The translations under genes were made by a program, and so were the position numbers. The notes under the pieces were generated by a model that was given only the letters and a program-made list of their open reading frames with translations, searched no databases and was not told the DNA's origin. From Parvularcula marina (GTDB lineage Bacteria > Pseudomonadota > Alphaproteobacteria > Caulobacterales > Parvularculaceae), in contig NZ_QUQO01000002.1 of the NCBI RefSeq assembly GCF_003399445.1, positions 62,001-126,000 of the forward strand: DNA of 64,000 nt, given 5' to 3'. Below, in pieces: positions 1 through 64,000 of the stretch (position 1 is its first letter; each line of letters begins with the position of its first letter).

Positions 1-1
1 C

Positions 2-166
2 ACGGCGGACGGAACTGTCCTCTGGTCCGCGGGCGGCGGTATGCGGCTTTATGGTCGGGCTGGGTGGCGTCTTTCATATGAAGCGGCAATGCCGCTCTCT
101 GATGCGCCCTATACGCTGGACGATTACTACGTCCGGCATCGGTTGGACCTTTCCTTCAACCGATAG
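2..166 (+). CDS. C-terminal end of an unidentified protein (partial)
   Basis: An open frame enters from the left edge and stops at a TAG at 164-166, leaving about 54 residues. The tail ends in LDLSFNR and alternates aromatic and polar residues (for example YTLDDYYVRHRLD). This could be the last strands of an outer-membrane or secreted beta protein, but no family is recognisable. About 100 bp separate it from hemN, and the FNR-type box lies in that gap. The function is unknown. Confidence 0.45.
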   Translation, partial: TADGTVLWSAGGGMRLYGRAGWRLSYEAAMPLSDAPYTLDDYYVRHRLDLSFNR

Positions 167-218
167 CAGTAATGTGGATAACTTTGATCTGGAAAACTTC
201 CGGAACTGATACAGTCGT

Positions 219-259
219 TTGACCTAAATCACGATGAGCTCGGCGGCTTCGTCTAGCTT
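219..259 (+). promoter_or_regulatory. FNR-type box and -10 element of the hemN promoter
   Basis: TTGACCTAAATCAC at 219-232 matches the FNR/FixK consensus TTGAY-N4-RTCAA at all but the last position. Its centre is about 41 bp before the hemN ATG at 266. A TAnnnT element (TAGCTT, 254-259) sits where the -10 of a class II FNR promoter should be. This predicts transcription starting at or next to the A of the start codon, so the hemN mRNA may be leaderless. Confidence 0.6.
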
Positions 260-265
260 CCGCAT

Positions 266-1615
266 ATGCAAACGCACTGGCAAAAATATCTCGGCGCAAA
301 CATTCCGCGCTACACGAGCTACCCTTCAGCACTTGGTTTCTCGAGCGATGTGGGTGCCGCTGCGTATGAGAACTCTCTTAAGAAGATCGGCCAGTATGAG
401 CCGATCTCTTTATATATGCATATCCCTTTCTGCCATCAGCTCTGCTGGTACTGCGGCTGCAATATGCGTGTGGAAAACCGCTATGAGCGGATCTCCCCCT
501 ATGTCGAAGCGCTGAGCCGCGAAATTGAGATGGTCAGTGAGCGCCTCGGCGGGCGCGGCTATATCAGCCATGTCCATTTCGGGGGCGGCACGCCGAACAC
601 GCTCCATGCAGCTGATATAGAACGGCTGATTACCGGCATCGAAGAGCATTTCGGTCTTCGCGACGAGACGCCTGTCGCGATGGAGATCGACCCGCGGCTT
701 TGCTCAGATCTTCAGGTCGCCCAGCTCGTTAAGATGGGGATTAAGCGCTTCAGCATGGGGCTTCAGGACTTTGATCCTGAAGTGCAGACCGCCATCAATC
801 GGGTACAGAGCTATGAGATGGTCAAGAACTGCTTTGACCTTCTGAGAGGGGCCGGCGTTCGCGATATCAGCGTCGATCTCCTTTATGGACTACCCCATCA
901 GCGGCTAGAGACATTCCGCCAAACAGTCGAACAGGTGATCGAGCTAAGGCCTGAGCGAATCTCCCTGTTTGGTTATGCCCATATGCCGGCACGCATTCGT
1001 CATCAGCGGATGATACCGGAAGATCACATGCCCAGCCGGGAGATGCGCACCGTCATCTCCGTTGATGCGGCCAAGCTCTTTGAAGAAGCGGGCTACGACC
1101 GAATCGGCTTCGATCACTTCGCGCTGCCGGACACGCCGATCGCTATTGCGGCTCGCGAGCAGCGCCTAAACCGGAATTTTCAGGGCTTCACTGAAGACAG
1201 GGCGCGGAACGTCCTGGGCTTCGGGGCGAGCGCAATCTCAACTGTGCGCGGCCTTATCGTGCAGAATGCCAAAGAAATCCCGGCATATATGAAGCCGATT
1301 GAGCAGGGTGAGCTGCCGACCGAACGCGGCCTTATCGCGACGGAAATCGAAGAAGCGCTCGGGGAATGGCTCAAGCGCCTGCTGTGCGACATGCGCGGAA
1401 ATCTGAACCAATATCTTAAAATCATTCAGGCGGACGGTCCTGCAAGAGAAGAGATCTTCAGTACACTTACGCCATTTGAGAAGGATGGAATTGTTTACTA
1501 TGACGGCGATGACATCGTCATTGCCGAGGACGCAAAGGCCCTGGTTCGTTCTGTCGCAGCGGCGCTAGACCCTCATGTTTCCAGTGAAATCCGGTATGCA
1601 TCACCCGCAGTTTAG
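266..1615 (+). CDS. hemN: oxygen-independent coproporphyrinogen III oxidase
   Basis: HemN is a cytoplasmic radical-SAM enzyme that decarboxylates coproporphyrinogen III to protoporphyrinogen IX without oxygen. The 449 residues carry the typical N-terminus (PRYTSYPSA, residues 14-22), the cluster motif CHQLCWYC (C56, C60, C63) followed by C65, and the FGGGTPN motif. Length is normal for the family. No clear ribosome-binding site precedes the ATG, but this start fits the family N-terminus, and the FNR-type box suggests a leaderless transcript. It neighbours the Fnr-type regulator and the cbb3 oxidase genes. The aerobic isoenzyme hemF lies at the other end of the window. Confidence 0.95.
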   Translation: MQTHWQKYLGANIPRYTSYPSALGFSSDVGAAAYENSLKKIGQYEPISLYMHIPFCHQLCWYCGCNMRVENRYERISPYVEALSREIEMVSERLGGRGYISHVHFGGGTPNTLHAADIERLITGIEEHFGLRDETPVAMEIDPRLCSDLQVAQLVKMGIKRFSMGLQDFDPEVQTAINRVQSYEMVKNCFDLLRGAGVRDISVDLLYGLPHQRLETFRQTVEQVIELRPERISLFGYAHMPARIRHQRMIPEDHMPSREMRTVISVDAAKLFEEAGYDRIGFDHFALPDTPIAIAAREQRLNRNFQGFTEDRARNVLGFGASAISTVRGLIVQNAKEIPAYMKPIEQGELPTERGLIATEIEEALGEWLKRLLCDMRGNLNQYLKIIQADGPAREEIFSTLTPFEKDGIVYYDGDDIVIAEDAKALVRSVAAALDPHVSSEIRYASPAV

Positions 1616-1687
1616 TAAGGCTCAGTGGTAGCAAGCATACGCACTTCGCGGTATGATGTGCGGTCAATAGTCATTTGAGTCTTATTA

Positions 1688-2374
1688 ATGAAGCGCGATT
1701 GCGGCTTTTCATCTTCGACCCCGAATTTCTGCGCTCTATGTGATGCGCGGGAGCGGTCAGTCTGTGCAGAGCTCACGACAGAAGAGATGAAAGAGGTTTC
1801 TCAGACCATGGCGCATTTGCCGGTCAAGGAAGCCCAAACGCTGATCAAGGAAGGTGAGGGGAGTGAATTCCTCTTCGTCGTTGTCAGCGGCAGCTTCCGC
1901 ATGGTCCGGATGCTCGAAGATGGTCGGCGTCAGATCGTCGGTTTCGCTTTTCCCGGTGATTACATCGGAATGGGTGAAGCTGTGGAAAACGACTACAGCG
2001 TCGAGGCTCTCGAACCGTCTCTCGTTTGCCGTTTCAGCCAGAAATATCTCGATGAAATGGCAGGGCGCCATGTCGGCATCAAAGACCGCCTGATTGCGAA
2101 AGGCAGGACTGAGCTTCACAAGGCCCAGGACCACATTGTCATTCTCGGCAAGCATAATGCTGAGGAACGGGTGATGACGTTCCTTCATATGCTGCGCAAA
2201 CAGCTTGGCGGGGACGAGATTTATCTCTCCATGTCCCGTCAGGACATCGCGGACTATCTTGGCCTTAGGCTTGAGACCCTCAGCCGTACCCTGACCAAGC
2301 TCAAAAAGTCTGGCGACATTGCCAAACTCGAAGGTCGCATCGTCGAGCTCATCCCGCTGGCGGAGAGCGCCTGA
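1688..2374 (+). CDS. fnrN: Fnr/FnrN-type oxygen-sensing transcription regulator
   Basis: A Crp/Fnr-family activator of 228 residues. Cysteines C15, C18 and C26 (C-x2-C-x7-C) plus the central C114 are placed as in proteins that bind an oxygen-labile [4Fe-4S] cluster, so it should sense oxygen directly, unlike FixK. The cNMP-fold effector domain spans about residues 30-150, and the HTH about 181-207 contains ETLSR (196-200), the E-x2-SR recognition signature for TTGAT half-sites. It stands alone between hemN and the cbb3 operon and probably acts on the boxes at 219, 2673 and 11479. The symbol is by similarity of architecture; fnrL would be equally apt. Confidence 0.9.
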   Translation: MKRDCGFSSSTPNFCALCDARERSVCAELTTEEMKEVSQTMAHLPVKEAQTLIKEGEGSEFLFVVVSGSFRMVRMLEDGRRQIVGFAFPGDYIGMGEAVENDYSVEALEPSLVCRFSQKYLDEMAGRHVGIKDRLIAKGRTELHKAQDHIVILGKHNAEERVMTFLHMLRKQLGGDEIYLSMSRQDIADYLGLRLETLSRTLTKLKKSGDIAKLEGRIVELIPLAESA

Positions 2375-2639
2375 GCAAATCTCCCGGTTTTTTCCGTTCG
2401 CACAGGCAAGGTGCATGACATCCTCCTGAGAATACGGGGCGTTCTTCATTTTCCTCTAATGGAAACTGAATATAGGTCGTACGCCCCTCGCTACAGACGG
2501 CGATCATGATCGTCCCGTCCGCGCTCACATTCGCGTGAGCGGCGGGGGCAGGCATCAAGATGGCCAGGACTCCCGCCAACCTGCCTATGAGGGGGAAGGA
2601 AGGGGCGGACATAAGGCTGGACGGTAAGTGCTTGGCCAT
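2349..2639 (-). CDS. small secreted cysteine-rich protein beside the cbb3 operon
   Basis: A reverse-strand frame fills the gap between fnrN and ccoN and overlaps the fnrN 3' end by 26 bp. From the second ATG (AGGGA six bases upstream) it gives 96 residues, with a signal-peptide-like start and a hydrophobic core ending in PAAHA. A short mature domain follows with a cysteine-containing strand (IAVCSEG) and a C-terminal cluster (GCHAPCLCERKK). Small secreted proteins with a CHxxC-like tail followed by basic residues occur in alphaproteobacteria, and metal binding is a guess. It diverges from ccoN across the FNR box at 2673. It may be a shadow frame, but signal peptide, RBS and Cys cluster argue for a gene. 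Confidence 0.5.
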   Translation of the reverse strand: MAKHLPSSLMSAPSFPLIGRLAGVLAILMPAPAAHANVSADGTIMIAVCSEGRTTYIQFPLEENEERPVFSGGCHAPCLCERKKPGDLLRRSPPAG

Positions 2640-2672
2640 GGCCATTCCCTAGCTGACCGTCAGATGCGGCAT

Positions 2673-2686
2673 TTGACATGAGTCAA
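2673..2686 (+). promoter_or_regulatory. FNR-type box of the ccoNOQP promoter
   Basis: TTGACATGAGTCAA is a full match to TTGAY-N4-RTCAA. The nominal first ATG of the ccoN reading frame (2678) lies inside it, which argues that translation starts downstream at the GTG at 2756. With the box near -41.5 the transcript would begin at about 2721. The site also lies upstream of the divergent small gene ending at 2639 and could serve both. Confidence 0.8.
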
Positions 2687-2755
2687 AACAGGCACTTTCG
2701 AGCCGTGGCACCTGAAATTTCAAAGATTGAAATTCGTGCGAAGGGGAACCAGCCC

Positions 2756-4429
2756 GTGTCATCGACATCAACCAGCCCTGCGCCACGCCCGAAAGGGGCG
2801 GTCGGTGTGGAAGTGCCGTTTCTTGCCGTCTTTCTGGGGATCGGCAGTCTCTTTTTCTTCCTGATTGCGGCGAACACGCCGGAAGCCGCGATGGAATTCC
2901 ATGCGCTGGTCTTCATGGCTGCGTTCATGGCAGGGACATTCTCCCTACTGATGCATATCCAGTCGGGGCGTCAGATCCGGCAGGACGTCTACAATATGAA
3001 TATCGTGAAGGTGGGGGTCTTCATGTCCGCCTTCTGGGGGATTGCCGGTTTTCTTGTCGGGGTGATCATCGCCAGCCAGCTGGCATTCCCCAACCTACTT
3101 TATTTTGAGAACCTTCCCTGGACGAACTTCTCGCGCCTGCGGCCGCTGCATACCTCCGCTGTTATCTTTGCTTTTGGGGGCAGTGTACTGCTGACAACGT
3201 CGTTCTATGTGGTGCAGCGGACCTGCCGGGCGCGTCTCTTTGGCGGGATGCTGCCCTGGGCGGTCTTCTGGGGATACCAGCTCTTCATCGTGATTGCCGC
3301 AACCGGCTATCTAATGGGGATTACCCAGTCCAAGGAATATGCCGAGCCCGAATGGTATGCGGATTTGTTCCTCACCATTGTCTGGGTCGGCTATTTGCTG
3401 GTCTTCCTCGGGACGATGTGGAAGCGCAAAGAGCCTCACATCTATGTCGCGAACTGGTTCTATCTCGCCTTTATCCTGACGATTGCGATGCTGCACATCG
3501 TCAACAATCTGGCGATGCCGGTCTCGATGTTTGAAAGCCGATCCTACCAGCTCTTTGCTGGTGTGCAGGATGCGCTGACCCAGTGGTGGTACGGCCATAA
3601 TGCGGTGGGCTTCTTCCTTACCGCCGGCTTCCTCGGGATCATGTATTACTTCATTCCGAAGCGGGCGGAGCGTCCGGTCTATTCCTACCGTCTGTCGATC
3701 GTGCACTTCTGGACCCTGATCTTCATCTATATCTGGGCCGGCCCGCACCACCTTCATTACACCGCGCTGCCCGAATGGGCGCAGACCCTCGGGATGACGT
3801 TCTCGGTCATGCTGTGGATGCCCAGCTGGGGCGGCATGATCAACGGCCTGATGACCCTCTCTGGGGCATGGGACAAGCTGCGGACGGATCCTGTCATCCG
3901 CATGATGATCGTCTCGGTCGCCTTCTACGGCATGAGTACCTTCGAAGGCCCGTTGATGTCGGTTCGCGCCGTCAACTCGCTCAGCCACTATACCGAATGG
4001 GGCATCGGCCACGTGCATTCGGGCTCGCTCGGCTGGGTCGGTTATATCAGCTTCGGCGCGCTTTATTGCCTGACCCAATGGGTGTGGAAGCGCAAACAGC
4101 TTTATTCGAACACCCTCGTCGAATGGCATTTTTGGATCTCGACCATCGGCATCCTGCTCTACATCACTGCGATGTGGGTCGCCGGGATCACCGAAGGTCT
4201 GTGGTGGCGCGCCTATGACGAGTTCGGCTTCCTTCAGTACTCGTTCATTGAGACCGTCGAAGCCAAGCACATCCCCTATATCATCCGTGCTGTCGGGGGG
4301 CTGATGTTCCTCGTGGGTGCCATGATCATGTGTTTCAACCTCTACATGACCGCAAAAGGCCGTGTTCGGAAAAGCGAACGTCATGCAGACGACGTCTCCC
4401 CGGATGTCGCCGCGGTCCCGGCAGAATAA
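2756..4429 (+). CDS. ccoN: cbb3-type cytochrome c oxidase subunit I
   Basis: CcoN is the catalytic haem-copper subunit of the high-affinity cbb3 oxidase in the inner membrane. From the GTG (AAGGGG nine bases upstream) it has 557 residues and about a dozen membrane helices. Ligand histidines are visible in LHTSAVIF (H132), WWYGHNAV (H281), AGPHHLHY (H331, H332) and HVHSGSLG (H419, H421). The longer frame from the ATG at 2678 would put the start inside the FNR box and add 26 uncharacteristic residues, so it is not preferred. It is the first gene of a ccoNOQP-GHIS run with short gaps or overlaps. Confidence 0.96.
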
Positions 4430-4445
4430 GAAGAGGAACAGGTAA

Positions 4446-5180
4446 ATGTTGAACCGTCACAAGTTTCTCGAACGTCACTCTGGTCCACTTATCGCGGCGA
4501 TCCTGGTCGTCGTATCGATCGGCGGCATCGTGGAAATCGCGCCTCTCTTCTATGTGGAGAACACAATCGAAGAGGTCGAAGGGGTTCGTCCCTATACGCC
4601 GCTCGAACTGGCCGGCCGCGACATCTATATCCGGGAGGGCTGCTATGTCTGCCACTCCCAGATGATTCGCCCCCTGCGCGATGAGGTCGAGCGTTATGGT
4701 CACTACTCACTCGCCGCGGAGAGCATGTATGACCACCCCTTCCAGTGGGGCTCGAAACGAACGGGGCCTGATCTTGCGCGTGTGGGCAAGAAATATTCAG
4801 ATGACTGGCATCGTCAGCACCTGATCGATCCGCGCAGCTTGGTGCCGGGCTCTGTCATGCCGCCTTACGCTTTTCTTGAGACAACAACCCTCAATGATAG
4901 CCGGATCGGCGCCAAGATGGTCGCCAACCGCCGGGTTGGGGTTCCTTATACGGATGAGCAGATTGAGTCGGCGCAGGACGACCTTCGCCTTCAGGCTGGC
5001 TACCCTTACGCAGAAGATTTCGAGGGCTTTGAGGCCCGTTGGCCCGGTGTCGAAACACCGTTCCTTGCGGACAACAAGAAGGTCACCGAAATGGATGCCC
5101 TTATCGCCTATCTTCAGGTGCTCGGCACGATGGTGGATTTCTCTACCTTCGATATCGAAACCGTCGACAATCAGCGGTGA
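4446..5180 (+). CDS. ccoO: cbb3-type cytochrome c oxidase subunit II
   Basis: A mono-haem cytochrome c subunit of the cbb3 oxidase, 244 residues. A membrane anchor (about 13-35) is followed by the periplasmic domain, with the haem c motif CYVCH at 66-70 and the characteristic SQMIRP directly after it. A downstream methionine (GSVMPPY) can serve as axial ligand. It starts 16 bp after ccoN and ends 5 bp before ccoQ, so the genes are co-transcribed. Confidence 0.97.
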
Positions 5181-5185
5181 TCAGC

Positions 5186-5350
5186 ATGCATGTCTTTCTT
5201 TCAAACCTCGCCCAGACGTTCGGCCTTTTGCTGTTCATTCTGGCTTTCGTCCTTGTCCTGATTTACGCGCTGGCGCCCGGCAACAAATCCAAATTTGACC
5301 GCGCCAGCCAGCTCCCGCTTGAGGAGGATACTGAAAATGACCACGTCTGA
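5186..5350 (+). CDS. ccoQ: cbb3-type oxidase small subunit CcoQ
   Basis: This 54-residue protein begins at the ATG five bases after the ccoO stop. It has one membrane helix (FGLLLFILAFVLVLIYAL) and a charged cytoplasmic tail ending in acidic residues (LEEDTEND), the standard CcoQ layout. CcoQ stabilises the interaction of CcoP with the CcoNO core. Its 3' end overlaps the ccoP start by 14 bp. Confidence 0.88.
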   Translation: MHVFLSNLAQTFGLLLFILAFVLVLIYALAPGNKSKFDRASQLPLEEDTENDHV

Positions 5351-6263
5351 TAACGGCCATCACGAACCTGACATTGATGATCACAGCGGTATTGAGACGA
5401 CCGGCCATGAATGGGACGGGATCAAGGAGCTCAACAACCCGCTGCCGCGCTGGTGGCTGATCATCTTTTACGTCACGATTGCGTGGGCGTTCGTCTATTA
5501 CATCTTCATGCCGAGTTTTCCGGGGCTGAAGGGGATCCGCAATCACTCTGAGCGGGTGAATGTGACCGAAGACCTCGCTACTTTGCGAGAAGCACGTAGC
5601 GAGCTGGCATCGCGTCTCCTGACGACCGCGTCGCTGGAGTCGATCGAACAAGACAATGAGCTGCGCCAGTTCGCCATGGCGGCAGGCAAATCAGCATTCG
5701 GCGACAATTGCGCGACCTGCCACGGCGTGGGCGGGGTCGGCTATCCCGGTTATCCCAGTCTTGCCGACGATGTCTGGCTCTGGGGCGGTACGCTCGATGA
5801 TATTCGTCTGACGATCACCCACGGCATTCGGTCTACGGATGAAGATGCTCGTTTTTCTCAGATGCCAGCTTACGGCGAACAGGGGATGTTGTCGGGTGAT
5901 CAGATCAATGATCTTGCGACATACGTTCTCAATTACTCAGAACCGCAAGTGAATGAGGAAGCTCTGGCCCGTGCGGAGCCGCTCTTCCAGCAACAGTGCT
6001 CGATCTGCCACGCAGAAGACGGCACCGGCGACCGGTCACAGGGCGCACCGAACCTGACTGATGCCGAATGGCTCTACGGTGGCGACTATGCGACGATCCG
6101 CGCACAGATATGGAATGGCCGCAATGGTATCATGCCGAACTGGGGCGAGCGTCTCGATGACGCGACCATCGCCTCGCTGGCCGTCTATGTGCATTCTCTC
6201 GGCGGCGGGGAGACCTCCCCTCAGGCTTCGCTTGAAACCGGCGAGCCGGAGAATATTCAGTAG
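5337..6263 (+). CDS. ccoP: cbb3-type cytochrome c oxidase subunit III (dihaem)
   Basis: The dihaem cytochrome c subunit of the cbb3 oxidase, 308 residues. It has an N-terminal acidic, His-rich segment, a conserved PLPRWW ahead of the membrane helix (about 38-60), and two haem c motifs, CATCH (125-129) and CSICH (221-225). The chosen ATG has GAGGA upstream and overlaps the ccoQ end. A start at 5295 would add residues unlike the family. It receives electrons from soluble or membrane cytochrome c and passes them to CcoO and CcoN. Confidence 0.97.
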   Translation: MTTSDNGHHEPDIDDHSGIETTGHEWDGIKELNNPLPRWWLIIFYVTIAWAFVYYIFMPSFPGLKGIRNHSERVNVTEDLATLREARSELASRLLTTASLESIEQDNELRQFAMAAGKSAFGDNCATCHGVGGVGYPGYPSLADDVWLWGGTLDDIRLTITHGIRSTDEDARFSQMPAYGEQGMLSGDQINDLATYVLNYSEPQVNEEALARAEPLFQQQCSICHAEDGTGDRSQGAPNLTDAEWLYGGDYATIRAQIWNGRNGIMPNWGERLDDATIASLAVYVHSLGGGETSPQASLETGEPENIQ

Positions 6264-6269
6264 GCTGTC

Positions 6270-7718
6270 ATGCCTTTTGATGGATCGGAACATATGTCAG
6301 AGGTCAGTGCAGCGCCCGAGAGGCTTTATGCGAAGCGTGAGGCGGTGCACCCCCAGCTTGTTCATGGCAAATACCGGTTCACCAAATGGCTGGTCCTGTT
6401 TGCGACGCTCGGGGTCTATTACTTCCTGCCTTGGCTACGCTGGCCGCGCGCGGCGCATGAGCCGCAGCAGGCGGTGCTGGTCGATTTCGAAGGCGCGCGG
6501 CTCTATTTCTTCAATATCGAGATCTGGCCGGATGAGTTCTATCTCGTCACCGGCATTCTCGTTCTCTCCGCGTTGGCATTGTTCTTTGTCACCTCGGTCT
6601 GGGGGCGTCTCTGGTGCGGCTATGCCTGTCCGCAGACAGTGTGGACGGATCTTTTCATCGCGGTTGAGCGCATGGTGGAGGGTGACCGGAATAAACGGCT
6701 CCAGCTCGCCAAAAAACCCTGGACCGCGGACAAGATCCTCAAGAAAGTCACCAAGCATTCGCTCTGGCTCCTGATCGCCATGGCGACCGGCGGGGCGTGG
6801 GTGCTTTATTTCCATGATGCGCCCACCGTCATCTCGAAATTCTTTGTCGGTCAGGCCCCGGCCAGCTCCTATCTTTTCGTTGGGGTGCTGACCTTCACGA
6901 CCTATTCGCTGGCCGGCCTGATGCGCGAGCAGGTCTGCACCTATATGTGCCCCTGGCCGCGCATTCAGGGCGCGATGACCGATGATAAGACCTTTGCCGT
7001 TGGCTATTACGCCTTGCGCGGGGAGCCGCGCGGCAAGCACAAAAAAGGTCAGGACTGGTCAGAGCTTGGCGACTGCATCGATTGCCATGCCTGCGTCACC
7101 GCCTGTCCCATGGGCATCGACATCCGCGACGGGGACCAGCTTGAATGCATCAATTGCGGGCTCTGCGTTGATGCCTGCGACACGATGATGAAAAAGGTCG
7201 GCCTGCCCAAGGGACTGATCGCCTATGGTGCCGATTACCGCGACGTGAAGGATCCCAAGGCCCGACGCCGCTGGCCGCAGATCATTCGTCCCCGGACGCT
7301 TTTTTATGCTGGCGTGACGATTCTCGCATCCGCGATCATGCTGTTCGGCCTGACCGGCCGGTCGAGCCTTGAATTCGGGGTCGAGCGGGACCGGGCGCCG
7401 GCCTTTACCCGCCTGTCCGATGGCTCGATCCGCAATGCGATCACCGCGCGCGTGCTCAACAAGCAGAGTGAGACCCATCCTTTCACCATCGAGATTGACG
7501 GGCCCGAAGGGCTGACCACCGCCGCAGTCGGCTACGAGATCGAGGATGGCCAGATCCATTTCGATGTCGCTCCCGACAAGCAGATCCGGCTGCGAATCTT
7601 TTTGACAATGCCGAAAGGCGAGGGGGATGGCGATGAGATCACCGTCACCCTCACGGATGACGTCACCGGCGAAACATCGAGCGAAAGCCTCGGCTTCCTT
7701 GGTGGCAGCCGGAGATAG
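6270..7718 (+). CDS. ccoG: cbb3 oxidase accessory ferredoxin-like protein CcoG
   Basis: CcoG (FixG/RdxA) is a polytopic inner-membrane iron-sulfur protein implicated in copper reduction for cbb3 assembly. The 482 residues show several membrane helices, the conserved GYACPQTVW and CTYMCPWPRIQGAM motifs, and two [4Fe-4S] motifs in tandem (CIDCHACVTACP and CINCGLCVDAC). An Ig-like periplasmic C-terminal domain of about 120 residues follows. The start is uncertain: ATG codons at 6270 and 6294 are both possible and neither has a strong RBS. It follows ccoP after 6 bp. Confidence 0.95.
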   Translation: MPFDGSEHMSEVSAAPERLYAKREAVHPQLVHGKYRFTKWLVLFATLGVYYFLPWLRWPRAAHEPQQAVLVDFEGARLYFFNIEIWPDEFYLVTGILVLSALALFFVTSVWGRLWCGYACPQTVWTDLFIAVERMVEGDRNKRLQLAKKPWTADKILKKVTKHSLWLLIAMATGGAWVLYFHDAPTVISKFFVGQAPASSYLFVGVLTFTTYSLAGLMREQVCTYMCPWPRIQGAMTDDKTFAVGYYALRGEPRGKHKKGQDWSELGDCIDCHACVTACPMGIDIRDGDQLECINCGLCVDACDTMMKKVGLPKGLIAYGADYRDVKDPKARRRWPQIIRPRTLFYAGVTILASAIMLFGLTGRSSLEFGVERDRAPAFTRLSDGSIRNAITARVLNKQSETHPFTIEIDGPEGLTTAAVGYEIEDGQIHFDVAPDKQIRLRIFLTMPKGEGDGDEITVTLTDDVTGETSSESLGFLGGSRR

Positions 7719-7732
7719 GGAAAGCTGTAGGA

Positions 7733-8242
7733 ATGTCCGACATGGCAAAGGCTGAAAAACCATTCGAGCTGACCGGCAGGCATGTGCTCTTTGCGGTGAT
7801 AGCCTTTTTCGGCATCATCATCGCGGTCAATTTTCTCTTCGTGAAACTCGCGGTACAGAGCTTTCCCGGCGAGCAGGTCGAGAAAAGCTATTATCAGGGT
7901 CTCAACTATAATGAGACGCTGGCAGAGAAGGCCCGGCAGGCTGAACTCGGCTGGCGCTTCCAGCTCGTCAACGGCACCGCCGGGGCGGGCGCGCCGCTGG
8001 AGATCATCCTTCTCAACCGTGAAGGCCGCCCCGTCGTCGATGCCGTCCTTGAGGGCGAGCTTGCCCGCCCGACCAGCGATGAAGGTCTGCAACAGCTTGG
8101 CTTCACCCATCTGGGCGAAGGTCGTTACCGCAGCGATGTTGAAGGGCTTGCCCCCGGCGCGTGGGACCTTACCTTGAAGGCACGAGAAGAAGTGGAAGGC
8201 GAGATCATGCTGTCCGCGACCACACGGATGCTCGTGCGATGA
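7733..8242 (+). CDS. ccoH: cbb3 oxidase assembly protein FixH/CcoH
   Basis: CcoH is a small inner-membrane factor needed for stable cbb3 assembly. The 169 residues have a single N-terminal membrane helix (about 17-40) followed by a periplasmic domain with the family feature KSYYQGLNYNETLA. It overlaps ccoI by the ATGA at 8239-8242, which implies translational coupling. The order ccoG-ccoH-ccoI-ccoS is the canonical one. Confidence 0.93.
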   Translation: MSDMAKAEKPFELTGRHVLFAVIAFFGIIIAVNFLFVKLAVQSFPGEQVEKSYYQGLNYNETLAEKARQAELGWRFQLVNGTAGAGAPLEIILLNREGRPVVDAVLEGELARPTSDEGLQQLGFTHLGEGRYRSDVEGLAPGAWDLTLKAREEVEGEIMLSATTRMLVR

Positions 8243-10461
8243 AACCGGCTCCCGACACAGGCTGCCCTTCGGGCCTCGCACCGGCAGAAAACGAAACCAG
8301 CGCCCCGGACCCGGCGGCTTTCGTGCGCAAGCGCGAGGGCGGCAAGGAGCTGGAGCTTTATGTCCGCGGCGCCAAATGCGCAGGGTGTATCTCCAAGATC
8401 GAAAAGGCGGTGACGGCGCTCGACGGTGTTGAAGAGGCCCGCCTCAACCTCTCGACCGGCAAGCTGCATGTCCGCTGGCAGGGCGGCCTTGCGCCCGCCC
8501 GCGTGACCTCAGCCGTGGCGGAGCTTGGCTATGGGGTCACCCCCTTTGATCCGGTGGCGGCGGAAGAGGAAAAAGATGCCTACGGACGGCTTCTCATCCG
8601 CTCGCTCGCGGTGGCGGGCTTTGCGGCGGCCAATATCATGCTGCTCTCGGTCTCGGTCTGGGCGGCCAATGGCGGCGAGATGGGCGAGGCCACACGGCGG
8701 CTCTTCCATCTGATCTCCGGGCTGATCGCGATTCCGGCGGCGCTTTATGCCGGCCGGCCCTTCTTTTCCTCCGCATGGGGCGCGCTCAAGCAGGGCCACG
8801 CCAATATGGACGTGCCGATCTCGCTCGCCGTCTTCCTTGCGCTCGGGGTTTCCCTGTCCGAGGCGCTGATGGGCGGCGTCCACGCCTATTTCGATGCAGC
8901 GGTGATGCTGCTCTTCTTCCTTCTGATCGGTCGATGGCTCGATCATCATCTGCGCAACAAGGCACGGTCGGCGGCGCGGGATCTGCTGGCGCTTCAGGCA
9001 ACGACCGCGACCCGGCTGGATGCGGGCGGCCATGCCGTCTCTGTCACGTCCAAGGATATCGCGCCGGGCGACCGGCTGCGGCTTGGCGCGGGCGACCGGG
9101 TGCCGGTCGATGTCACCGTGCTCGAAGGTGAATCGGACGTGGACGTTGCATTGCTGACGGGCGAGCCCATCCCGATCACCGCAAAGCCGGGCGACCGGCT
9201 GTCAGGCGGCGCGGTCAATCTCTCCCATACCCTGATCGTGCGGGCAGAGGCCGATGTCACAAGCTCGCTGGTCGCTGATCTCGTCCGCCTTGTGGAGGCC
9301 GGGCAGCAGACCAAGGGCCGCTTCACGATCCTCGCCGATCGGGCGGCGCGCGCCTATGTGCCGATCGTCCATACGCTCGCGGCCGTGACCTTTGCGGGCT
9401 GGCTCTTCTTCGGGGCCGGGGTGCGTGAGGCGATCATGGCGGCGACCGCCGTCCTCATCATCACCTGTCCGTGTGCGCTTGGTCTGGCGACCCCGGCGGT
9501 GCAGGTCGTCGCCACGGGTCAGCTTTTCCGCCGCGGCATTCTGGTGAAAAGCGGCGATGCCCTCGAACGTCTCGCCGCTGTCCGGCATGTCGTCTTTGAC
9601 AAGACCGGCACGCTGACAAGGGGCCAGCTTTCATGGCTCAATCCGGATGCGCTGGATACGGATCAACTGTCGTCTGTGGCCCAGCTTGCGCGCGCCAGCC
9701 GCCATCCTATCGCGCGGGCCATCGTCGTCCATGCGGGCGGCGGCCCGGTCGCTGATACGGTCGATGAATATGCCGGTCTCGGCGTCAGAGGGACAGTCGA
9801 GGGCCGGGAGATCCTGCTCGGGCGGGCGGAATTTGTCGGGGCCGAAGATCCGGGTCAGGCCGCAGGTCCCATGGCGTGGGTTCGTATTGGCGAGACTGCG
9901 CCCATCCAGCTTCGTTTTGCTGATACGCTCCGCAAGGACAGTATCCGGACGATTGAAAATCTCAAAGAAGCGGGCCCTACCGTATCGCTTCTCTCCGGTG
10001 ACCGCGCGGCCTCGGTCGAGGCGATTGCGCGTGAGACCGGGATTGATGACTGGACCGCCGAAGTCACCCCGCAGGACAAGGCGGAAGTCCTCAAATCCTA
10101 TGAGACACGCGGCATCATGACCGCCATGGTCGGGGACGGCATCAATGACGCGCCCGCCATGGCCCATGCCGGCGTCTCGCTGTCGCCGGGCACGGCGGCC
10201 GATGCCGCTCAATCCGCCGCCGATTTCGTCTTTCAGGGGGAGGAGCTTTCGGCGATTATCGAGGCGCGCGGCATGGCGCTGCGCTCCAAACGGCACATTC
10301 TTCAGAATTTCGCCTTCGCCGCAGCCTATAATCTCGTTGCCGCGCCGCTTGCCATGGCGGGGATCGTCACCCCTCTGATTGCCGCGCTCGCCATGTCGGG
10401 CTCATCGCTGATCGTCACGCTCAATGCGCTGCGGCTCGCGGGTGGAAAGAAGGCAACATGA
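8239..10461 (+). CDS. ccoI: copper-exporting P-type ATPase for cbb3 assembly
   Basis: CcoI/FixI is a P1B-type ATPase that moves copper across the inner membrane for insertion into cbb3 oxidase. The 740 residues have an N-terminal metal-binding domain with KCAGC (C47, C50), the membrane metal site CPC in TCPCALGLA, the phosphorylation motif DKTGTLT, HPIARAI in the nucleotide domain, and GDGINDAPAMA. The start is the ATG in the ATGA overlap with ccoH; an upstream frame start at 8161 lies within ccoH and is rejected. It overlaps ccoS in the same way. Confidence 0.96.
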   Translation: MKPAPDTGCPSGLAPAENETSAPDPAAFVRKREGGKELELYVRGAKCAGCISKIEKAVTALDGVEEARLNLSTGKLHVRWQGGLAPARVTSAVAELGYGVTPFDPVAAEEEKDAYGRLLIRSLAVAGFAAANIMLLSVSVWAANGGEMGEATRRLFHLISGLIAIPAALYAGRPFFSSAWGALKQGHANMDVPISLAVFLALGVSLSEALMGGVHAYFDAAVMLLFFLLIGRWLDHHLRNKARSAARDLLALQATTATRLDAGGHAVSVTSKDIAPGDRLRLGAGDRVPVDVTVLEGESDVDVALLTGEPIPITAKPGDRLSGGAVNLSHTLIVRAEADVTSSLVADLVRLVEAGQQTKGRFTILADRAARAYVPIVHTLAAVTFAGWLFFGAGVREAIMAATAVLIITCPCALGLATPAVQVVATGQLFRRGILVKSGDALERLAAVRHVVFDKTGTLTRGQLSWLNPDALDTDQLSSVAQLARASRHPIARAIVVHAGGGPVADTVDEYAGLGVRGTVEGREILLGRAEFVGAEDPGQAAGPMAWVRIGETAPIQLRFADTLRKDSIRTIENLKEAGPTVSLLSGDRAASVEAIARETGIDDWTAEVTPQDKAEVLKSYETRGIMTAMVGDGINDAPAMAHAGVSLSPGTAADAAQSAADFVFQGEELSAIIEARGMALRSKRHILQNFAFAAAYNLVAAPLAMAGIVTPLIAALAMSGSSLIVTLNALRLAGGKKAT

Positions 10462-10646
10462 CCGGGCTTCTCTTCCTTATCCCGATTGCGCTGCTGATGG
10501 GCGGTGTTGCGGTGGCGGCCTTCATGTGGTCGCTCAGCAATGGTCAGTATAATGACCCTGAGGGCGCGGCGAGCCGCATCCTGCTCGACGATGACCTCGA
10601 AGAGCAGGAGGAGCTGGAGCGTCAGTCGCCGAATGCCTCGCGATAG
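10458..10646 (+). CDS. ccoS: cbb3-type oxidase assembly protein CcoS
   Basis: A 62-residue protein with one N-terminal membrane helix (LLFLIPIALLMGGVAVAAFMW) followed by SLSNGQYNDPEGAASRIL, the family signature. CcoS is needed for cofactor insertion into cbb3 oxidase. It starts in an ATGA overlap with ccoI, and its last 25 bp overlap the convergent DUF2189 gene. Confidence 0.92.
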   Translation: MTGLLFLIPIALLMGGVAVAAFMWSLSNGQYNDPEGAASRILLDDDLEEQEELERQSPNASR

Positions 10647-11410
10647 CCATGCCATGTGGCAAGGCCGATTAGCGGGAAGAGCAGGATAAAGCCTAAGAGG
10701 AATGTTGCGGCACTGATCGCAACGCTCGCTGCAATGATCCACGCCCATAACAGCATCGGCTTGGGCTGGGCGATCACCGCATTGACGCTGGCGCCAATAG
10801 CGGTGGCAAAATCGACATCCTTATCCATCAGCATGGGGATCGAAAACGCCGTGATCGCAAAGATCGAAAAGGCGATGATCCCGCCGACAATCGTCCCGAT
10901 GGTCAGGAGTGACAGCCCCGGCAGCGTGCCGAGCGCAAAGCTCGTGAACTCACCGGGCGCGATATACTGGCCGCCGGCGAACATCACGAGCAGCCCCAGC
11001 GCGCACAGCGTCCAGATAAAGAGCCCGAAGAGCAGCATGACCCCCAGATAGGCAACTCCGATCGGGGCTGCGGCCTTCACGAACAGAACATCACGCCAGC
11101 CGGGCAGTCGGCCTGCCTCGATCTCTCGCGCATAGGCGTAAAGCCCGGCAGCCATCAGCGGGCCAACCAATGCAAAGGCGCCAACTGCGACCGGCACGGC
11201 GGCTGTCATGCCCATAAGGCTGAGCCCCAAAACGATGGCATAGCCGAGCGCGACGAAGAGGACGCCATAGCCCGCGGCGAGGAGAGGGCGTTTCTGGTAA
11301 TCGGCCCACCCCTTTTCCAGCCATCGCCAAGGCGCAGTGGCGGAGAGTTTTTTCGCCATGGGAATGGAGTTACCGGAACTGGAAATCGACTCTGCCGTAT
11401 TGGGTGTCAC
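10622..11410 (-). CDS. DUF2189 family polytopic membrane protein
   Basis: A 262-residue inner-membrane protein of the DUF2189 family, with a soluble N-terminus (WRWLEKGWADYQKRP) and about six hydrophobic helices. The GTG at 11410 is chosen because AGGAGG sits five bases upstream. The longer frame from 11473 would begin almost at the edge of the FNR box at 11479. It diverges from ompW across that box and converges with ccoS. The family function is unknown; proximity to cbb3 genes suggests a role in low-oxygen physiology. Confidence 0.85.
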   Translation of the reverse strand: MTPNTAESISSSGNSIPMAKKLSATAPWRWLEKGWADYQKRPLLAAGYGVLFVALGYAIVLGLSLMGMTAAVPVAVGAFALVGPLMAAGLYAYAREIEAGRLPGWRDVLFVKAAAPIGVAYLGVMLLFGLFIWTLCALGLLVMFAGGQYIAPGEFTSFALGTLPGLSLLTIGTIVGGIIAFSIFAITAFSIPMLMDKDVDFATAIGASVNAVIAQPKPMLLWAWIIAASVAISAATFLLGFILLFPLIGLATWHGYREAFGD

Positions 11411-11478
11411 CTGTTCCTCCTCAATATTTTTGTCTCGTATTTTTATAGCCGTTTTTTCCGCGAATGTACGCATTTCAT

Positions 11479-11492
11479 TTGATCTGGATCAA
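11479..11492. promoter_or_regulatory. palindromic FNR box between DUF2189 gene and ompW
   Basis: TTGATCTGGATCAA is a perfect match to TTGAT-N4-ATCAA with fully symmetric arms. A class II start on the plus strand would be near 11527, 25 bp before the ompW ATG. On the minus strand TATAAA (plus-strand 11442-11447) could be the -10 for the DUF2189 gene, whose GTG is at 11410. It is probably used by both genes. Confidence 0.85.
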
Positions 11493-11551
11493 ATGCTTGC
11501 TGCATCGCGGCGTTATCGAGGCGAGGCATTCTTTATGGTTAGGAGAACGAA

Positions 11552-12202
11552 ATGCTTCGTGCAGCACTTATCGGAACAGCGGCCATCGGGGCCATGACCT
11601 CAGTTGCAGCCGCAGAGCAAGGGGACTGGATCGTCCGTGGGCGGGCCATTCTCGTTTCGCCACAGGAAGACGCATCCGGCGTCGAGCCGGCCTTCCCGAA
11701 TGGCTCGGTCGAGGTTGAAGATGCGGTCGTACCGGAGCTTGATTTCACTTATTTCCTGACACGGAATGTCGGGGTGGAACTCATCCTTGCGACCAGCCCG
11801 CATGATCTTGAAGGCACAGGTGACCTGGAAGGTCTCGGCAAGATCGGGGATGTCTGGGCGCTGCCGCCGACCCTGACTCTGCAATATCACTTCCAGCCTG
11901 AGGCGAAGGTTCGTCCTTACGTTGGTGTCGGGTTCAACTACACCATCTTCTATAATGAGGATGCGACCTCCAGCCTGAACAACGCCATTGGCGATACCTC
12001 GATCAGCCTTGACGAGAGCTTTGGCGTCGCCGTGCAGGCAGGTGTCGATGTCGATGTTTCCGAGAACTGGTTCGTCAATGCGGACATCAAATGGATCCAG
12101 ATCGATACCACCGCGACCCTGAACACCGGCGGGTCGATCAACAAGGTCGATGTCGAGCTTGATCCGATCGTGGCCGGTATTGGTCTCGGCCGCCGATTCT
12201 AA
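11552..12202 (+). CDS. ompW: OmpW family outer-membrane protein
   Basis: OmpW proteins are eight-stranded outer-membrane barrels that let small hydrophobic molecules pass, and are often induced under low oxygen. The 216 residues begin with a signal peptide (cleavage near VAAAEQ), contain the family segment LPPTLTLQYHF, PYVGVGFNYT, and end in GLGRRF with a terminal aromatic residue as barrel proteins do. TAGGAG lies a few bases before the ATG. The gene has its own FNR box upstream and an intrinsic terminator downstream. Confidence 0.9.
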   Translation: MLRAALIGTAAIGAMTSVAAAEQGDWIVRGRAILVSPQEDASGVEPAFPNGSVEVEDAVVPELDFTYFLTRNVGVELILATSPHDLEGTGDLEGLGKIGDVWALPPTLTLQYHFQPEAKVRPYVGVGFNYTIFYNEDATSSLNNAIGDTSISLDESFGVAVQAGVDVDVSENWFVNADIKWIQIDTTATLNTGGSINKVDVELDPIVAGIGLGRRF

Positions 12203-12223
12203 GGTCTTAACCTCCCTGACTCA

Positions 12224-12258
12224 CCCAGATTGGGATAATCTCCCAATCTGGGCCTTTT
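12224..12258 (+). terminator. intrinsic terminator after ompW
   Basis: CCCAGATTGGGA at 12224-12235 pairs perfectly with TCCCAATCTGGG at 12241-12252 across a 5-nt loop, followed by CCTTTTCT. It lies 22 bp after the ompW stop. Confidence 0.85.
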
Positions 12259-12333
12259 CTTGTGTGGAATTTGGGAGCACAATCGCTGCGGACGGGTGTA
12301 TGTATGAACCTGATCCAGTGAAGGGGTGGCTCC

Positions 12334-12591
12334 ATGTTCGACAAACTGTTCCGCGAGCATCCGGCGACAGTCGGTGAGTCTTATACGGAGCATTTGCGAC
12401 AGGCACTCGGATTCTCTCTCAGCCTTCTCTTCGCTGGATTAGCCTGCCTCGTGCATGCTTTCATTCCGGGTCTCTGCAAGACGACCGGCAGCCAGAAAAT
12501 CCGTGAACTGCATGAGCGGATGGTGACCCACCGGCATGAGCAGACACCCAATCGCCGCGCGGCGCGTCAGGTCTCTCGCGACACGGTGTAG
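12334..12591 (+). CDS. small DUF6356-like membrane protein
   Basis: An 85-residue protein with an N-terminal MFDKLFREHPATVGESYTEH segment, one membrane helix (about 28-47) and a basic tail. The HPxxVGESYxEH pattern is that of a small conserved family, recalled as DUF6356, of unknown function. GAAGGGG lies upstream of the ATG. It stands alone and converges with the Lrp gene. Confidence 0.75.
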   Translation: MFDKLFREHPATVGESYTEHLRQALGFSLSLLFAGLACLVHAFIPGLCKTTGSQKIRELHERMVTHRHEQTPNRRAARQVSRDTV

Positions 12592-12597
12592 GAGGGC

Positions 12598-13074
12598 TCA
12601 GCTCTCTTCGACCGGCACGGCGGTCGTGTTCTTGATGTCTTCCATAGCAAACGAAGCCGACACATCGAGCAGGGGGCCGATTTTGACGATCTCCTTATAG
12701 ATCTCGTCATAGTGCCGAACGTCCCGCACCACCAGTTTGGCCATGTAATCGACATCTCCTGACATGCGGTAGAACTCGACGACTTCCGGGCGCGACACGA
12801 TCTGACTGACGAATTTCTTATACCAGTCGGCGCTGTGCTCACGTACACGGAGGATGGCAAAGACGGTGAGGGGATAACCCAGCTTCTCAGCGTCAAAGAC
12901 CGCGACACGAGCTTTGAGGACACCCTCATCCTCCATCGTCTTGATGCGCCGCCAGCAGGCATTTTGCGAAAGGCCGACCATCTCGCCGACCTTCTGAATC
13001 GAAAGGCTCGCATCCTTCTGCAGGATGTCGATGATGCGGCGGTCGATTGCGTCGAGTTTGGGGGGCGTGCTCAT
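12598..13074 (-). CDS. Lrp/AsnC family transcriptional regulator
   Basis: A 158-residue Lrp-type regulator. The N-terminal winged HTH (about 7-55; LDAIDRRIIDILQKD, VGLSQNACWRRIKTMEDEGV) is followed by the RAM ligand-binding domain with VVEFYRMSGDVDYMAKLVV. The ligand is probably an amino acid, as usual for the family, but cannot be named. It lies 58 bp downstream of the D,D-carboxypeptidase gene on the same strand. Confidence 0.92.
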   Translation of the reverse strand: MSTPPKLDAIDRRIIDILQKDASLSIQKVGEMVGLSQNACWRRIKTMEDEGVLKARVAVFDAEKLGYPLTVFAILRVREHSADWYKKFVSQIVSRPEVVEFYRMSGDVDYMAKLVVRDVRHYDEIYKEIVKIGPLLDVSASFAMEDIKNTTAVPVEES

Positions 13075-13132
13075 GTCCCCCTCTTAGGCCGATGCGGACC
13101 GGATAGGCGAGAGGGGCCGTGCGGCCTAGTCG

Positions 13133-14458
13133 CTACTCTGCGAGCTGCAGGATCAGGCAATCCGTGCCGGATTTTTTCAGCGCGGTGCAGGAGGCGGAGG
13201 CCTCGTTCTCGGTCAGCCGCGTGAAACGGGCGCGATAGACCGGGTCTTTCTCTTTCTGCGCGATATTCACCTCGCGGCCGGCATCGGGCCAGACGGCGCG
13301 GATCGTATCCTGCGTCCGGTGGATCTGCTCGATCGCCTGCGGTTGCGATTTGAACGCGCCGACCTGAACGATCCAGTTACGGACGAGATCAAGGTCAGCA
13401 TCGCCTTCACCGATGGGACCTGTGTCGGCAATGCCGGGCTCGGTCGGCGCCATCAGAGCGGCAAGCTGGGTCGATTGGTCTGCCTGCGCCGTCACTGGCA
13501 ACAGGCTGGAAACATCGCCGCCAGCGAGAGCGGAGGGCGCGGCGCTCGCTTTGACCGAAGCGAGAAGAACAGGTGCTTCTTCAATCCGGTCCGGGCGCAG
13601 GCCCGGAACAGGGCGCACACTGTGAATTGATTTAACGAGGGTCGGGCGCTTCTCGATCGCGTCGAACGCATTCGAGAGGATCAGCTCCATGTGGTTGTTG
13701 CGGGTCGTGCCTGAGCGTCCACCAAGCACAATGCCGATCAGGCGATGGCCGTCACGTTCGGCAGTCGTTGAGAGGTTATAGCCCGAGGCGCGGGTATAGC
13801 CGGTCTTGATGCCGTCAGCGCCTTTATAATGCTGGGTCACCTTGTTGTGGGATTTATAGGTCCGGCCATCCCACACGAATGAGTCGTCGTCGAAATAATG
13901 GAAATATTGCGGGAAGTCCTGAACCAGCCGCTGGGAGAGGGTGGCCATGTCGCGGGCGGTCGTGCGCTGGCGTGTATCGGGCAGGCCTGAGGCGTTCCGG
14001 AAGGTCGTGCGGCGCATGCCGATCTGGCGCGCCTTGCTCGTCATCTTGGCGGCGAACTGGCTTTCTGTCCCGCCGAGCTTTTCAGCAACGGCAGTCGCCA
14101 CGTCATTCGCAGATTTGATGACCAGCGCCTGGATCGCGGTTTCGACATCGATTGTGGTGCCCTGTTTGATGCCGAGCTTGGATGCCGGCTGCAATGCGGC
14201 GCGTTTTGAGACAGGGATCTTGTCCGTCAGCTTTATCTCGCCAGTCTCGAGCGCCTCAAACAACATGTAGAGCGTCATCATTTTGGTGAGGGACGCAGGA
14301 TAACGTGTTTCGTTTGAGTACCGGTCGAAAAGAACGTCGCCTGTCTCTGCATGGATCACATAGGCGGCGTATTTGGGGTTTGCCGAAGCTACGCCCACGC
14401 TGCAGGTCATGACAGCGAGGATACTCAGAAGAATTCGGCGGGGCTGAAATCTGTACAT
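13133..14458 (-). CDS. D-alanyl-D-alanine carboxypeptidase with C-terminal SPOR domain
   Basis: A PBP5/6-type serine peptidase that trims the terminal D-Ala of peptidoglycan stem peptides in the periplasm. A signal peptide (cleavage near VASANPKYAA) precedes the penicillin-binding motifs: ASLTKM (SxxK), SAND (SxN) and KTGYT (KTG). After a Pro/Ala-rich stretch a SPOR-like domain (WIVQVGAFKSQPQAIEQI) closes the protein and should bind denuded glycan at the septum. The ATG at 14458 has TAGG close upstream; a GTG at 14473 is an alternative start. The C-terminal SPOR fusion is common in alphaproteobacteria. Confidence 0.9.
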   Translation of the reverse strand: MYRFQPRRILLSILAVMTCSVGVASANPKYAAYVIHAETGDVLFDRYSNETRYPASLTKMMTLYMLFEALETGEIKLTDKIPVSKRAALQPASKLGIKQGTTIDVETAIQALVIKSANDVATAVAEKLGGTESQFAAKMTSKARQIGMRRTTFRNASGLPDTRQRTTARDMATLSQRLVQDFPQYFHYFDDDSFVWDGRTYKSHNKVTQHYKGADGIKTGYTRASGYNLSTTAERDGHRLIGIVLGGRSGTTRNNHMELILSNAFDAIEKRPTLVKSIHSVRPVPGLRPDRIEEAPVLLASVKASAAPSALAGGDVSSLLPVTAQADQSTQLAALMAPTEPGIADTGPIGEGDADLDLVRNWIVQVGAFKSQPQAIEQIHRTQDTIRAVWPDAGREVNIAQKEKDPVYRARFTRLTENEASASCTALKKSGTDCLILQLAE

Positions 14459-14660
14459 AAACCTACGAGTCACGGGTCGCCTGCCACGATGTTACAATAT
14501 ACACAATCACGGCCGGTGGGCATCTGTAAATGCGTCCACAATATGGTCGCGATCCTCACTAAAGGGTTAATCGGGTTTAAGGATTCCCTTCGTCCCTGAC
14601 ATTGCAGGGGCTGTGCCGTGTGACCACCCGCTCTGATTTTTGTGCGCCGCACAATTTCCC

Positions 14661-14700
14661 TTGACGAGGTGGGGGAAGCGCCTTATGTTGCATTGCAGCA
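14661..14700 (+). promoter_or_regulatory. phasin promoter with a PhaR-type operator
   Basis: TTGACG (14661-14666), a 17-bp spacer and TATGTT (14684-14689) make a good sigma-70 promoter 160 bp before the phasin gene. TTGCATTGCAG (14688-14698) overlaps the -10 and resembles the TGC-rich sites bound by PhaR, the phasin repressor that is titrated by PHB. The rest of the 14459-14848 gap contains no convincing gene. Confidence 0.6.
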
Positions 14701-14848
14701 TAGCGATGTGGCCTCTCCGACGGGAACTGGGGATCACAACGCTTTGAGTCCCTCAGGTTCCAGTCTGGGGCGAAGAGTAGCGTGATTCACCGGCCGAAAA
14801 TCATCCATTGATGAGGTTGGCCACAAACGAAATTGAGTGAGGATAACC

Positions 14849-15292
14849 ATGAGCACTACACGGAAAAGCACGAAGGCAGCTTCCGACGCTGCCACCGAAG
14901 CCACCAAAACCGCGCAAGCCGCCGTCAATGATGGCATCGAGCGCATGACCCAAGGCATGTCGAAAATCGGCTCCTTCGGTCAGGAAAATGTCGAAGCCAT
15001 GATCGAATGCGCAACGACCGTCGCCAAAGGCGTCGAGAAAATCGCAGCCGAGAACGTCGAATATGCCAAGTCGCAAATGGACGCCGGCACCGACAAATTC
15101 CAGGCGCTCTCGAAAGCCAAGACGCCGCAAGAATTTTTTGAAGCCCAGTCCGAACTGTTCCGCACGTCGATGGAACAGCACATTGGTCAGGTCAACAAGG
15201 TCTCTGACATGTGGGTTGCTGCAGCCCGCGACGCCGCTCAGCCGCTTTCCAAGCGCTATTCGGCTTTCGTCGAGATGATGCAGACCCGCTAA
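14849..15292 (+). CDS. phasin family protein
   Basis: A 147-residue, helix-rich amphipathic protein with the phasin pattern: an Ala/Thr/Lys-rich N-terminus, then ENVEAMIECATTVAKGVEKIAAENVEYAKSQ-type helices and PQEFFEAQSE. Phasins coat polyhydroxyalkanoate granules. The ATG at 14849 (GTGAGGA upstream) is preferred over the in-frame ATG at 14837. A strong promoter lies upstream and a terminator downstream, so it is a single-gene unit. It implies that the organism makes PHA, although no PHA synthase is in the window. Confidence 0.9.
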   Translation: MSTTRKSTKAASDAATEATKTAQAAVNDGIERMTQGMSKIGSFGQENVEAMIECATTVAKGVEKIAAENVEYAKSQMDAGTDKFQALSKAKTPQEFFEAQSELFRTSMEQHIGQVNKVSDMWVAAARDAAQPLSKRYSAFVEMMQTR

Positions 15293-15320
15293 TCGCGACT
15301 GACATCAACGAATTCTAGAG

Positions 15321-15358
15321 ACCCCTGCCGCAGAAATGCGGTGGGGGTTTCTTTTTAT
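15321..15358 (+). terminator. intrinsic terminator after the phasin gene
   Basis: ACCCC-TG-CCGCA pairs with TGCGG-TG-GGGGT around a GAAA loop, followed by TTCTTTTTATT. It lies 28 bp downstream of the stop codon. Confidence 0.85.
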
Positions 15359-15457
15359 TCCGTCACGACCGGACCGGGTTAAACGTGATAAGGTTGCAGG
15401 CGAGGGTCGAACCCCCAAATAACCGCTTTCGGGATTGTTCTGACGAAAAGGAATTCG

Positions 15458-15808
15458 ATGACCACCTGGATGATGAGCGATGATGGTGACCAGGATGATG
15501 ACGGCCGCGGTGGCAGCGGCGTCAGCACGATTACGCGCACCTCACCGCGGACCAAGCGGCCATCCCTCTACAAGGTCCTTTTGCTCAATGATGACTATAC
15601 GCCCCAGGAATTCGTGGTCTGGCTGCTCGAGGCGGTCTTTCACAAGGGGCATGACGAGGCGCATCAGATCATGATGCATGTCCATAATACCGGCGTCGGG
15701 ATTTGCGGGGTCTATACCTATGAGGTGGCCGAGACCAAGGTTGCCCAGGTGCTGGAACTTGCACGGCGGAACGAACATCCCCTTCAATGCACGATGGAGC
15801 GTGAATGA
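15458..15808 (+). CDS. clpS: ATP-dependent Clp protease adaptor ClpS
   Basis: ClpS delivers N-end-rule substrates to ClpA. The 116 residues have a flexible Asp/Gly-rich N-terminus followed by the conserved core: [16 protein letters not shown], the HxxGxG-like [11 protein letters not shown] and the VAETKVAQV helix. AAAGGA lies before the ATG. The stop overlaps the clpA start, so the two are translationally coupled. Confidence 0.95.
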
Positions 15809-18147
15809 TGGCGACTTTCTCTGAAAACCTCGAACGGTCTATTCACCGCGCCATTGCGCTCGCAACGGAGAAAAAGCAGGAGCTCGCAACGCTTGAGCAC
15901 CTCCTTTATTCGCTGACGGAGGATCCGGACGCGAAAGCCGTCATGGAAGCCTGTGATGTCGATATCGAGGAGCTGCGCGAACAACTCATCGAATATATCG
16001 ACGAGGATCTCGAAAAGCTCCGGGTCGAGGATGCGGATGACGCCAAGCCGACGGCCGGGTTCCACCGGGTGGTCCAGCGCGCGCTGATTCATGTCGAAAC
16101 CTCCGGCCGCTCCGAAGTGACGGGGGCGAACATTCTCGTCGCCATCTTCGCCGAGCGCGAGAGCCATGCGACCTTCTTCCTCAATACCCACGGCATGACC
16201 CGCTATGATGCGGTGAACTACATATCACACGGCCTGCCGAAGAATGGCGCGCCTGCGCCGGGCCGCTCGCCGCGCGGTGTCGAAGAGGATGAGGAGTCCG
16301 CGACAAAACAGGGTCCGCAGGCGCTTGAGGCGTATACGGTCGATCTCAATGCGAAAGCCCGCAAGGGCAAGATCGACATCCTTGTCGGCCGCGAAAAAGA
16401 GGTCGAACGCGCGATCCAGGTGCTGTGCCGCCGTCGCAAGAATAACCCGCTTTTCGTCGGTGACCCCGGTGTCGGCAAGACGGCGATTGCCGAAGGGCTC
16501 GCCCGCCGCATCGTCGATGAGGAAGTCCCCGAAGTGCTCGCCGAGGCGACGATCTTCTCGCTCGACATGGGCGCGCTGCTTGCCGGCACGCGCTATCGCG
16601 GCGATTTCGAGGAGCGCATGAAGGCGGTCCTCAAAGAACTCGAAGCCCATCATGATGCGATCCTCTTCATTGACGAGATCCACACCATCATCGGCGCGGG
16701 CGCGACATCCGGCGGGGCGATGGATGCCTCGAACCTCCTCAAACCGGCGCTGCAGGCGGGCTCGCTCAAATGCATGGGTTCGACCACCTTCAAGGAATAC
16801 AAGCAGCATTTCGAGAAGGACCGGGCGCTTTCCCGCCGCTTCCAGAAGATCGACATTGTCGAGCCGAGTATTCAGGACACGATTGAAATCCTGCGCGGCC
16901 TGCGGCCTGCGTTCGAGGATCATCACAATCTGACCTATTCGGACGAAGCCATCGTCACGGCGGTCGAGCTGTCAGCGAAATACATGACCGACCGGCGCCT
17001 GCCGGATAAAGCGATTGACGTGATCGACGAGGCCGGTGCCCGCCAGATGCTTTATAAGCCCGAAGACCGGGTGAAGCAGATCGGCGTGCATGAGGTCGAG
17101 GAAATCGTCGCCCAGATGGCGCGTATCCCATCCAAAACCGTCTCGAAATCCGATACCGAGCGCCTCAAAAACATGAATGAGGATCTCAAGCGCGTCGTCT
17201 ACGGACAGGATAACGCGATTGAGCAGCTGACCGCGGCAATCAAACTCAGCCGCGCAGGGCTTCGCGAGCCTGACAAGCCCATCGGCTCCTATCTCTTTGC
17301 GGGCCCGACCGGGGTTGGTAAAACCGAGGTCGCTAAACAGCTCGCCAAAATGATGGGGGTCGAGCTTCTTCGCTTTGACATGTCCGAATATATGGAGCGC
17401 CATACGGTCAGTCGTCTGATCGGTGCGCCTCCCGGCTATGTCGGCTTTGATCAGGGCGGCGGGCTTCTCACCGATGCCGTTGACCAGAACCCGCATGCGG
17501 TCGTCCTTCTCGATGAGATCGAAAAGGCGCACCCGGAGATTTTCAACATTCTCCTGCAGGTCATGGATAATGGCTCGCTGACTGACACGCATGGCAAGAA
17601 GATCGACTTCCGCAATGTCATCATTATCATGACGACCAATGCGGGCGCGTCCGATGCGGCGAAGAACGAGATCGGCTTTGGCCGCGGGAAGGCGACCGAC
17701 CAGCAGAACCAGGCGATCGAGAAACTCTTCACGCCGGAATTCCGCAACCGCCTCGATGCGATCATCACCTTTGCCGGTCTGTCGAAACCGATTGTCGACC
17801 GGATCGTTGCGAAATTCGTCATGCAGCTTGAAGCCCAGCTTGCCGACCGCAATGTGACCTTCGAACTAACGGAGGAGGCGACCCGCTGGCTCTCAGAGCG
17901 CGGCTTTGATGAGGAGATGGGTGCACGTCCGCTCTCCCGCACCATTCAGGAACATATCAAAAAGCCGATTGCGGATGAAATCCTCTTCGGCCTTCTGAAA
18001 GAGGGCGGTATTGTCCGTGTGATGACCAAGAAAGAGGGCGAGAAAAAAGTTCTCGACTTCGAATTCATCCCCGAAGAGCCCAAGCGCGATCCGTCAACGG
18101 ATGGCGGCGGCGATGGCGAGAAGGCCGAAGAAGAACGGGTGCGGTAA
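15805..18147 (+). CDS. clpA: ATP-dependent Clp protease ATP-binding subunit ClpA
   Basis: A Hsp100/AAA+ unfoldase that feeds substrates to ClpP. The 780 residues contain an N-terminal ClpS-binding domain, AAA module 1 with GDPGVGKT and LFIDEIH, AAA module 2 with GPTGVGKT and [10 protein letters not shown], and the ClpA-type IGF-like loop (EIGFGRG). A charged tail ([15 protein letters not shown]) extends beyond the usual end. Two ATGs (15805, 15808) are possible, both overlapping the clpS stop. No terminator is evident; a palindromic repeat region follows. Confidence 0.96.
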
Positions 18148-18216
18148 TAATGGGTAGGGCGGCACGCCTAAAGCGATCCGCTCTACGGACGGTGAAACCA
18201 ATCTCACCGCCCGCTC

Positions 18217-18428
18217 ATCCCCGCGAAAGCGGGGATCTGCCTCTGAGGCGTGGTCTCTCCATCCGTCATCCCGCGGCTTGACCGCGGGACCCATGGGCAA
18301 GTCTTTCCAACCAAAACCATCGTCGCCCCGGGCGAAGCCCCGGGGCCCATCTCCGACATAATCCACCAATTCCGGCCGAGCGGTTCTGTGATGGACCCCG
18401 GCGTGCGGGCTCACACCCTTGCCGGGGT
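18217..18428. repeat. clustered GC-rich palindromes (REP-like element)
   Basis: Four strong inverted repeats occur in about 210 bp: ATCCCCGC-GAAA-GCGGGGAT (18217-18236), TCCCGCGG-CTTGA-CCGCGGGA (18269-18289), GCCCCGG...CCGGGGC (18325-18346) and ACCCCGGC...GCCGGGGT (18395-18428). Text such as 'gtcatcccgcggcttgaccgcggga' type palindromes is widespread between genes in alphaproteobacteria. Short frames here are products of the repeat and not genes. Confidence 0.75.
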
Positions 18429-18440
18429 GACGCGGGCTGG

Positions 18441-18727
18441 ATGAGCATAAGCGGAGAATGAAGCACGCTGGGCGCGCGCAACGCGCTGTGCTAGGTCTTC
18501 TCATCGATCATTCCGGGGGAGGCCGGAGGAATAAGGGACGTGCACGTCTTTTGCTGAAAACTGGCCGGCACACGGATCGAAACCGATGCCCGTACCTATA
18601 TCCTGCTGCCCGCCCACCCGTATGATGCTGACTTCGCGAACGGGCTCCTCAATCAGACGATGGACGATTACGTCCGCGCGACCTGGGACAGTGAGGCCGA
18701 TATCGAGGCCCAGCACAACCGCATCGC
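18441..18727 (+). pseudogene. truncated, decayed duplicate of the GNAT acetyltransferase gene
   Basis: This stretch is a diverged copy of 19646-19934, including about 90 bp of leader and the RBS GGAGGAATAA. The GTG start of the intact copy reads GGG here, one base is lost in the A-run of the GCTGAAAAA segment, and similarity fades near 18727, about one third into the gene. It therefore cannot make the acetyltransferase. The intact gene between the two copies suggests a segmental duplication that has since decayed. Confidence 0.85.
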
Positions 18728-18790
18728 ACTTGGCGGCACCCCGCTTTGGCCATATGCTCTGAGTGCACATTGCCTCAGGGGAGGGACATC

Positions 18791-19630
18791 ATGAAAATTC
18801 TGCTTGGCGCTGGAGCACTCCTCCTCACCACCACGAACATGGCTGCCGCGCAGCACGACGCGGCCGACCAGTTCCCGCCACTCGTTCAGGCGGCGGTGCA
18901 GTCGCCAATCATTTTGCCCGTCTTTCCGGAGACGACCATCTCGCCGGAGGCGGAGCGTGTCCATGCGGCCATTCCGCTGGACCCGGTCAATGTGGCGCTG
19001 GTGTCGGTATTCGAGCGAGAGATTCGCCCCCACCGTCCGGCCTCAATCCGGGTGATCGTAATGAGCGGCGGCCGGGTTTCCCCCGACATGCGTCTTGTCG
19101 GCGCGTCTGCGGTGGGCGGCGGTCAGGTTTCGGCCGTCACCAATGGCAGTTTTACAGCCACCGTTAACGACATGGAGCAGCGACAATTGCGGCTGCTGCT
19201 TCAGTTTGCCGATGACGAGGGGCGCAAATCTTCCCGGGAAGTGCCGCTGGTCGTCCTGCCGCCGCCGCCGCCGAGCTCACGGGTTCTTGCGTTCTCGGGT
19301 GCGGAAATCGGCTGGATGTCCGCTGTCAGCGGCAGCACCGGGATGAAACTCTACGCTATCGGCTATTATGATAGCGCGCAGATATCGGAGTATAGTAACG
19401 CAGATTTTCCGTATAAGGAATTGCAGTTCTTTGCGACTGACACTCGCTCGCCGACGGGGGCGGAGCGTCTGGCTGGCCGCATGGTGGCAAACAAAAATAC
19501 TAGCTGGCAGGCAGGGCTCCCCGGCATGGGGGTCAAGCGGGGAGACCTTGTGCGGGTCGTCGCCATATCTCATGAGCGGCGGGGCGCGCGTCCGCCAGAA
19601 GAAACCCTGCTCGTCTATCGCGTCCGATAA
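18791..19630 (+). CDS. exported protein of unknown function
   Basis: 279 residues with a clear signal peptide (MKILLGAGALLLTTTNMAAA), then a mature domain rich in beta-strand patterns. A poly-proline stretch (VVLPPPPPSS, about residues 155-164) divides two halves, and the second half contains IGYYDSAQISEYSNADFPYKEL. GGGGAGGGAC precedes the ATG; a longer frame from 18746 is rejected because it hides the signal peptide. No family is recognised. It sits between the dead and intact copies of the GNAT gene. Confidence 0.7.
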   Translation: MKILLGAGALLLTTTNMAAAQHDAADQFPPLVQAAVQSPIILPVFPETTISPEAERVHAAIPLDPVNVALVSVFEREIRPHRPASIRVIVMSGGRVSPDMRLVGASAVGGGQVSAVTNGSFTATVNDMEQRQLRLLLQFADDEGRKSSREVPLVVLPPPPPSSRVLAFSGAEIGWMSAVSGSTGMKLYAIGYYDSAQISEYSNADFPYKELQFFATDTRSPTGAERLAGRMVANKNTSWQAGLPGMGVKRGDLVRVVAISHERRGARPPEETLLVYRVR

Positions 19631-19645
19631 GCGAAAGCGGTCTGG

Positions 19646-19934
19646 CTGAGCATGTGCGGAGAATGATGTACGCTGGGCGCGCGCAACGCGCTGTGCTAGG
19701 TCTCCTCATCCATCTTTCCGAGGGAGGCAGGAGGAATAAGTGACGGGCACGTCCTTTGCTGAAAAACTGGCTGGCACACGGATCGAAACCGATGCTGGCG
19801 CCTATATCCTGCTGCCCGCCCGTCCGGATGATGCTGAATTCGCAAACGGGCTCCTCAAACAGACGATGGACAATTACGTCCGCGCGACCTGGGATGATGA
19901 GGCCGATATCGCGGCCTATTACGTCCGCAACGCG
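19646..19934 (+). repeat. second copy of the duplicated segment (leader plus 5' part of GNAT gene)
   Basis: This is the intact counterpart of 18441-18727 in the same orientation, about 1.2 kb downstream. It covers the leader and first 65 codons of the GNAT gene. The two copies share long identical runs such as the GCGCGCGCAACGCGCTGTG leader and the ACGTCCGCGCGACCTGGGA coding part. Confidence 0.85.
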
Positions 19935-20267
19935 TTTGAAGGGCGGGCCGAAGACACGCTTGTTCTCTACCGTCAGGGCAAGGAGGGCCGCGAACCTGTC
20001 GGCGCCGTGACCGCGCACGCCCATCTGATATCCGATGGTGAAAAGGCGATCGATCTGGGGGAGATCCACCTTCTCCCCTCCGTGCAGGGACAGGGGCTGG
20101 GCCAGGCGATTATCTCCGAAATCATTGCCAAGGCGGCGCCCCTGCCGGTTACGCTGATGGTGCTGGAAGCCAATCCGGCCCGGCACCTTTATGAACGGTT
20201 AGGCTTTATCGTCGATCGTCCGGGGGAGGGTGACACGGCCCACCGATTGCATATGATAAGGCGTTAA
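19740..20267 (+). CDS. GNAT family N-acetyltransferase
   Basis: A 175-residue acetyltransferase of the Gcn5-related fold. The acetyl-CoA motif A is visible as IHLLPSVQGQGLGQAI (Q-x-x-G-x-G/A), and the C-terminal ANPARHLYERLGF is the usual motif B tyrosine region. It starts with GTG, five bases after AGGAGG. The substrate cannot be told. The leader and 5' third are duplicated at 18441-18727. Confidence 0.9.
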   Translation: MTGTSFAEKLAGTRIETDAGAYILLPARPDDAEFANGLLKQTMDNYVRATWDDEADIAAYYVRNAFEGRAEDTLVLYRQGKEGREPVGAVTAHAHLISDGEKAIDLGEIHLLPSVQGQGLGQAIISEIIAKAAPLPVTLMVLEANPARHLYERLGFIVDRPGEGDTAHRLHMIRR

Positions 20268-20301
20268 GGGGCCGAAGGGACGGCTTGAGGGGGACAAGAT
20301 C

Positions 20302-21027
20302 ATGAACGCGAAACCCAACGCGCCGGCGCGCGCCAAGCGCAGCCGCGAGGATTGCATCCGTCCGTCAAGGAGCTTTTATCTCCGTAAATTCGGTCATCTG
20401 ATGAATGCCATCCGGACAGAGCTGATCATTGTCGGGCTCTTTGTCGTCCTTATGACCTATGCCGGAAATCTCGCGGGCGATCTGGAATTTGTCGTAAAGG
20501 ATGCCGTGCTCGCGGCGGTTCTCCTGATGCTGGCGACCGCCTTTACCGCCTATGACGTGATCGCGGGCGAAATTTTCATCACCGGGCGGGCTGGGAATTG
20601 TCCGAAGGAATGGCGCGTTAGGCCCATGATCGTTATTGGGCTTTTTATCCTTGAGCTGATGATGTTCATCGTCAATCTTGGCATCCTCTTGATGCCCCTG
20701 ATGATTGTTCTGGATATCAATTTCATGGATGTCAGCGCGGCACAGATATTCGCGCTCGCGGCGATCTGGCACTTGATCAATGTGCTGTGGTATCTGGTCT
20801 CACCGGTTGAGCTGCGGGATTTCATCCGGCATGGCGGCTATGCGCTGATCAATGCAGCGCTGTTCCTCTTGATCTCCACCGATGCCTATAGCGCTCTTCC
20901 GATCATCGGCGGCTGGTCGCATGATATGATGACGGTCGCGGGCTACGCGATCATCGTCAGCATGATCTACGTCATCCAGATCCGCGGCTACATTGCTGAA
21001 AGCGCTGCTGCCGAAGCGGAGATGTAA
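20302..21027 (+). CDS. uncharacterised polytopic membrane protein
   Basis: A 241-residue protein with a basic N-terminus and about six hydrophobic helices, for example TELIIVGLFVVLMTYAG, MIVIGLFILELMMFIVNL and AVLLMLATAF. No transport or enzymatic signature is apparent. It starts 35 bp after the GNAT gene with GGGGGACAAG upstream and may share its transcript. Function unknown. Confidence 0.75.
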   Translation: MNAKPNAPARAKRSREDCIRPSRSFYLRKFGHLMNAIRTELIIVGLFVVLMTYAGNLAGDLEFVVKDAVLAAVLLMLATAFTAYDVIAGEIFITGRAGNCPKEWRVRPMIVIGLFILELMMFIVNLGILLMPLMIVLDINFMDVSAAQIFALAAIWHLINVLWYLVSPVELRDFIRHGGYALINAALFLLISTDAYSALPIIGGWSHDMMTVAGYAIIVSMIYVIQIRGYIAESAAAEAEM

Positions 21028-21087
21028 GGGAGAAGGAGCGCAAGCGCCCCAACCGCGCCCGGAACTCATGCCCGGCTCGTGCATTGA

Positions 21088-21264
21088 ATGCGCATGAGGA
21101 ACGAGACACAAACCCGCCATCTTTTCTGGGCCACAAGCTCCGCCATGGCGGTCTTTACCCTGATGAGTTCAGCCCTCGCGCTCTATTTCGGTGCCCAGTC
21201 CTTCAGTGACAGCCCTGATCTGGCGCCAAAAGTCATCGCCGCTGCCGAGATCGGCACAGGATAG
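21088..21264 (+). CDS. possible small membrane protein
   Basis: A 58-codon frame in the gap between two membrane-protein genes encodes one hydrophobic segment (SSAMAVFTLMSSALALYF) followed by a short polar tail. ATG codons occur at 21088 and 21094, and no strong RBS is seen. It may be a real single-span protein or a chance frame. If it is not a gene, 21028-21348 holds nothing else recognisable. Confidence 0.35.
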   Translation: MRMRNETQTRHLFWATSSAMAVFTLMSSALALYFGAQSFSDSPDLAPKVIAAAEIGTG

Positions 21265-21348
21265 GGCGAGGAACCATTCACGCCCCCGCACGTTTCATCA
21301 ACAGCATTTCAAGGAGGCTCCGCGCGATTTTCGCGGGAGATTGAAGAC

Positions 21349-21588
21349 ATGAATATTATTCTCTGGATTATTATTGGCGGCGTTGCCGGTTGGGGCGCTG
21401 AACAGGTCATGCATTCGAACCACGGTATCCTGATGAATATCCTGCTCGGGATTGTCGGCGCGGTCGTCCTTAACGCGATTCTGGCGCTGGCTGGTCTCGC
21501 GCTTGGCGGGATCCTGGGGCAGCTCATCGTTGCCTTTGCCGGTGCGTGCCTCCTGATCTGGCTCGGCCGCAGGCTGCGCCACGCGTAG
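21349..21588 (+). CDS. GlsB/YeaQ/YmgE family stress-response membrane protein
   Basis: A 79-residue protein of the transglycosylase-associated (YeaQ/YmgE) family with three hydrophobic helices and the conserved glycine pattern IIIGGVAGWGAEQVM, GILMNILLGIVGAVV and ending LIWLGRRLRHA. Members accumulate under envelope or general stress; the biochemical role is unknown. An intrinsic terminator follows 30 bp downstream. Confidence 0.88.
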   Translation: MNIILWIIIGGVAGWGAEQVMHSNHGILMNILLGIVGAVVLNAILALAGLALGGILGQLIVAFAGACLLIWLGRRLRHA

Positions 21589-21618
21589 GACTCTAATTCT
21601 ACCCTCATGGTGGGCGGG

Positions 21619-21650
21619 AACCCCGGTGCCTCTGGCGCCGGGGTTTTTTG
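21619..21650 (+). terminator. intrinsic terminator after the GlsB-like gene
   Basis: AACCCCGGTGCC and GGCGCCGGGGTT form a strong stem (one mismatch) around TCT, followed by TTTTTTG. Confidence 0.88.
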
Positions 21651-21787
21651 TCTGCACCCGTCCGCGGTGCGATAGGGTGCAGGCTTTTGCCTGTGCAGAG
21701 AAACGGCCCTCTAGTACCGGTTTAACACACTGAATTTCCATCATCTCTCCAATTCTTCATCTAGTGCCGCTTGATATTTTTGCGCTT

Positions 21788-21815
21788 TTGAACAATGTTC
21801 ATGAACGATGTTCAA
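21788..21815. promoter_or_regulatory. 28-bp near-perfect palindrome before the ketosynthase operon
   Basis: The left arm TTGAACAATGTTCA and the directly adjoining right arm TGAACGATGTTCAA are inverted repeats with 12 of 14 positions matching. Each arm is itself a small palindrome (TGAAC/GTTCA half-sites), giving four half-sites in 28 bp. It ends 18 bp before the preferred ATG at 21834, so it looks like an operator for a dimeric or tetrameric regulator. The ATGs inside it explain a misleading longer reading frame. Confidence 0.65.
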
Positions 21816-21833
21816 TGGCTCGGGGAGAGAGCG

Positions 21834-22967
21834 ATGCAGGATGTCTATCTGACCGCCGCCGGGGCCTGCCTGCCGGGTGCCCCGGTGCCAAATGACCGGA
21901 TGGTGCGCCATATCGGCGTGCTCGATCCGCAGTCGGAACGGCTCGGCCGGTTGATCCTGCGCCACAACCGGATCGAGACGCGACATTACGCGCTGACCGA
22001 AACAGGGGAGGCGACCCATTCCAATGCATCGCTGGCAGCCACGGCCTTGCGCGATGCGATGGGCAATGGCGGCTACGGGATGGAGGAGCTGTCGCTTCTG
22101 GCGGCAGCAACGACGCAAGGGGACTTGCTTGTTCCCGGTCATGCCAGTGCCGTGCACGGAGAGCTGGGCGCAGGTCCGCTCGAAATCGCCAGCTTCCAGT
22201 CGGTCTGCGCCAGCTCAATGATGGCGGCGAAATATGCCGCGCTGTCGGTCGGCGCAGGCGAGGCGCGTCTGGCTGCCGCGACAGGATCTGAATTCTCTTC
22301 GCGCTGGTTCCGCCCGTCTTTTTATACCCCTGCGGAGGAATTGCTGCAGAATAAAGAGCATCGCATGGCGGCGGAGTTCCTGCGCTGGACGCTCTCTGAT
22401 GGGGGCGGGGCGGTCCTGTTTGCGGACCGTCCGGGCGCAAGAACGCCGTCCTATAAGGTCGAGTGGATCACCCTTACCTCGCTCGCTGACCGGTTCGAGA
22501 CCTGCATGATCGCAGGGCAGGGGCCGGAGCATCGCGAAGATTTACGGAACAGCTGGTCCTTCCATCCCGGTGGTCCAGCGGCAGCGGCCCGCGATGGCGC
22601 CATCATGCTTTATCAGGACATGGTGCTCCTCAAGCGGATCATCCGTGCCTGGGTCGGAGAATATCTCAAACTCGTTGATGGCGGGCGCGTCGATCCCAAA
22701 GGAGTCGACTGGCTGCTCTGCCACTATTCAGCGCATTCACTCCGGGAAGAGATCATCTCGCTCCTCAAGACTACGGGCGGCATGATCGATGAGGAGAAAT
22801 GGTTCACCAATTTGCCAACGGCGGGGAATACGGGCTCGGCCTCGCTCTTCGTCATGCTCGATGAGTTCAACCGCAAGGGGCTTGCGCGGCCCGGCGACAA
22901 AATTCTCTGCATCGTGCCCGAAAGCGGGCGCGCCGTGATTTCCTTCATGATGCTGACGGCCCTCTAA
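21834..22967 (+). CDS. beta-ketoacyl-ACP synthase III-like ketosynthase
   Basis: A 377-residue thiolase-fold ketosynthase of the KAS III branch, closest in pattern to StlD/DarB-type enzymes that condense acyl chains in secondary lipid pathways. The catalytic triad is visible: C125 in SVCASSM, a histidine in CHYSAHS (H297 or H301) and N332 in TAGNTGSAS. The ATG at 21834 follows GGGGAGAG and matches the usual N-terminus (MQDVYLTAAGACLPG). An upstream ATG at 21795 lies inside the palindrome. The next gene begins 13 bp after its stop. It is not the housekeeping FabH, because the neighbours are not fatty-acid synthesis genes. Confidence 0.88.
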   Translation: MQDVYLTAAGACLPGAPVPNDRMVRHIGVLDPQSERLGRLILRHNRIETRHYALTETGEATHSNASLAATALRDAMGNGGYGMEELSLLAAATTQGDLLVPGHASAVHGELGAGPLEIASFQSVCASSMMAAKYAALSVGAGEARLAAATGSEFSSRWFRPSFYTPAEELLQNKEHRMAAEFLRWTLSDGGGAVLFADRPGARTPSYKVEWITLTSLADRFETCMIAGQGPEHREDLRNSWSFHPGGPAAAARDGAIMLYQDMVLLKRIIRAWVGEYLKLVDGGRVDPKGVDWLLCHYSAHSLREEIISLLKTTGGMIDEEKWFTNLPTAGNTGSASLFVMLDEFNRKGLARPGDKILCIVPESGRAVISFMMLTAL

Positions 22968-22979
22968 AGGAGTAATTCC

Positions 22980-23669
22980 ATGGCCTATGACACATTGCCT
23001 GAAGACAGCCTGACACAATCGGTGATGCGCCGTCTTGCGCTGGTCTGGATCGATTTCGAAGGCCGGCTGGAGCAGGTGCCGATCATCCGGCGGCTGAATG
23101 CTGGCCGGTTCACGCTCGAGGATTACCGCGCGCTCCTTCTCGATCTGCGCCAGCAAGTCGTTGATGGCGGCTGCTGGATCGCGCGCGCGGCCAGCCATGT
23201 CGATGCAAAGCATATTGATCTCCGCTCGCGCTTCATGCGCCACGCTGTCACAGAGCACCGGGATTTTCAGATGCTGGAGGCCAATTACGTGAATGTCGGC
23301 GGTGCAGCCGAAGACATCCGCCGGGGTCGGAAGAATATCGGCTCGGAGGCACTCTCCGCCTATATGTTCCATAAGGCGTCCCAACCGAACCCGTTCGATC
23401 TCTTGGGCGCGATGTTCATCATCGAAGGTCTGGGCAGCCGCAAGGCGACAGAATGGGGTACCGCCATTCGCGACACGCTCCACCTCCGAGACGATCAGGT
23501 CAGCTTCCTTCTCTATCACGGGGAGGAGGATGACGATCACCTTGCTGACTTTGAGAAATGGGTCACCCGGATCGTCCGGACATCGGAGGAGGGCGACGCG
23601 CTGGTCCGTACGGCCGAAGTCGTCGCCCGGCTCTATGCGCTGCAATTGGAGGAGGTCGGCCGTGGCTGA
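22980..23669 (+). CDS. iron-containing redox enzyme with haem-oxygenase-like fold
   Basis: A 229-residue all-helical protein of the TenA/PqqC/haem-oxygenase-like superfamily. Candidate metal ligands are in the right order for a diiron oxidase or oxygenase of this fold: E92-H93 in TEHRDF, E149 in FIIEGLG, and H180, D184-186 and H187 in YHGEEDDDH. Relatives with this fold include UndA and other haem-oxygenase-like diiron oxidases acting on fatty acids or amino acids. AAGGAG precedes the ATG. Its place after a ketosynthase suggests an acyl-derived substrate (inference). Confidence 0.82.
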   Translation: MAYDTLPEDSLTQSVMRRLALVWIDFEGRLEQVPIIRRLNAGRFTLEDYRALLLDLRQQVVDGGCWIARAASHVDAKHIDLRSRFMRHAVTEHRDFQMLEANYVNVGGAAEDIRRGRKNIGSEALSAYMFHKASQPNPFDLLGAMFIIEGLGSRKATEWGTAIRDTLHLRDDQVSFLLYHGEEDDDHLADFEKWVTRIVRTSEEGDALVRTAEVVARLYALQLEEVGRG

Positions 23670-24567
23670 GCCGCTCCATGTGAAAACGCATGACCCGAAG
23701 GACCCTGATCCCTGGCACGCGCTGCTGCTCGATCAGTCGATCCCGATTGCGCAGGAAGCAAAAACGGCCCTTCTGCGTGGGAACCAGAGCCGGTCTCGGC
23801 GTTATCTGTTGCCTATCGTCCGACCGGTCATTTTCGTCTTTTTCCTCCTTGTGCTGTTCTTCCGCATGATCAGTCCGCGCTGGCCGCACTGGCCGAAGAC
23901 GCTGCACAATGTGATCTATTGGGGGCTGAGGACATTTGCGACGCCCGATGCCAACCGGCTGATCCTCCGGCATTTCATCATCGGCACGGAGATCATGCAG
24001 TTCATCCGCGATAATGCCGGGGTTGCGGCACCGACCATCCCCTTGCGTCCCACAACGCTGGAGGATCTGCGGGACAACACCTTCCTCCAGCACGACCTCA
24101 ATATCTATAATTTCATCATCGGGCTGAATTCAGAACTCAACGCCGCCGGGCGGGAGCTGTCGCCACCGGACCAGATCGATTTCTCTGCCATTTCAGACGG
24201 GCCAATCGAGCTTGGGCCACTGCCCAACGGCCGCCTCAATGCCGTTGATGTCCAGACGGCGATTGAAGCCTATACGCCGGTTTACGGCTTCTTCCTTTCC
24301 CGGAGGGATTTCGAGCGCGCCGCCAATTCACTCCAGCTTGATGAGACCATCGCGATCTATGTCGCGCAGCTTCTGGGGGATGATCACCATCTGACCTTCG
24401 TCAATAATCATCACCCGATGGTGCCCCTGTCTCTTTTTGAGACAGGCTTCCGGCTGATGATGCATGGCTATGACGCGGAGGCGCTGCACGGCTATCTGCG
24501 GCAGAAAAAGCGGCTCGCGGGCCAGCAAAAGGGGGCCACCGCCCCCAAAATTTCGGCTGGTAATTGA
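23662..24567 (+). CDS. uncharacterised membrane-anchored protein (DUF6999-like) of the ketosynthase operon
   Basis: From a GTG overlapping the preceding stop by 8 bp (GGAGGAGG upstream) it encodes 301 residues. There is one strong hydrophobic helix (about 48-69, LLPIVRPVIFVFFLLVLFF), then a helical domain with conserved-looking motifs LRHFIIGTEIMQFI, FLQHDLNIYNFIIGLN and DDHHLTFVNNHHPMVP. The His/Asp richness may mean metal binding. The family is recalled as DUF6999 but that name is tentative. Tight coupling implies joint function with the ketosynthase and diiron-type enzyme. Confidence 0.75.
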   Translation: MAEPLHVKTHDPKDPDPWHALLLDQSIPIAQEAKTALLRGNQSRSRRYLLPIVRPVIFVFFLLVLFFRMISPRWPHWPKTLHNVIYWGLRTFATPDANRLILRHFIIGTEIMQFIRDNAGVAAPTIPLRPTTLEDLRDNTFLQHDLNIYNFIIGLNSELNAAGRELSPPDQIDFSAISDGPIELGPLPNGRLNAVDVQTAIEAYTPVYGFFLSRRDFERAANSLQLDETIAIYVAQLLGDDHHLTFVNNHHPMVPLSLFETGFRLMMHGYDAEALHGYLRQKKRLAGQQKGATAPKISAGN

Positions 24568-24680
24568 TTGAAATCGCTGAAAAAAGGAAATTGACGCCTT
24601 GCACTCTGTCGATCAGGGCGCATGAGGCGTTAACATGGCATGGGCTATGTAGGTCACAAGGACAATTCTGGGAGAAGCCA

Positions 24681-25808
24681 ATGCCCCGCACATCCTTTTT
24701 GCTGCTCAGCGCCGCGATGCTCACCGGCTGTTCGTTCAATGGCCTGCCAATGATTGATCAGGCCGAGCCGATGGCCGTGGTCACGCCGCAACATAACGCA
24801 GCGTCTGCGGAGGAGTTGGCGTCGCTTGAGGCGAACAATGATCTTCCGGCGGTGACCCCCAAAGCGACGAGTAGCGGAGAGGCCCCGGCGATCCCGTCAC
24901 CTGATGCGCCTTCGCGCGCGCCGACCGCCATGGTGGCAACGGCGCAGGATGCCGGCCCGCTTGTCACGGCGGCGACGGCCATCCGGCCTGCACCAAAACC
25001 CGGTCCCCAGCCGGTCGCCGTGGTGGCAGCTCAGCCGAAACCGGTTGAGGTTCCGAATGTCATTACCGGGGCGCCTGCTCCGGCCCCGAAAAAAGAGCCG
25101 GAGGCGGATAAATTCATCTCGGCAGAGGGGCGTACCGGCGCCGATGCCCTGAACGCGGCCCAGATCCGGCCGGCAGCAACGCCAGCGCCGGTCGCAGCGC
25201 CCGCGCCCGTGAAAGAACCTGTTGAAGAGCCTGCACCTGCCGCCCCAGTCGCGATGGCAGCGGCGGAGCCTCAAATGAATGCACCGCAGGAAGTGCCCCA
25301 AGTGATCAGCGGTGAAGCCGCTGCGCATCTGGAGGCGCAGGCCGCCCCCCGTGTCATCGCCAGCACCCAAGGGGCAGCTGCTCCGGCTCCGGCGGATGAC
25401 GAGGTCATGCACCTTCTTGCGGCAGAGCGGGTCGTGGCCTCGGTCAATGCCTACCGTGCGGAGAACGGCCTTGCGCCGCTTGCCTATAATGAGGGTCTCA
25501 GCGACGTGGCCGAGGCGCATGTCCTCGAGCTTGCCGCACGCGGAGAAGTCACCGCCCTGAATGCCGAAGGGCAGGGGATCGGCGAACGTCTCGCAGCGGT
25601 CGGCATGACGCCGGAGGTCGCAGGCAGTCTTGTCTCCGGCGGCTACACGAATTTTGAGAATGCGCTGGCCAGCTGGAAAGCCAATCCGGTCCAGCGCAGC
25701 CGACTGCTTATCGAGGGCGCGAAGGAAGTCGGCTTCGGCGTCGTCTCTGACCGTACCTCGACCTACGGCATCTATATGGAACTCATCATCACGGGCGATG
25801 AGTCTTAG
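24681..25808 (+). CDS. CAP-domain lipoprotein with long Ala/Pro-rich linker
   Basis: A 375-residue protein. It has a lipoprotein signal peptide (lipobox LTGC), a long Ala/Pro/Glu-rich low-complexity region (about residues 20-245), and a C-terminal CAP/SCP-like domain (HLLAAERVVASVNAYRAENG, LSDVAEAHVLELAARGE, GYTNFENALASWKANPVQRSRLL). GGGAGAAG precedes the ATG; a frame start at 24564 is rejected. The catalytic-type residues of CAP domains are not all apparent, so the role is unclear. The stop overlaps the convergent murD2 stop by 4 bp. Confidence 0.85.
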   Translation: MPRTSFLLLSAAMLTGCSFNGLPMIDQAEPMAVVTPQHNAASAEELASLEANNDLPAVTPKATSSGEAPAIPSPDAPSRAPTAMVATAQDAGPLVTAATAIRPAPKPGPQPVAVVAAQPKPVEVPNVITGAPAPAPKKEPEADKFISAEGRTGADALNAAQIRPAATPAPVAAPAPVKEPVEEPAPAAPVAMAAAEPQMNAPQEVPQVISGEAAAHLEAQAAPRVIASTQGAAAPAPADDEVMHLLAAERVVASVNAYRAENGLAPLAYNEGLSDVAEAHVLELAARGEVTALNAEGQGIGERLAAVGMTPEVAGSLVSGGYTNFENALASWKANPVQRSRLLIEGAKEVGFGVVSDRTSTYGIYMELIITGDES

Positions 25809-27106
25809 GCGCTGGCAGCAGCCTCGGTGAATATCCGGGCCCTGACGGTATAATTGTCATGTGGCGGCTCGGATGCTGCGGCGGGTGAGAAGAGTATCAC
25901 GCCGCCCGGCGGGGTCATCTTCGCGGCGGTTTCAATCGCTGCTTCAAAGCTCTCGCAAGCTGTAAACTTTGTCTTTTGCGCGGTCAGAGCATCGCTCAAC
26001 CGTGTGGCGGTTGAACCAAAGATCAGCGGTGTGACGCGGGGCACCCGGGAAATTTCGCCTGCCAAAGCGGTGAAATTCTGCTCCCGGTCGGCACCGCCGA
26101 GGAGCAGCGTGATCTCGCGATCCGCAAAGCGGGTCAGCGCATGAAGGACGGCCTCGGGCACGGTGGCGAGCGCATCATTGATCCAGTCTCGTCCATCTGT
26201 GGACGGTACTTTCTCCTGCCGGGATGGCAGGCTCCTGAAATTTACAGCGGTCGCCAGAACAGCCTCGAGCGGAACCGGCGCACCCGTCACTTTGCGGACC
26301 ATCGCAACGGCATTGCGCAGCGCTATCAAATTGGGCCCTGCTCGAAAAAAAACAGGCAGTTCGGTGATCGCAAGATGCCGGTCGCCGATGATCAGATGAT
26401 CATCAGTAATCTGGGCATATTCTTCAATCGCCTGGACTTCCTCGGGCAGACCGTATCGCTCGATGATCCCGGCGGCCGATAGGCCGGGCCGGGGAGGCGT
26501 GAAGAAGAACGGGCGGAGCTTCGCTGCGTGATAGTTCTCTTCACTGCCGTGCCAAGGTGTATGCTCACGGAAGAGATTGGTCACAAGATGCGCGTACGGC
26601 CCGTCGGGCACGTCATGAAGCATATAGGAGGAAAGCTCGAGCACCGGATAATCGGCGGTGGTGGGCGCTGAATCAAGCGGCGGCAGGCCGATATTGCCGT
26701 GCGGGGCGGCGTTCCGGCCCATGGCGCCGAGCAGGCCGACGATTAAGGTGACGGTCGTGCTTTTGCCTTTTGATCCCGTGACCGTGATCGTATTGGCAGG
26801 CGCATGATGAGCGAGCCAGTACCCGGTCGGTGTGGTGACGTTTTTACCAGCAGCCAATGCAGCTTTGACCAGATCGTGAAATGGCGGAATGCCGGGCGAG
26901 CGCAAAACAAGATCGCTTGTGCTCAGTTCTTTTACGGCTTCGGCCTCGGTCATCCAGCGGAAGGTTGCGTTCCTGGCAAATTCTTCCGGGCACGGTCTGT
27001 CACTGGCGGATTTGTCGGCGGCGATGATCTCATCGCCGCGGGCGAGAAAATGCCGGGCGGCGGCGCGGCCCTCGACCCCGAAGCCGATGAGGAGGACGCG
27101 GCTCAC
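25805..27106 (-). CDS. murD2: MurD2: UDP-N-acetylmuramoyl-L-alanine--L-glutamate ligase
   Basis: A Mur-ligase family protein of 433 residues. The N-terminal Rossmann-like domain starts VLLIGFGVEGRAAARHF, and the ATP loop is GSKGKST (111-117) where classical MurD has GTNGKST/T. ELSSYML and FREHTPWHGSEENYHAAK replace the usual TPDHLDRH region, and the C-terminus has FSPAAASEPPHDNY. These departures and the overlap with murL fit MurD2, which adds L-Glu instead of D-Glu to UDP-MurNAc-L-Ala. The product would be the MurL substrate. Substrate choice is inferred from context and motifs. Confidence 0.85.
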   Translation of the reverse strand: MSRVLLIGFGVEGRAAARHFLARGDEIIAADKSASDRPCPEEFARNATFRWMTEAEAVKELSTSDLVLRSPGIPPFHDLVKAALAAGKNVTTPTGYWLAHHAPANTITVTGSKGKSTTVTLIVGLLGAMGRNAAPHGNIGLPPLDSAPTTADYPVLELSSYMLHDVPDGPYAHLVTNLFREHTPWHGSEENYHAAKLRPFFFTPPRPGLSAAGIIERYGLPEEVQAIEEYAQITDDHLIIGDRHLAITELPVFFRAGPNLIALRNAVAMVRKVTGAPVPLEAVLATAVNFRSLPSRQEKVPSTDGRDWINDALATVPEAVLHALTRFADREITLLLGGADREQNFTALAGEISRVPRVTPLIFGSTATRLSDALTAQKTKFTACESFEAAIETAAKMTPPGGVILFSPAAASEPPHDNYTVRARIFTEAAASA

Positions 27107-28446
27107 CGGCTCACCTTTTCTGCGGCGGCAAGAAGGCCGGAGGGCAGGGGGAAAGCGTCATCGCGGGCAAGGCTGTGCGCCCAGGCGGCCTCCAGCCCAT
27201 CCGTGCCCATCTCATCTATGAGCGGGGGCAGGAATGAGTGGACGGCTTTGGTGTCTGCGAAGGCGCCTTTTGAAGCGCCCCACAGGGCGGCGCGGCATTC
27301 CTCAATCGTGCCGACGCAATCCCATGGCTTGTGCTCGGTCAGGCCGAGAAGCTCCCGGTAAAGAGGAAGGAGCGTGTCACGATCAAGGAACTGGCCGTTG
27401 AAGATCGTCTCTGCCTCTTCCTTGGTGATGAAAGGGGCAAGGATCAGCGAGGTGAAGGCGCATTTGGCACACGCCCCGCACCAGCGCTTATCGGCATCGC
27501 CTGCCAGCCGGAAATTCCGGTTGCAGCTCGTGGAGCGTCCGAAGGCGTCCTTGATCCCCGCAAAACCCCGTCCGATCCACAGCTCCGAATAGGGGCGCAG
27601 GATCGAGAAGACAGGCGGCGGGGCCGGATGGGCTTCTTTGAGCGCGGCATTGATCAGCGTCTCGAAATGCGAGGATTTCGAATATTGGTGATTGGCGGGC
27701 GCGCTGCCCTCGATCTGCATAGTCGGTTCGTCTGCGGAGCGTTCATTGGCGAAAACGACACTGCCGTAGCCATGGGTGACCGCCGTGACGGCGAGGATCA
27801 GCATGTTGATCGCGGTGATCGGCACATGCCCGCCAAAGGCGCGAGGGGCGACTTCGTAAAGCTTGGGGTCGAGCCGCCGGTCGATGAAGAGAACATCTTC
27901 GGGCGCGGTCGCGGAAAGGACATCACGGACGGCTTCCCCCAGAACGACGGAGGTGAGCTGGACTTCCTGCTGCGCCTCGCGAAGGATGGCGCGGGCGACG
28001 TAGGAATCCTTGCCGCCGCCAAAGGCGACCAGCGCCGGGCCTTCGAGACTCTGCCCGCTGCCCGAAATCCCGGGCAGGTCAGGGCCAAGGAATTCAACAT
28101 CAGTTGGCCAGGGCAGGTCGTTCCTGACATAGAACTCGGCCAGCCCGTCCGTATAAAGAGCGCGAGCCATATTCTTTCCCGCTGGCGACAGAGGCGGCAG
28201 GGTGATCCGCGGCGCGGCGGCAAGTTTATAGCTGCTGACCCCCAGCGCCACGCCGAGCAGGGTCAGGATTTCGCGCCCCTCACTAGTCGCCAATCTGGCT
28301 AGCGCCCCATCGGGGCCGGGGAAATCGACCGTCTCCTCGAATGCGCCGTAGACGTCGCAGTCAAAAAGAAAGGCGACCCGGTTCGCCTCCAGGAGGCGCC
28401 AGCCGAGGATCTGGAAATGTGTGCCGCGTGGGGGATTCTCACTCAT
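27103..28446 (-). CDS. murL: MurL: UDP-MurNAc-L-Ala-L-Glu epimerase
   Basis: MurL converts the terminal L-Glu of UDP-MurNAc-L-Ala-L-Glu to D-Glu in an ATP-dependent step, replacing glutamate racemase. The 447 residues carry an adenylation-type PP-loop (AFGGGKDSYVA, GGGKDS at 143-148), the stretch NERSADEPTM, a later TSCNRNF, and a cysteine cluster WCGACAKCAF typical of the family. The ATG at 28446 is preferred over the TTG at 28482. It overlaps murD2 by 4 bp, the arrangement known from Xanthomonas. Finding it predicts that murI may be absent from this genome. Confidence 0.88.
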   Translation of the reverse strand: MSENPPRGTHFQILGWRLLEANRVAFLFDCDVYGAFEETVDFPGPDGALARLATSEGREILTLLGVALGVSSYKLAAAPRITLPPLSPAGKNMARALYTDGLAEFYVRNDLPWPTDVEFLGPDLPGISGSGQSLEGPALVAFGGGKDSYVARAILREAQQEVQLTSVVLGEAVRDVLSATAPEDVLFIDRRLDPKLYEVAPRAFGGHVPITAINMLILAVTAVTHGYGSVVFANERSADEPTMQIEGSAPANHQYSKSSHFETLINAALKEAHPAPPPVFSILRPYSELWIGRGFAGIKDAFGRSTSCNRNFRLAGDADKRWCGACAKCAFTSLILAPFITKEEAETIFNGQFLDRDTLLPLYRELLGLTEHKPWDCVGTIEECRAALWGASKGAFADTKAVHSFLPPLIDEMGTDGLEAAWAHSLARDDAFPLPSGLLAAAEKVSR

Positions 28447-28488
28447 CGGCACCGCTTTGCCAGCCGCCGCTTCTCCCCGCAATGGGGC

Positions 28489-29109
28489 TCAGAAATAGCG
28501 GATTGCGGCGGTCAGCGTGCCGAGGACTTCGCCGCTGGGGAGGGGCGCAAGGCTCGTCGTCCAGCCATGAAGGACGGGGCCGTCCTCAGTCTGAAGCAGG
28601 GCAAAGAGATCAGGCTCAGGTGCGATCCGCTCGAAATCGAAAATGAACAGCGGCGTGCCGGGGAATAATGCCTGATAGGGGCCGGGATCCAGCATCACGC
28701 CGAACAGGCTCGTCGAATCGAGGCTGACCGGCACATAGTCGATGGCCGTGCAATGCGCGGTCCGGCTTTTCAGGCTCTGCCGGTCGGTCAGGGTTTCGGG
28801 CGGCAGCACCGGCACATGGGTGACGCCGCGGGCCAGATAGGTCGCGGCGGGGTGGTCGGGAGAGAGCCGTTCGGTCGAATTGCCGCCCGCGAGCCACCCT
28901 AGTGAAACTTCGAGCGCCTCTGAGAGTTTAGCCAGCATGAGCTGCCGGGGATTGTGCACATCGGCTTCCCAATTGGCGACAGTTGGCTGGCTCACCCCCA
29001 GCCGCGCGGCCAACCCGCCCTGGTTGAGACCAAGCGATTTTCTCGCGGCACGAATGCGTCCCCCGATGGAATTGGGCAATTGGTCGTCGGGGAGGGCATC
29101 CATATCCAA
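28489..29109 (-). CDS. XRE family regulator with LexA/S24-like C-terminal region
   Basis: 206 residues: an N-terminal HTH of the Xre/Cro type (about 15-70; LGLNQGGLAARLGVSQPTVANWEADVHNPR) and a C-terminal domain that looks like a phage-repressor S24-type fold (SLDSTSLFGVMLDPGPYQALFPGTPLFIF). The usual Ser/Lys catalytic pair is not evident. The TTG start has AAAGGA seven bases upstream; the ATG at 29103 is the alternative. It lies 42 bp upstream of murL on the same strand, so it probably heads that operon. A palindrome upstream may be its operator. Confidence 0.85.
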   Translation of the reverse strand: MDMDALPDDQLPNSIGGRIRAARKSLGLNQGGLAARLGVSQPTVANWEADVHNPRQLMLAKLSEALEVSLGWLAGGNSTERLSPDHPAATYLARGVTHVPVLPPETLTDRQSLKSRTAHCTAIDYVPVSLDSTSLFGVMLDPGPYQALFPGTPLFIFDFERIAPEPDLFALLQTEDGPVLHGWTTSLAPLPSGEVLGTLTAAIRYF

Positions 29110-29145
29110 GGGACTGTCCTTTTGTTGCTACCGGAAATTATAGGG

Positions 29146-29158
29146 TGATATTATATCA
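29146..29158. promoter_or_regulatory. AT-rich palindrome upstream of the XRE gene
   Basis: TGATATTATATCA is a perfect 13-bp palindrome, and outer GTGA/TCAC elements widen the symmetry. It sits 37 bp before the XRE start in the AT-rich gap 29110-29304. It could be an autoregulatory operator for the XRE-murL-murD2 operon or part of a promoter; neither is proven. Confidence 0.4.
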
Positions 29159-29304
29159 TATCGTCACGTTTAACGATAAAAACCTTTAATTTTCGGCATT
29201 TTATTAACGAGTTCGTTTCCGAATTTTTAACCTTCAACAAGGCTGGCCTATAGACAACTATCGGATGCAGTGCTTAGACATAATTATAGCCATGGAGGTG
29301 TCCG

Positions 29305-29511
29305 ATGTCTGACTACTGTTCAAACGATGGGGCCTCGCGCCTGCAGTCCCTCATCCGTGAGTATTGGCGGAAAAAGGGATATGACGTGAGTGTAGAGCTG
29401 GTTCATCAGGGATTTGTGTCAACGATGCGATCATCTCGCTTTGATATTCGCAGTGACATGGTGAATGGCATGCCAAGCATTCGCCGAGTAGAAGAGCATC
29501 CTCATCACTAA
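29305..29511 (+). CDS. small conserved hypothetical protein
   Basis: A 68-residue protein with GGAGGTG upstream of its ATG. Features are an N-terminal YCSNDGASRLQSLIREYWRKKGYDV helix region followed by SVELVHQGF, MRSSRFDIRSDMVNGMP. The style is that of a short conserved alphaproteobacterial protein of unknown function. It lacks a signal peptide or membrane helix. A strong terminator 65 bp downstream, embedded in the opposing gph gene, supports it as an independent transcription unit. Confidence 0.75.
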   Translation: MSDYCSNDGASRLQSLIREYWRKKGYDVSVELVHQGFVSTMRSSRFDIRSDMVNGMPSIRRVEEHPHH

Positions 29512-29539
29512 CCGGGCTGGTCCGGCAGTGGGGTGAGGC

Positions 29540-30226
29540 TCAGCTGGCGGACATCAAATCTGAAATCATTTGCGGCAGCGCTTCGAAGTCATCGAAGCGC
29601 TGTTCTTTTTTGTGCAGCGGCCCTTCGACATGGCCATAGCCGAAAGTGGCAAGAAAACAGGGCAGGCCGGCATTCCGCGCTGCGCCCAGGTCGGTCACCG
29701 TGTCGCCGATCATCACGCCATGGGGCGTCTTCGTCCGGTGCAGGATCTCGGTCAGCGGCACGCCGGACGGCTTATGCTCGGGCAGGCTGTCCCGGGCGAT
29801 AATCTCCGCAAAGCGCGCGCTTATTTCCAATGTGTCGAGCAGCGGTAGAGTGAGGGCTTCGGGCTTATTGGTGCAGACCGCGAGCGTTGCCCCCCATGAG
29901 GATAATGTGTCCATGCAGGCCTCGGCGCCCGGAAAAAGCACCGAATGATCCGCAATATGATCCCGGTAATAGTCGATGAAGCGGCCGACCAGCCGGTCCG
30001 CTTCATGCTCATCGGGCAGGCCATGGCCCTGCAGCTCCAGCCCTCGTTCGATCAGCGCGCGGGCCCCTTGGCCGACAAGGCTGCGCACCGTGGCGGGCTC
30101 AACGGGGGAGAGCTCTTCTGAGCGCAGGACATGGTTCAGCGCTTCGGTCAGGTCAGGCGCGCTGTCGATCAGCGTGCCGTCGAGATCGAAAATGACGGTG
30201 AGGTCGTGAAAATCGGGCGCGGTCAT
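29540..30226 (-). CDS. gph: HAD-family phosphoglycolate phosphatase
   Basis: A HAD-superfamily phosphatase of 228 residues. Motif I is VIFDLDGTLIDS, motif II lies in AVCTNKP, and motif IV is VMIGDTVTD, with the helical cap between. This combination fits phosphoglycolate phosphatase, which clears 2-phosphoglycolate formed during DNA repair. Starting at the second methionine (30226) removes an unlikely Pro/Arg-rich leader. The first 70 bp of its 3' end contain a terminator for the opposite strand. It diverges from glmU. Confidence 0.85.
   Translation of the reverse strand: MTAPDFHDLTVIFDLDGTLIDSAPDLTEALNHVLRSEELSPVEPATVRSLVGQGARALIERGLELQGHGLPDEHEADRLVGRFIDYYRDHIADHSVLFPGAEACMDTLSSWGATLAVCTNKPEALTLPLLDTLEISARFAEIIARDSLPEHKPSGVPLTEILHRTKTPHGVMIGDTVTDLGAARNAGLPCFLATFGYGHVEGPLHKKEQRFDDFEALPQMISDLMSAS
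29576..29611 (+). terminator. intrinsic terminator of the 68-aa gene, inside the gph coding region
   Basis: CAGCGCTTCGA and TCGAAGCGCTG form a perfect 11-bp stem around AGTCA, followed by TTCTTTTTT on the plus strand. It lies 65 bp after the plus-strand stop and within the last codons of the convergent gph gene. Confidence 0.88.
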
Positions 30227-30380
30227 GACGCGCGGGCTAGACCTTGTTGCCCCCGGCGGAAAGGGGGGCTTGCGCTGCACCGCGAAAGCCCTTTCACGAA
30301 TGCCAATAATTCGTGTGTTCCGGCGGCCCGGCCAATTGGCTAACCGCGTCAGGGGAGAAAGAGGAGATCACCCAGCGCCC

Positions 30381-31733
30381 ATGACCGAGCTCAAAACCGA
30401 ACTGGCATGCGTCATTCTGGCCGCCGGTCATGGCAGCCGGATGAATTCCTCCCTGCCCAAGGTTCTCCATCAGGTTGGTCACCGCCCGATGCTCCATCAC
30501 GTCATGGCGCTCGGCCAGACGCTCGGTGCGGCGCGCCAGGTCGTGGTCGTCGGCGCCGGCGGCGAAGCGGTCGCCGCGGCGGCGAAGGAATTTGACGATA
30601 ATGCTGCCATCGCTGTGCAGGACCCGCCGCAGGGGACGGGCCATGCTGTCCAGATGGCGCTGCCCGCCCTTGAAGGTTTCAATGGCACAGTCCTGATCCT
30701 CTATGCCGACACGCCGCTGATGCGGGCCGAAACGGCCGCCGCGCTGATCGGTACCGTCACAGAAGGCGCGGCCTTGAGCGTGCTGGGGTTTGAGACGGAT
30801 GAGCCCGGCGCCTATGGCCGTCTGATCACGGATGAAAAGGGCGATCTTGACCGCATCGTCGAGTTCAAGGACGCCTCGGAAGATGAACGCGCAGTGACGC
30901 TGTGCAATGCCGGCTTGATGGCCGCCCCCGCAACACTTTTGCGCGAGCACCTGCCCAAGCTCTCCAACGACAACGCGCAAGGGGAGTACTACCTCACCGA
31001 CCTGCCGGCCATGGCAAAGGCCGCGGGTGGACGCTGCGCGATCGTCCGGGCAGGAATTGATGAAACCTCCGGTGTCAACCGGCGCACAGAGCTTGCCGCC
31101 GCCGAAGCTGTCTTCCAGCATCGCCGCCGCGAAGAGATGATGGATGCAGGCGTCACGCTGATCGATCCCTCGTCTGTGTGGTTCGCGCATGACACGCAGA
31201 TCGCACAGGATGTGGTGATCGGCCCGCATGTCGTCTTCGGCCCGGGCGTCACCGTCGGCGAAGGCGTGCGGATCGAGGCTTTCAGCCATCTTGAGGGCTG
31301 CACGGTTCAGGCGAGTGCCAGCATCGGCCCTTACGCCCGGCTTCGTCCGGGAACGGATGTTGGGGAAGGCGCGAAGATCGGTAATTTCGTTGAGACCAAA
31401 AAGGCCGTGCTCGGCCCCGGCGCCAAGGTCAGCCATCTGACCTATCTTGGCGATGCGCAGATCGGCGCGGAGGCGAATATCGGCGCTGGCACCATCACCT
31501 GTAATTATGACGGCTATGACAAGCATCTGACCGTGATCGGCGAGGGCGCTTTTGTCGGTTCGAACTCGTCGCTGGTCGCGCCCGTCACCATCGGCAAAGG
31601 CGCCTATGTCGGGTCAGGCTCGGTCGTCACAAAGTCCGTGCCCGATGATGCACTAACCGTCGCGCGCGGGCGTCAGATGACCAAAGAAGACTGGGCGAAA
31701 TCTTTCCGGGCGCGCAAAGAGCCCAAGGAGTAG
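30381..31733 (+). CDS. glmU: bifunctional GlcN-1-P acetyltransferase / GlcNAc-1-P uridyltransferase
   Basis: GlmU makes UDP-GlcNAc for peptidoglycan and lipid A. The 450 residues have an N-terminal nucleotidyltransferase domain (ILAAGHGSRM, then QDPPQGTGHAV) and a C-terminal left-handed beta-helix of hexapeptide repeats with the acetyltransferase segment NFVETKKAVLGPGAK and GTITCNYDGYDK. The ATG at 30381 is chosen for the family N-terminus, with AGAGGAG about 14 bases upstream. glmS follows after 9 bp, placing two steps of the same pathway in one operon. Confidence 0.96.
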   Translation: MTELKTELACVILAAGHGSRMNSSLPKVLHQVGHRPMLHHVMALGQTLGAARQVVVVGAGGEAVAAAAKEFDDNAAIAVQDPPQGTGHAVQMALPALEGFNGTVLILYADTPLMRAETAAALIGTVTEGAALSVLGFETDEPGAYGRLITDEKGDLDRIVEFKDASEDERAVTLCNAGLMAAPATLLREHLPKLSNDNAQGEYYLTDLPAMAKAAGGRCAIVRAGIDETSGVNRRTELAAAEAVFQHRRREEMMDAGVTLIDPSSVWFAHDTQIAQDVVIGPHVVFGPGVTVGEGVRIEAFSHLEGCTVQASASIGPYARLRPGTDVGEGAKIGNFVETKKAVLGPGAKVSHLTYLGDAQIGAEANIGAGTITCNYDGYDKHLTVIGEGAFVGSNSSLVAPVTIGKGAYVGSGSVVTKSVPDDALTVARGRQMTKEDWAKSFRARKEPKE

Positions 31734-31742
31734 GAGCATTCC

Positions 31743-33572
31743 ATGTGCGGTATAGTTGGGATTATCGGCAAGGAAAATGTCAGCGGAAGCCTCGTTGAGG
31801 GGCTCTCGCGGCTGGAGTATCGCGGCTATGATTCCGCCGGGATTGCGACCATTGCGGAGGGGCGGCTAGGCCGCCGCCGGGCGGTGGGCAAGCTTGGAAA
31901 GCTCCGTGAACGCCTGAATTCAGAACCTCTTGGCGGCAAGATCGGCATCGGCCATACCAGATGGGCAACTCATGGCGCACCGACCGAGGCCAATGCCCAC
32001 CCGCATGCCACCTCAAAAGTCGCCATCGTCCATAACGGCATCATCGAGAACTTCGCCGAGCTGCGCGAAGAACTGGTCGCGGCAGGCGCAACATTTGAAT
32101 CCGAGACTGACACCGAAACTGTGGCTCAGCTGGTCGAGCATTATCTCGCCAAGGGCAAACCGCCGGCAGAAGCCTTTTCGTCCGCGCTCGGACGGCTCGA
32201 AGGCGCCTTTGCGCTCGCCGTCATGGTCGAGAGTGAAGCGCGCACGCTTTATTGCGCCCGTCGGGGCAGCCCGCTCGCTATTGGCCGGGGGGAGGGCGAA
32301 ATGTTCGTCGGCTCTGACGCCTATGCGCTGGCGCCCTTCACCCGCCGCGTGACCTATCTTTCCGATGGCGACTGGGCGGTCGTCACGCCGGAGACGGTCT
32401 CGATCTTTGATGCCGATGGCGCAGAAGTCCTCCGGCCCGAGCAGCTTTCCGATGCCTCCGCCGCGCTCGTCGACAAGGGCGAGCACCGGCATTTCATGGC
32501 CAAGGAAATCCATGAGCAGCCGGAAGTGCTCGGCCATGCCATCTCGGCCTATGTTGATCCGGTCGGCCGGAAAGTGGTCCTGCCCGAAGGCGGCATCGAT
32601 TTTTCTAAAGTGACCGCGCTGACCATGTCGGCTTGCGGCACGGCCTTTTACGCCACGCTGGTCGCCAAATACTGGTTTGAGACCTATGCCCGCCTGCCGG
32701 TCGAAACCGATATCGCCTCCGAGCTGCGCTATCGCGACGTACCTTACCGCGAGGGCGGCGCCGCACTCTTCATCTCGCAATCGGGGGAGACAGCCGACAC
32801 GTTGGCCGCCCTGCGTGATGCCAAGGAGGCAGGCCAGCAGGTCGGCGCCATCGTGAATGTGCCCGAAAGCACCATCGCGCGGGAAGCTGATGCGCTTTAT
32901 CCTACCCATGCGGGTCCTGAGATCGGGGTCGCCTCGACCAAGGCTTTCACCTGCCAGCTGGCAACCCTCGCATCGCTTGCTATCGCCGCAGGCGTCGCAC
33001 GCGGCGTGCTCAGCCGAGAGGATGAGGAACGGCTCACCGGCGTGCTGCTCGAAGCACCGCGCCATGTCGCCGAGATGCTCCATGCTGACAAGAGCCTCGA
33101 GGCGATTGCGGCGGAGGTCGCGACAGCGCGGGACGTGCTTTATCTGGGCCGCGGGGGATCTTATCCCCTTGCCTTGGAGGGCGCACTAAAACTGAAAGAA
33201 ATCAGTTATATCCACGCAGAAGGTTATGCGGCTGGTGAACTCAAACATGGCCCCATCGCGCTGATCGATGAAGCGGTGCCGGTGGTCGTTCTCGCGCCCC
33301 GCGACGCGGTCTTCGACAAGACGATTTCCAACATGCACGAAGTCATGGCCCGAGGCGGCAAATGCCTTCTGGTCTCAAGCGCCGAAGGGCTCGCCGAAGC
33401 GGCAAGGGGCGGCAAGGTCTGGGGAGAAATCGCTGTGCCGGAGGTCGATCCCCTGATTGCGCCGATTGTCTACTCGGTCCCGGTCCAGCTGCTGGCTTAT
33501 CACGCCGCTGTCGCGAAGGGCACGGATGTCGACCAGCCAAGGAACCTTGCCAAGTCCGTTACCGTTGAATGA
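31743..33572 (+). CDS. glmS: glutamine--fructose-6-phosphate aminotransferase (isomerising)
   Basis: GlmS makes glucosamine-6-phosphate from fructose-6-phosphate and glutamine. The 609 residues begin MCGIVGIIG with the catalytic N-terminal cysteine, include RWATHG and the isomerase SIS domains (SACGTAFYA, SQSGETADTLAA, VASTKAFTCQ), and end DQPRNLAKSVTVE as the family does. AAGGAGTAGGAG precedes the ATG. Nothing resembling a glmS ribozyme was seen in the 9-bp gap, as expected for this group. Confidence 0.97.
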   Translation: MCGIVGIIGKENVSGSLVEGLSRLEYRGYDSAGIATIAEGRLGRRRAVGKLGKLRERLNSEPLGGKIGIGHTRWATHGAPTEANAHPHATSKVAIVHNGIIENFAELREELVAAGATFESETDTETVAQLVEHYLAKGKPPAEAFSSALGRLEGAFALAVMVESEARTLYCARRGSPLAIGRGEGEMFVGSDAYALAPFTRRVTYLSDGDWAVVTPETVSIFDADGAEVLRPEQLSDASAALVDKGEHRHFMAKEIHEQPEVLGHAISAYVDPVGRKVVLPEGGIDFSKVTALTMSACGTAFYATLVAKYWFETYARLPVETDIASELRYRDVPYREGGAALFISQSGETADTLAALRDAKEAGQQVGAIVNVPESTIAREADALYPTHAGPEIGVASTKAFTCQLATLASLAIAAGVARGVLSREDEERLTGVLLEAPRHVAEMLHADKSLEAIAAEVATARDVLYLGRGGSYPLALEGALKLKEISYIHAEGYAAGELKHGPIALIDEAVPVVVLAPRDAVFDKTISNMHEVMARGGKCLLVSSAEGLAEAARGGKVWGEIAVPEVDPLIAPIVYSVPVQLLAYHAAVAKGTDVDQPRNLAKSVTVE

Positions 33573-33681
33573 CGGGCGGATTACCGCATCGCAACACGGC
33601 GTAACATAGCGTTATTTTCCGGTAAGCCTTCCAGCCCCCATAGTATTTACGGGCAGTTACGAATTTTTGGGGTGGCGTAGG

Positions 33682-34653
33682 ATGTTTGACGCAAGCGAGG
33701 AGCAGCCGGGCACGATGCTGGCACGCACGATCAAGGCAACCGCTATCTGTGAAGGCATTGGCCTGCACTCGGGCCAGCCTGTGCGCCTGACCGTGCGCCC
33801 GGCACCCGCCGGCACGGGCATCCTGTTCCGCCGTATCGACCTTCTCGACAGTGCCGGCCCTGAAGACCAGAGCTCTGGTCTTGAGCGCATCACCATTCCG
33901 GCGAGCCCGCTGGCCGTTTGTCAGACGACGCTCGGCACCGTTCTGACCAACCGTTTCGGGGTCACCATTTCAACCGTTGAGCATCTGCTCGCGGCGTTCG
34001 CGTCGCTGGGGATCACGCAGGCCATCGTCGAAATCGACGGGCCCGAAGTGCCGATCCTCGATGGCAGTGCCGCGCCCTTCATCGACCTCGTCGAAAGCGT
34101 CGGCGTCCGCGAACTTGCTGCCACGGGCCAAGTCTACCGCCTGCGTGAAGCGGTGCGGGTCCAGATCGGCGACAGCATCATCGAAGCCGAACCGCTGGCC
34201 GAAGGCGAAGAAGCAACCCTCATGATCGATGCGGTTGTCGAATATGACGATCCCGCCATCGGCCGTCAGGAGCTGGCGCTCGAGAATGCCTATGCCTCTT
34301 TCCGCGAGGAACTCTCGGCGGCACGGACCTTCTGTTACCTGCGGGATGTCGAGATGATGCGCGCCAAGGGCCTCGCGCTCGGCGGCTCGATGGATAACGC
34401 AATCGTCGTCTCCGAGGGCAAGGTCCTCAATGAGGGTGGGCTGCGCATGGAGCGTGAGTTTGTCCGCCACAAAGTGCTCGACCTTGTCGGAGATCTCTAT
34501 CTCATGGGTCTGCCGCTTGCGGCGCGGATCACGGCGATCCGTCCTGGTCACGGCATCAATACCGCCTTTGCGCGCAAGGTGATCGAATCTCATGCGGCCG
34601 ATCTGGTCTCACTTGACGATCTGCCGCTGCCGGCCGAGCAGGCGCGGGCCTGA
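33682..34653 (+). CDS. lpxC: UDP-3-O-acyl-N-acetylglucosamine deacetylase
   Basis: LpxC catalyses the committed deacetylation in lipid A synthesis and is a zinc enzyme. The 323 residues have GIGLHSGQPVRLTV near the N-terminus, the zinc ligand histidine in SVEHLLAAF, and HKVLDLVGDLYLMG with the second His and the Asp. The later GHGIN is the catalytic-region motif. The ATG at 33682 is chosen; a TTG start at 33667 is possible. It lies 110 bp after glmS, which supplies the amino sugar, rather than near ftsZ as in many bacteria. Confidence 0.95.
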   Translation: MFDASEEQPGTMLARTIKATAICEGIGLHSGQPVRLTVRPAPAGTGILFRRIDLLDSAGPEDQSSGLERITIPASPLAVCQTTLGTVLTNRFGVTISTVEHLLAAFASLGITQAIVEIDGPEVPILDGSAAPFIDLVESVGVRELAATGQVYRLREAVRVQIGDSIIEAEPLAEGEEATLMIDAVVEYDDPAIGRQELALENAYASFREELSAARTFCYLRDVEMMRAKGLALGGSMDNAIVVSEGKVLNEGGLRMEREFVRHKVLDLVGDLYLMGLPLAARITAIRPGHGINTAFARKVIESHAADLVSLDDLPLPAEQARA

Positions 34654-34761
34654 CGAAACCCTAGCGTTACCAATGGTTATGCTGCTGACCCGAGGCGGCA
34701 TTTGACCCTGACGCCCTCAGGATGCATAGAAATTTCTGAAATTTATCGGCCGGAGTTCTTG

Positions 34762-35607
34762 ATGAGCGCGAACCTGACACGGGTCCTTTTTCTGGGGTGC
34801 ATTCTGACATTGGGTGCCTGTTCTTCGCTGCGCGGAACGGATGATGACCGTTTTGCCTATGTCGAAGAGCCGGTGGAGATCCTCTATCAGAACGGCGCCC
34901 GCGCGATTGAGCGTCGCCGCTATGACGAGGCGATCCTCTATTTCGAGGAAGTCGAACGCCAGCACCCATATTCGGCCTGGGCGCGCCGCGCCATGCTGAT
35001 GACGGCCTATTCCCAGTATCTGACCAATGACTACGATCAGTCGATCGAGAGCATTGACCGCTTCCTGTCGATCCACCCGGGCAACAAGGACGCAGCCTAC
35101 GCCTATTACCTCAAGGCGATGAACTATTATGAGCGTATCCGTGACGTTGGCCGGGATCAGGATATCACCGTCAAGGCGATGTCCTCGCTCGAAGACGTTG
35201 TGCGGCGTTATCCGGATACGGAATATGCGCGCGATGCCTATCTCAAGCTGGACCTGACCCGTGACCACCTTGCGGGCAAGGAAATGGATATCGGCCGCTA
35301 TTACCTCAAGAAAGACCAGCACATTGCGGCGCTGAACCGCTTCAACAGCGTGGTGCAGAACTACCCGCAGACGAGCCATGTGCCTGAGGCGCTCTACCGT
35401 CAGGTCGAAGCCTATATCGAGCTGGGGGTTGCTTTCGAAGCACAGCGTCAGGCCGCGCTCCTTGCATACAATTATCCGGACTCGGAATGGTATGGTGACG
35501 CTTACAAGATCCTTGAGCGCCGTGGTCTGACGGATCTGTCCAAACTGAACGAATGGGCAAATCCGGAAAGCGCACGCCTCGGCATGGCTGCGCCGTCCAG
35601 CAACTAA
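34762..35607 (+). CDS. bamD: outer membrane protein assembly factor BamD
   Basis: BamD is the essential lipoprotein of the BAM complex that inserts barrels into the outer membrane. The 281 residues have a lipoprotein signal (lipobox LGAC) followed by five TPR-like helical pairs: YQNGARAIERRRYDEAILYFEEVERQHPYSAWA, QYLTNDYDQSIESIDRFLSIHP and others, ending near DTEYARDAYLKLD and SHVPEALYRQVEAY. The start at 34762 gives the correct signal peptide; an upstream frame start (34702) does not. It follows lpxC by 108 bp. Confidence 0.93.
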   Translation: MSANLTRVLFLGCILTLGACSSLRGTDDDRFAYVEEPVEILYQNGARAIERRRYDEAILYFEEVERQHPYSAWARRAMLMTAYSQYLTNDYDQSIESIDRFLSIHPGNKDAAYAYYLKAMNYYERIRDVGRDQDITVKAMSSLEDVVRRYPDTEYARDAYLKLDLTRDHLAGKEMDIGRYYLKKDQHIAALNRFNSVVQNYPQTSHVPEALYRQVEAYIELGVAFEAQRQAALLAYNYPDSEWYGDAYKILERRGLTDLSKLNEWANPESARLGMAAPSSN

Positions 35608-35640
35608 CTGGCCTGAAAATCAGTAAGTAGGAGAGAGTGG

Positions 35641-35661
35641 TGGTGGCCCCTCAGGCCACCA
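35641..35661. other. perfect hairpin between the convergent bamD and purS genes
   Basis: TGGTGGCC and GGCCACCA form a perfect 8-bp stem around CCTCA, and the purS stop (35651-35653) lies within it. There is no T-run on either side, so it is not a standard terminator. It may act as a transcript-end structure or be coincidental. Confidence 0.4.
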
Positions 35662-35893
35662 GCTCGATGCGATATTGCTCCATCACCGGATTGGCGAGGA
35701 GTTTCTTGCACATCTCTTCGGCCTGTTTCATGGCCTCGGCCTCATCACTGGCCTTGAGATCAAGCTCGATCAGCTTGCCCTGACGGACATTCCCGGCATC
35801 TTCAAAACCAAGCCCGTGCAGGGCCGTCTCAATCGCCTTGCCCTGCGGGTCGAGGACCCCATTCTTCAGGTGGATGTGAATCCGCGCTTTCAT
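35651..35893 (-). CDS. purS: phosphoribosylformylglycinamidine synthase subunit PurS
   Basis: PurS is the small 80-residue structural subunit of the three-part FGAM synthase (PurLQS). The sequence has [29 protein letters not shown] and the [11 protein letters not shown] strand, both characteristic. It overlaps the purC stop by 4 bp, and the order purC-purS is standard in alphaproteobacteria; purQ and purL would be expected next but are not in this window, since bamD faces it. Confidence 0.94.
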
Positions 35894-36678
35894 GCATTCG
35901 CTCCGTCATTCGAAGCGACAAGCACCGGGCCCGTCGCATCCGACCGTTCACTCTCGTCGCGAAGGATGCCAAGGCGGCGCGCGACTTCACGATAACCTTC
36001 GACGACACCGCCCAGATCCTTGCGGAACCGGTCCTTGTCCATCGACTCATTGCTGCGGGCATCCCACAGGCGGCAGCTGTCCGGGCTCACCTCATCGGCG
36101 AGAATGATCCGTACCATGTCGCCTTCATACTGGCGGCCGAATTCAAGCTTGAAGTCGATAAGACGTATACCGACAGCTGAGAAGAGGCCGGAGAGGAAGT
36201 CGTTCACACGAAGGGCATAGGCCATCATGTCATCGATTTCTTGCGGGTTCGCCCAGTTGAATGCGGTGATGTGGTCTTCGGAGACCATCGGATCGCCCAG
36301 CTTGTCGTCCTTGTAGTAGAACTCGACAATCGAGCGGGGCAGGGCATCGCCCTCATTCAGGCCAAGCCGTTTGACCAGCGAGCCGGCCGCAACGTTCCGC
36401 ACCACGACTTCCAGCGGAATGATTTCCACATGGCGAATCAGTTGCTCGCGCATATTGATTCGGCGGATGAAGTGAGTCGGCACGCCCACGCGCTCAAGCT
36501 CGGACATCACGAATTCGGAGATCCGATTGTTGAGCACGCCCTTGCCCTCAAGGATCGCGTGTTTCTGGTTGTTAAAGGCGGTCGCGTCGTCCTTGAAAAA
36601 CTGGATCAACGTCCCCGGCTCCGGACCCTCATAGAGAATCTTCGCCTTGCCTTCGTAAATGGGCTTGCCTCTGGCCAT
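35890..36678 (-). CDS. purC: phosphoribosylaminoimidazole-succinocarboxamide synthase
   Basis: PurC makes SAICAR from CAIR and aspartate in purine synthesis. The 262 residues include [37 protein letters not shown] and [10 protein letters not shown], with [12 protein letters not shown] as the C-terminal signature. AAAGGA lies before the ATG at 36678; a frame start at 36732 is rejected. A Cys-free tail ([13 protein letters not shown]) extends beyond the usual end. Confidence 0.96.
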
Positions 36679-36858
36679 TAGGAATTCCTTTAGCTTACGG
36701 GGGGCCTTGGCCGCGACAGTCACGCGAGGCACATCATCCCCGAAAGGTTATGCACTCATCCGAGTAGCATGCTGCACCGCCGTTCGCAAAGGCGTTTGCA
36801 CGTGACAGCCTCATGCTAAGAGGCCAAACAGAATCTAGCTGTAACAAGGAGACGCCCT

Positions 36859-37182
36859 ATGACGACGTTCGATGAACGTGAAAACCGGTTTGAAGCGGAA
36901 TTCGCCCATGATGCAGATTTGCGTTTCAAGGTTGAAGCCCGACGGGACAAGCTGGTTGGTGCCTGGGCGGCAGAAAAACTCGGACTGACAGGTGCAGATG
37001 CGGACGCTTATGCCCGGGCAGTCGTGACGGCAGACCTCGAAGAGGCGGGCGACGACGATGTCTTCCGGAAACTCCGTGCCGATCTTAACGATGCGCGAGA
37101 CAAAATTACTGACGAAGAAATCCGTGCCAAGATGTCTGAATGCCTCGGGCTTGCGATGGAGCAAGTAAGGTCCGGGACATGA
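36859..37182 (+). CDS. F1F0-ATPase inhibitor subunit zeta (DUF1476)
   Basis: A 107-residue helical protein matching the DUF1476/zeta family, with TTFDERENRFEAEFAHDADLRFKVEARRDKLVG at the N-terminus and WAAEKLGL after it. In Paracoccus the zeta subunit blocks reverse ATP hydrolysis by the F1 rotor. AAGGAG lies before the ATG. It overlaps the SDR start by the ATGA at 37179-37182. It lies outside the atp operon, as is usual for this subunit. Confidence 0.92.
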   Translation: MTTFDERENRFEAEFAHDADLRFKVEARRDKLVGAWAAEKLGLTGADADAYARAVVTADLEEAGDDDVFRKLRADLNDARDKITDEEIRAKMSECLGLAMEQVRSGT

Positions 37183-37937
37183 CCGGAAGGCTCGAAGGGA
37201 AGCGCGCGTTCATCACAGGGGGCGCGCAAGGCCTTGGTCTTGAATTTGCCAAGACCTTTCTCGCCGAGGGCGCAAAAGTCATCATCACCGATATTCAGGC
37301 TGAGAAAGTCAAACAGGCCAATGAAGAGATCGGTGGGCAGGGCGGCTACGCCCATGATGTCACTGATCCTGAACAATGGGCGTCTGTTCTGGCTCGCGCA
37401 AATGGCATGCTCGGCGGCATTGATGTGCTCGTCCATAATGCCGGCATCGGGATCTGGGGCACGGTCGAATCAGAGACACTTGAGGGATATCGCCGGGTCA
37501 TGGCGATCGACTGCGACTCTGTCTTCATCGGCACAAATGCGGCGATGCCATACCTCAAGGAAAGCCAGCCCGCTTCCATCATTGTTATCTCGTCCGTGGC
37601 CGGACAGAAAGCGGATCCAAATCTGCTCGCCTACAATACGGCGAAGGCGGGTGTCGCGATGATGTCCAAATCTATCGCGCTTCATTGCGCGCGGTCGGGC
37701 TATGACATCACCTGTAACTCTGTGCATCCAGTCTTTACCCGCACACCGATCATTGAGCCAATGATTGCACTGAAAGGATCGCAGGAAGAGGGCGAGGCTG
37801 CGCTCACAAGAAACATCCCGCTGAAACGGCTTGGTGAGCCTGCAGAGGTTGCTTCAATCGTGACCTATCTTGCGTCCAATGAGAGCCGGTTTGTGACGGG
37901 CTCGGCGTTCAACGTCGACGGCGGTATTACTGCCTGA
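37179..37937 (+). CDS. SDR family oxidoreductase
   Basis: A short-chain dehydrogenase of 252 residues. The nucleotide-binding motif is TGGAQGLG, NAG follows, then the catalytic Ser region VISSVAGQ, YNTAKAG (YxxxK), and a GG near the C-terminus (VDGGITA). An Asp after strand 2 (ITDIQAEK) favours NAD(H). The ATG overlaps the zeta stop, so the two are translationally coupled. The substrate is unknown. A terminator lies 35 bp downstream. Confidence 0.92.
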   Translation: MTGRLEGKRAFITGGAQGLGLEFAKTFLAEGAKVIITDIQAEKVKQANEEIGGQGGYAHDVTDPEQWASVLARANGMLGGIDVLVHNAGIGIWGTVESETLEGYRRVMAIDCDSVFIGTNAAMPYLKESQPASIIVISSVAGQKADPNLLAYNTAKAGVAMMSKSIALHCARSGYDITCNSVHPVFTRTPIIEPMIALKGSQEEGEAALTRNIPLKRLGEPAEVASIVTYLASNESRFVTGSAFNVDGGITA

Positions 37938-37971
37938 GAATTCACTTATCTGGATTAAGACGGATCATCAG

Positions 37972-38007
37972 ACCCCTTGTGTCAAAACAGGACATGAGGG
38001 GTTTTTT
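37972..38007 (+). terminator. intrinsic terminator after the SDR gene
   Basis: ACCCCTTGTGTC pairs with GACATGAGGGGT with two mismatches around AAAACAG, followed by TTTTTT. Confidence 0.8.
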
Positions 38008-38086
38008 GTGAGGGAATTCCAGCGCCTGTCGTGATGAATAATAAAAACTTTCTGAGAATATTTGAATTGTTCGTTTACCTACTTGT

Positions 38087-38101
38087 TTAAGCGGCAATTA
38101 A
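38087..38101 (+). promoter_or_regulatory. CtrA-type box before the TadG-like gene
   Basis: TTAA-GCGGCAA-TTAA matches the alphaproteobacterial CtrA consensus TTAA-N7-TTAA exactly. It is 50 bp before the ATG of the TadG-like gene, at a position suitable for activation. CtrA controls pilus and flagellar genes in Caulobacter and relatives. Confidence 0.55.
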
Positions 38102-38150
38102 TCGTGCTGCACTATAAAGAGCGTCTGGAAGTGTAAGAAACGAGTCTCTT

Positions 38151-39605
38151 ATGTGGCGCTCATTCTGGCAAAATCGCAAGGGCAACGTCGCTCTCATGAC
38201 GGCTATCCTCGTCATGCCCGTCACCCTTGTGTTAGGGGCCGGTGTTGATTTCGCGCGTTACGTCACCTTACGTACAGAACTCGATAGTGTCGTTGAATCG
38301 GCCGTGCTCGCCGCGGCGTCGCTGACCCAGACGCGTGATACTGATCCGGTCGTAACTGAATTTGTACAGCGGCAGATCAATCGCCGTAATTTTGACTCTG
38401 ATATCTCCGTCGAGGTTCTTCAGGATACGGCATCGCTGACCAACAAGACGATCCAGGTGCGGGCGACGGGGTCTGCCAATACCTATTTTCTCTCCCTCAT
38501 TGGGATCAAGGAATTGAAGGTGACGTCTGTGGCGACCGCTATGCAGGCTGCTGACAATCTGGAAATTTCGCTCGTCCTCGACGTATCAGGCTCGATGCGC
38601 GGCTCGAAGATCGACAACCTTCATGATGCTGCCAGTGAGTTTGTCGATGCGATCTATGCTGCATCGGACCCGGATACGACATCCATGAACATTGTGCCGT
38701 TCTCGGCATCCGTGAACATTGCGCCGATCTTTGATGATTATGCGTATAACTGGTCGTCCGCGAATGTTGATCCTGATCCGGATGAATATCTTCAATATGG
38801 AGGGGTTCCGTTCGGGAATTTCAGGTTCAATTCACCGAATAACTCTGACTGTATCGAGCTTCAGAACAACGATTTCGACAGCCTCGACCTGTTGCCATAC
38901 AGGGCGCGTCCGGAAGTTCGTATCCGGCCGGATCGGAGCACGCGCTATTGCGTCACGACTTCTGCGTCAGAAATTTACATGAACCGGAAAAGCCCCACGG
39001 CGTTGAAAAACAAGATCCAGAACCTTAGCGCGGATGGTTACACGGCCATCAATGAAGGGGCGTATTGGGGAGCCGTCGCGCTCTCGCCGGACTGGAAAGG
39101 CAAGTTCGGCGGAGATTTCGCCGACAGGCCGGCGGATTATGATGTGGGTTCCTTCAAAGTGCTGATCATCATGACGGATGGTGAGATGAACCAGGGTGTT
39201 CGCCCGGCCTCCTATTGGGACACGCGTCGCGGTGATTGTATAGACTATGAGACATATTACGATCGGCGCGGCCGTCGTCGGACCCGGTGTGTCGAGTATG
39301 AATATTACACCGTCGAGGAATATTATTCCTGGGATCAGAATATCCGGAATAATGGCCGGGCCTCTGATTCAACTACGACAAACTCTGCACACGGTCAGCT
39401 GCAGCGCATCTGCAATGCAGCGAAGGAAGAAGGCATCGTGATCTACACGATCGGCTTTGACATTACGCCGGGTGCTGACTCTGATGAGGCGCTGGAGGCC
39501 TGCGCCTCATCGCCAACGAACTATTATCTCGTCGAAGGCCTTGATGTGACAGCGGCGTTCCGCGCGATCGCAGCATCGGTCAACGCGCTGCGGATTACCG
39601 GATAA
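38151..39605 (+). CDS. TadG-like pilus protein with von Willebrand A domain
   Basis: A 484-residue protein. The N-terminal TadE/TadG-type anchor (NRKGNVALMTAILVMPVTLVLGAGVDFARYV) is followed by a secreted vWA domain with the metal-binding motif DVSGSMRGSK (about residues 144-153). In the Tad pilus system TadG is a membrane-linked pseudopilin-associated protein. No other tad gene lies in the window. It is monocistronic, with a CtrA-type box upstream and a hairpin just before purB downstream. It may be a stray TadG homologue with its own role. Confidence 0.85.
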   Translation: MWRSFWQNRKGNVALMTAILVMPVTLVLGAGVDFARYVTLRTELDSVVESAVLAAASLTQTRDTDPVVTEFVQRQINRRNFDSDISVEVLQDTASLTNKTIQVRATGSANTYFLSLIGIKELKVTSVATAMQAADNLEISLVLDVSGSMRGSKIDNLHDAASEFVDAIYAASDPDTTSMNIVPFSASVNIAPIFDDYAYNWSSANVDPDPDEYLQYGGVPFGNFRFNSPNNSDCIELQNNDFDSLDLLPYRARPEVRIRPDRSTRYCVTTSASEIYMNRKSPTALKNKIQNLSADGYTAINEGAYWGAVALSPDWKGKFGGDFADRPADYDVGSFKVLIIMTDGEMNQGVRPASYWDTRRGDCIDYETYYDRRGRRRTRCVEYEYYTVEEYYSWDQNIRNNGRASDSTTTNSAHGQLQRICNAAKEEGIVIYTIGFDITPGADSDEALEACASSPTNYYLVEGLDVTAAFRAIAASVNALRITG

Positions 39606-39625
39606 GCCTTGTACGGCTTATCCGG
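39598..39625. terminator. hairpin between convergent TadG-like and purB genes
   Basis: CCGGATAAGCC and GGCTTATCCGG form a perfect 11-bp stem around TTGTAC. It spans the plus-strand stop codon and lies 12 bp from the purB stop. No long T-run follows on either strand, so it may be a bidirectional transcript-end hairpin. Confidence 0.5.
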
Positions 39626-39636
39626 CAACCTAGAAA

Positions 39637-40941
39637 TTACTCACCAAAGACCCGCTTGAAGACCGTGTCCACATGCTTGGTGTGGTAGCCGATATCAAAG
39701 AGCGGTTCGAGCTGCTCGCGGGGCAGGGCAGCGGTGACTTCCGGATCGGCTGACAGGTGATCAAGCAACATGCCGCCTTCGGCCCAGACCTTCATCGCAT
39801 TACGCTGAACTAGGACGTATGCGTCCTCGCGGCTGACGCCGGCTTGGGTCAGGGCAAGCAGCACGCGCTGCGAGTTCACAAGACCACCCAGATGGTCGAG
39901 ATTTTTCTGCATCGCATCTTCATAAACGACGAGCTTTTCAACGACACCGGCGAGCCTATGGAGGGCAAAGTCGAGATGGATTGTTGAATCCGGCCCGATC
40001 CCGCGTTCGACGGAAGAGTGGCTGATATCCCGCTCATGCCACAGCGCGACATTTTCCATGGCCGGCACGACGGCCATGCGGACGAGGCGCGCAAGTCCGG
40101 TCAGGTTTTCCGTCAGGACAGGGTTCCGCTTATGCGGCATGGCGGAGGAGCCCTTCTGGCCTTTTGAGAAAAATTCCTCGGCTTCACGAACTTCCGTACG
40201 CTGAAGGTGACGGATCTCTGTGGCGAGGCGTTCAACGGAAGAGGCGATGACACCGAGGGCGGCAAAGTATGCTGCGTGCCGGTCACGCGGGATGACTTGC
40301 GTTGAAACGGGTTCGGGCGAAAGCCCGAGCTGCTCGCCGACATATTCCTCAACGGACGGATCGACATTGGCGAAGGTCCCGACAGCACCGGAGAGGGCGC
40401 AGACAGCGATTTCTTCCCGCGCGGTTTCAAGTCGTTTCTTTGCGCGCTGGAACTCCGCATGGAAACCAGCAAGCTTGAGGCCGAAAGTGATGGGCTCGGC
40501 GTGAATGCCGTGGCTGCGCCCGACCATGGGGGTGAATTTGTGTTCCTTCGCCCGCGTCTCAAGCGCCGCAAGGACACGGTCCATCCCTTCCATCAGAAGG
40601 TCGGTCGCCCGAACGAGCTGCACGGAAAAGCACGTATCAAGAATATCTGAAGAGGTCAGACCCTGATGAACGAAGCGGGCTTCCGGGCCGACGAGTTCGG
40701 CAAGGTGTGTCAGAAAGGCGATGACATCATGCTTTGTGACAGCTTCGATTTCATCGATCCGCTCGGGGCTGAATTTTGCGTCCTTGCCCTTTTCCCAGAT
40801 GATCGCGGCTGCCTCTTCGGGCACAATCCCGAGACGGGCCATGGCCGTTGCGGCGTGCGCTTCGATTTCGAACCAGATTTTGTATTTGGTTTCCTGGCTC
40901 CAGATGGCATCCATTTCGGGGCGGGTGTAACGCGGGATCAT
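39637..40941 (-). CDS. purB: adenylosuccinate lyase
   Basis: PurB splits SAICAR and adenylosuccinate in purine synthesis. The 434 residues begin MIPRYTRPEMDAIW, have TSSDILDTC and the family signature GSSAMPHKRNP, and close with FDIGYHTKHVDTVFKRVF. Length is normal. It is on the same strand as purC-purS but 3 kb further on, separated by the zeta, SDR and TadG genes. Its 3' end faces the TadG-like gene. Confidence 0.97.
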   Translation of the reverse strand: MIPRYTRPEMDAIWSQETKYKIWFEIEAHAATAMARLGIVPEEAAAIIWEKGKDAKFSPERIDEIEAVTKHDVIAFLTHLAELVGPEARFVHQGLTSSDILDTCFSVQLVRATDLLMEGMDRVLAALETRAKEHKFTPMVGRSHGIHAEPITFGLKLAGFHAEFQRAKKRLETAREEIAVCALSGAVGTFANVDPSVEEYVGEQLGLSPEPVSTQVIPRDRHAAYFAALGVIASSVERLATEIRHLQRTEVREAEEFFSKGQKGSSAMPHKRNPVLTENLTGLARLVRMAVVPAMENVALWHERDISHSSVERGIGPDSTIHLDFALHRLAGVVEKLVVYEDAMQKNLDHLGGLVNSQRVLLALTQAGVSREDAYVLVQRNAMKVWAEGGMLLDHLSADPEVTAALPREQLEPLFDIGYHTKHVDTVFKRVFGE

Positions 40942-41012
40942 GTCGTCTTTGCCTTGTCAGTTTGTGCGGGGCGGTTCATCACATGGTATTCAGATATTGA
41001 AGACCGGAGCCC

Positions 41013-41396
41013 ATGGCGGAAAAAAAGTCCTCCCGCAACCGTTACAACTGCCTCAAATGCCCGGCCTATTGCTGCTCTTATCAGCATATTCCGGTGACGG
41101 ATAAAGATATCAAGCGGCTCGCCAAGCATTTCGGGCTAACAGAGGCGCAGGCGAAAAAGCGGTTTACCAAAAAAGGCGACGAGGAAAGCCCTCGCGTCCT
41201 TCGCCACAAGGACGATGAGCATTTCACGACGATTTGCCGCTTCATCGATTCAGAGACGCGCAATTGCACGATCTATCACGCAAGGCCGGAAATCTGCCGG
41301 GATTTCCCGAGCCAAAAGCGCTGCGGCTATTATGACTTCCTGACGTTTGAACGCGCCGTGCAGGATGATCCCGACTGGATCGCCACCACCGACTAG
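41013..41396 (+). CDS. YkgJ family cysteine-cluster protein
   Basis: A 127-residue protein with the zinc- or iron-cluster motif: CLKCPAYCC near the N-terminus, CRF and NCTIYHARPEICRDFP further on, then RCGYYDFL. The spacing of cysteines is that of the YkgJ (Fe-S-cluster oxidoreductase-like) family, whose function is not known. It overlaps the convergent lysozyme gene stop by 4 bp. Confidence 0.88.
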   Translation: MAEKKSSRNRYNCLKCPAYCCSYQHIPVTDKDIKRLAKHFGLTEAQAKKRFTKKGDEESPRVLRHKDDEHFTTICRFIDSETRNCTIYHARPEICRDFPSQKRCGYYDFLTFERAVQDDPDWIATTD

Positions 41397-42493
41397 CGGC
41401 GGTATTTGAACCAGTCGTCGATCCGCGAGAAGATCACGAAAATCGCTGCGAGAACTGCGACGACGCCAGCAATGAGGACAATGGCTTCGGTCCGGTCTTC
41501 CGGCGTCAGTTTCTCCATCATCGTGCCGCCATCATCGGCGGTCGATTCTGTTGTCTCGGTACCGGTATCATCATCACCAGTTGTGGTTTCAGCGGCCGTT
41601 TCATCGACTGTCTCGTCGGCGGTGTCGGTCCCGCTGTCGGCATCTTCATCACCCGTCGTGCCTGTGTCCGAATCGCCAGCATCTTCGGTATCGCCATCAC
41701 CCGTATCGGTCATGTCATCGGGCGTGCCAGTATCACCGACGTCGGTGTCGCCAGTATCGGTGTCAGCTGTATCAGTATCTGTGTCTGTCGATCCGGTGTC
41801 TGTTGTCCCCGAATCCGAAGTCCCAGAGTCCGTGGTGCCCGTATCGGTCGTGCCGGTATCCGTCGTCGTGCCGTCATCTGCGGCATCATCCTTCTCGTCA
41901 TCATCGAGAAGGACAGCGCCTGCGCCCGTTGCCCCGGCTGCCCCGGCTGTGCCGGCCCCTGCGGTCGTCCGGCTCGAGACAGGGTTCGAGCGGCGAGGGG
42001 AGTTTTCTTCAATCCCGGCACTGGCTGTCGGATTGTCGTCGGTCACATCGCCGAGACCCTCAAGATAGAGGGCTTCTTCGGCGGCGCGGCGCCGGACTAG
42101 GCCGGTCAGGACATTGCCGCCCGCCTTGTTCCACCAGGTGATGGCTTCGGAGGCGCCGACATAATCGCGTTTGTTGTGGCGTTTGAGGGCGGTCGATTTC
42201 TTGAACGCGCCCGAGCCGATATTGAAGCTGAGCGAAACAAAGGCATCGAACATCGATTGGGCCGTCGGGGCCTTGATGCCTTCATTCACGGCGACTTCGA
42301 ACCGGTCGAGGTCGCGGCGAAGAATGGCTTCAGCCTCGGCCTCGTTGATCACCTGGCCTTCATAGACGTCATCGCCCGTATGGCCGTATCCGATGGTGAG
42401 AATCCCCACAGCGTCCCGATAAGCCTCGAGTTCGAGCCCTTCAAAACGCTTGATCAGCGCAATCCCGTCATTGGAAATCCGCATCGCGGACAC
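41393..42493 (-). CDS. GH24 lysozyme with acidic repeat linker and C-terminal membrane helix
   Basis: 366 residues. The N-terminal T4-lysozyme-like domain (about 5-150) has E18 in RFEGLE, D27 in AYRDAVG and T33 in ILTIGYGHT with exactly the T4 spacing. A Ser/Pro region leads into an extremely acidic Thr/Asp/Gly repeat (about 210-320) encoded by a GTATCGG-type simple repeat. The end is a single membrane helix (VLIAGVVAVLAAIFVIF) and a basic tail. There is no signal peptide, so the topology is unclear. It may cut peptidoglycan from the inner membrane, or belong to a phage-derived system. ATG at 42484 is an alternative start. Confidence 0.85.
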   Translation of the reverse strand: MSAMRISNDGIALIKRFEGLELEAYRDAVGILTIGYGHTGDDVYEGQVINEAEAEAILRRDLDRFEVAVNEGIKAPTAQSMFDAFVSLSFNIGSGAFKKSTALKRHNKRDYVGASEAITWWNKAGGNVLTGLVRRRAAEEALYLEGLGDVTDDNPTASAGIEENSPRRSNPVSSRTTAGAGTAGAAGATGAGAVLLDDDEKDDAADDGTTTDTGTTDTGTTDSGTSDSGTTDTGSTDTDTDTADTDTGDTDVGDTGTPDDMTDTGDGDTEDAGDSDTGTTGDEDADSGTDTADETVDETAAETTTGDDDTGTETTESTADDGGTMMEKLTPEDRTEAIVLIAGVVAVLAAIFVIFSRIDDWFKYRR

Positions 42494-42745
42494 CCCTCAC
42501 ATCTTCCACCACATCCCCTTTTAGCACAGGCGAAGGCAAACGGGGATATCTTCGCAATGCAAAACAAATGTGCGGCACAAAAGTCACGATAGATCAGCGA
42601 GAAAGCGCACAAAACAACGGCGAACAACTCTCGCTTGTCGGCGGGGAGTGACACGGTTAGAGGGCGGCGGCCCATCCCCTGCAGGGGAGAAAGTAACGCT
42701 GGCCCGAAATTAGACGAATTCGGGATCCGGCAATGGGAGGCAAAT

Positions 42746-43159
42746 GTGAGCGACGTAGCTGAAGATTACCGGCCGTCTGAAGACGAGCCCTTCATGAATG
42801 AGCGCCAGCAGGCCTATTTCCGGAAGAAACTTCTCGACTGGAAATCGGAAATTCTGAGCCAGAGCAAACTCACCATCGAGCAGATGCAGACCGACAGCCT
42901 GCATCTGGCTGATCCTGCGGACCGTGCTTCGAGTGAAACCGATCACTCGCTGGAGCTTCGGACTCGTGACCGCCAGCGCAAGCTGATCTCGAAGATCGAT
43001 TCTGCGATCCGACGGATCGACAATGGCGAGTATGGCTATTGCGAGGAAACCGGCGAGCCGATCGGCCTGAGACGTCTTGAAGCCCGGCCGACCGCGACCC
43101 TGTCGCTCGAAGCGCAGGAACAGCACGAGCGCCGCGAAAAAGTGCACCGCGACGACTAG
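42746..43159 (+). CDS. dksA: RNA polymerase-binding transcription factor DksA
   Basis: DksA binds the RNA polymerase secondary channel and works with ppGpp. From the GTG (GGGAGG five bases upstream) it has 137 residues. The coiled-coil tip motif DPADRA (D56, D59, A61) is intact. The zinc finger is reduced: C99 (in YGYCEETGEPIGLRRLEARPTATLS) is the only cysteine, and the other three E. coli positions are Thr, Ser and Ala. A cysteine-poor finger is known for alphaproteobacterial DksA. A longer frame from 42635 is rejected on RBS grounds. It converges with the downstream glycosyltransferase-deacetylase gene. Confidence 0.93.
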   Translation: MSDVAEDYRPSEDEPFMNERQQAYFRKKLLDWKSEILSQSKLTIEQMQTDSLHLADPADRASSETDHSLELRTRDRQRKLISKIDSAIRRIDNGEYGYCEETGEPIGLRRLEARPTATLSLEAQEQHERREKVHRDD

Positions 43160-45315
43160 GCGGTCTCGCTGACCTTTTTGTCGAAGGTTTCAACGCCGAG
43201 CGCATCTGCCAGCTCCGGCAAGGTGAGAGGGCTCACGCCCTCTGCCTGAAGCCAGCCAAAATAATCTTTCAGTACACTAAGCAAGCCTGCGACGCTGTTC
43301 TCGTCAGCCGAATATGGCGTGGCGCCAGCCGTGATGCTGGTCAGATGAAGTGCCGGCGTCAAAAGGCCAGTCTTCTTATTCAAGAGCTGACGGGAAAGCT
43401 TCTGCATATCCGAGAGGCTGTTGCCTTCCGGGGTCAGGCGGATGGGGGCCGTGCTCAGCGTCTGTAGACGGCGTCCGAGACCGCGCGCTTCTGGGCCGAT
43501 TGGATGCGGCGAGCCGAGCCCGCGAACCCAGCGCGATCCTGAGACCGGGATCACCCATTGGGTGCCATGCGGTGTTTTGCGCGTATGCGGCATGACGCTG
43601 AAGGTTGAGAAATCAGGGCCTTGAGTCTTCCGGAAATCGAACCCCGCAGACGGAGAGAAGTCGAGCATCACGCCTTCGCCGGCGAGTTGGTCGAGTACCC
43701 AGGGGGCAATGCCGTACCGTCCCGCGCGATGGGCGATGGGTGAGCAGCCGAAGCGGTTGCGATAGGCTGCCGTCAGGGCTCGGAGTTTTTTCTGGTGTTT
43801 GTCCGGATCAAGATGAAGCTGATAGGTCCGCGCTGGGCTCAACTCTTCGCCATTGGGCGGCGTCGACCAGCTATGCAGGTGAAGTCCGCAATAGGCGGTC
43901 CCCTCTGCATGCCAGCGCGCCAGCCGTCCGCCGATTTCATCATCCTCCATCAGCGGATAGGTGACAAAGTATAGCGGCGTGACACCAGCCTCACGTGCCG
44001 CCGCCTGCAGTCGCTCGAGCCCTTCTGCGGGCGGTACTCGCCAGTCGGTGTAATTGCCTTCCCAGTCAAAGAGTTCTTCGGTGTCGACCGTCAGGATGAA
44101 GGAAGGGGTTTCAAGCGGCATCTCCTGTGCCTCGCCCCAGCCGATAGAAGAGCTGCGTCGCACTGCCCGCTGCCAGACGGAGGAGACGTCATTTGCGACC
44201 TCGTCCCAGCCAAATTGTTCCGCATACCGGCGCGTTGCGCTGCGCTGAGGCGGATCGGAGAGAACCGTCATCGCTGCTGTTGCGAGCGCCATGGGGGTGC
44301 GTTCTGCAGTCACGATCCCGGCTTCGGGGGCGGTGATGACTTCGGCCACGCCGCCCGCAGGGGCGGAGACACAAGGCGTGCCGCAGGCCATCGCTTCGAG
44401 CAGGACATTGGGCCAGCCCTCGCGGTCAGAGCCCAGCATCAGAAGATCTGCATGCGCATAAAAACCGGCAAGCGCGTGATGCGGCTGCTCACCTGCGAAA
44501 TGTACCCGGTCAGACAGTTTGAGCGCCTTGACCCGTTGGCGGAGGGCGGGCTCTTCGATGCCGCCGCCCACGATGACCAGATGCGCGCGGGGGATGTGCT
44601 CAAGCGCAGAGATGACGAGGTCATGGCCCTTGCGCTGGATCAGATGGCCGACCGAAAGGATCAGCGGCGCCTCTGTTTTGGGCAGGCGCTCAGCGCGGGG
44701 CGCATCGGGATGGAAGGTCTTCAGATCGACGCCATTGCGGATGGTCGTGACCTTGGATGGATCCGCACCAAGACCGATAAGGTCTTTGCGTAAGGCTTCT
44801 GCGACCGTGATGATGTGGTCTGCATCGGCAACGGCTTCGAGGATCAGCCGCCGCGGCCCCGGATAGCCGGGCAGGAGGGTCACATCGCTGCCGCGCGCGG
44901 TCAGAACGACTGGCAGGCCGAGGCGCTTGCCGACGCGGGTCGCGGCAACGCCATCAGGAAAAAGATAATGGGCATCAAGAATGTCCGGCTCGAACCCGTT
45001 CTTTCGGGCCTCAAGGACGGCATTTTCAAAAACGCGCTCAAGCTGTCCCACGGCGGCCATCATGCCAAATTTGGGAAACATCAGATAAGGCGGATGGGTA
45101 ATCGAAATCCCGTGACGCTCTTCCTGCCGAGGGGGGTTGGCATAAGAGGCCCAATCGCCGAAGACTTCGTGCGACAGGGGAAAATAGGGGATTGGCGCAA
45201 CCACACTAATGTTATTTCCATGCGCGCGCAGGGCGCGAAGGCGATTTTCCACGAAAATTCCGTGGCGTGGCCGCGCTGGATAGGGGTACAAGGTGGTTAG
45301 GGCGAGAACATTCAT
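43156..45315 (-). CDS. fusion of GT4 glycosyltransferase and polysaccharide deacetylase-like domain
   Basis: A 719-residue fusion. Residues 1-395 form a GT-B glycosyltransferase of family 4 (HGIFVENRLRAL, LTARGSDVTLLP, RNGVDLKTFHPD, SDREGWPNVLLEAMACGTP). Residues from about 400 form an NodB-like region (SFILTVDTEELFDWEGNYTDWRVP, AYCGLHLHSWSTPP, PIAHRAGRYGIAPW). The second half resembles WalW-type proteins more than typical chitin deacetylases, and the metal His pair is in LHLHSW. It diverges from the sugar transferase gene and probably acts in the same exopolysaccharide pathway. Confidence 0.85.
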   Translation of the reverse strand: MNVLALTTLYPYPARPRHGIFVENRLRALRAHGNNISVVAPIPYFPLSHEVFGDWASYANPPRQEERHGISITHPPYLMFPKFGMMAAVGQLERVFENAVLEARKNGFEPDILDAHYLFPDGVAATRVGKRLGLPVVLTARGSDVTLLPGYPGPRRLILEAVADADHIITVAEALRKDLIGLGADPSKVTTIRNGVDLKTFHPDAPRAERLPKTEAPLILSVGHLIQRKGHDLVISALEHIPRAHLVIVGGGIEEPALRQRVKALKLSDRVHFAGEQPHHALAGFYAHADLLMLGSDREGWPNVLLEAMACGTPCVSAPAGGVAEVITAPEAGIVTAERTPMALATAAMTVLSDPPQRSATRRYAEQFGWDEVANDVSSVWQRAVRRSSSIGWGEAQEMPLETPSFILTVDTEELFDWEGNYTDWRVPPAEGLERLQAAAREAGVTPLYFVTYPLMEDDEIGGRLARWHAEGTAYCGLHLHSWSTPPNGEELSPARTYQLHLDPDKHQKKLRALTAAYRNRFGCSPIAHRAGRYGIAPWVLDQLAGEGVMLDFSPSAGFDFRKTQGPDFSTFSVMPHTRKTPHGTQWVIPVSGSRWVRGLGSPHPIGPEARGLGRRLQTLSTAPIRLTPEGNSLSDMQKLSRQLLNKKTGLLTPALHLTSITAGATPYSADENSVAGLLSVLKDYFGWLQAEGVSPLTLPELADALGVETFDKKVSETA

Positions 45316-45389
45316 GGTGTGTCCTGTCTAACCAGAGCCTCGTTAATGCGAGGTACGGTTAACAGGAAAAAATCCCCTTATGGGCGAAT

Positions 45390-45406
45390 TTGGCACCCGG
45401 TTTGCT
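45390..45406 (+). promoter_or_regulatory. sigma-54 promoter of the exopolysaccharide operon
   Basis: TTGGCACCCGGTTTGCT matches the -24/-12 consensus TGGCAC-N5-TTGC, with the invariant GG (45392-45393) and GC (45404-45405) exactly 10 bp apart. It is about 83 bp before the sugar transferase ATG. Sigma-54 promoters are described for PEP-CTERM/XrtA exopolysaccharide systems, where PrsK/PrsR regulate with RpoN; none of those genes is in this window. Confidence 0.7.
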
Positions 45407-45488
45407 TCCTATGCCTTGCGGAGAGAGAGCCGCTGACCCGTTTGTGTACAGGGTCGGTCTTGAGTTGAGTACGATTGGGGTTAGTTCA

Positions 45489-46358
45489 ATGGTGTGGTTG
45501 GATGCATTTGTCACCGTGGTCCTGTTTCTTGCGGCCATTGCGGCGGGGGCGATGATCGTCAATCATCGTCTGGCAGCGCAGTCAGATTCTGGGGCTGGAT
45601 CTTCGGTCGGCGAGAAGTCGACGCAGAGCCCGGCGCTGGTCCTTCAGGACACGGTCAGCAAAGCGGTCTCCGGTCAGACGGGCGCAGCAGACTCAGCGCC
45701 TGAGGGCTGGATCGACCCGCTTCTTTATGATCGCGAAAAGACCATGAAGACGCCCCTGGTCCGTAAGGCATTCTTTAGCCGTTTCCTCAAACGGAGCATG
45801 GATGTCTTGCTCTCCTTGATGCTGATCATCTTCACGGCGCCGTTGATCATCGCGGTGGCGATCCTGATCAAAATGGATTCCCGTGGACCAGTTTTCTACC
45901 AGCAGGCGCGGATGGGCCGTGATGGCAAGGTCTTTCGTATCCTGAAATTCCGGACCATGCGGACCAATGCCGAAGAGAATGGTCCCCGCTGGGCCGAAAA
46001 GGGTGACAACCGGATCACCAAGATCGGCTCCTTCCTGCGCCGCTCCCGGATCGATGAGATCCCGCAGGCGATCAACATTCTTCGCGGCGATATGAGCTTT
46101 GTCGGCCCGCGTCCCGAACGCCCTGAATTCAGCGAGAAACTGGCCGCCGAAATTCCGAATTTCGAAGCCCGGACGCTCGTTAAGCCGGGCCTGACCGGCT
46201 GGGCCCAGGTGAACCTTCCTTATGCGGCATCGGTCAGCGATACCCGCATGAAGCTCGCCTATGATCTTTATTACATCGAAAAACAGAGCGCCTGGCTCGA
46301 TTTTCTCATTGTTCTTAAGACTTTCCGGGTAGCTCTCTTCTCCGATAGCGCGCACTGA
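45489..46358 (+). CDS. priming sugar transferase (undecaprenyl-phosphate type)
   Basis: 289 residues. An N-terminal membrane segment (VTVVLFLAAIAAGAMIV) and a linker are followed by a second hydrophobic helix (MDVLLSLMLIIFTAPLIIAVAI) and the bacterial sugar-transferase core: KFRTMR, FLRRSRIDEIPQ, GDMSFVGPRPE and KPGLTGWAQV. Such enzymes attach the first sugar phosphate to undecaprenyl phosphate. The ATG at 45489 has no strong RBS and the upstream frame start at 45390 lies at the sigma-54 -24 element, so it is not used. Confidence 0.92.
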   Translation: MVWLDAFVTVVLFLAAIAAGAMIVNHRLAAQSDSGAGSSVGEKSTQSPALVLQDTVSKAVSGQTGAADSAPEGWIDPLLYDREKTMKTPLVRKAFFSRFLKRSMDVLLSLMLIIFTAPLIIAVAILIKMDSRGPVFYQQARMGRDGKVFRILKFRTMRTNAEENGPRWAEKGDNRITKIGSFLRRSRIDEIPQAINILRGDMSFVGPRPERPEFSEKLAAEIPNFEARTLVKPGLTGWAQVNLPYAASVSDTRMKLAYDLYYIEKQSAWLDFLIVLKTFRVALFSDSAH

Positions 46359-46396
46359 ACATGCCGGGCGGCTGGTCCGGACGAGGAATGCCGAAC

Positions 46397-48922
46397 ATGA
46401 CCCGACTGCCCTGCCTGATCGCGGCACTCTTCGGAGTGCTTTGTCTGTCTACTGCTGGCGCCACGCCGGACAAGGAGACAGCGAGCGGGGAGAACCCGCG
46501 TGTCGCGATGCTGCGATATGAAGCTGCGATCAAAGACGACCCTGATGATCTTGATGCCCGGTTCGGCCTCGCAGAAGCCCTGCTTCAGCTGGGCGAATAT
46601 GACCGCGCCGAGAAAATGGCCGAGATCGTCATGCGGCGTGCGAGTGACAAGGAAGCCCGGCTCGTCTTCGCAGAAGCCCTGCTGCGTCAGGGCCGGATCG
46701 ATGATGCCGCAAAAGCGCTCGATGTTTCCTATGAGCTGTCATCCGATGGGGCGGCGCTCAAATCTGTGATTGATGCCGAACAGGCCCTTTCGGTTGGCAA
46801 TTACGAGGCCGCGCTTCGGGCGATCGAGCCGACCACGGGGCATCCGCGATATGCGCCGATGGCGCGGGTTGTCGCGGCGCGCGCTTTTTACGCCGTGGGC
46901 AATCTCTCCATGGCCAAGCGGTTGATCGACGACATCATCGCCGATGGTGGCGACAGCCTGACGGCGCTTCTCTTTCGTGCGCGGCTTGCCTTGCGGGCAG
47001 GCGATCCGGGGACAGCCATGCGGTTGGCCGACGGCATTGATGCGCTCGACAAGGGCAATATTTCGGCAGGCTCAATCGTCATCGAAGCCCTCTTACGCGA
47101 AGGCCGCATTGATGAGGCCCGCGCACGCCTTAACAGACTGAAAGCCGTCAGTCTTGATGATCCGCGTCCGGCCTATCTTGAAGGCATCATTCTCGCTGCT
47201 GAAGGCAAGACCCGCGACGCGGCCCTCCGCGTTGGCGGCATTGAGGAATGGCTCACCTATAATTCAGGCGGGGCGATTTTCCTTGCCGGCCTTAAATCCG
47301 AGCTTGGTTTTTCCAGTCAGGCCGAGGCGATCCTGCGCCAGCGGCTGACGGCGGAGCCCGGCGATCTTGCGGTGATCCGTGAGCTGACGGGCCTGCTCGA
47401 CCGTGACGGCCGAGCAGATGAGGCCGATGAAGTGATGAAACGCTCGCTGAGCATCATGCCCGGCCATCCGGTGCTGGTGCAGCTTGAAGCCGACCGGCTC
47501 GCCGCAAGAGGGGATTTTGATGCCTCGGTGGCCCTCCTTTCCAAACTGCCCGAAGGTGCTGCTCAGACGGGGCTGTGGGATGTGCTGGGACAACAAAATG
47601 ATGATGTCACGGCGGCCCGTATGTTTGCCTCGATCCGCGCGGGCGATCCGCAGAGCGCGATTGAGATGGCCGAAGCTGCGGGCACGGATGACATCATGGT
47701 ACAGAACATGCTGGCGGCAGCGCTCGCCGACACGGGCGAGATCGAATCCGCAAAATCCGTCCTTGATCGGCTGATTACCAAAGAGCCTGATTTTCTGGCC
47801 GCCATCGTCAACCGGGCAGGGCTGGAGCCGGGGCCGACCGCACTGGTCGACACGCTGACACTGGCCGAGAAGGCCGGGGCGACATCGGCCCGTATTCATC
47901 GTCAGCTTGCGATTGAGGCGTTCGTTGTTGGCGATACAGCCAAAGCTCTCGATGCGGCCAGCAAGGCGGCGGAGGCGGAGGACAGTATCGCGTCCGACAA
48001 ACTGCTCACCGCGCGCATCCACCTTGCCATGGGGCAGGGCGAAGAAGCGGCGGCCTCCCTTATGGCGATCCCCACACGCGAAAATGAACCGGTGTCGGAA
48101 CAGGTCTACCGTCTCTGGCTCCTCAGCCTTGCAGGCGAAGAGGAGAAGGCAATCGAAGCTGCCGCCAAGATCGCGCTGCCTCAGAACGAGCAGCTTGCCG
48201 GTCTTCAGCTTGCGGACATCTTTGATCGGGCGGACGATAAGGAGCGCGAGGCCGGTATTCTGGCGACGCTCCGCCGGTCAGCGCCTGATAATCTCTCCCT
48301 GACCGAACGCTATCTGATGGCGCTTGCGGCAGAAGATCTCTCTGCTGCCCAGCGCGCGCTCGCCTCTACTCCCGGACTTTCGCAGGAGCTGCGCGCAGCG
48401 CTTGGCGCGCGGCTCTTGATCGAAGCGGGCAGGGTATCGGAGGCCCGGACCGCGCTCGAAAAGATGACACCGTCCGCAGCGGTGTTCGCGACGGAGCTGT
48501 CGATTGCCGAGAGCCCTGCGGAGAAACGCGATCTTCTGGGCCGGATGGCCCGCTATTCGGCGGCGACGCCGGGGGATGCAGGCGTGCTGGTTCTCCTCAG
48601 CGGTCTTGCCATTGAACTTGGGGATCTGCCGCGTGCCGAGAATGCGCTGAGCGGGGCTTTGGCCGCGATGCCGGGCAATCCGGGGGTGCTCAACAATCTT
48701 GCGCTCGCCCGGCAGAAAAAGTCACTGGTCGAAGCCCTTCGTCTTGCGGAGGAAGCCTATCAGGCGGCCCCGGAAGAGCCGGCGTTCGCCGAGACCTATG
48801 CCAGCCTGCTCGTTGAGAGCCGGGATCAGGCGCGGGCGGGCCGGGTAGCACGAAGGGCGCTGCTTGCTGACCCGCGTGCCGAGAGCCTCGTGCCGTTCCG
48901 TGATCTTGGCCTTCGCGGCTAA
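46397..48922 (+). CDS. large TPR-repeat protein of the exopolysaccharide locus (PrsT-like)
   Basis: 841 residues with a signal peptide (MTRLPCLIAALFGVLCLSTAGA) and at least fifteen helical repeats of TPR type across the whole length (ARFGLAEALLQLGEYDRAEKMAEI is one). TPR proteins of this size accompany XrtA-type exosortase/EPS loci (PrsT), which fits the place here. The start could also be 46361, but the second methionine gives the better signal peptide. It overlaps no neighbour; sugar transferase stops 38 bp before. It may help polymer export or assembly at the inner membrane. Confidence 0.85.
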   Translation: MTRLPCLIAALFGVLCLSTAGATPDKETASGENPRVAMLRYEAAIKDDPDDLDARFGLAEALLQLGEYDRAEKMAEIVMRRASDKEARLVFAEALLRQGRIDDAAKALDVSYELSSDGAALKSVIDAEQALSVGNYEAALRAIEPTTGHPRYAPMARVVAARAFYAVGNLSMAKRLIDDIIADGGDSLTALLFRARLALRAGDPGTAMRLADGIDALDKGNISAGSIVIEALLREGRIDEARARLNRLKAVSLDDPRPAYLEGIILAAEGKTRDAALRVGGIEEWLTYNSGGAIFLAGLKSELGFSSQAEAILRQRLTAEPGDLAVIRELTGLLDRDGRADEADEVMKRSLSIMPGHPVLVQLEADRLAARGDFDASVALLSKLPEGAAQTGLWDVLGQQNDDVTAARMFASIRAGDPQSAIEMAEAAGTDDIMVQNMLAAALADTGEIESAKSVLDRLITKEPDFLAAIVNRAGLEPGPTALVDTLTLAEKAGATSARIHRQLAIEAFVVGDTAKALDAASKAAEAEDSIASDKLLTARIHLAMGQGEEAAASLMAIPTRENEPVSEQVYRLWLLSLAGEEEKAIEAAAKIALPQNEQLAGLQLADIFDRADDKEREAGILATLRRSAPDNLSLTERYLMALAAEDLSAAQRALASTPGLSQELRAALGARLLIEAGRVSEARTALEKMTPSAAVFATELSIAESPAEKRDLLGRMARYSAATPGDAGVLVLLSGLAIELGDLPRAENALSGALAAMPGNPGVLNNLALARQKKSLVEALRLAEEAYQAAPEEPAFAETYASLLVESRDQARAGRVARRALLADPRAESLVPFRDLGLRG

Positions 48923-49013
48923 CCGCCAAGCAATTTTGCTGTGCGTGACCCGGTAAGATAAGGCATTTTTGGATTGTAACCGCGTGATGGAAATTCGTTG
49001 AAAGCGATTGTCA

Positions 49014-49043
49014 CCCTTCTTGCACAGGTTGCGGCAAGAAGGG
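49014..49043 (+). promoter_or_regulatory. leader hairpin before the polysaccharide export gene
   Basis: CCCTTCTTGC and GCAAGAAGGG form a perfect 10-bp inverted repeat around a 10-nt loop, 28 bp before the export lipoprotein start and 91 bp after the TPR gene. No T-run follows, so it is more likely a 5'-leader structure or operator than a terminator. Confidence 0.55.
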
Positions 49044-49071
49044 CTCCTGCACCAGCTGAGGGGTGAGAAAG

Positions 49072-49713
49072 ATGTTTCAGATGAAGACAGTGTTCAAAGC
49101 ATGTGTGGCCGGGGCGGCAGGTTTGCTCCTGCTGGCAGGCTGCGCCACGGATACGACGCCGGCCATCCAGGCGGCATCGGCCATTGATGTGCCGACCGAG
49201 GATACCAGCCCGTCCTATCTGATCGGGCCCTATGATGAGCTCGAAGTATTCGTGTGGCGGGCCGATGAGCTCTCGACCGATGTCACCGTCCGTCCGGATG
49301 GCCGCATCTCGACGCCGCTGGTCAAGGACATGATGGCCGCCGGCAAGACGCCGTCCGAGCTGTCGCAGGATATCGAGCAGGCGCTGGCCGCTTACGTCAA
49401 AGACCCGGAAGTCACCGTCATTGTCGGGCAGTTCTCCTCGACCTTTGACCAGCAGATCCGCGTCATCGGCGAGGCCCAGCAGCCGCGCGCCATTCCCTAT
49501 CAGACCGGCATGACCGTCCTCGACGTTATGCTTGAGGTCGGGGGGCTGACGGAGTTTGCCTCCGGCAACCGGGCCAAGCTGATCCGGGGCCGTGGCGACA
49601 ATCAGCAAACCTACCGTGTTCGTCTGAATGACCTCATGCGCCGCGGCGATGTCTCGGCCAATGTGCCGGTCCGTCCGGGCGACGTCATTCTGATCCCGGA
49701 AACCCTGTTCTGA
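49072..49713 (+). CDS. polysaccharide export lipoprotein (Wza-like, short XrtA type)
   Basis: 213 residues: a lipoprotein signal peptide (LLLLAGCA), a poly-export domain (YLIGPYDELEVFVWRADELSTDVTVRPDGRISTPLV) and SLBB-like strands ending in NVPVRPGDVILIPETLF. It is much shorter than Wza (about 380), as in PEP-CTERM/XrtA loci. It should form or gate the outer-membrane exit for the polymer. GAGGGGTGAGAA precedes the ATGs at 49072 and 49081; 49063 (GTG) is a third possibility. Confidence 0.9.
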   Translation: MFQMKTVFKACVAGAAGLLLLAGCATDTTPAIQAASAIDVPTEDTSPSYLIGPYDELEVFVWRADELSTDVTVRPDGRISTPLVKDMMAAGKTPSELSQDIEQALAAYVKDPEVTVIVGQFSSTFDQQIRVIGEAQQPRAIPYQTGMTVLDVMLEVGGLTEFASGNRAKLIRGRGDNQQTYRVRLNDLMRRGDVSANVPVRPGDVILIPETLF

Positions 49714-49748
49714 CGGAAAGCCATTTCGTCCGTTGAGTGAGTACTGAT

Positions 49749-51272
49749 ATGCCGAGTTTCATCACCAGTCTTCCGCGGCCCATCGTTCGCAGCCTTGTCG
49801 GGATGTGGCGTCACCGCTGGCTTGCCGTGATCCTTGCCTGGATCGCCGCCATTGTGGGCTGGATCATGGTGTCGACCATTCCTGATCTCTATGAGAGCCG
49901 GGCGCAGGTCTACATAAATACGGACACGGCACTCGACTCAACGATCTCGGAAGTTGGGGTCCGCCCCAATCTTGAAAAGGGTGTGCGGATTATCCGCCGT
50001 CAGCTTCTCAGCCGTGATAATATGGAACGGCTGATCTACAATACGGGCCTCGATGCCGATATTTCGGGCGAGGCCCAGCTCCAGCGCCACATGGACAGTC
50101 TGGCCAACCGGATCGATGTCCGCATGGACGAGGAGGGATACTTCACCTTCCGCTTCGCCCATCGCGATCCCAAGACCGCGCAAAAGGTCGTTGCGACCCT
50201 GCTGGATATCTTCATTGAGCAGAACCTTGAGACGGCCTCCGCCGATGTGAACAAGGCGATGCAGAATCTTGATCGGGAACTGGCCCTGCGCCGGAGCGAG
50301 CTCGATGAAATCGATGGCCGCATCACGGAGTTCCGCCGGGAGAATGCGTCAGAGCTTGCGGGCTCGCGCCGTCTCAACCGGCTACTCGACAACAAGCTCG
50401 ATGAAGTCGGCCGGATTGATGACATGATCTCTCTGGCCGAAGCCCGGGCCCAGCGCCTGCGCGGTACGCTGAGCGTCACCCCGCGCTATGCGTCTGACAA
50501 TGATCTTGATGCGCTGAAGCTCCAGCTTGCGACGCTCCAGACGCTCTATACCGATACCTATCCCGATATTGTGCGCCTCAAGGCCCAGATCGCGGAGTTT
50601 GAATCGGGCTCGTCCACCCTGCCGGAGAACCCGGTCTATGAAGAGGCCGAGCGCGCGCTGGTCGCGGCCAATGATGAGGTCACATCGCTGCGTAGCCGCA
50701 AGAACCGGCTTCAGAACGAAATCGACGAGATGACCCTCGATGCAGCGGAAACGCCGGAGGCCGAAGCCCAGCTCGAAGCCCTGATGCGGGATCGTGACCG
50801 GGTCGAGACGACCTACCTCGATCTCTCTCGCGAGCGGACCGAGATGGATGTCTACGCCAACCTCAATCGCGGGGGCGGGGCAATCGAATATACCCGTTTT
50901 GAAGCGCCGAAGGTGGCGGCAACGCCAATCTGGCCGCCGCGCGGGCTCTTCATGATCGCTGTCGCCCTGATGGCGACGGGTGCTGCGATCGGTGTTGTCC
51001 TGATGCTGACCCTGTTTGACCGGACCTACACCCAGCCTGCTGACCTTGAAGCGTCCTTCGGTCTGCCGGTCCTTGGCGGGATTTCCCCGGCACCAACGGT
51101 TGGGAAACGCTTTTGGCTTATAGGAGAGAGAGCTGGGCTTTTTGCGGCCGTTGCGGGGCTCTTCCTCGTGGCCGCTGGTCTCAGCTGGTGGGTCGGCCAG
51201 AGTTTCGGGGCCGATGGGGGCAACGCGGTTGCCGAAGTAGAACAGGTAAGGACCCTTGCGGGTCTACGGTAA
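49749..51272 (+). CDS. polysaccharide chain-length determinant (Wzz/GNVR type)
   Basis: 507 residues. N-terminal membrane helix (LAVILAWIAAIVGWIMVSTIP), long periplasmic coiled-coil region with AQVYINTDTALDSTI and IDGRITEFRRENA, and C-terminal helices around PPRGLFMIAVALMATGAAIGVVLML and AGLFAAVAGLFLVAAG. This is the Wzz/GNVR layout of XrtA-locus proteins. It sets chain length with the partner kinase, which follows after 4 bp. GTG at 49737 is an alternative start. Confidence 0.92.
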   Translation: MPSFITSLPRPIVRSLVGMWRHRWLAVILAWIAAIVGWIMVSTIPDLYESRAQVYINTDTALDSTISEVGVRPNLEKGVRIIRRQLLSRDNMERLIYNTGLDADISGEAQLQRHMDSLANRIDVRMDEEGYFTFRFAHRDPKTAQKVVATLLDIFIEQNLETASADVNKAMQNLDRELALRRSELDEIDGRITEFRRENASELAGSRRLNRLLDNKLDEVGRIDDMISLAEARAQRLRGTLSVTPRYASDNDLDALKLQLATLQTLYTDTYPDIVRLKAQIAEFESGSSTLPENPVYEEAERALVAANDEVTSLRSRKNRLQNEIDEMTLDAAETPEAEAQLEALMRDRDRVETTYLDLSRERTEMDVYANLNRGGGAIEYTRFEAPKVAATPIWPPRGLFMIAVALMATGAAIGVVLMLTLFDRTYTQPADLEASFGLPVLGGISPAPTVGKRFWLIGERAGLFAAVAGLFLVAAGLSWWVGQSFGADGGNAVAEVEQVRTLAGLR

Positions 51273-51276
51273 AGCG

Positions 51277-52155
51277 ATGGATCGACCGATGACCGACAAG
51301 GCCAGCGACACGAGTTCGGAGTACAGCCCCGCGGATTCAGACGCGGCGGATGTCTCCGACGAGATCGCTGAAGAGGCCGCTGACGAGGCCGATAATCCCA
51401 ATGAATTCACGCTGGATGACGAGTTTCTCGCCTCCCGCGGCTTTTTTGCGGCCGCTGACAAGCCGCACCGGGTGGCGCTTGAGATGCGCGGCGTCAAACG
51501 CCGCCTGCTGCGCCGACTGGGGTTCTCGCGCCGCCGCGACAGTGACAAGCGCAATGGCAATACTGTGCTCGTCACCTCGACCCGGCCAGCCGAAGGCAAG
51601 ACCTTCACCGCGATCAATCTCGCGCTGAGCCTCGTCGCAGAAGATGGCATCGGCACGGTCCTGATCGATGCCGATGCGCCGCGTCCGCGCGTCCTGCACC
51701 AGCTTGGCATCCCGAATAACCGTCAGGGCCTGATGGAGCTCTTGAGCAAGAAAGAGGGCGTGACCCTCGATGACTGCCTGCTCAATGAGCGCTTCCGGCC
51801 GTTCTCGATCCTGCCGGTCGGCACCCCGCCATGCCCGCAGACCGAGCTTTTCGCGCAGAATGAGGCAAAAACCCTGCTGCGTGAGATTTCCAATCGCTTC
51901 AGCGACCGGCTGGTTATTGTCGACTCTCCGCCCGTTCTCGCGATGCCGGATGCTGTGCTTCTCGCGCCACTCGTCGACGAAGTCATCTTTGTGGTAGAAG
52001 CGAACGCCACATCCGAGCCTGCGGTTGCGACCGCGATCGACGAGCTGCTTGAGGTCAATGAGAAGGTCTCCCTGATCCTCAACAAGTGCCTCGTGCCGGG
52101 CGAAGCCGCCCACTATTATTCCTATGAGGAATATTATTCACGGAAAGGGGGATAG
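51277..52155 (+). CDS. tyrosine autokinase of the exopolysaccharide locus (BY-kinase)
   Basis: 292 residues. An acidic N-terminal tail (about 14-50) precedes the P-loop kinase core: Walker A STRPAEGKT (101-109), Walker A' VLIDADA (128-134) and Walker B VIVDSPPV. The C-terminus is a tyrosine cluster (HYYSYEEYYSRKGG), the usual autophosphorylation site. The membrane activator domain is on the separate Wzz protein upstream, as in Gram-positive and XrtA-type systems. ATG at 51289 is an alternative start. Confidence 0.92.
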   Translation: MDRPMTDKASDTSSEYSPADSDAADVSDEIAEEAADEADNPNEFTLDDEFLASRGFFAAADKPHRVALEMRGVKRRLLRRLGFSRRRDSDKRNGNTVLVTSTRPAEGKTFTAINLALSLVAEDGIGTVLIDADAPRPRVLHQLGIPNNRQGLMELLSKKEGVTLDDCLLNERFRPFSILPVGTPPCPQTELFAQNEAKTLLREISNRFSDRLVIVDSPPVLAMPDAVLLAPLVDEVIFVVEANATSEPAVATAIDELLEVNEKVSLILNKCLVPGEAAHYYSYEEYYSRKGG

Positions 52156-52157
52156 CC

Positions 52158-53993
52158 GTGGTGAGGACATTCCTGAAGACGGGCCTGAAATCAGGCCTAC
52201 TGCTGTGCACGGCGCTGAGCGCGGCACATGCGCAGCCTTTCCTTGAAGGCACCGAAGAAGACGAAGAAGAAACCGCCATTCGTGGTGGTTCCTGGTTCGC
52301 CTCCACCAATGTGACCGCGACGGACAATTACCGCCGGCTGCCGAATGTGCTGGCGCGGTTTGATGTTGATGGAACGACTGGCGACATTACTGCCACCGAA
52401 GTCGGCATCGAGCCGATCGAGAATGTCGTCATCTCCTCGACGATCAAAGGGTCGACCTTTGTCCGCTCAAAGTCTCTCACCGGGTTTATCACAGGCACTG
52501 TCCGTGTCGGCGGCTATGCGCAGAGTACGGATGATAATGCCGAGCTGATCGCCAATACGATGCCGGCGGCGCCATATCCGAACATGCCGAATGCGGATGG
52601 CAGCTTCTCGACATTTGGTCTTGCCGAGCCCGATGACTTCTTCATCATTCCCGACATTGTCGGCGCGGCGACGAAAGAGCTTTCAGAAGGCCGCTGGTAT
52701 CTCGACATGTCCGCTCTGGCGCAGGAGCGTACCCTTGGCCGGCCGTCGCTGATCAACCGGCGCGGCTCAACCCCCGGCCTTGATACGGTGACCTTCGTTG
52801 GCGGCTCACTCAGCCCCTATCTCTACCGCGAATATGCCGACCAGCAGGTGCTGGAGGTGCGCACGCGCGCCTCGGCGATCTTTGTTGCCAATGAGCGCAC
52901 GGCGCTGGGTGACGAAGTGCCCGGTGTCGCTGATTTTGCCGACGATGATCAGTTTGCGAATAACTCCCTGTCAGGTGAGCTCTCCGCCGATTACAAAACG
53001 GGCGGGCAGTTCGATGACGCCTCTTACGGCGTGTCCGGATATATCCGTCACGTCGCCGAAGAGGGCAGTGATATCCTGCCGCATCTTTATGTGACCGAGA
53101 TTTCGGGCCGCGTGGATGCCGCCTATATGCTCTCAAGCCCGCTCAAGCTGCTCGCGGCGGTCGGGTTCGATGACATCACGGTCAATTTCAACGATGCCGA
53201 TGAGGCGGGCGAGCGCCGCTTTGAAGAGGACGTCAATGGCGCCTTCTGGAATGTCGGCTTCCGCTATTCGCCGACCCGCAAGGCATTGTTCGAGCTTGTT
53301 GCCGGTCAGCGCTATGGCGGCCCCTCGGTTGAGGGGAAGGTTCAGGTCCAGCTCAGCCCACGGATCAGCTTTAACGCTTCCGCAGAGCGCGTTTTTGATA
53401 CGGGCGGCCAGCGTTTCGGGCGGGCCCTGTCCGGTCTCCAGTCGCGTACCCGGACGATCCTGACGACCCTGACCGAGGCGAAAGACAATTTCGCCGCTGA
53501 GTTCCTCGACGATGTCGTTGATCTCAGCCTGCTCGGCGACGGTCTCGATGAAGAGTTCCGCTCGGGCACGTTCGTCTTCAATCAGGTCAGTGCTTCTCTC
53601 ACGGCGGAGCTGCGCCGCAACACGATTGGCGGCGGCGTTGCCTATACGAATGCCGGGGCGGGCGATATCGACAATGAAGCCTTCAACCTGTCAGTCTTTG
53701 CGCGCCGCAAGCTGAGCCGGAAGCTGAGCATCCATGCCTCTGCCCGTTACGGGGAGAGCGAGGGCATCGGGGTCGTCACCGATCTCTTCGGTACGCCGAT
53801 CGGCACAGGCAATCGCGAGTCGGCGGATCAGATGTATCGCGCAGGCGTCGATTACCGCCTGGCCGAGCGCATCTCGCTGACGTCTGAAGTCTATTATGCA
53901 AAGAATGACAGCGATGGCCCTGCGGCGACGCGGGGGCCCGGTTTCGATTTTGACGAAACCGCGATCATCTTCGGTCTGCGCTGGGCGTTCTGA
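52158..53993 (+). CDS. outer-membrane beta-barrel protein of the exopolysaccharide locus
   Basis: 611 residues with a signal peptide (LLLCTALSAAHAQ) and many alternating strands; the C-terminus DFDETAIIFGLRWAF ends in Phe as outer-membrane barrels do. This matches the large barrel proteins found in XrtA-type EPS loci (TIGR03016-like) that probably form the outer-membrane channel. A GTG start lies after GGGGG. It overlaps nothing and precedes the ATPase by 9 bp. Confidence 0.85.
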   Translation: MVRTFLKTGLKSGLLLCTALSAAHAQPFLEGTEEDEEETAIRGGSWFASTNVTATDNYRRLPNVLARFDVDGTTGDITATEVGIEPIENVVISSTIKGSTFVRSKSLTGFITGTVRVGGYAQSTDDNAELIANTMPAAPYPNMPNADGSFSTFGLAEPDDFFIIPDIVGAATKELSEGRWYLDMSALAQERTLGRPSLINRRGSTPGLDTVTFVGGSLSPYLYREYADQQVLEVRTRASAIFVANERTALGDEVPGVADFADDDQFANNSLSGELSADYKTGGQFDDASYGVSGYIRHVAEEGSDILPHLYVTEISGRVDAAYMLSSPLKLLAAVGFDDITVNFNDADEAGERRFEEDVNGAFWNVGFRYSPTRKALFELVAGQRYGGPSVEGKVQVQLSPRISFNASAERVFDTGGQRFGRALSGLQSRTRTILTTLTEAKDNFAAEFLDDVVDLSLLGDGLDEEFRSGTFVFNQVSASLTAELRRNTIGGGVAYTNAGAGDIDNEAFNLSVFARRKLSRKLSIHASARYGESEGIGVVTDLFGTPIGTGNRESADQMYRAGVDYRLAERISLTSEVYYAKNDSDGPAATRGPGFDFDETAIIFGLRWAF

Positions 53994-54002
53994 GTGAAAT
54001 GA

Positions 54003-55430
54003 ATGAGTACCATGAGTGCCACATCGCCTTCGGGCCTGACGGTTTCGCCTTTCACGGATAATCCGGACGCCCCGGTTTTCGTGGAAACCGAGGCCCATCG
54101 CCGGGCCGTGGCACAGGCACGATTCGGAATTGAGCAGGGCAGCGGCCTTGTCGTCATTACCGGTGAGCCGGGCAGCGGCAAGACCGCCGTTCTTGATCGC
54201 ACCGCATTCCTTTGTGCAAGTGATGAGGCCGCGCTGGTCCGGCTCTCTGCCAATGAGGTCGAGGGTGAAAACCTTGAGGCTGTGATCCTCCGTGTCCTGC
54301 GGACAGAAGAGCCCGGGATCGATCCCGATGCGAGTCTTGAAGAGTCGCTGCTTTATTGCCGGGAGGGCGGGACTACCCCGGCGCTCCTGATTGATGACGC
54401 GGATGACCTTGGCGATGAAGGTCTGGGCGTACTCAAGCGAATTGCCGAGATGGAACAGGACGGCGATCCGCTGTTCCGTATCGTGATCGCCGGGCGTCCG
54501 GCCCTGCGCAGTGTTTTCTACCGCGATGACATGGCTGCCTTGCGTCAGGTGATGGCGGCATCTCACCAGCTTGGCGCGCTCTCGCGTGATGAAGTTGGCG
54601 AATATGTCGATACCCGCATCCGTAGCGCGGGGTTCTCAAGCGAGGTCATTCCGACCGTCGAATTCCTTGATGCGCTGGCTGAGCAATCGGGCGGCAATCC
54701 GGGGCGGATCAACAAACTGGCGAGCCGGGCGATCGCGCAGGCGGGCCTTGCTGGTCGTTCCGAGCTGATGGCTATTGATCTTGAGGCGGAAGATGGTGCT
54801 GCGGCATCCCAGGGTGATGACGGTATCGAGGATGCCGAAGTCGTCTCGGCCCTGTCGCGCGAAGAAGTCGCCGCCGCCGCGTCACAAGAGATGGAGACAT
54901 CTCTGACCGGAAATACGACGTCAGGCCCGAAAGCGCCTGTGACCGTCACGGATCTCAATGCCGCGATCGAGTTGCTGGGGCAGGGCCGGGTGCCGTCGCG
55001 AATGAGCCCGGCAGAACAGCCGGATCAGGAAGGTGATGTCTCAACACAGGCCGCCATCGAAGAGGCGCCGGAGACGGTTGAAACAGAAGAGCCTGCCACG
55101 GCGGTCGCAGCCGATCCGTCTGTAGACGAAGAAACCGGTGAAGAAATTGATGTCTGGGAGCCGGCATCTGCTCTGACGGAAGAGGAAGAAGAGCGGATCG
55201 ATACCGCCGATCTCTCTGAGCCCCTGCCGGCGGGCCCGCCCGTGATGGAGGAGATGCAGGCCTTCGTCGACGACATGCGGACCCAGATTGACAGCCTCAG
55301 GAACACAATTGAGTCTCTGCGGGCGGAAGCCCAGAAGCTGGACCAGCGGCACAAGGCGGCACGGGAGAAGATCGGTGGACGTATCGACGCCATCCAGGCC
55401 AAAATCGACGAATTCCGCCGTGGCGGCTGA
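54003..55430 (+). CDS. AAA ATPase of the exopolysaccharide locus with coiled-coil tail
   Basis: 475 residues. The ATPase core has Walker A GEPGSGKT (about 54-61) and Walker B ALLIDDADD, with the TniB/GspA-like ATPase pattern found in XrtA/PEP-CTERM loci (TIGR03015-like). The C-terminal third is acidic and Ala/Glu-rich and ends in a coiled coil (MRTQIDSLRNTIESL, QKLDQRHKAAREKIGG). The partner is unknown. ATG at 54012 is an alternative start. The 3' end overlaps the next gene by 11 bp. Confidence 0.86.
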   Translation: MSTMSATSPSGLTVSPFTDNPDAPVFVETEAHRRAVAQARFGIEQGSGLVVITGEPGSGKTAVLDRTAFLCASDEAALVRLSANEVEGENLEAVILRVLRTEEPGIDPDASLEESLLYCREGGTTPALLIDDADDLGDEGLGVLKRIAEMEQDGDPLFRIVIAGRPALRSVFYRDDMAALRQVMAASHQLGALSRDEVGEYVDTRIRSAGFSSEVIPTVEFLDALAEQSGGNPGRINKLASRAIAQAGLAGRSELMAIDLEAEDGAAASQGDDGIEDAEVVSALSREEVAAAASQEMETSLTGNTTSGPKAPVTVTDLNAAIELLGQGRVPSRMSPAEQPDQEGDVSTQAAIEEAPETVETEEPATAVAADPSVDEETGEEIDVWEPASALTEEEEERIDTADLSEPLPAGPPVMEEMQAFVDDMRTQIDSLRNTIESLRAEAQKLDQRHKAAREKIGGRIDAIQAKIDEFRRGG

Positions 55431-56283
55431 GACCGTCCGACCCCTTCACGCTATGTCGGTTGACGTTGAAGACTGGTTCCAGGTCTGGGCCCTCAGCTCC
55501 GTCATCTCCCGTGAGGACTGGGACGATCATGCCCTGCGGGTGGAAGACAGCACCAGCCGGTTGCTCGATCTGTTTGCGGCCAAGGGGGCGGGCTGTACCT
55601 TCTTTATCCTGGGGTGGGTCGCCGAAAGGCTGCCCGGCCTGATCCGCCGGATGGCCGAAGAGGGCCATGAGATCGCAAGCCATGGCTGGGATCATACCAA
55701 GGTGTTCGATCAGACACCGGATGAATTCCGCGAGGATATCCGCAAAACCAAAGCCTGCCTTGAAGATATTGCGCAAGTGACCGTCACGGGCTTTCGCGCG
55801 GCCGGATTCTCGATCGATTCCCGCACGCCCTGGGCACATGAGATCCTTGCCGAAGAGGGCCATCTTTATTCTTCCTCCTCGCATCCGATTGCGCATGATC
55901 ATTATGGCGACCCCGATGCGCCGCTAGGCGTTCATGTCGCGGGCGGGGCGCTGGTTGAAATCCCGGTGGCGGTGCAGGAGATTTTCGGCCGCCGCCAGAG
56001 TTGCGCCGGGGGCGGATGGTTCCGCGCCATGCCTTATCCGGTGAGCCGTTCGCTCTGGCGCCGCCTCGAAGGGGCGGGCAGGCAGGGCGTCTTTTATTTC
56101 CACCCGTGGGAGGTTGATCCTGACCAGCCAAAAGTGGGCGGGCTCTCGCTCAAATCGCGGCTGCGGCACCGGCTCAATCTGCCGGTCATGGAACGCAAAG
56201 TCGGCAGGCTGCTCGATGATTTCCGCTGGGGACGGATCGATCAGGTCTTTGCCGAAGATATCGCTAGGGGAGCGACCCTGTGA
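55420..56283 (+). CDS. DUF3473-containing polysaccharide deacetylase
   Basis: 287 residues. The NodB domain shows SVDVEDWFQVWAL, CTFFILGWVAERLPGLIRRMAEEGHEIASHGWDH (metal and catalytic His/Asp), GFRAAGFSID; the C-terminal DUF3473 region carries FYFHPWEVDPDQP. XrtA-type loci encode just this protein. It deacetylates GlcNAc-like residues of the polymer. The GTG at 55420 gives the usual short N-terminal extension; ATG at 55453 is possible. It overlaps FemAB by 4 bp. Confidence 0.9.
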   Translation: MAAETVRPLHAMSVDVEDWFQVWALSSVISREDWDDHALRVEDSTSRLLDLFAAKGAGCTFFILGWVAERLPGLIRRMAEEGHEIASHGWDHTKVFDQTPDEFREDIRKTKACLEDIAQVTVTGFRAAGFSIDSRTPWAHEILAEEGHLYSSSSHPIAHDHYGDPDAPLGVHVAGGALVEIPVAVQEIFGRRQSCAGGGWFRAMPYPVSRSLWRRLEGAGRQGVFYFHPWEVDPDQPKVGGLSLKSRLRHRLNLPVMERKVGRLLDDFRWGRIDQVFAEDIARGATL

Positions 56284-57320
56284 GCGGGATCGAGATTCGC
56301 CTTTCAACTGCGGACGATGCATTTGCATGGGACAGCTATGTTGCGAGGGCGGGCAGTTTCTTTCACCGCTATGGTTGGGCCGAAGCGATCCATGACACCT
56401 ATGGTCATGAACCGGTCTATCTTCTTGCCGAACGGGACGGAGAGGTCGCAGGCATCCTGCCCCTGATCGACAGGCGGTCGAGCCTTTTTGGACGTGCCCT
56501 GATTTCCGTCGGCTTCACTGTCGGCGGCGGGGTCGTCGCAGAAGACGATGAGACAAGAGCAGCCTTGCTCACGCGGGCTCTTGCCGAAGCGAAAGCTCGC
56601 AGCAGCGAATATATCGAGCTGCGCAGCGAGGATGACTCTGAAGAGGGCTGGCACGAAAAAGAGGGCATCTACGATACATTCTCTGTAGGGATTATCGAGA
56701 ACGAGGATGAACGCCTCAAATCAATCCGCCGGAAGAAGCGCGCCGATATCCGAAAGGCCATCGACTGGGCGGCGGAGGGGGAGCTGACGATCCAGCCTTC
56801 CGATGACCTCAAACTGTTCTGGAAAGGCTATGCCATTGCCCAGCGCGATCACGGCACGCCTGTTTTTCCGCACCGTTGGCTTGAAGCGCAGAAATCCCGT
56901 TTCGGCGATGACATGGAGCTGATCTTTGTCGAGCAGGCAGGCGAGCCCCTCGCCGGGGTCATCAATTATTATCATCGCGATACGGTGCATCTCTACAGCT
57001 CGTTCATCTCACCGGGCGCGCGGCGCAGCCATGCCGGCGATTATCTTTACTGGTGGATGATGGGGCACGCTCTGACGCGCGGCGCGCGTATCTTCGATCT
57101 TGGGCGGTCGAAGCGCGGGACGGGCGCTCATGCCTATAAGACCCATTGGGGGTTCGAGCCGCGGGCGCTTTCCTATATGTACAAACTGATGCAGACGGAC
57201 GAAATGCCCAATGTCAATCCGCAGAACCCCAAATTCGCTTTGATGTCCAAGGTCTGGACCCGGCTGCCGGTGCCAGTTGCCAATCGGCTGGGGCCAATGC
57301 TGGCAGGGCATCTCGCATGA
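56280..57320 (+). CDS. FemAB-like GNAT protein of the exopolysaccharide locus
   Basis: 346 residues of the FemAB/GNAT family. Conserved segments: HRYGWAEAIHDTYGHEPVYLLAERDGEVAGILPLI, IRRKKRADIRKAID, VHLYSSFISPGARRSHAGDYLYWWMMGHA and FDLGRSKRGTGAHAYKTHWGFEP. This pattern belongs to the XrtA/PEP-CTERM-linked FemAB family (TIGR03019-like). FemAB proteins transfer aminoacyl groups; here the acceptor may be a sugar amine exposed by the deacetylase. GTG start overlaps the previous stop; ATGA overlap with the next gene. Confidence 0.88.
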   Translation: MSGIEIRLSTADDAFAWDSYVARAGSFFHRYGWAEAIHDTYGHEPVYLLAERDGEVAGILPLIDRRSSLFGRALISVGFTVGGGVVAEDDETRAALLTRALAEAKARSSEYIELRSEDDSEEGWHEKEGIYDTFSVGIIENEDERLKSIRRKKRADIRKAIDWAAEGELTIQPSDDLKLFWKGYAIAQRDHGTPVFPHRWLEAQKSRFGDDMELIFVEQAGEPLAGVINYYHRDTVHLYSSFISPGARRSHAGDYLYWWMMGHALTRGARIFDLGRSKRGTGAHAYKTHWGFEPRALSYMYKLMQTDEMPNVNPQNPKFALMSKVWTRLPVPVANRLGPMLAGHLA

Positions 57321-58519
57321 CCGGCGCCAAAAAACGCGCGCTCCTTCTGACCCACAGAATTCCCTATCCGCCTAACAAAGGGGATAAGATCAGGTCCTGG
57401 CACCTGACGAAGTTCCTTGCCGAGAGATATGACCTCGCGCTCGGCACCTTCATCGATGATCCGTCCGACGCCATTCACACCGATGTTCTCGAAAACCTCT
57501 GTGCCGCGACCTGCATCCGGCCGCTCGGCGCGATGCAGGGGCGCTGGCGGTCGCTCAAAGGTCTCATGAAAGGCCAGCCGCTCAGTTTTGCGTGGTATGA
57601 GGATGAATTGATGCGCAGCTTCGTTGCTCGGGAGCGGGCAAAGGGGCTGGTCGCGGAGATCTATTTCTCTGGCGCGATGACGATCTATGCCGACGGTGCC
57701 GAAGCGCCGCTCTTTGTCGATATGGTCGATGCGGACAGTGCCAAATGGCAAAGCTATGCGGCAGACGGGCTTCCATTCATGCGGTCGCTCCACCGGCGCG
57801 AGGCGCGGAAAGTGGCCGTTGCCGAAACACGCGCTGCCCAGCTGAGCGAGAAGACCTTCCTTGTCTCACCAGAGGAAGCAGACCTCCTCAAAGAGACGGC
57901 GGGCATGCCGCAGGAGCGCGTCGACTGGTACCGCAACGGGATCGATCTTTCCTTCTGGAACCCGGACGGAGAGTTTCCGCATCTCACCCATCCCTTCGAT
58001 ATCGTCTTCACCGGGGCGATGGATTATCGGCCGAATGCCGATGCGGTGATCTGGTTCGTTCGCGAGGTCTGGCCGCAGCTCAAACACCAGCATCCCACGC
58101 TGACATTCGGCATTATCGGCCGCGACCCGACAGGCCCCGTCCGCAAGCTTGGCATGGAGCCAGGCGTGACGGTCACGGGCCGGGTTGATGACATCCGGCC
58201 GTTCATGGCGGATGCGCAACTCGCCGTTGCGCCACTGCGGATCGCCCGGGGTGTTCAGAATAAAGTTCTTGAGGCCATGGCGATGGGCGTGCCGGTGGTC
58301 GCAAGTTCAGGAGCCCTGACAGGCATTTCCGTGACCCCGGGAGAGCACCTTCTTGAGGCCAATAGTGCCGAGGAAACTGCCACTAAGGTGCTGGAACTGC
58401 TCGGAGATCCCGAAATGCGCCGCCGTCTGGGAGAGGCCGGACGGACCCTGATGCAGGACGAATACAGGTGGGAGGCGGTTCTGGGCCGGATTGCGGCGCA
58501 TTTGCCACCCGGAAAATGA
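57317..58519 (+). CDS. GT4 glycosyltransferase of the exopolysaccharide locus
   Basis: 400 residues: RALLLTHRIPYPPNKGDKIRSWHL at the N-terminus, DMVDADSAKW in the middle and the GT-B donor region FTGAMDYRPNADAVIWFV, PLRIARGVQNKVLEAMAMGVPVV. This is the PEP-CTERM-associated glycosyltransferase (TIGR03087-like) pattern. It adds a sugar to the lipid-linked repeat. It begins at the ATGA overlap with FemAB and is the last gene of the operon. Confidence 0.92.
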   Translation: MTGAKKRALLLTHRIPYPPNKGDKIRSWHLTKFLAERYDLALGTFIDDPSDAIHTDVLENLCAATCIRPLGAMQGRWRSLKGLMKGQPLSFAWYEDELMRSFVARERAKGLVAEIYFSGAMTIYADGAEAPLFVDMVDADSAKWQSYAADGLPFMRSLHRREARKVAVAETRAAQLSEKTFLVSPEEADLLKETAGMPQERVDWYRNGIDLSFWNPDGEFPHLTHPFDIVFTGAMDYRPNADAVIWFVREVWPQLKHQHPTLTFGIIGRDPTGPVRKLGMEPGVTVTGRVDDIRPFMADAQLAVAPLRIARGVQNKVLEAMAMGVPVVASSGALTGISVTPGEHLLEANSAEETATKVLELLGDPEMRRRLGEAGRTLMQDEYRWEAVLGRIAAHLPPGK

Positions 58520-58545
58520 ACTTGCCCTTTGGGCTTGGCCGAACC

Positions 58546-58560
58546 TTAAGCGTCCGTTAA
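58546..58560 (+). promoter_or_regulatory. CtrA-type box before the 157-aa membrane protein
   Basis: TTAA-GCGTCCG-TTAA is an exact TTAA-N7-TTAA match, 35 bp before the ATG at 58596. Confidence 0.5.
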
Positions 58561-58595
58561 TCTAGTCCCGTTGGGAATACCTGAAGGGCGTACAG

Positions 58596-59069
58596 ATGAT
58601 CCGCATTTTACTCTCGCTTGCCATTGCCGCGGCGGCCTATTTCGGCCCCTGGCTGCTCGACAGCACCGGCCAGATCCTTGGCGCAAGCTTCACTGAACCC
58701 GTTCTTGGCAGTGCATTTGTCGATAGCACGATCGGCTGCCTCATGGACGGCAAGATTTCGATGTCGGGTGAGTGCGCCCCGGCTTACGGCCTGTTTGGCC
58801 AGCTGGTGCTGGCGACTGTGGCGCTTGGCGTATTGTCCGCCGCCCTGTCGGTAATCGGTCTCGTGCCGCTGATCGGCCGTCTGACCAGCCTTGTGACCAT
58901 TGTGGCCGGTGTTGCTGCGATTGTGACGTTTGGCTGGTTTGCCAAAGAGGTCTTCACGACCGAGCAGGCAGCGTTCTCTGATTTCCGCTGGGGTGCTTAT
59001 GCGACGGCGGCATTCGGTCTGATCACGATTTTTGCTGGGCTCTCCGGCCTGCGTGGCAATAATGACTGA
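58596..59069 (+). CDS. uncharacterised membrane protein
   Basis: 157 residues with four hydrophobic helices (RILLSLAIAAAAYFGPWLL, LFGQLVLATVALGVLSAAL, LTSLVTIVAGVAAIVTFGWF and ATAAFGLITIFAGLSGL). Two cysteines face the first loop (GCLMDG, GECAPAYG) and could form a disulphide in the periplasm. No family recognised. A CtrA-type box precedes it and a terminator follows. Confidence 0.75.
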   Translation: MIRILLSLAIAAAAYFGPWLLDSTGQILGASFTEPVLGSAFVDSTIGCLMDGKISMSGECAPAYGLFGQLVLATVALGVLSAALSVIGLVPLIGRLTSLVTIVAGVAAIVTFGWFAKEVFTTEQAAFSDFRWGAYATAAFGLITIFAGLSGLRGNND

Positions 59070-59102
59070 TCCTGCCTTTGGTGCAGGTTATTGAGTAATG
59101 GG

Positions 59103-59132
59103 ACGGGCGCTCTGACGGGCGCCCGTTTTTTT
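59103..59132 (+). terminator. intrinsic terminator after the 157-aa membrane protein
   Basis: ACGGGCGC pairs with GCGCCCGT around TCTGACGG and runs into TTTTTTTA. Confidence 0.88.
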
Positions 59133-59217
59133 ATTGCGTGGCAGGTGGATTGAGGCGCGAAGGGGCCTTCGCAGCAGGCCCTGATGGGGGTATCGTTATG
59201 GGACGGTAGGGGGTGTC

Positions 59218-60228
59218 ATGGGAATTACGGCAATCGGCTGGATCACGATCCTGTTCGGCGGGATGGCATTAGCCGCCTGTCTCATGGGTTTGCGTCAGAT
59301 GCAGCAATCTCGACGGCCGAAAGGCGCGTCGATCCAGCGGGTCAGTGGCCGGGTCTTGCCGATTGAAACCTTCTATGCCCCGGGCTCTATGGATCGTGCC
59401 GCTGCAGCGGCGGAAGCTGATCTGGGTGTGCCTGAACCGCTGGCCCCCGCGTCCTTTGCGCCGGCCAGTATCGAAGAGGGCGATCTCTCAATTGCCGCGC
59501 GTCTCACGACAGGCGCGGTCGGCACCGCCGTTGCGACGATCGCGCTCGATACCGCGACGGTCGGGCTTGATCCCGAAGACCGCCGTCTCAAACCGATGCT
59601 GACGGAGCTTGTTGATGTCCGTCGTCCGGCAGAGGTCTCCGATCTTTTTGCGGGCGGGAATGCCGACAGTGTCCCCGGCATGGCCGATGAGTTCCTTGTC
59701 GAGATCCGTCGCGCGGTCATTCGCGCTTATCGCAGCACGGGCAAGGGCGCTTGTCTGGTCGTGCCGGTGACGGGCCAGCCGGGCATGTTCTTTGATCTGA
59801 GGATTGAGCGCTATTCGCGTGAGCTTGCCGATGTCTGCCACGAGATGTTCGAAGTACTGGGTGAGATCGTTGACTGGAGTGATGCGGGCGACGCCAATTC
59901 AACGCCTGTCCGTTATGCCGCCCTGCCGCAGGCTGTCCCGGCGCTCCTCCGGTCTTTGCGCACTGCTGTGAGGGACCTGCAGCTGCCGCCCGCCTTCGAT
60001 TATATCCGTGGTGAGATTGATGCTTACGCAGGGGCGATGTCTGGCCGGGTCGATGCGCAGAACGTCATGCAGATCGTCAACCGCTATGGCCGTCTCGATC
60101 TGAAGTCAGCCGGGATTGCACCGGATGCCAAACCGCCCGCGCGGCTTCTCTGTCTTGTGACCCTGATTGCCGTTTGGGATGCGTTGATTCTCAATTTCGG
60201 TTTTTCCGAAGAGGTCACGACGGTCTGA
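59218..60228 (+). CDS. hypothetical protein with an N-terminal membrane helix
   Basis: 336 residues. An N-terminal hydrophobic segment (ITAIGWITILFGGMALAACLMG) is followed by an Ala/Pro-rich linker, then a helical cytoplasmic domain (MADEFLVEIRRAVIRAYRSTGKGACLVVPV, ALLRSLRTAVRDLQLPPAFDYIRGEIDAY). No known motif is seen. It lies alone between a terminator and the convergent hemF. Confidence 0.7.
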   Translation: MGITAIGWITILFGGMALAACLMGLRQMQQSRRPKGASIQRVSGRVLPIETFYAPGSMDRAAAAAEADLGVPEPLAPASFAPASIEEGDLSIAARLTTGAVGTAVATIALDTATVGLDPEDRRLKPMLTELVDVRRPAEVSDLFAGGNADSVPGMADEFLVEIRRAVIRAYRSTGKGACLVVPVTGQPGMFFDLRIERYSRELADVCHEMFEVLGEIVDWSDAGDANSTPVRYAALPQAVPALLRSLRTAVRDLQLPPAFDYIRGEIDAYAGAMSGRVDAQNVMQIVNRYGRLDLKSAGIAPDAKPPARLLCLVTLIAVWDALILNFGFSEEVTTV

Positions 60229-60237
60229 CGACCAGGA

Positions 60238-61119
60238 TCACTCCCAAACGGCAAGCGGCGGCAGGCTTGAGAGGATCGAGTCGACATTGCCGCCGGTCTT
60301 CAGCCCGAAGGTCGTCCCCCGGTCATAGAGAAGATTGAACTCGGCATAGCGGCCGCGCTGGCGCAGCTGGGCCTGCCGGTCTTCTTCTGTCCATGACATA
60401 TTCATCCGCTGCCGGACGAGCTGGGGATAGATGTCGAGGAACGTCTTGCCGACATCCTGCGTGAAGGCAAAATCCGCCTCCCAATCTCCAGAATCGAGAT
60501 GGTCATAAAAGATGCCGCCAACGCCGCGCGGCTCGTCTCTGTGCGGCAGATAGAAATAGGTGTCGCACCATTCCTTGAATTTCGGCCAATAGGCCGGGTC
60601 ATGAGCGTCGCAGGTCGCCTTGTAGGCGCCGAGGAAGCTTTGCGTGTCATCGTGGCTGTCCGTCCGGTAGGCCGGATGCATTGGGTTGAGATCCCCGCCG
60701 CCGCCGAACCAGCCCTTGGTCGTCACGATCATCCGCGTATTCATATGCGCAGCCGGCGCATGCGGGTTGCGGGTATGCGCAATCAGGCTGATCCCGCTCG
60801 CCCAGAAGCGCGGGTCTTCCTCCGCGCCGGGAATGGCCTTGCGGAATTCTTCCGAAAACTCTCCGTAGACGGTTGAGGTGTGAATGCCTGCCTTCTCAAA
60901 GACGCGGCCCTTCATCATGCCCATGACGCCGCCGCCCTGATCTTCTGATCCGTCTCCGCGGCTCCAGGGTGTCCGCTCGAAACGGCCTCCCTGCATATCG
61001 AGATAGAGGGCGGGGTCCGCGTCATCCTCGATCGCTTCGAAGGCCGCGTGGATCTGGTCCCGCAGTGCTTCGAACCATGCACGGGCGCGGGATTTCTTCT
61101 CGTCAAACAGGTCTGTCAT
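60238..61119 (-). CDS. hemF: oxygen-dependent coproporphyrinogen III oxidase
   Basis: HemF is the aerobic counterpart of HemN and oxidatively decarboxylates coproporphyrinogen III. The 293 residues contain [61 protein letters not shown] and end in [23 protein letters not shown], all of the family. The start at 61119 (second methionine block) is preferred over 61206. It converges with the preceding gene. Confidence 0.95.
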
Positions 61120-61239
61120 GGCGACCCCATAAGCTGCCTGTAGGGGCAGCGCAATTCGCCGCGGGCGAGCGCTGCGTTCGTTGCGTGCGGCGGAGGGCAT
61201 GACCATCTAGCATTGCAAGTCAATATTCAGGAGAGACCC

Positions 61240-62283
61240 ATGTCGACAGCCGCCTTTGCCGCCAAAGCCGCCAATGCCCCTCTCGGGCCTTTCGCCATTG
61301 AGCGCAGGGAATTGGGCCCCAAGGATATCCGTATAGAAATCGAGTTTTGCGGGGTCTGCCACTCTGATCTTCACATGGTGAACAATGATTGGGGCTTCTC
61401 GCAATATCCATTGGTGCCGGGCCATGAAATCGTCGGGACGATTGCGGAAGTCGGCAGTGAGGTCTCCGGGTTCGCTGTCGGCGACAAGGCGGCAGTGGGC
61501 TGCCTCGTCGACAGTTGCCGTCACTGTGCCCAATGCGAAGCGGGCAATGAGCAATACTGCAACGCCTTCACTATGACCTATGGATCAGCCACCAATGATC
61601 CGGGCGGCGTCACATATGGCGGCTATTCCAGAGAGATCATTTGTGATCAGGAATTTGTCTTGAGCATTTCCGGCAAGCTCGATCCGGCGGGCGCCGCGCC
61701 GCTCCTTTGCGCAGGCATCACGACTTGGTCGCCATTGAAGCACTGGAAGGTAGGGCCGGGACAGACGGTCGGCATCGTCGGGCTTGGCGGTCTTGGCCAT
61801 ATGGGCGTCAAATTCGCCCATGCGCTTGGCGCGCATGTCGTGATGATCACAACGTCCCCTGAGAAGGGTGAAGACGCAAAGGCTCTCGGCGCGGATGAGG
61901 TCCTGATCTCCAAGGATGATGACGCCATGGCAAAGAATGCCGGGCGATTCGATTTCATCCTGAATACGATCCCCGTGCGTCACGATCTCAACCCCTATGT
62001 CGGGCTCCTCAAGATTGATGGTGTGATGTGCATCGTCGGTGCAGTCGAACAGCTGCCTGAGATCAATAGTGCGCCGATGGTCTTTGGTCGGCGAAGCATT
62101 GCGGGCTCGCTGATCGGCGGTCTCAAGGAGACCCAGGAGATGCTCGATTTCTGTGCCGAGCACGGGATCACCTCAGACATCGAGATCATCCAGATGGATG
62201 AAATCAATCAGGCCTATGAGCGGATGCAGAAGAGCGATGTGAAATATCGCTTCGTCATCGACATGAGCACATTGCCCGGCTGA
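61240..62283 (+). CDS. zinc-dependent NAD(P) alcohol dehydrogenase
   Basis: 347 residues of the medium-chain dehydrogenase family, close to YahK/CAD-type aldehyde reductases. The catalytic zinc ligands are in EFCGVCHSDLH and the GHE motif, the structural zinc in DSCRHCAQCEAGNEQYC. The nucleotide fold begins GIVGLGGLGHMGVKFA. GGAGAG precedes the ATG. It converges with trmL. Confidence 0.92.
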   Translation: MSTAAFAAKAANAPLGPFAIERRELGPKDIRIEIEFCGVCHSDLHMVNNDWGFSQYPLVPGHEIVGTIAEVGSEVSGFAVGDKAAVGCLVDSCRHCAQCEAGNEQYCNAFTMTYGSATNDPGGVTYGGYSREIICDQEFVLSISGKLDPAGAAPLLCAGITTWSPLKHWKVGPGQTVGIVGLGGLGHMGVKFAHALGAHVVMITTSPEKGEDAKALGADEVLISKDDDAMAKNAGRFDFILNTIPVRHDLNPYVGLLKIDGVMCIVGAVEQLPEINSAPMVFGRRSIAGSLIGGLKETQEMLDFCAEHGITSDIEIIQMDEINQAYERMQKSDVKYRFVIDMSTLPG

Positions 62284-62287
62284 GGAC

Positions 62288-62734
62288 TTATCCCCAGCCG
62301 ATCTGGCGGCGCGCTTCGGCCATGCCGATCGCGCCCGCCATTGCCATATTGAGGGAGCGTGCGCCGGGGGCGAGGGGGATTCGCAGGCGGATATCCGCTT
62401 CATTGTGGATATCTTCCGGCACACCGGCGCTCTCTTGCCCGAGGAGCAATATGTCGCCCCTTTGCCAGTCATGCTCGTGATAGGCGGTCTCGGCCTTCGT
62501 GGTCATCAGGATGATCCGGCCGGGAACGCCTTCCCGGAATGCCCGCCAATCCGCATGCCGGTGGGGCGGGGCGAGGGCGCCGTAATCAAGTGACACTCTC
62601 TCTATGTCCCTTGTTTTCCAAGGGAAACCGCACGGCTCGATGACATGAAGCTCGGCCCCGAAACAGGCCGCAGCCCGGATGGCGGCGCCGACATTGGCGG
62701 CGATCTCTGGCTGGAAGAGAGCAAGATGGAGCAT
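62288..62734 (-). CDS. trmL: tRNA (cytidine(34)-2'-O)-methyltransferase
   Basis: TrmL methylates the 2'-O of nucleotide 34 in tRNA-Leu isoacceptors. It is a 148-residue SPOUT protein with LALFQPEIAANVGAAIRAAACFGAELHVI, LLLGQESAGVPEDIH and LRIPLAPGARSLNMAMAGAI, the AdoMet trefoil-knot motifs. The start at 62734 removes four uncertain residues. It diverges from petA. Confidence 0.93.
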   Translation of the reverse strand: MLHLALFQPEIAANVGAAIRAAACFGAELHVIEPCGFPWKTRDIERVSLDYGALAPPHRHADWRAFREGVPGRIILMTTKAETAYHEHDWQRGDILLLGQESAGVPEDIHNEADIRLRIPLAPGARSLNMAMAGAIGMAEARRQIGWG

Positions 62735-62893
62735 GACACCGGCCATTGATCAGGCCGGATTTGTCGTCAAGTCGTCAAAAAGATACAGGCCTGTGCCAAC
62801 CTGCCCGCTGGACGTGGGCCAAGACGCGTGGCAGACGCATCCGGAAATTCTCAAACGACTTCCATGCAAGGGGCCCGTCTCGCGGGTTTTTCA

Positions 62894-63490
62894 ATGAGTT
62901 CCAACGATCAAAACGACGGTAGCGGTCTGGAAGATCAAGGCCGCCGCGACTTCATCCATCTTCTCGCTGTCGGCACTGCCGGGGCAGCCGCCGTGGGGAT
63001 CGCCATCCCGATGGTGCACCAGATGAACCCCGCCGCAGACGTCCGGGCCTTGGCCACAAAGGAAGTCTCCATTGCCGGGATCGAGCCGGGGCAGGCTGTG
63101 AAGGTTGTCTGGCAGGGCAAGCCGGTCTTCATCCGCCGCCTGACGGAACGCGAGATCACCGCGACCGAAGAAGAACCCACAAGCATTCTGAAAGACACGG
63201 ATAGCCGGAACCCGGACAAGCCGGGCGCTGCTGATTTCGACACGCGGGTGACCGGTCCCGAGAGCGGGGCAAAGGACTTCGTCGTCGTTCTTGGTGTCTG
63301 TACGCACCTTGGCTGTATCCCGCTCGGCACCGAGCAGGGTGAAACCAAAGGCGATTATGGCGGATGGTTCTGCCCCTGCCACGGCAGCCACTACGATCCG
63401 TTCGGCCGCATCATCAAAGGTCCGGCGCCAGAGAACCTTCCGGTGCCGCCGCTCCAATTCGTCTCAGACACGACCATCCGGCTGGGGTAA
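62894..63490 (+). CDS. petA: ubiquinol-cytochrome c reductase Rieske iron-sulfur subunit
   Basis: The Rieske subunit of the bc1 complex, 198 residues. A twin-arginine-like anchor (RRDFIHLLAVGTAGAAAVG) precedes the periplasmic domain, with the [2Fe-2S] ligands in CTHLGC and CPCHGSH. The ATG at 62894 leaves a short normal N-terminus; 62828 and 62867 are longer alternatives. It heads petABC, with petB 6 bp downstream. Confidence 0.95.
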   Translation: MSSNDQNDGSGLEDQGRRDFIHLLAVGTAGAAAVGIAIPMVHQMNPAADVRALATKEVSIAGIEPGQAVKVVWQGKPVFIRRLTEREITATEEEPTSILKDTDSRNPDKPGAADFDTRVTGPESGAKDFVVVLGVCTHLGCIPLGTEQGETKGDYGGWFCPCHGSHYDPFGRIIKGPAPENLPVPPLQFVSDTTIRLG

Positions 63491-63496
63491 TCTGAC

Positions 63497-64000
63497 ATGT
63501 CACACGAAAGCAATTACGTCCCCGGATCCGGTCTTGAGCGCTGGCTCGACAAGCGCCTGCCGATCATCCGCCTTGGCTATGACACAGGGGTCGATTTCCC
63601 CTGTCCGAAGAACCTGAACTACTGGTGGACGTTTGGCGGGATCCTCGCCGTCTGCCTGATGGTCCAGATCATCACCGGCATCGTTCTCGCGATGCACTAT
63701 GTGGCTGACTCCCAGCTTGCGTTTAAAAGCGTCGAGCACATCATGCGCGATGTAAACTATGGCTGGTTGATCCGCTACGTGCACATGAACGGCGCGTCGA
63801 TGTTCTTCCTCGCCGTCTATCTGCACATTGCCCGCGGCCTTTATTATGGCTCCTACAAAGAACCGCGTGAGGTTCTGTGGATGATCGGTGTCCTTATCTT
63901 CCTGCTGATGATGGGCACAGCGTTCATGGGTTACGTGCTGCCATGGGGTCAGATGTCATTCTGGGGCGCGACCGTGATTTCAGGCCTCGTCACCGCGCTG
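63497..64000 (+). CDS. petB: cytochrome b of the bc1 complex (3' end cut by window)
   Basis: The first 168 codons of cytochrome b. Visible are [27 protein letters not shown] and [28 protein letters not shown] with the haem b histidines, and the [17 protein letters not shown] segment of the Qo site. The frame is open to the last base of the window, so the C-terminal half and any petC lie outside. Confidence 0.95.

Follow-up and report, generated by a model that had tools for sequence, protein, structure and literature searches.

What do a ketosynthase, a protein of the haem-oxygenase fold and a hydrophobic protein of the DUF6999 family make together? The question is raised by three adjacent genes in the window, which is the 64,000-nucleotide stretch of Parvularcula marina DNA that was analysed. 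The three open reading frames lie on one strand, as had been claimed in an earlier note on this DNA. Gene 1 (21834..22967, + strand) encodes a StlD/DarB-like ketosynthase (KS) of 377 aa with Cys125, His297 and Asn332. Gene 2 (22980..23669, + strand) encodes an HDO-fold oxidase candidate of 229 aa, recognized by PF14518 and by its predicted structure, and gene 3 (23662..24567, + strand, GTG start) encodes a DUF6999 (PF22523) protein of 301 aa. The ORF coordinates confirm the 8-bp overlap of genes 2 and 3 given in the note and correct its 13-bp gap between genes 1 and 2 to 12 bp. The KS start at 21834 fits the note's residue numbering and the homologues; an alternative in-frame ATG at 21795 is possible. 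A small upstream gene (21349-21588; Transgly_assoc, PF04226) is followed on its 3' side by a terminator-like hairpin with a T run (21628..21650, + strand), a pattern match only, which would set the trio apart from the Transgly_assoc gene. Five terminator-like sites have been found in the stretch, compared with 2.6 expected from shuffles, and the pattern search found no promoter-like site there. A recently acquired foreign trio has been rejected, as its GC content of 0.59-0.61 is within the range of the flanks and the window KS clusters with other Parvularculaceae in the KS tree.

The three genes are kept together. All of them have been detected by tblastn at 78 of the 80 DUF6999 loci, a count that includes fragments, with the KS cut by a contig end or broken in 8 of the 78. 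At the remaining two loci, both at contig ends, the KS alone is missing. A profile search of ORFs of at least 60 residues finds the KS at 77 of the 80 loci, against the 78 of tblastn. The earlier note would have given up its proposal had the trio not been conserved together; the 78 loci bear out its view that a condensing enzyme, an HDO-fold protein and a hydrophobic third protein form a conserved unit. Acyl compounds are the likely substrates. A crude ORF caller gave no fourth conserved neighbour: setting aside apparent antisense ORFs of the trio, the top cluster, which we take to be UvrB, occurs at only 13 of 81 loci.

The distribution of the trio is patchy. DUF6999 is found in six of 385 genomes of the class, the window's included, and strong HDO matches (E<1e-98) are found in the same six. 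The KS occurs in these six and in one further genome whose contig ends just after the KS, where the ORF finder admitted ORFs without a start codon. The trio is present in 4 of 62 genomes of the family and in none of 9 other genomes of the same genus, pointing to losses or to transfer among members of the family. Relatives of DUF6999 have been found in at least 521 stretches of public genomes, among them Caulobacter vibrioides (locus L036). By their record titles, the DUF6999 loci that were kept span three phyla, the cyanobacterial and acidobacterial ones being metagenome bins. Some genomes recur between the surveys, so the surveys are not independent.

The KS offers the first indication of the product. 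It aligns over its full length (residues 3-376, E 4.7e-67) with StlD (PDB 5gk0). A catalytic set of C125, H297/H301 and N332 had been read from the sequence. C125, H297 and N332 are invariant in all 80 rows from trios or fusions, the window among them, and in all 13 DarA-associated KSs, with 10 of the 80 loci omitted from the KS counts for having no KS, an incomplete one or fewer than 300 residues; H301 falls outside the invariant or nearly invariant columns and drops out of the set. The alignments A3 and A4 comprise 57 of the 80 loci and the window, and A5 comprises 46 loci and the window. Against the FabH model the window KS reaches only 39.7 bits, below the curated cut-off of 292.1. A second KAS III-like gene lies elsewhere in the window's genome and adjoins an ORF which is presumably PlsX-like. 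A class of KSs that makes 2,5-dialkylcyclohexane-1,3-diones has been described (PMC4578411), and heterologous expression of darA and darB has been reported to form a dialkylresorcinol (PMC3992019). As these two genes gave the product in that report, the missing ACP, ketoreductase and thioesterase at the trio are no puzzle. The note had named an alkene, a resorcinol or a pyrone as possible products; the closeness of the KS to StlD/DarB favours the resorcinol-type branch over the other two.

The window KS scores 329.6 bits against NF005293 (StlD/DarB) and 279.4 bits against NF053539 (DarB), below the curated cut-offs of 450 and 550. A fused homologue (L128) also stays below both, with 361.8 and 297.1 bits, whereas a DarA-associated KS (L129) passes the first cut-off only, with 582.4 and 477 bits. 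This difference between the window KS and the DarA-associated KS means that the reaction may have shifted. A KS that has moved past the cyclohexanedione reaction could give another head-to-head product, such as a beta-keto acid, a pyrone or an acyloin-like compound, which the HDO would decarboxylate or cleave to an alkene or ketone. One of the fold matches of gene 2 (Foldseek/VIA) is UndA, an HDO that decarboxylates fatty acids (PMC13108848) and would suit such a step. However, the trio and DarA-associated KSs have the catalytic and many other invariant residues in common and, at the thresholds used, differ sharply at one column only (G255/S). The NCBIfam list for the window KS also holds no OleA or PpyS entry, although the library may lack such models. 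We consider this other product unlikely.

The partners of the KS separate the trio from the dialkylresorcinol clusters. Here the label DarA follows gene order and context, as no family model names DarA; the guess that NF053538 is a DarA model proved wrong. Among 20 KS loci of a phylum survey, the presumed DarA adjoins 12 and HDO plus DUF6999 adjoin the other 8, and no locus has both. No DarA has been found at any of the 80 DUF6999 loci, and a protein search with a query from genome G793, which picked up G785 as a control at 47% identity, found no match in the window's genome. Three plasmid matches to DarA are annotated as hypothetical, and none has been found in phages. No DarA or HDO lies within 12 kb of the KS on a Prevotella plasmid (L105). 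The KS tree was built by a quick method, and the outgroup branch on which it is rooted is very long. In this tree the 61 HDO-associated rows all fall on one branch, from which the 13 DarA-associated rows are absent; its SH-aLRT support of 82 is below the 95 mark. The tree omitted 19 of 95 rows as near relatives, mainly Brevundimonas with some Sphingomonas and Phenylobacterium. An Acaryochloris row (L055) falls among the gammaproteobacterial rows, so this bin may be mixed.

The exclusive pairing at all 20 survey loci and the single split in the KS tree would also be expected of a plain non-homologous replacement, in which HDO and DUF6999 do the job of DarA and an ordinary 2,5-dialkylresorcinol results. 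Desaturation is a known activity of HDOs (PMC13108848), which fits such a role. On the other hand, the genome G785 keeps both a KS-HDO plus DUF6999 unit and a DarA plus DarB unit. The products of the two systems therefore probably differ, and HDO plus DUF6999 is unlikely to be a plain DarA equivalent. Such a replacement would also swap one gene for two, and it leaves aside the additional desaturase and hydroxylase genes in one branch: upstream of the fused survey loci, a fatty-acid desaturase gene is present at 6 of 6 and a fatty-acid hydroxylase gene at 5 of 6. The desaturase match at L135 rests on other training rows, the L135 row itself being in the wrong frame. Neither gene is present near the other two fusions, L060 and L092. 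On balance plain replacement has a low probability, similar to that of another head-to-head product.

The fusions tie gene 2 to the KS. KS and HDO form one ORF in 6 of the 20 survey loci, that is, in 6 of the 8 of the HDO type, as well as in L060 and L092. The haem-oxygenase fold given to gene 2 in the earlier note is well supported: the AlphaFold (AF2) model has a mean pLDDT of 95, the closest matches in the structure comparison (VIA) are 3dde (Z 25.8) and CADD (Z 23.2), and PF14518 is passed at 33.8 bits (cut-off 28.9). With a threshold of E 0.01, PF14518 misses a divergent HDO from Pseudoalteromonas. The note's plausible diiron ligand set holds in part. We assigned the ligand residues of 3dde from spacing and recall. 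Four of the six presumed canonical 3His/3carboxylate positions are kept (E92, H180, D184 and H187); the presumed first Glu is N, D, G, Q or others in the gene 2 family, and the second-helix His is Asp95. With two of six presumed positions altered, a diiron centre is at most possible. The invariant H88 and E149 could stand in for the two altered positions.

The loss of the presumed helix Glu and the change of the canonical His to Asp would fit an HDO-fold protein that is no redox metalloenzyme at all, being either metal-free like TenA and PqqC, which are also good fold matches (VIA), or a structural partner of the KS. We judge this highly improbable, since H88, E92, D95, E149, H180, D184 and H187 are invariant in 90 of 90 rows, divergent fused forms included, and the protein is nearest in fold to 3dde and to CADD, which binds metal. 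These counts take in L126, which is at zero branch length from L076.

Gene 3 is a full-length member of DUF6999 (376 bits against PF22523, cut-off 27); a divergent Pseudoalteromonas member scores 321.9 bits. It has a single strongly hydrophobic stretch by hydropathy (residues 49-67), and the protein is probably membrane-associated. It also carries invariant His, Asp and Glu residues; H104, H144, D145, D196, D227, H268 and E273 are candidates for a common site. The AF2 model has a pLDDT of 93.7. Searches of PDB sequences by protein and by profile gave nothing significant, Foldseek gave 130 matches at E<=10 and none at E<=0.001, and the best VIA match has a Z of 3.7, which does not establish a new fold. 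Four pattern matches among viral contigs include no relative. Pfam assigns the family no function, and the name DUF6999 is absent from the literature searched.

We propose that the trio works as a single biosynthetic unit whose product is an oxidised lipid with two fatty-acid-derived chains (a dialkyl ring lipid), with the KS acting first, then the HDO, then DUF6999, and we give this proposal an even chance. The fatty-acid desaturase and hydroxylase genes at the fused survey loci speak for it. Judging from its family, the KS would draw two thioesters from fatty-acid metabolism, one beta-ketoacyl and one unsaturated acyl, and join them, most likely yielding a 2,5-dialkylcyclohexane-1,3-dione. 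The HDO, forming one body with the KS, would activate O2 at a metal site, as its position, fusion and fold suggest, and would oxidise the KS product by desaturation/aromatisation or by oxygenation beyond that. It would thereby occupy the slot held by DarA in dialkylresorcinol clusters. In the weakest step, DUF6999, as a putative membrane-associated enzyme with a His/carboxylate set, may modify or deliver the product at the membrane. More tentatively, the route would be widespread and O2-dependent, the DarB-like KS and the HDO forming a channelled condensing-oxidase with a rearranged metal site (H88-x3-E92-x2-D95, H180-x3-D184-x2-H187 and E149), and DUF6999, with a fold unmatched in the PDB search, being a membrane-associated and possibly metal-dependent finisher. 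If so, Caulobacter, Brevundimonas, Sphingomonas, Microbulbifer and others would contain this lipid, which has so far gone unrecognised. Many common bacteria may thus make an unknown lipid via the trio. A pathway complete in three genes and present in bacteria open to genetics, such as the model bacterium Caulobacter vibrioides, would give the DUF6999 Pfam family a function, bring KS-coupled oxidation into the HDO repertoire and probably uncover an unrecognised lipid; the natural KS-HDO fusion gives a direct handle on the substrate question.

In agreement with the note, no description of the three-gene unit or of a pathway with it has been found in the literature searched. DtpC has been considered as a precedent for the HDO and set aside: it belongs to the haem-oxygenase-like fold class, but is reported to be co-transcribed with katE rather than a ketosynthase gene (PMC13232832). 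The nearest known systems are DarA/DarB for dialkylresorcinol and StlC/StlD for stilbene, whose KSs share with the window KS the Cys/His/Asn set and many further invariant residues; by analogy with DarA/DarB the product is likely to be a two-chain lipid. Unlike DarA/DarB, the trio has HDO and DUF6999 and lacks DarA (at the 80 loci and in the window's genome), and its KS stays below the curated cut-offs and groups apart in the KS tree. About a dozen HDOs have been functionally validated (PMC13108848). With CADD, UndA, SznF and 3dde, gene 2 shares the fold, PF14518, the H-x3-D-x2-H motif and a helix Glu (E92). It differs from them in that the presumed first Glu is not kept, the canonical His is replaced by Asp95 and H88 and E149 are invariant, and in that it is regularly encoded next to, or fused with, a ketosynthase.

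The three open reading frames claimed in the earlier note are all present on the + strand, and encode a ketosynthase (gene 1, 21834-22967), a haem-oxygenase-like dimetal-oxidase-fold protein (HDO; gene 2, 22980-23669) and a DUF6999 protein (gene 3, 23662-24567). Genes 2 and 3 overlap by 8 bp as claimed, but the gap between genes 1 and 2 is 12 bp instead of 13. A terminator-like site (~21628-21650) is located upstream of the trio and downstream of a small Transgly_assoc gene. As a result, the trio looks like a separate unit, cut off from the Transgly_assoc gene. A 241-aa hydrophobic protein, unmatched in Pfam at E 0.01, is encoded upstream of the trio on the same strand (20302-21024).

The top NCBIfam match of the ketosynthase is the StlD/DarB family of stilbene and dialkylresorcinol ketosynthases (329.6 bits, under the cut-off of 450), followed by DarB (279.4 bits, under the cut-off of 550). 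The best PDB match is StlD (5gk0), spanning residues 3-376. A fatty-acid-synthesis KAS III has been rejected, since the FabH model gives only 39.7 bits against a cut-off of 292.1. Cys125, His297, and Asn332, singled out in the earlier note, are unchanged in 80/80 trio or fused rows and in 13/13 ketosynthases associated with DarA, the presumed aromatase partner of DarB. Judged by its sequence, gene 1 is close kin of the dialkylresorcinol ketosynthase and not a KAS III of fatty acid synthesis.

A genome contig scan gave at least 521 DUF6999-encoding stretches, the best 80 of which have been compared. By record labels, these best 80 are mostly from Alphaproteobacteria, and also include the gammaproteobacterial Saccharospirillum and Microbulbifer, as well as bins from metagenomes under the names Acidobacteria and Acaryochloris. 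The gene-neighbourhood survey proposed earlier finds the trio conserved, with all three genes detected together by tblastn in 78 of the best 80 loci; in 8 of the 78 the ketosynthase is broken or cut by a contig end. L022 and L066 lack the ketosynthase only, and their HDO matches begin close to the contig end, at distances of 162 and 42 bases. In locus L083, the ketosynthase is ~8 kb upstream of its partners. A TetR-like regulator, recognized by eye, lies directly upstream of the HDO gene there (L083:8529-9128), and ORFs resembling it, from 5/81 loci, fall into one cluster. Among 385 genomes of the class, DUF6999 is present in 6 (the window's genome counted), the same 6 that have HDO matches with E<1e-98, while 12 further genomes give weak HDO matches (E 2e-18 to 4e-23). 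The ketosynthase is found in these 6 and in G125, a genome whose contig stops just past it. Within the taxonomic family the distribution is patchy (4/62 genomes), and the window's ketosynthase clusters with those of Parvularculaceae records in the ketosynthase tree.

The haem-oxygenase fold proposed for gene 2 holds. It matches PF14518 at 33.8 bits, and its AlphaFold model (mean pLDDT 95) has 3dde as the top fold match by VIA (Z 25.8, rmsd 1.9, 217 aligned), followed by CADD 1rcw (Z 23.2, rmsd 2.1, 209 aligned), with UndA ranking lower (Z 19.3); Foldseek also matches it to 3dde, CADD, and UndA. The divergent HDO of a Pseudoalteromonas plasmid (L103) has no Pfam family at E 0.01 and was picked up by our own HDO profile. 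In 90 homologues, Q59, H88, E92, D95, E149, H180, D184, and H187 never change. H88, E92, and E149 align with 3dde H80, E84, and E141, and H180/D184/H187 align with H171/D175/H178. The 3dde H87 position is the invariant D95, and 3dde E47 aligns with a column that varies (N 60, G 10, D 9, Q 6, others; n=90). The ligand residues are presumed, with their spacing as a guide. A metal site, for which the earlier note claimed a plausible diiron ligand set, is possible and could have three histidines and as many as four acids. As the E47 and H87 positions differ, it would be a rearranged form of the 3His/3carboxylate set that the excerpted text of PMC13108848 gives for HDOs.

Several genomes of the class share a different HDO operon (L151-L154, L157, L159, L161), in which an HDO (PF14518) stands with an AMP-binding ligase-like ORF and an ORF resembling short-chain dehydrogenases. 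The HDO is fused to AMP-binding in L157, and the two also form one ORF in L152 and L153. The L151 HDO and dehydrogenase and the L157 fusion have a Pfam basis, and the others were read by eye.

Gene 3 matches PF22523 (DUF6999) at 376 bits. Its structure model is confident (mean pLDDT 93.7), with no PDB match at E 0.001 and a best Z of just 3.7 by VIA. No paper on DUF6999 by name was found in the open-licence PMC literature. A strongly hydrophobic stretch (19-residue mean 2.69, starting at residue 49) makes membrane association likely, and a hydrophobic window ≥1.6 is present in 78/90 homologues. D24, R46, R103, H104, N118, H144, D145, D196, D227, N249, R264, H268, and E273 are common to 90/90 DUF6999 sequences, divergent forms included, and N98 is kept in 89/90. 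These polar residues would be an enzyme-like set and may possibly form a second metal site.

Of the 398 phylum genomes, 20 contain StlD/DarB-type ketosynthases, at 21 places in all; one place is the window, and the other 20 have been compared. HDO and DUF6999 accompany 8/20, and in 6 of those 8 the ketosynthase and HDO are a single ORF of 626-655 aa. L060 and L092 are additional fusions, and the fused rows do not form one clade in the ketosynthase tree. The remaining 12/20 have a ~305-aa gene near the ketosynthase, taken as DarA from its context (neighbouring ketosynthase and DarH-type gene). The presumed DarA and HDO with DUF6999 share a locus in 0/20. One ketosynthase beside the presumed DarA (L129) exceeds the StlD/DarB cut-off. 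A Streptomyces plasmid ketosynthase (L104) has a DarA match nearby, and a Prevotella one (L105) has neither DarA nor HDO at its locus. A ketosynthase tree of 76 rows, made by a quick method, has a branch with SH-aLRT 82 that takes all 61 HDO-associated rows and zero DarA-associated rows. Both systems occur in genome G785 (loci L139 and L142), one as a fused KS-HDO/DUF6999 unit and the other as a DarA/DarB unit, and for this reason the products of the two units are probably not identical.

A fatty-acid desaturase gene (PF00487) is upstream of the fusion in 6/6 fused phylum-survey loci and a fatty-acid hydroxylase gene (PF04116) in 5/6, as in L136:5566-7366 and L143:5594-7306. The divergent trios (plasmid L103, genome G776) instead have an unnamed 188-aa hydrophobic, His-containing protein with no Pfam match, encoded directly upstream of the ketosynthase (L103:11436-11990 and L127:8441-9007). 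No homologues of these three proteins turned up in the window or in any of the 80 loci, among them L060 and L092, with profiles made of 2 to 5 rows each. The accessory genes would fit a lipid oxidised further in some lineages.

As the earlier note supposed, no description of the trio was found among the listed titles and abstract openings of open-licence PMC papers, nor any paper there linking HDO with dialkylresorcinol or StlD. The ketosynthases that form dialkylcyclohexanediones are presumably the DarB/StlD class. One ketosynthase class converts a β-ketoacyl and an unsaturated acyl thioester into 2,5-dialkylcyclohexane-1,3-diones (excerpted text of PMC4578411). Gene 1 would carry out this type of condensation to a ring product. 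The HDO, adjoining or fused to the ketosynthase, would fill the position of DarA and, in the simplest case, would oxidise the ring product in an O2-dependent step. The roles given to HDO and DUF6999 are tentative. Heterologous darB and darA yielded a dialkylresorcinol (excerpted text of PMC3992019), so the substrates can derive from fatty-acid metabolism and an ACP need not be encoded nearby. The Azoarcus dar cluster, as listed in the excerpted text of PMC3949708, has darA as DAR-aromatase, darB as DAR-cyclase, and a BtrH-type gene named darE. At L137, the one locus checked, a BtrH-type gene is likewise present, matching the NCBIfam DarH model with 470.9 bits against a cut-off of 300.
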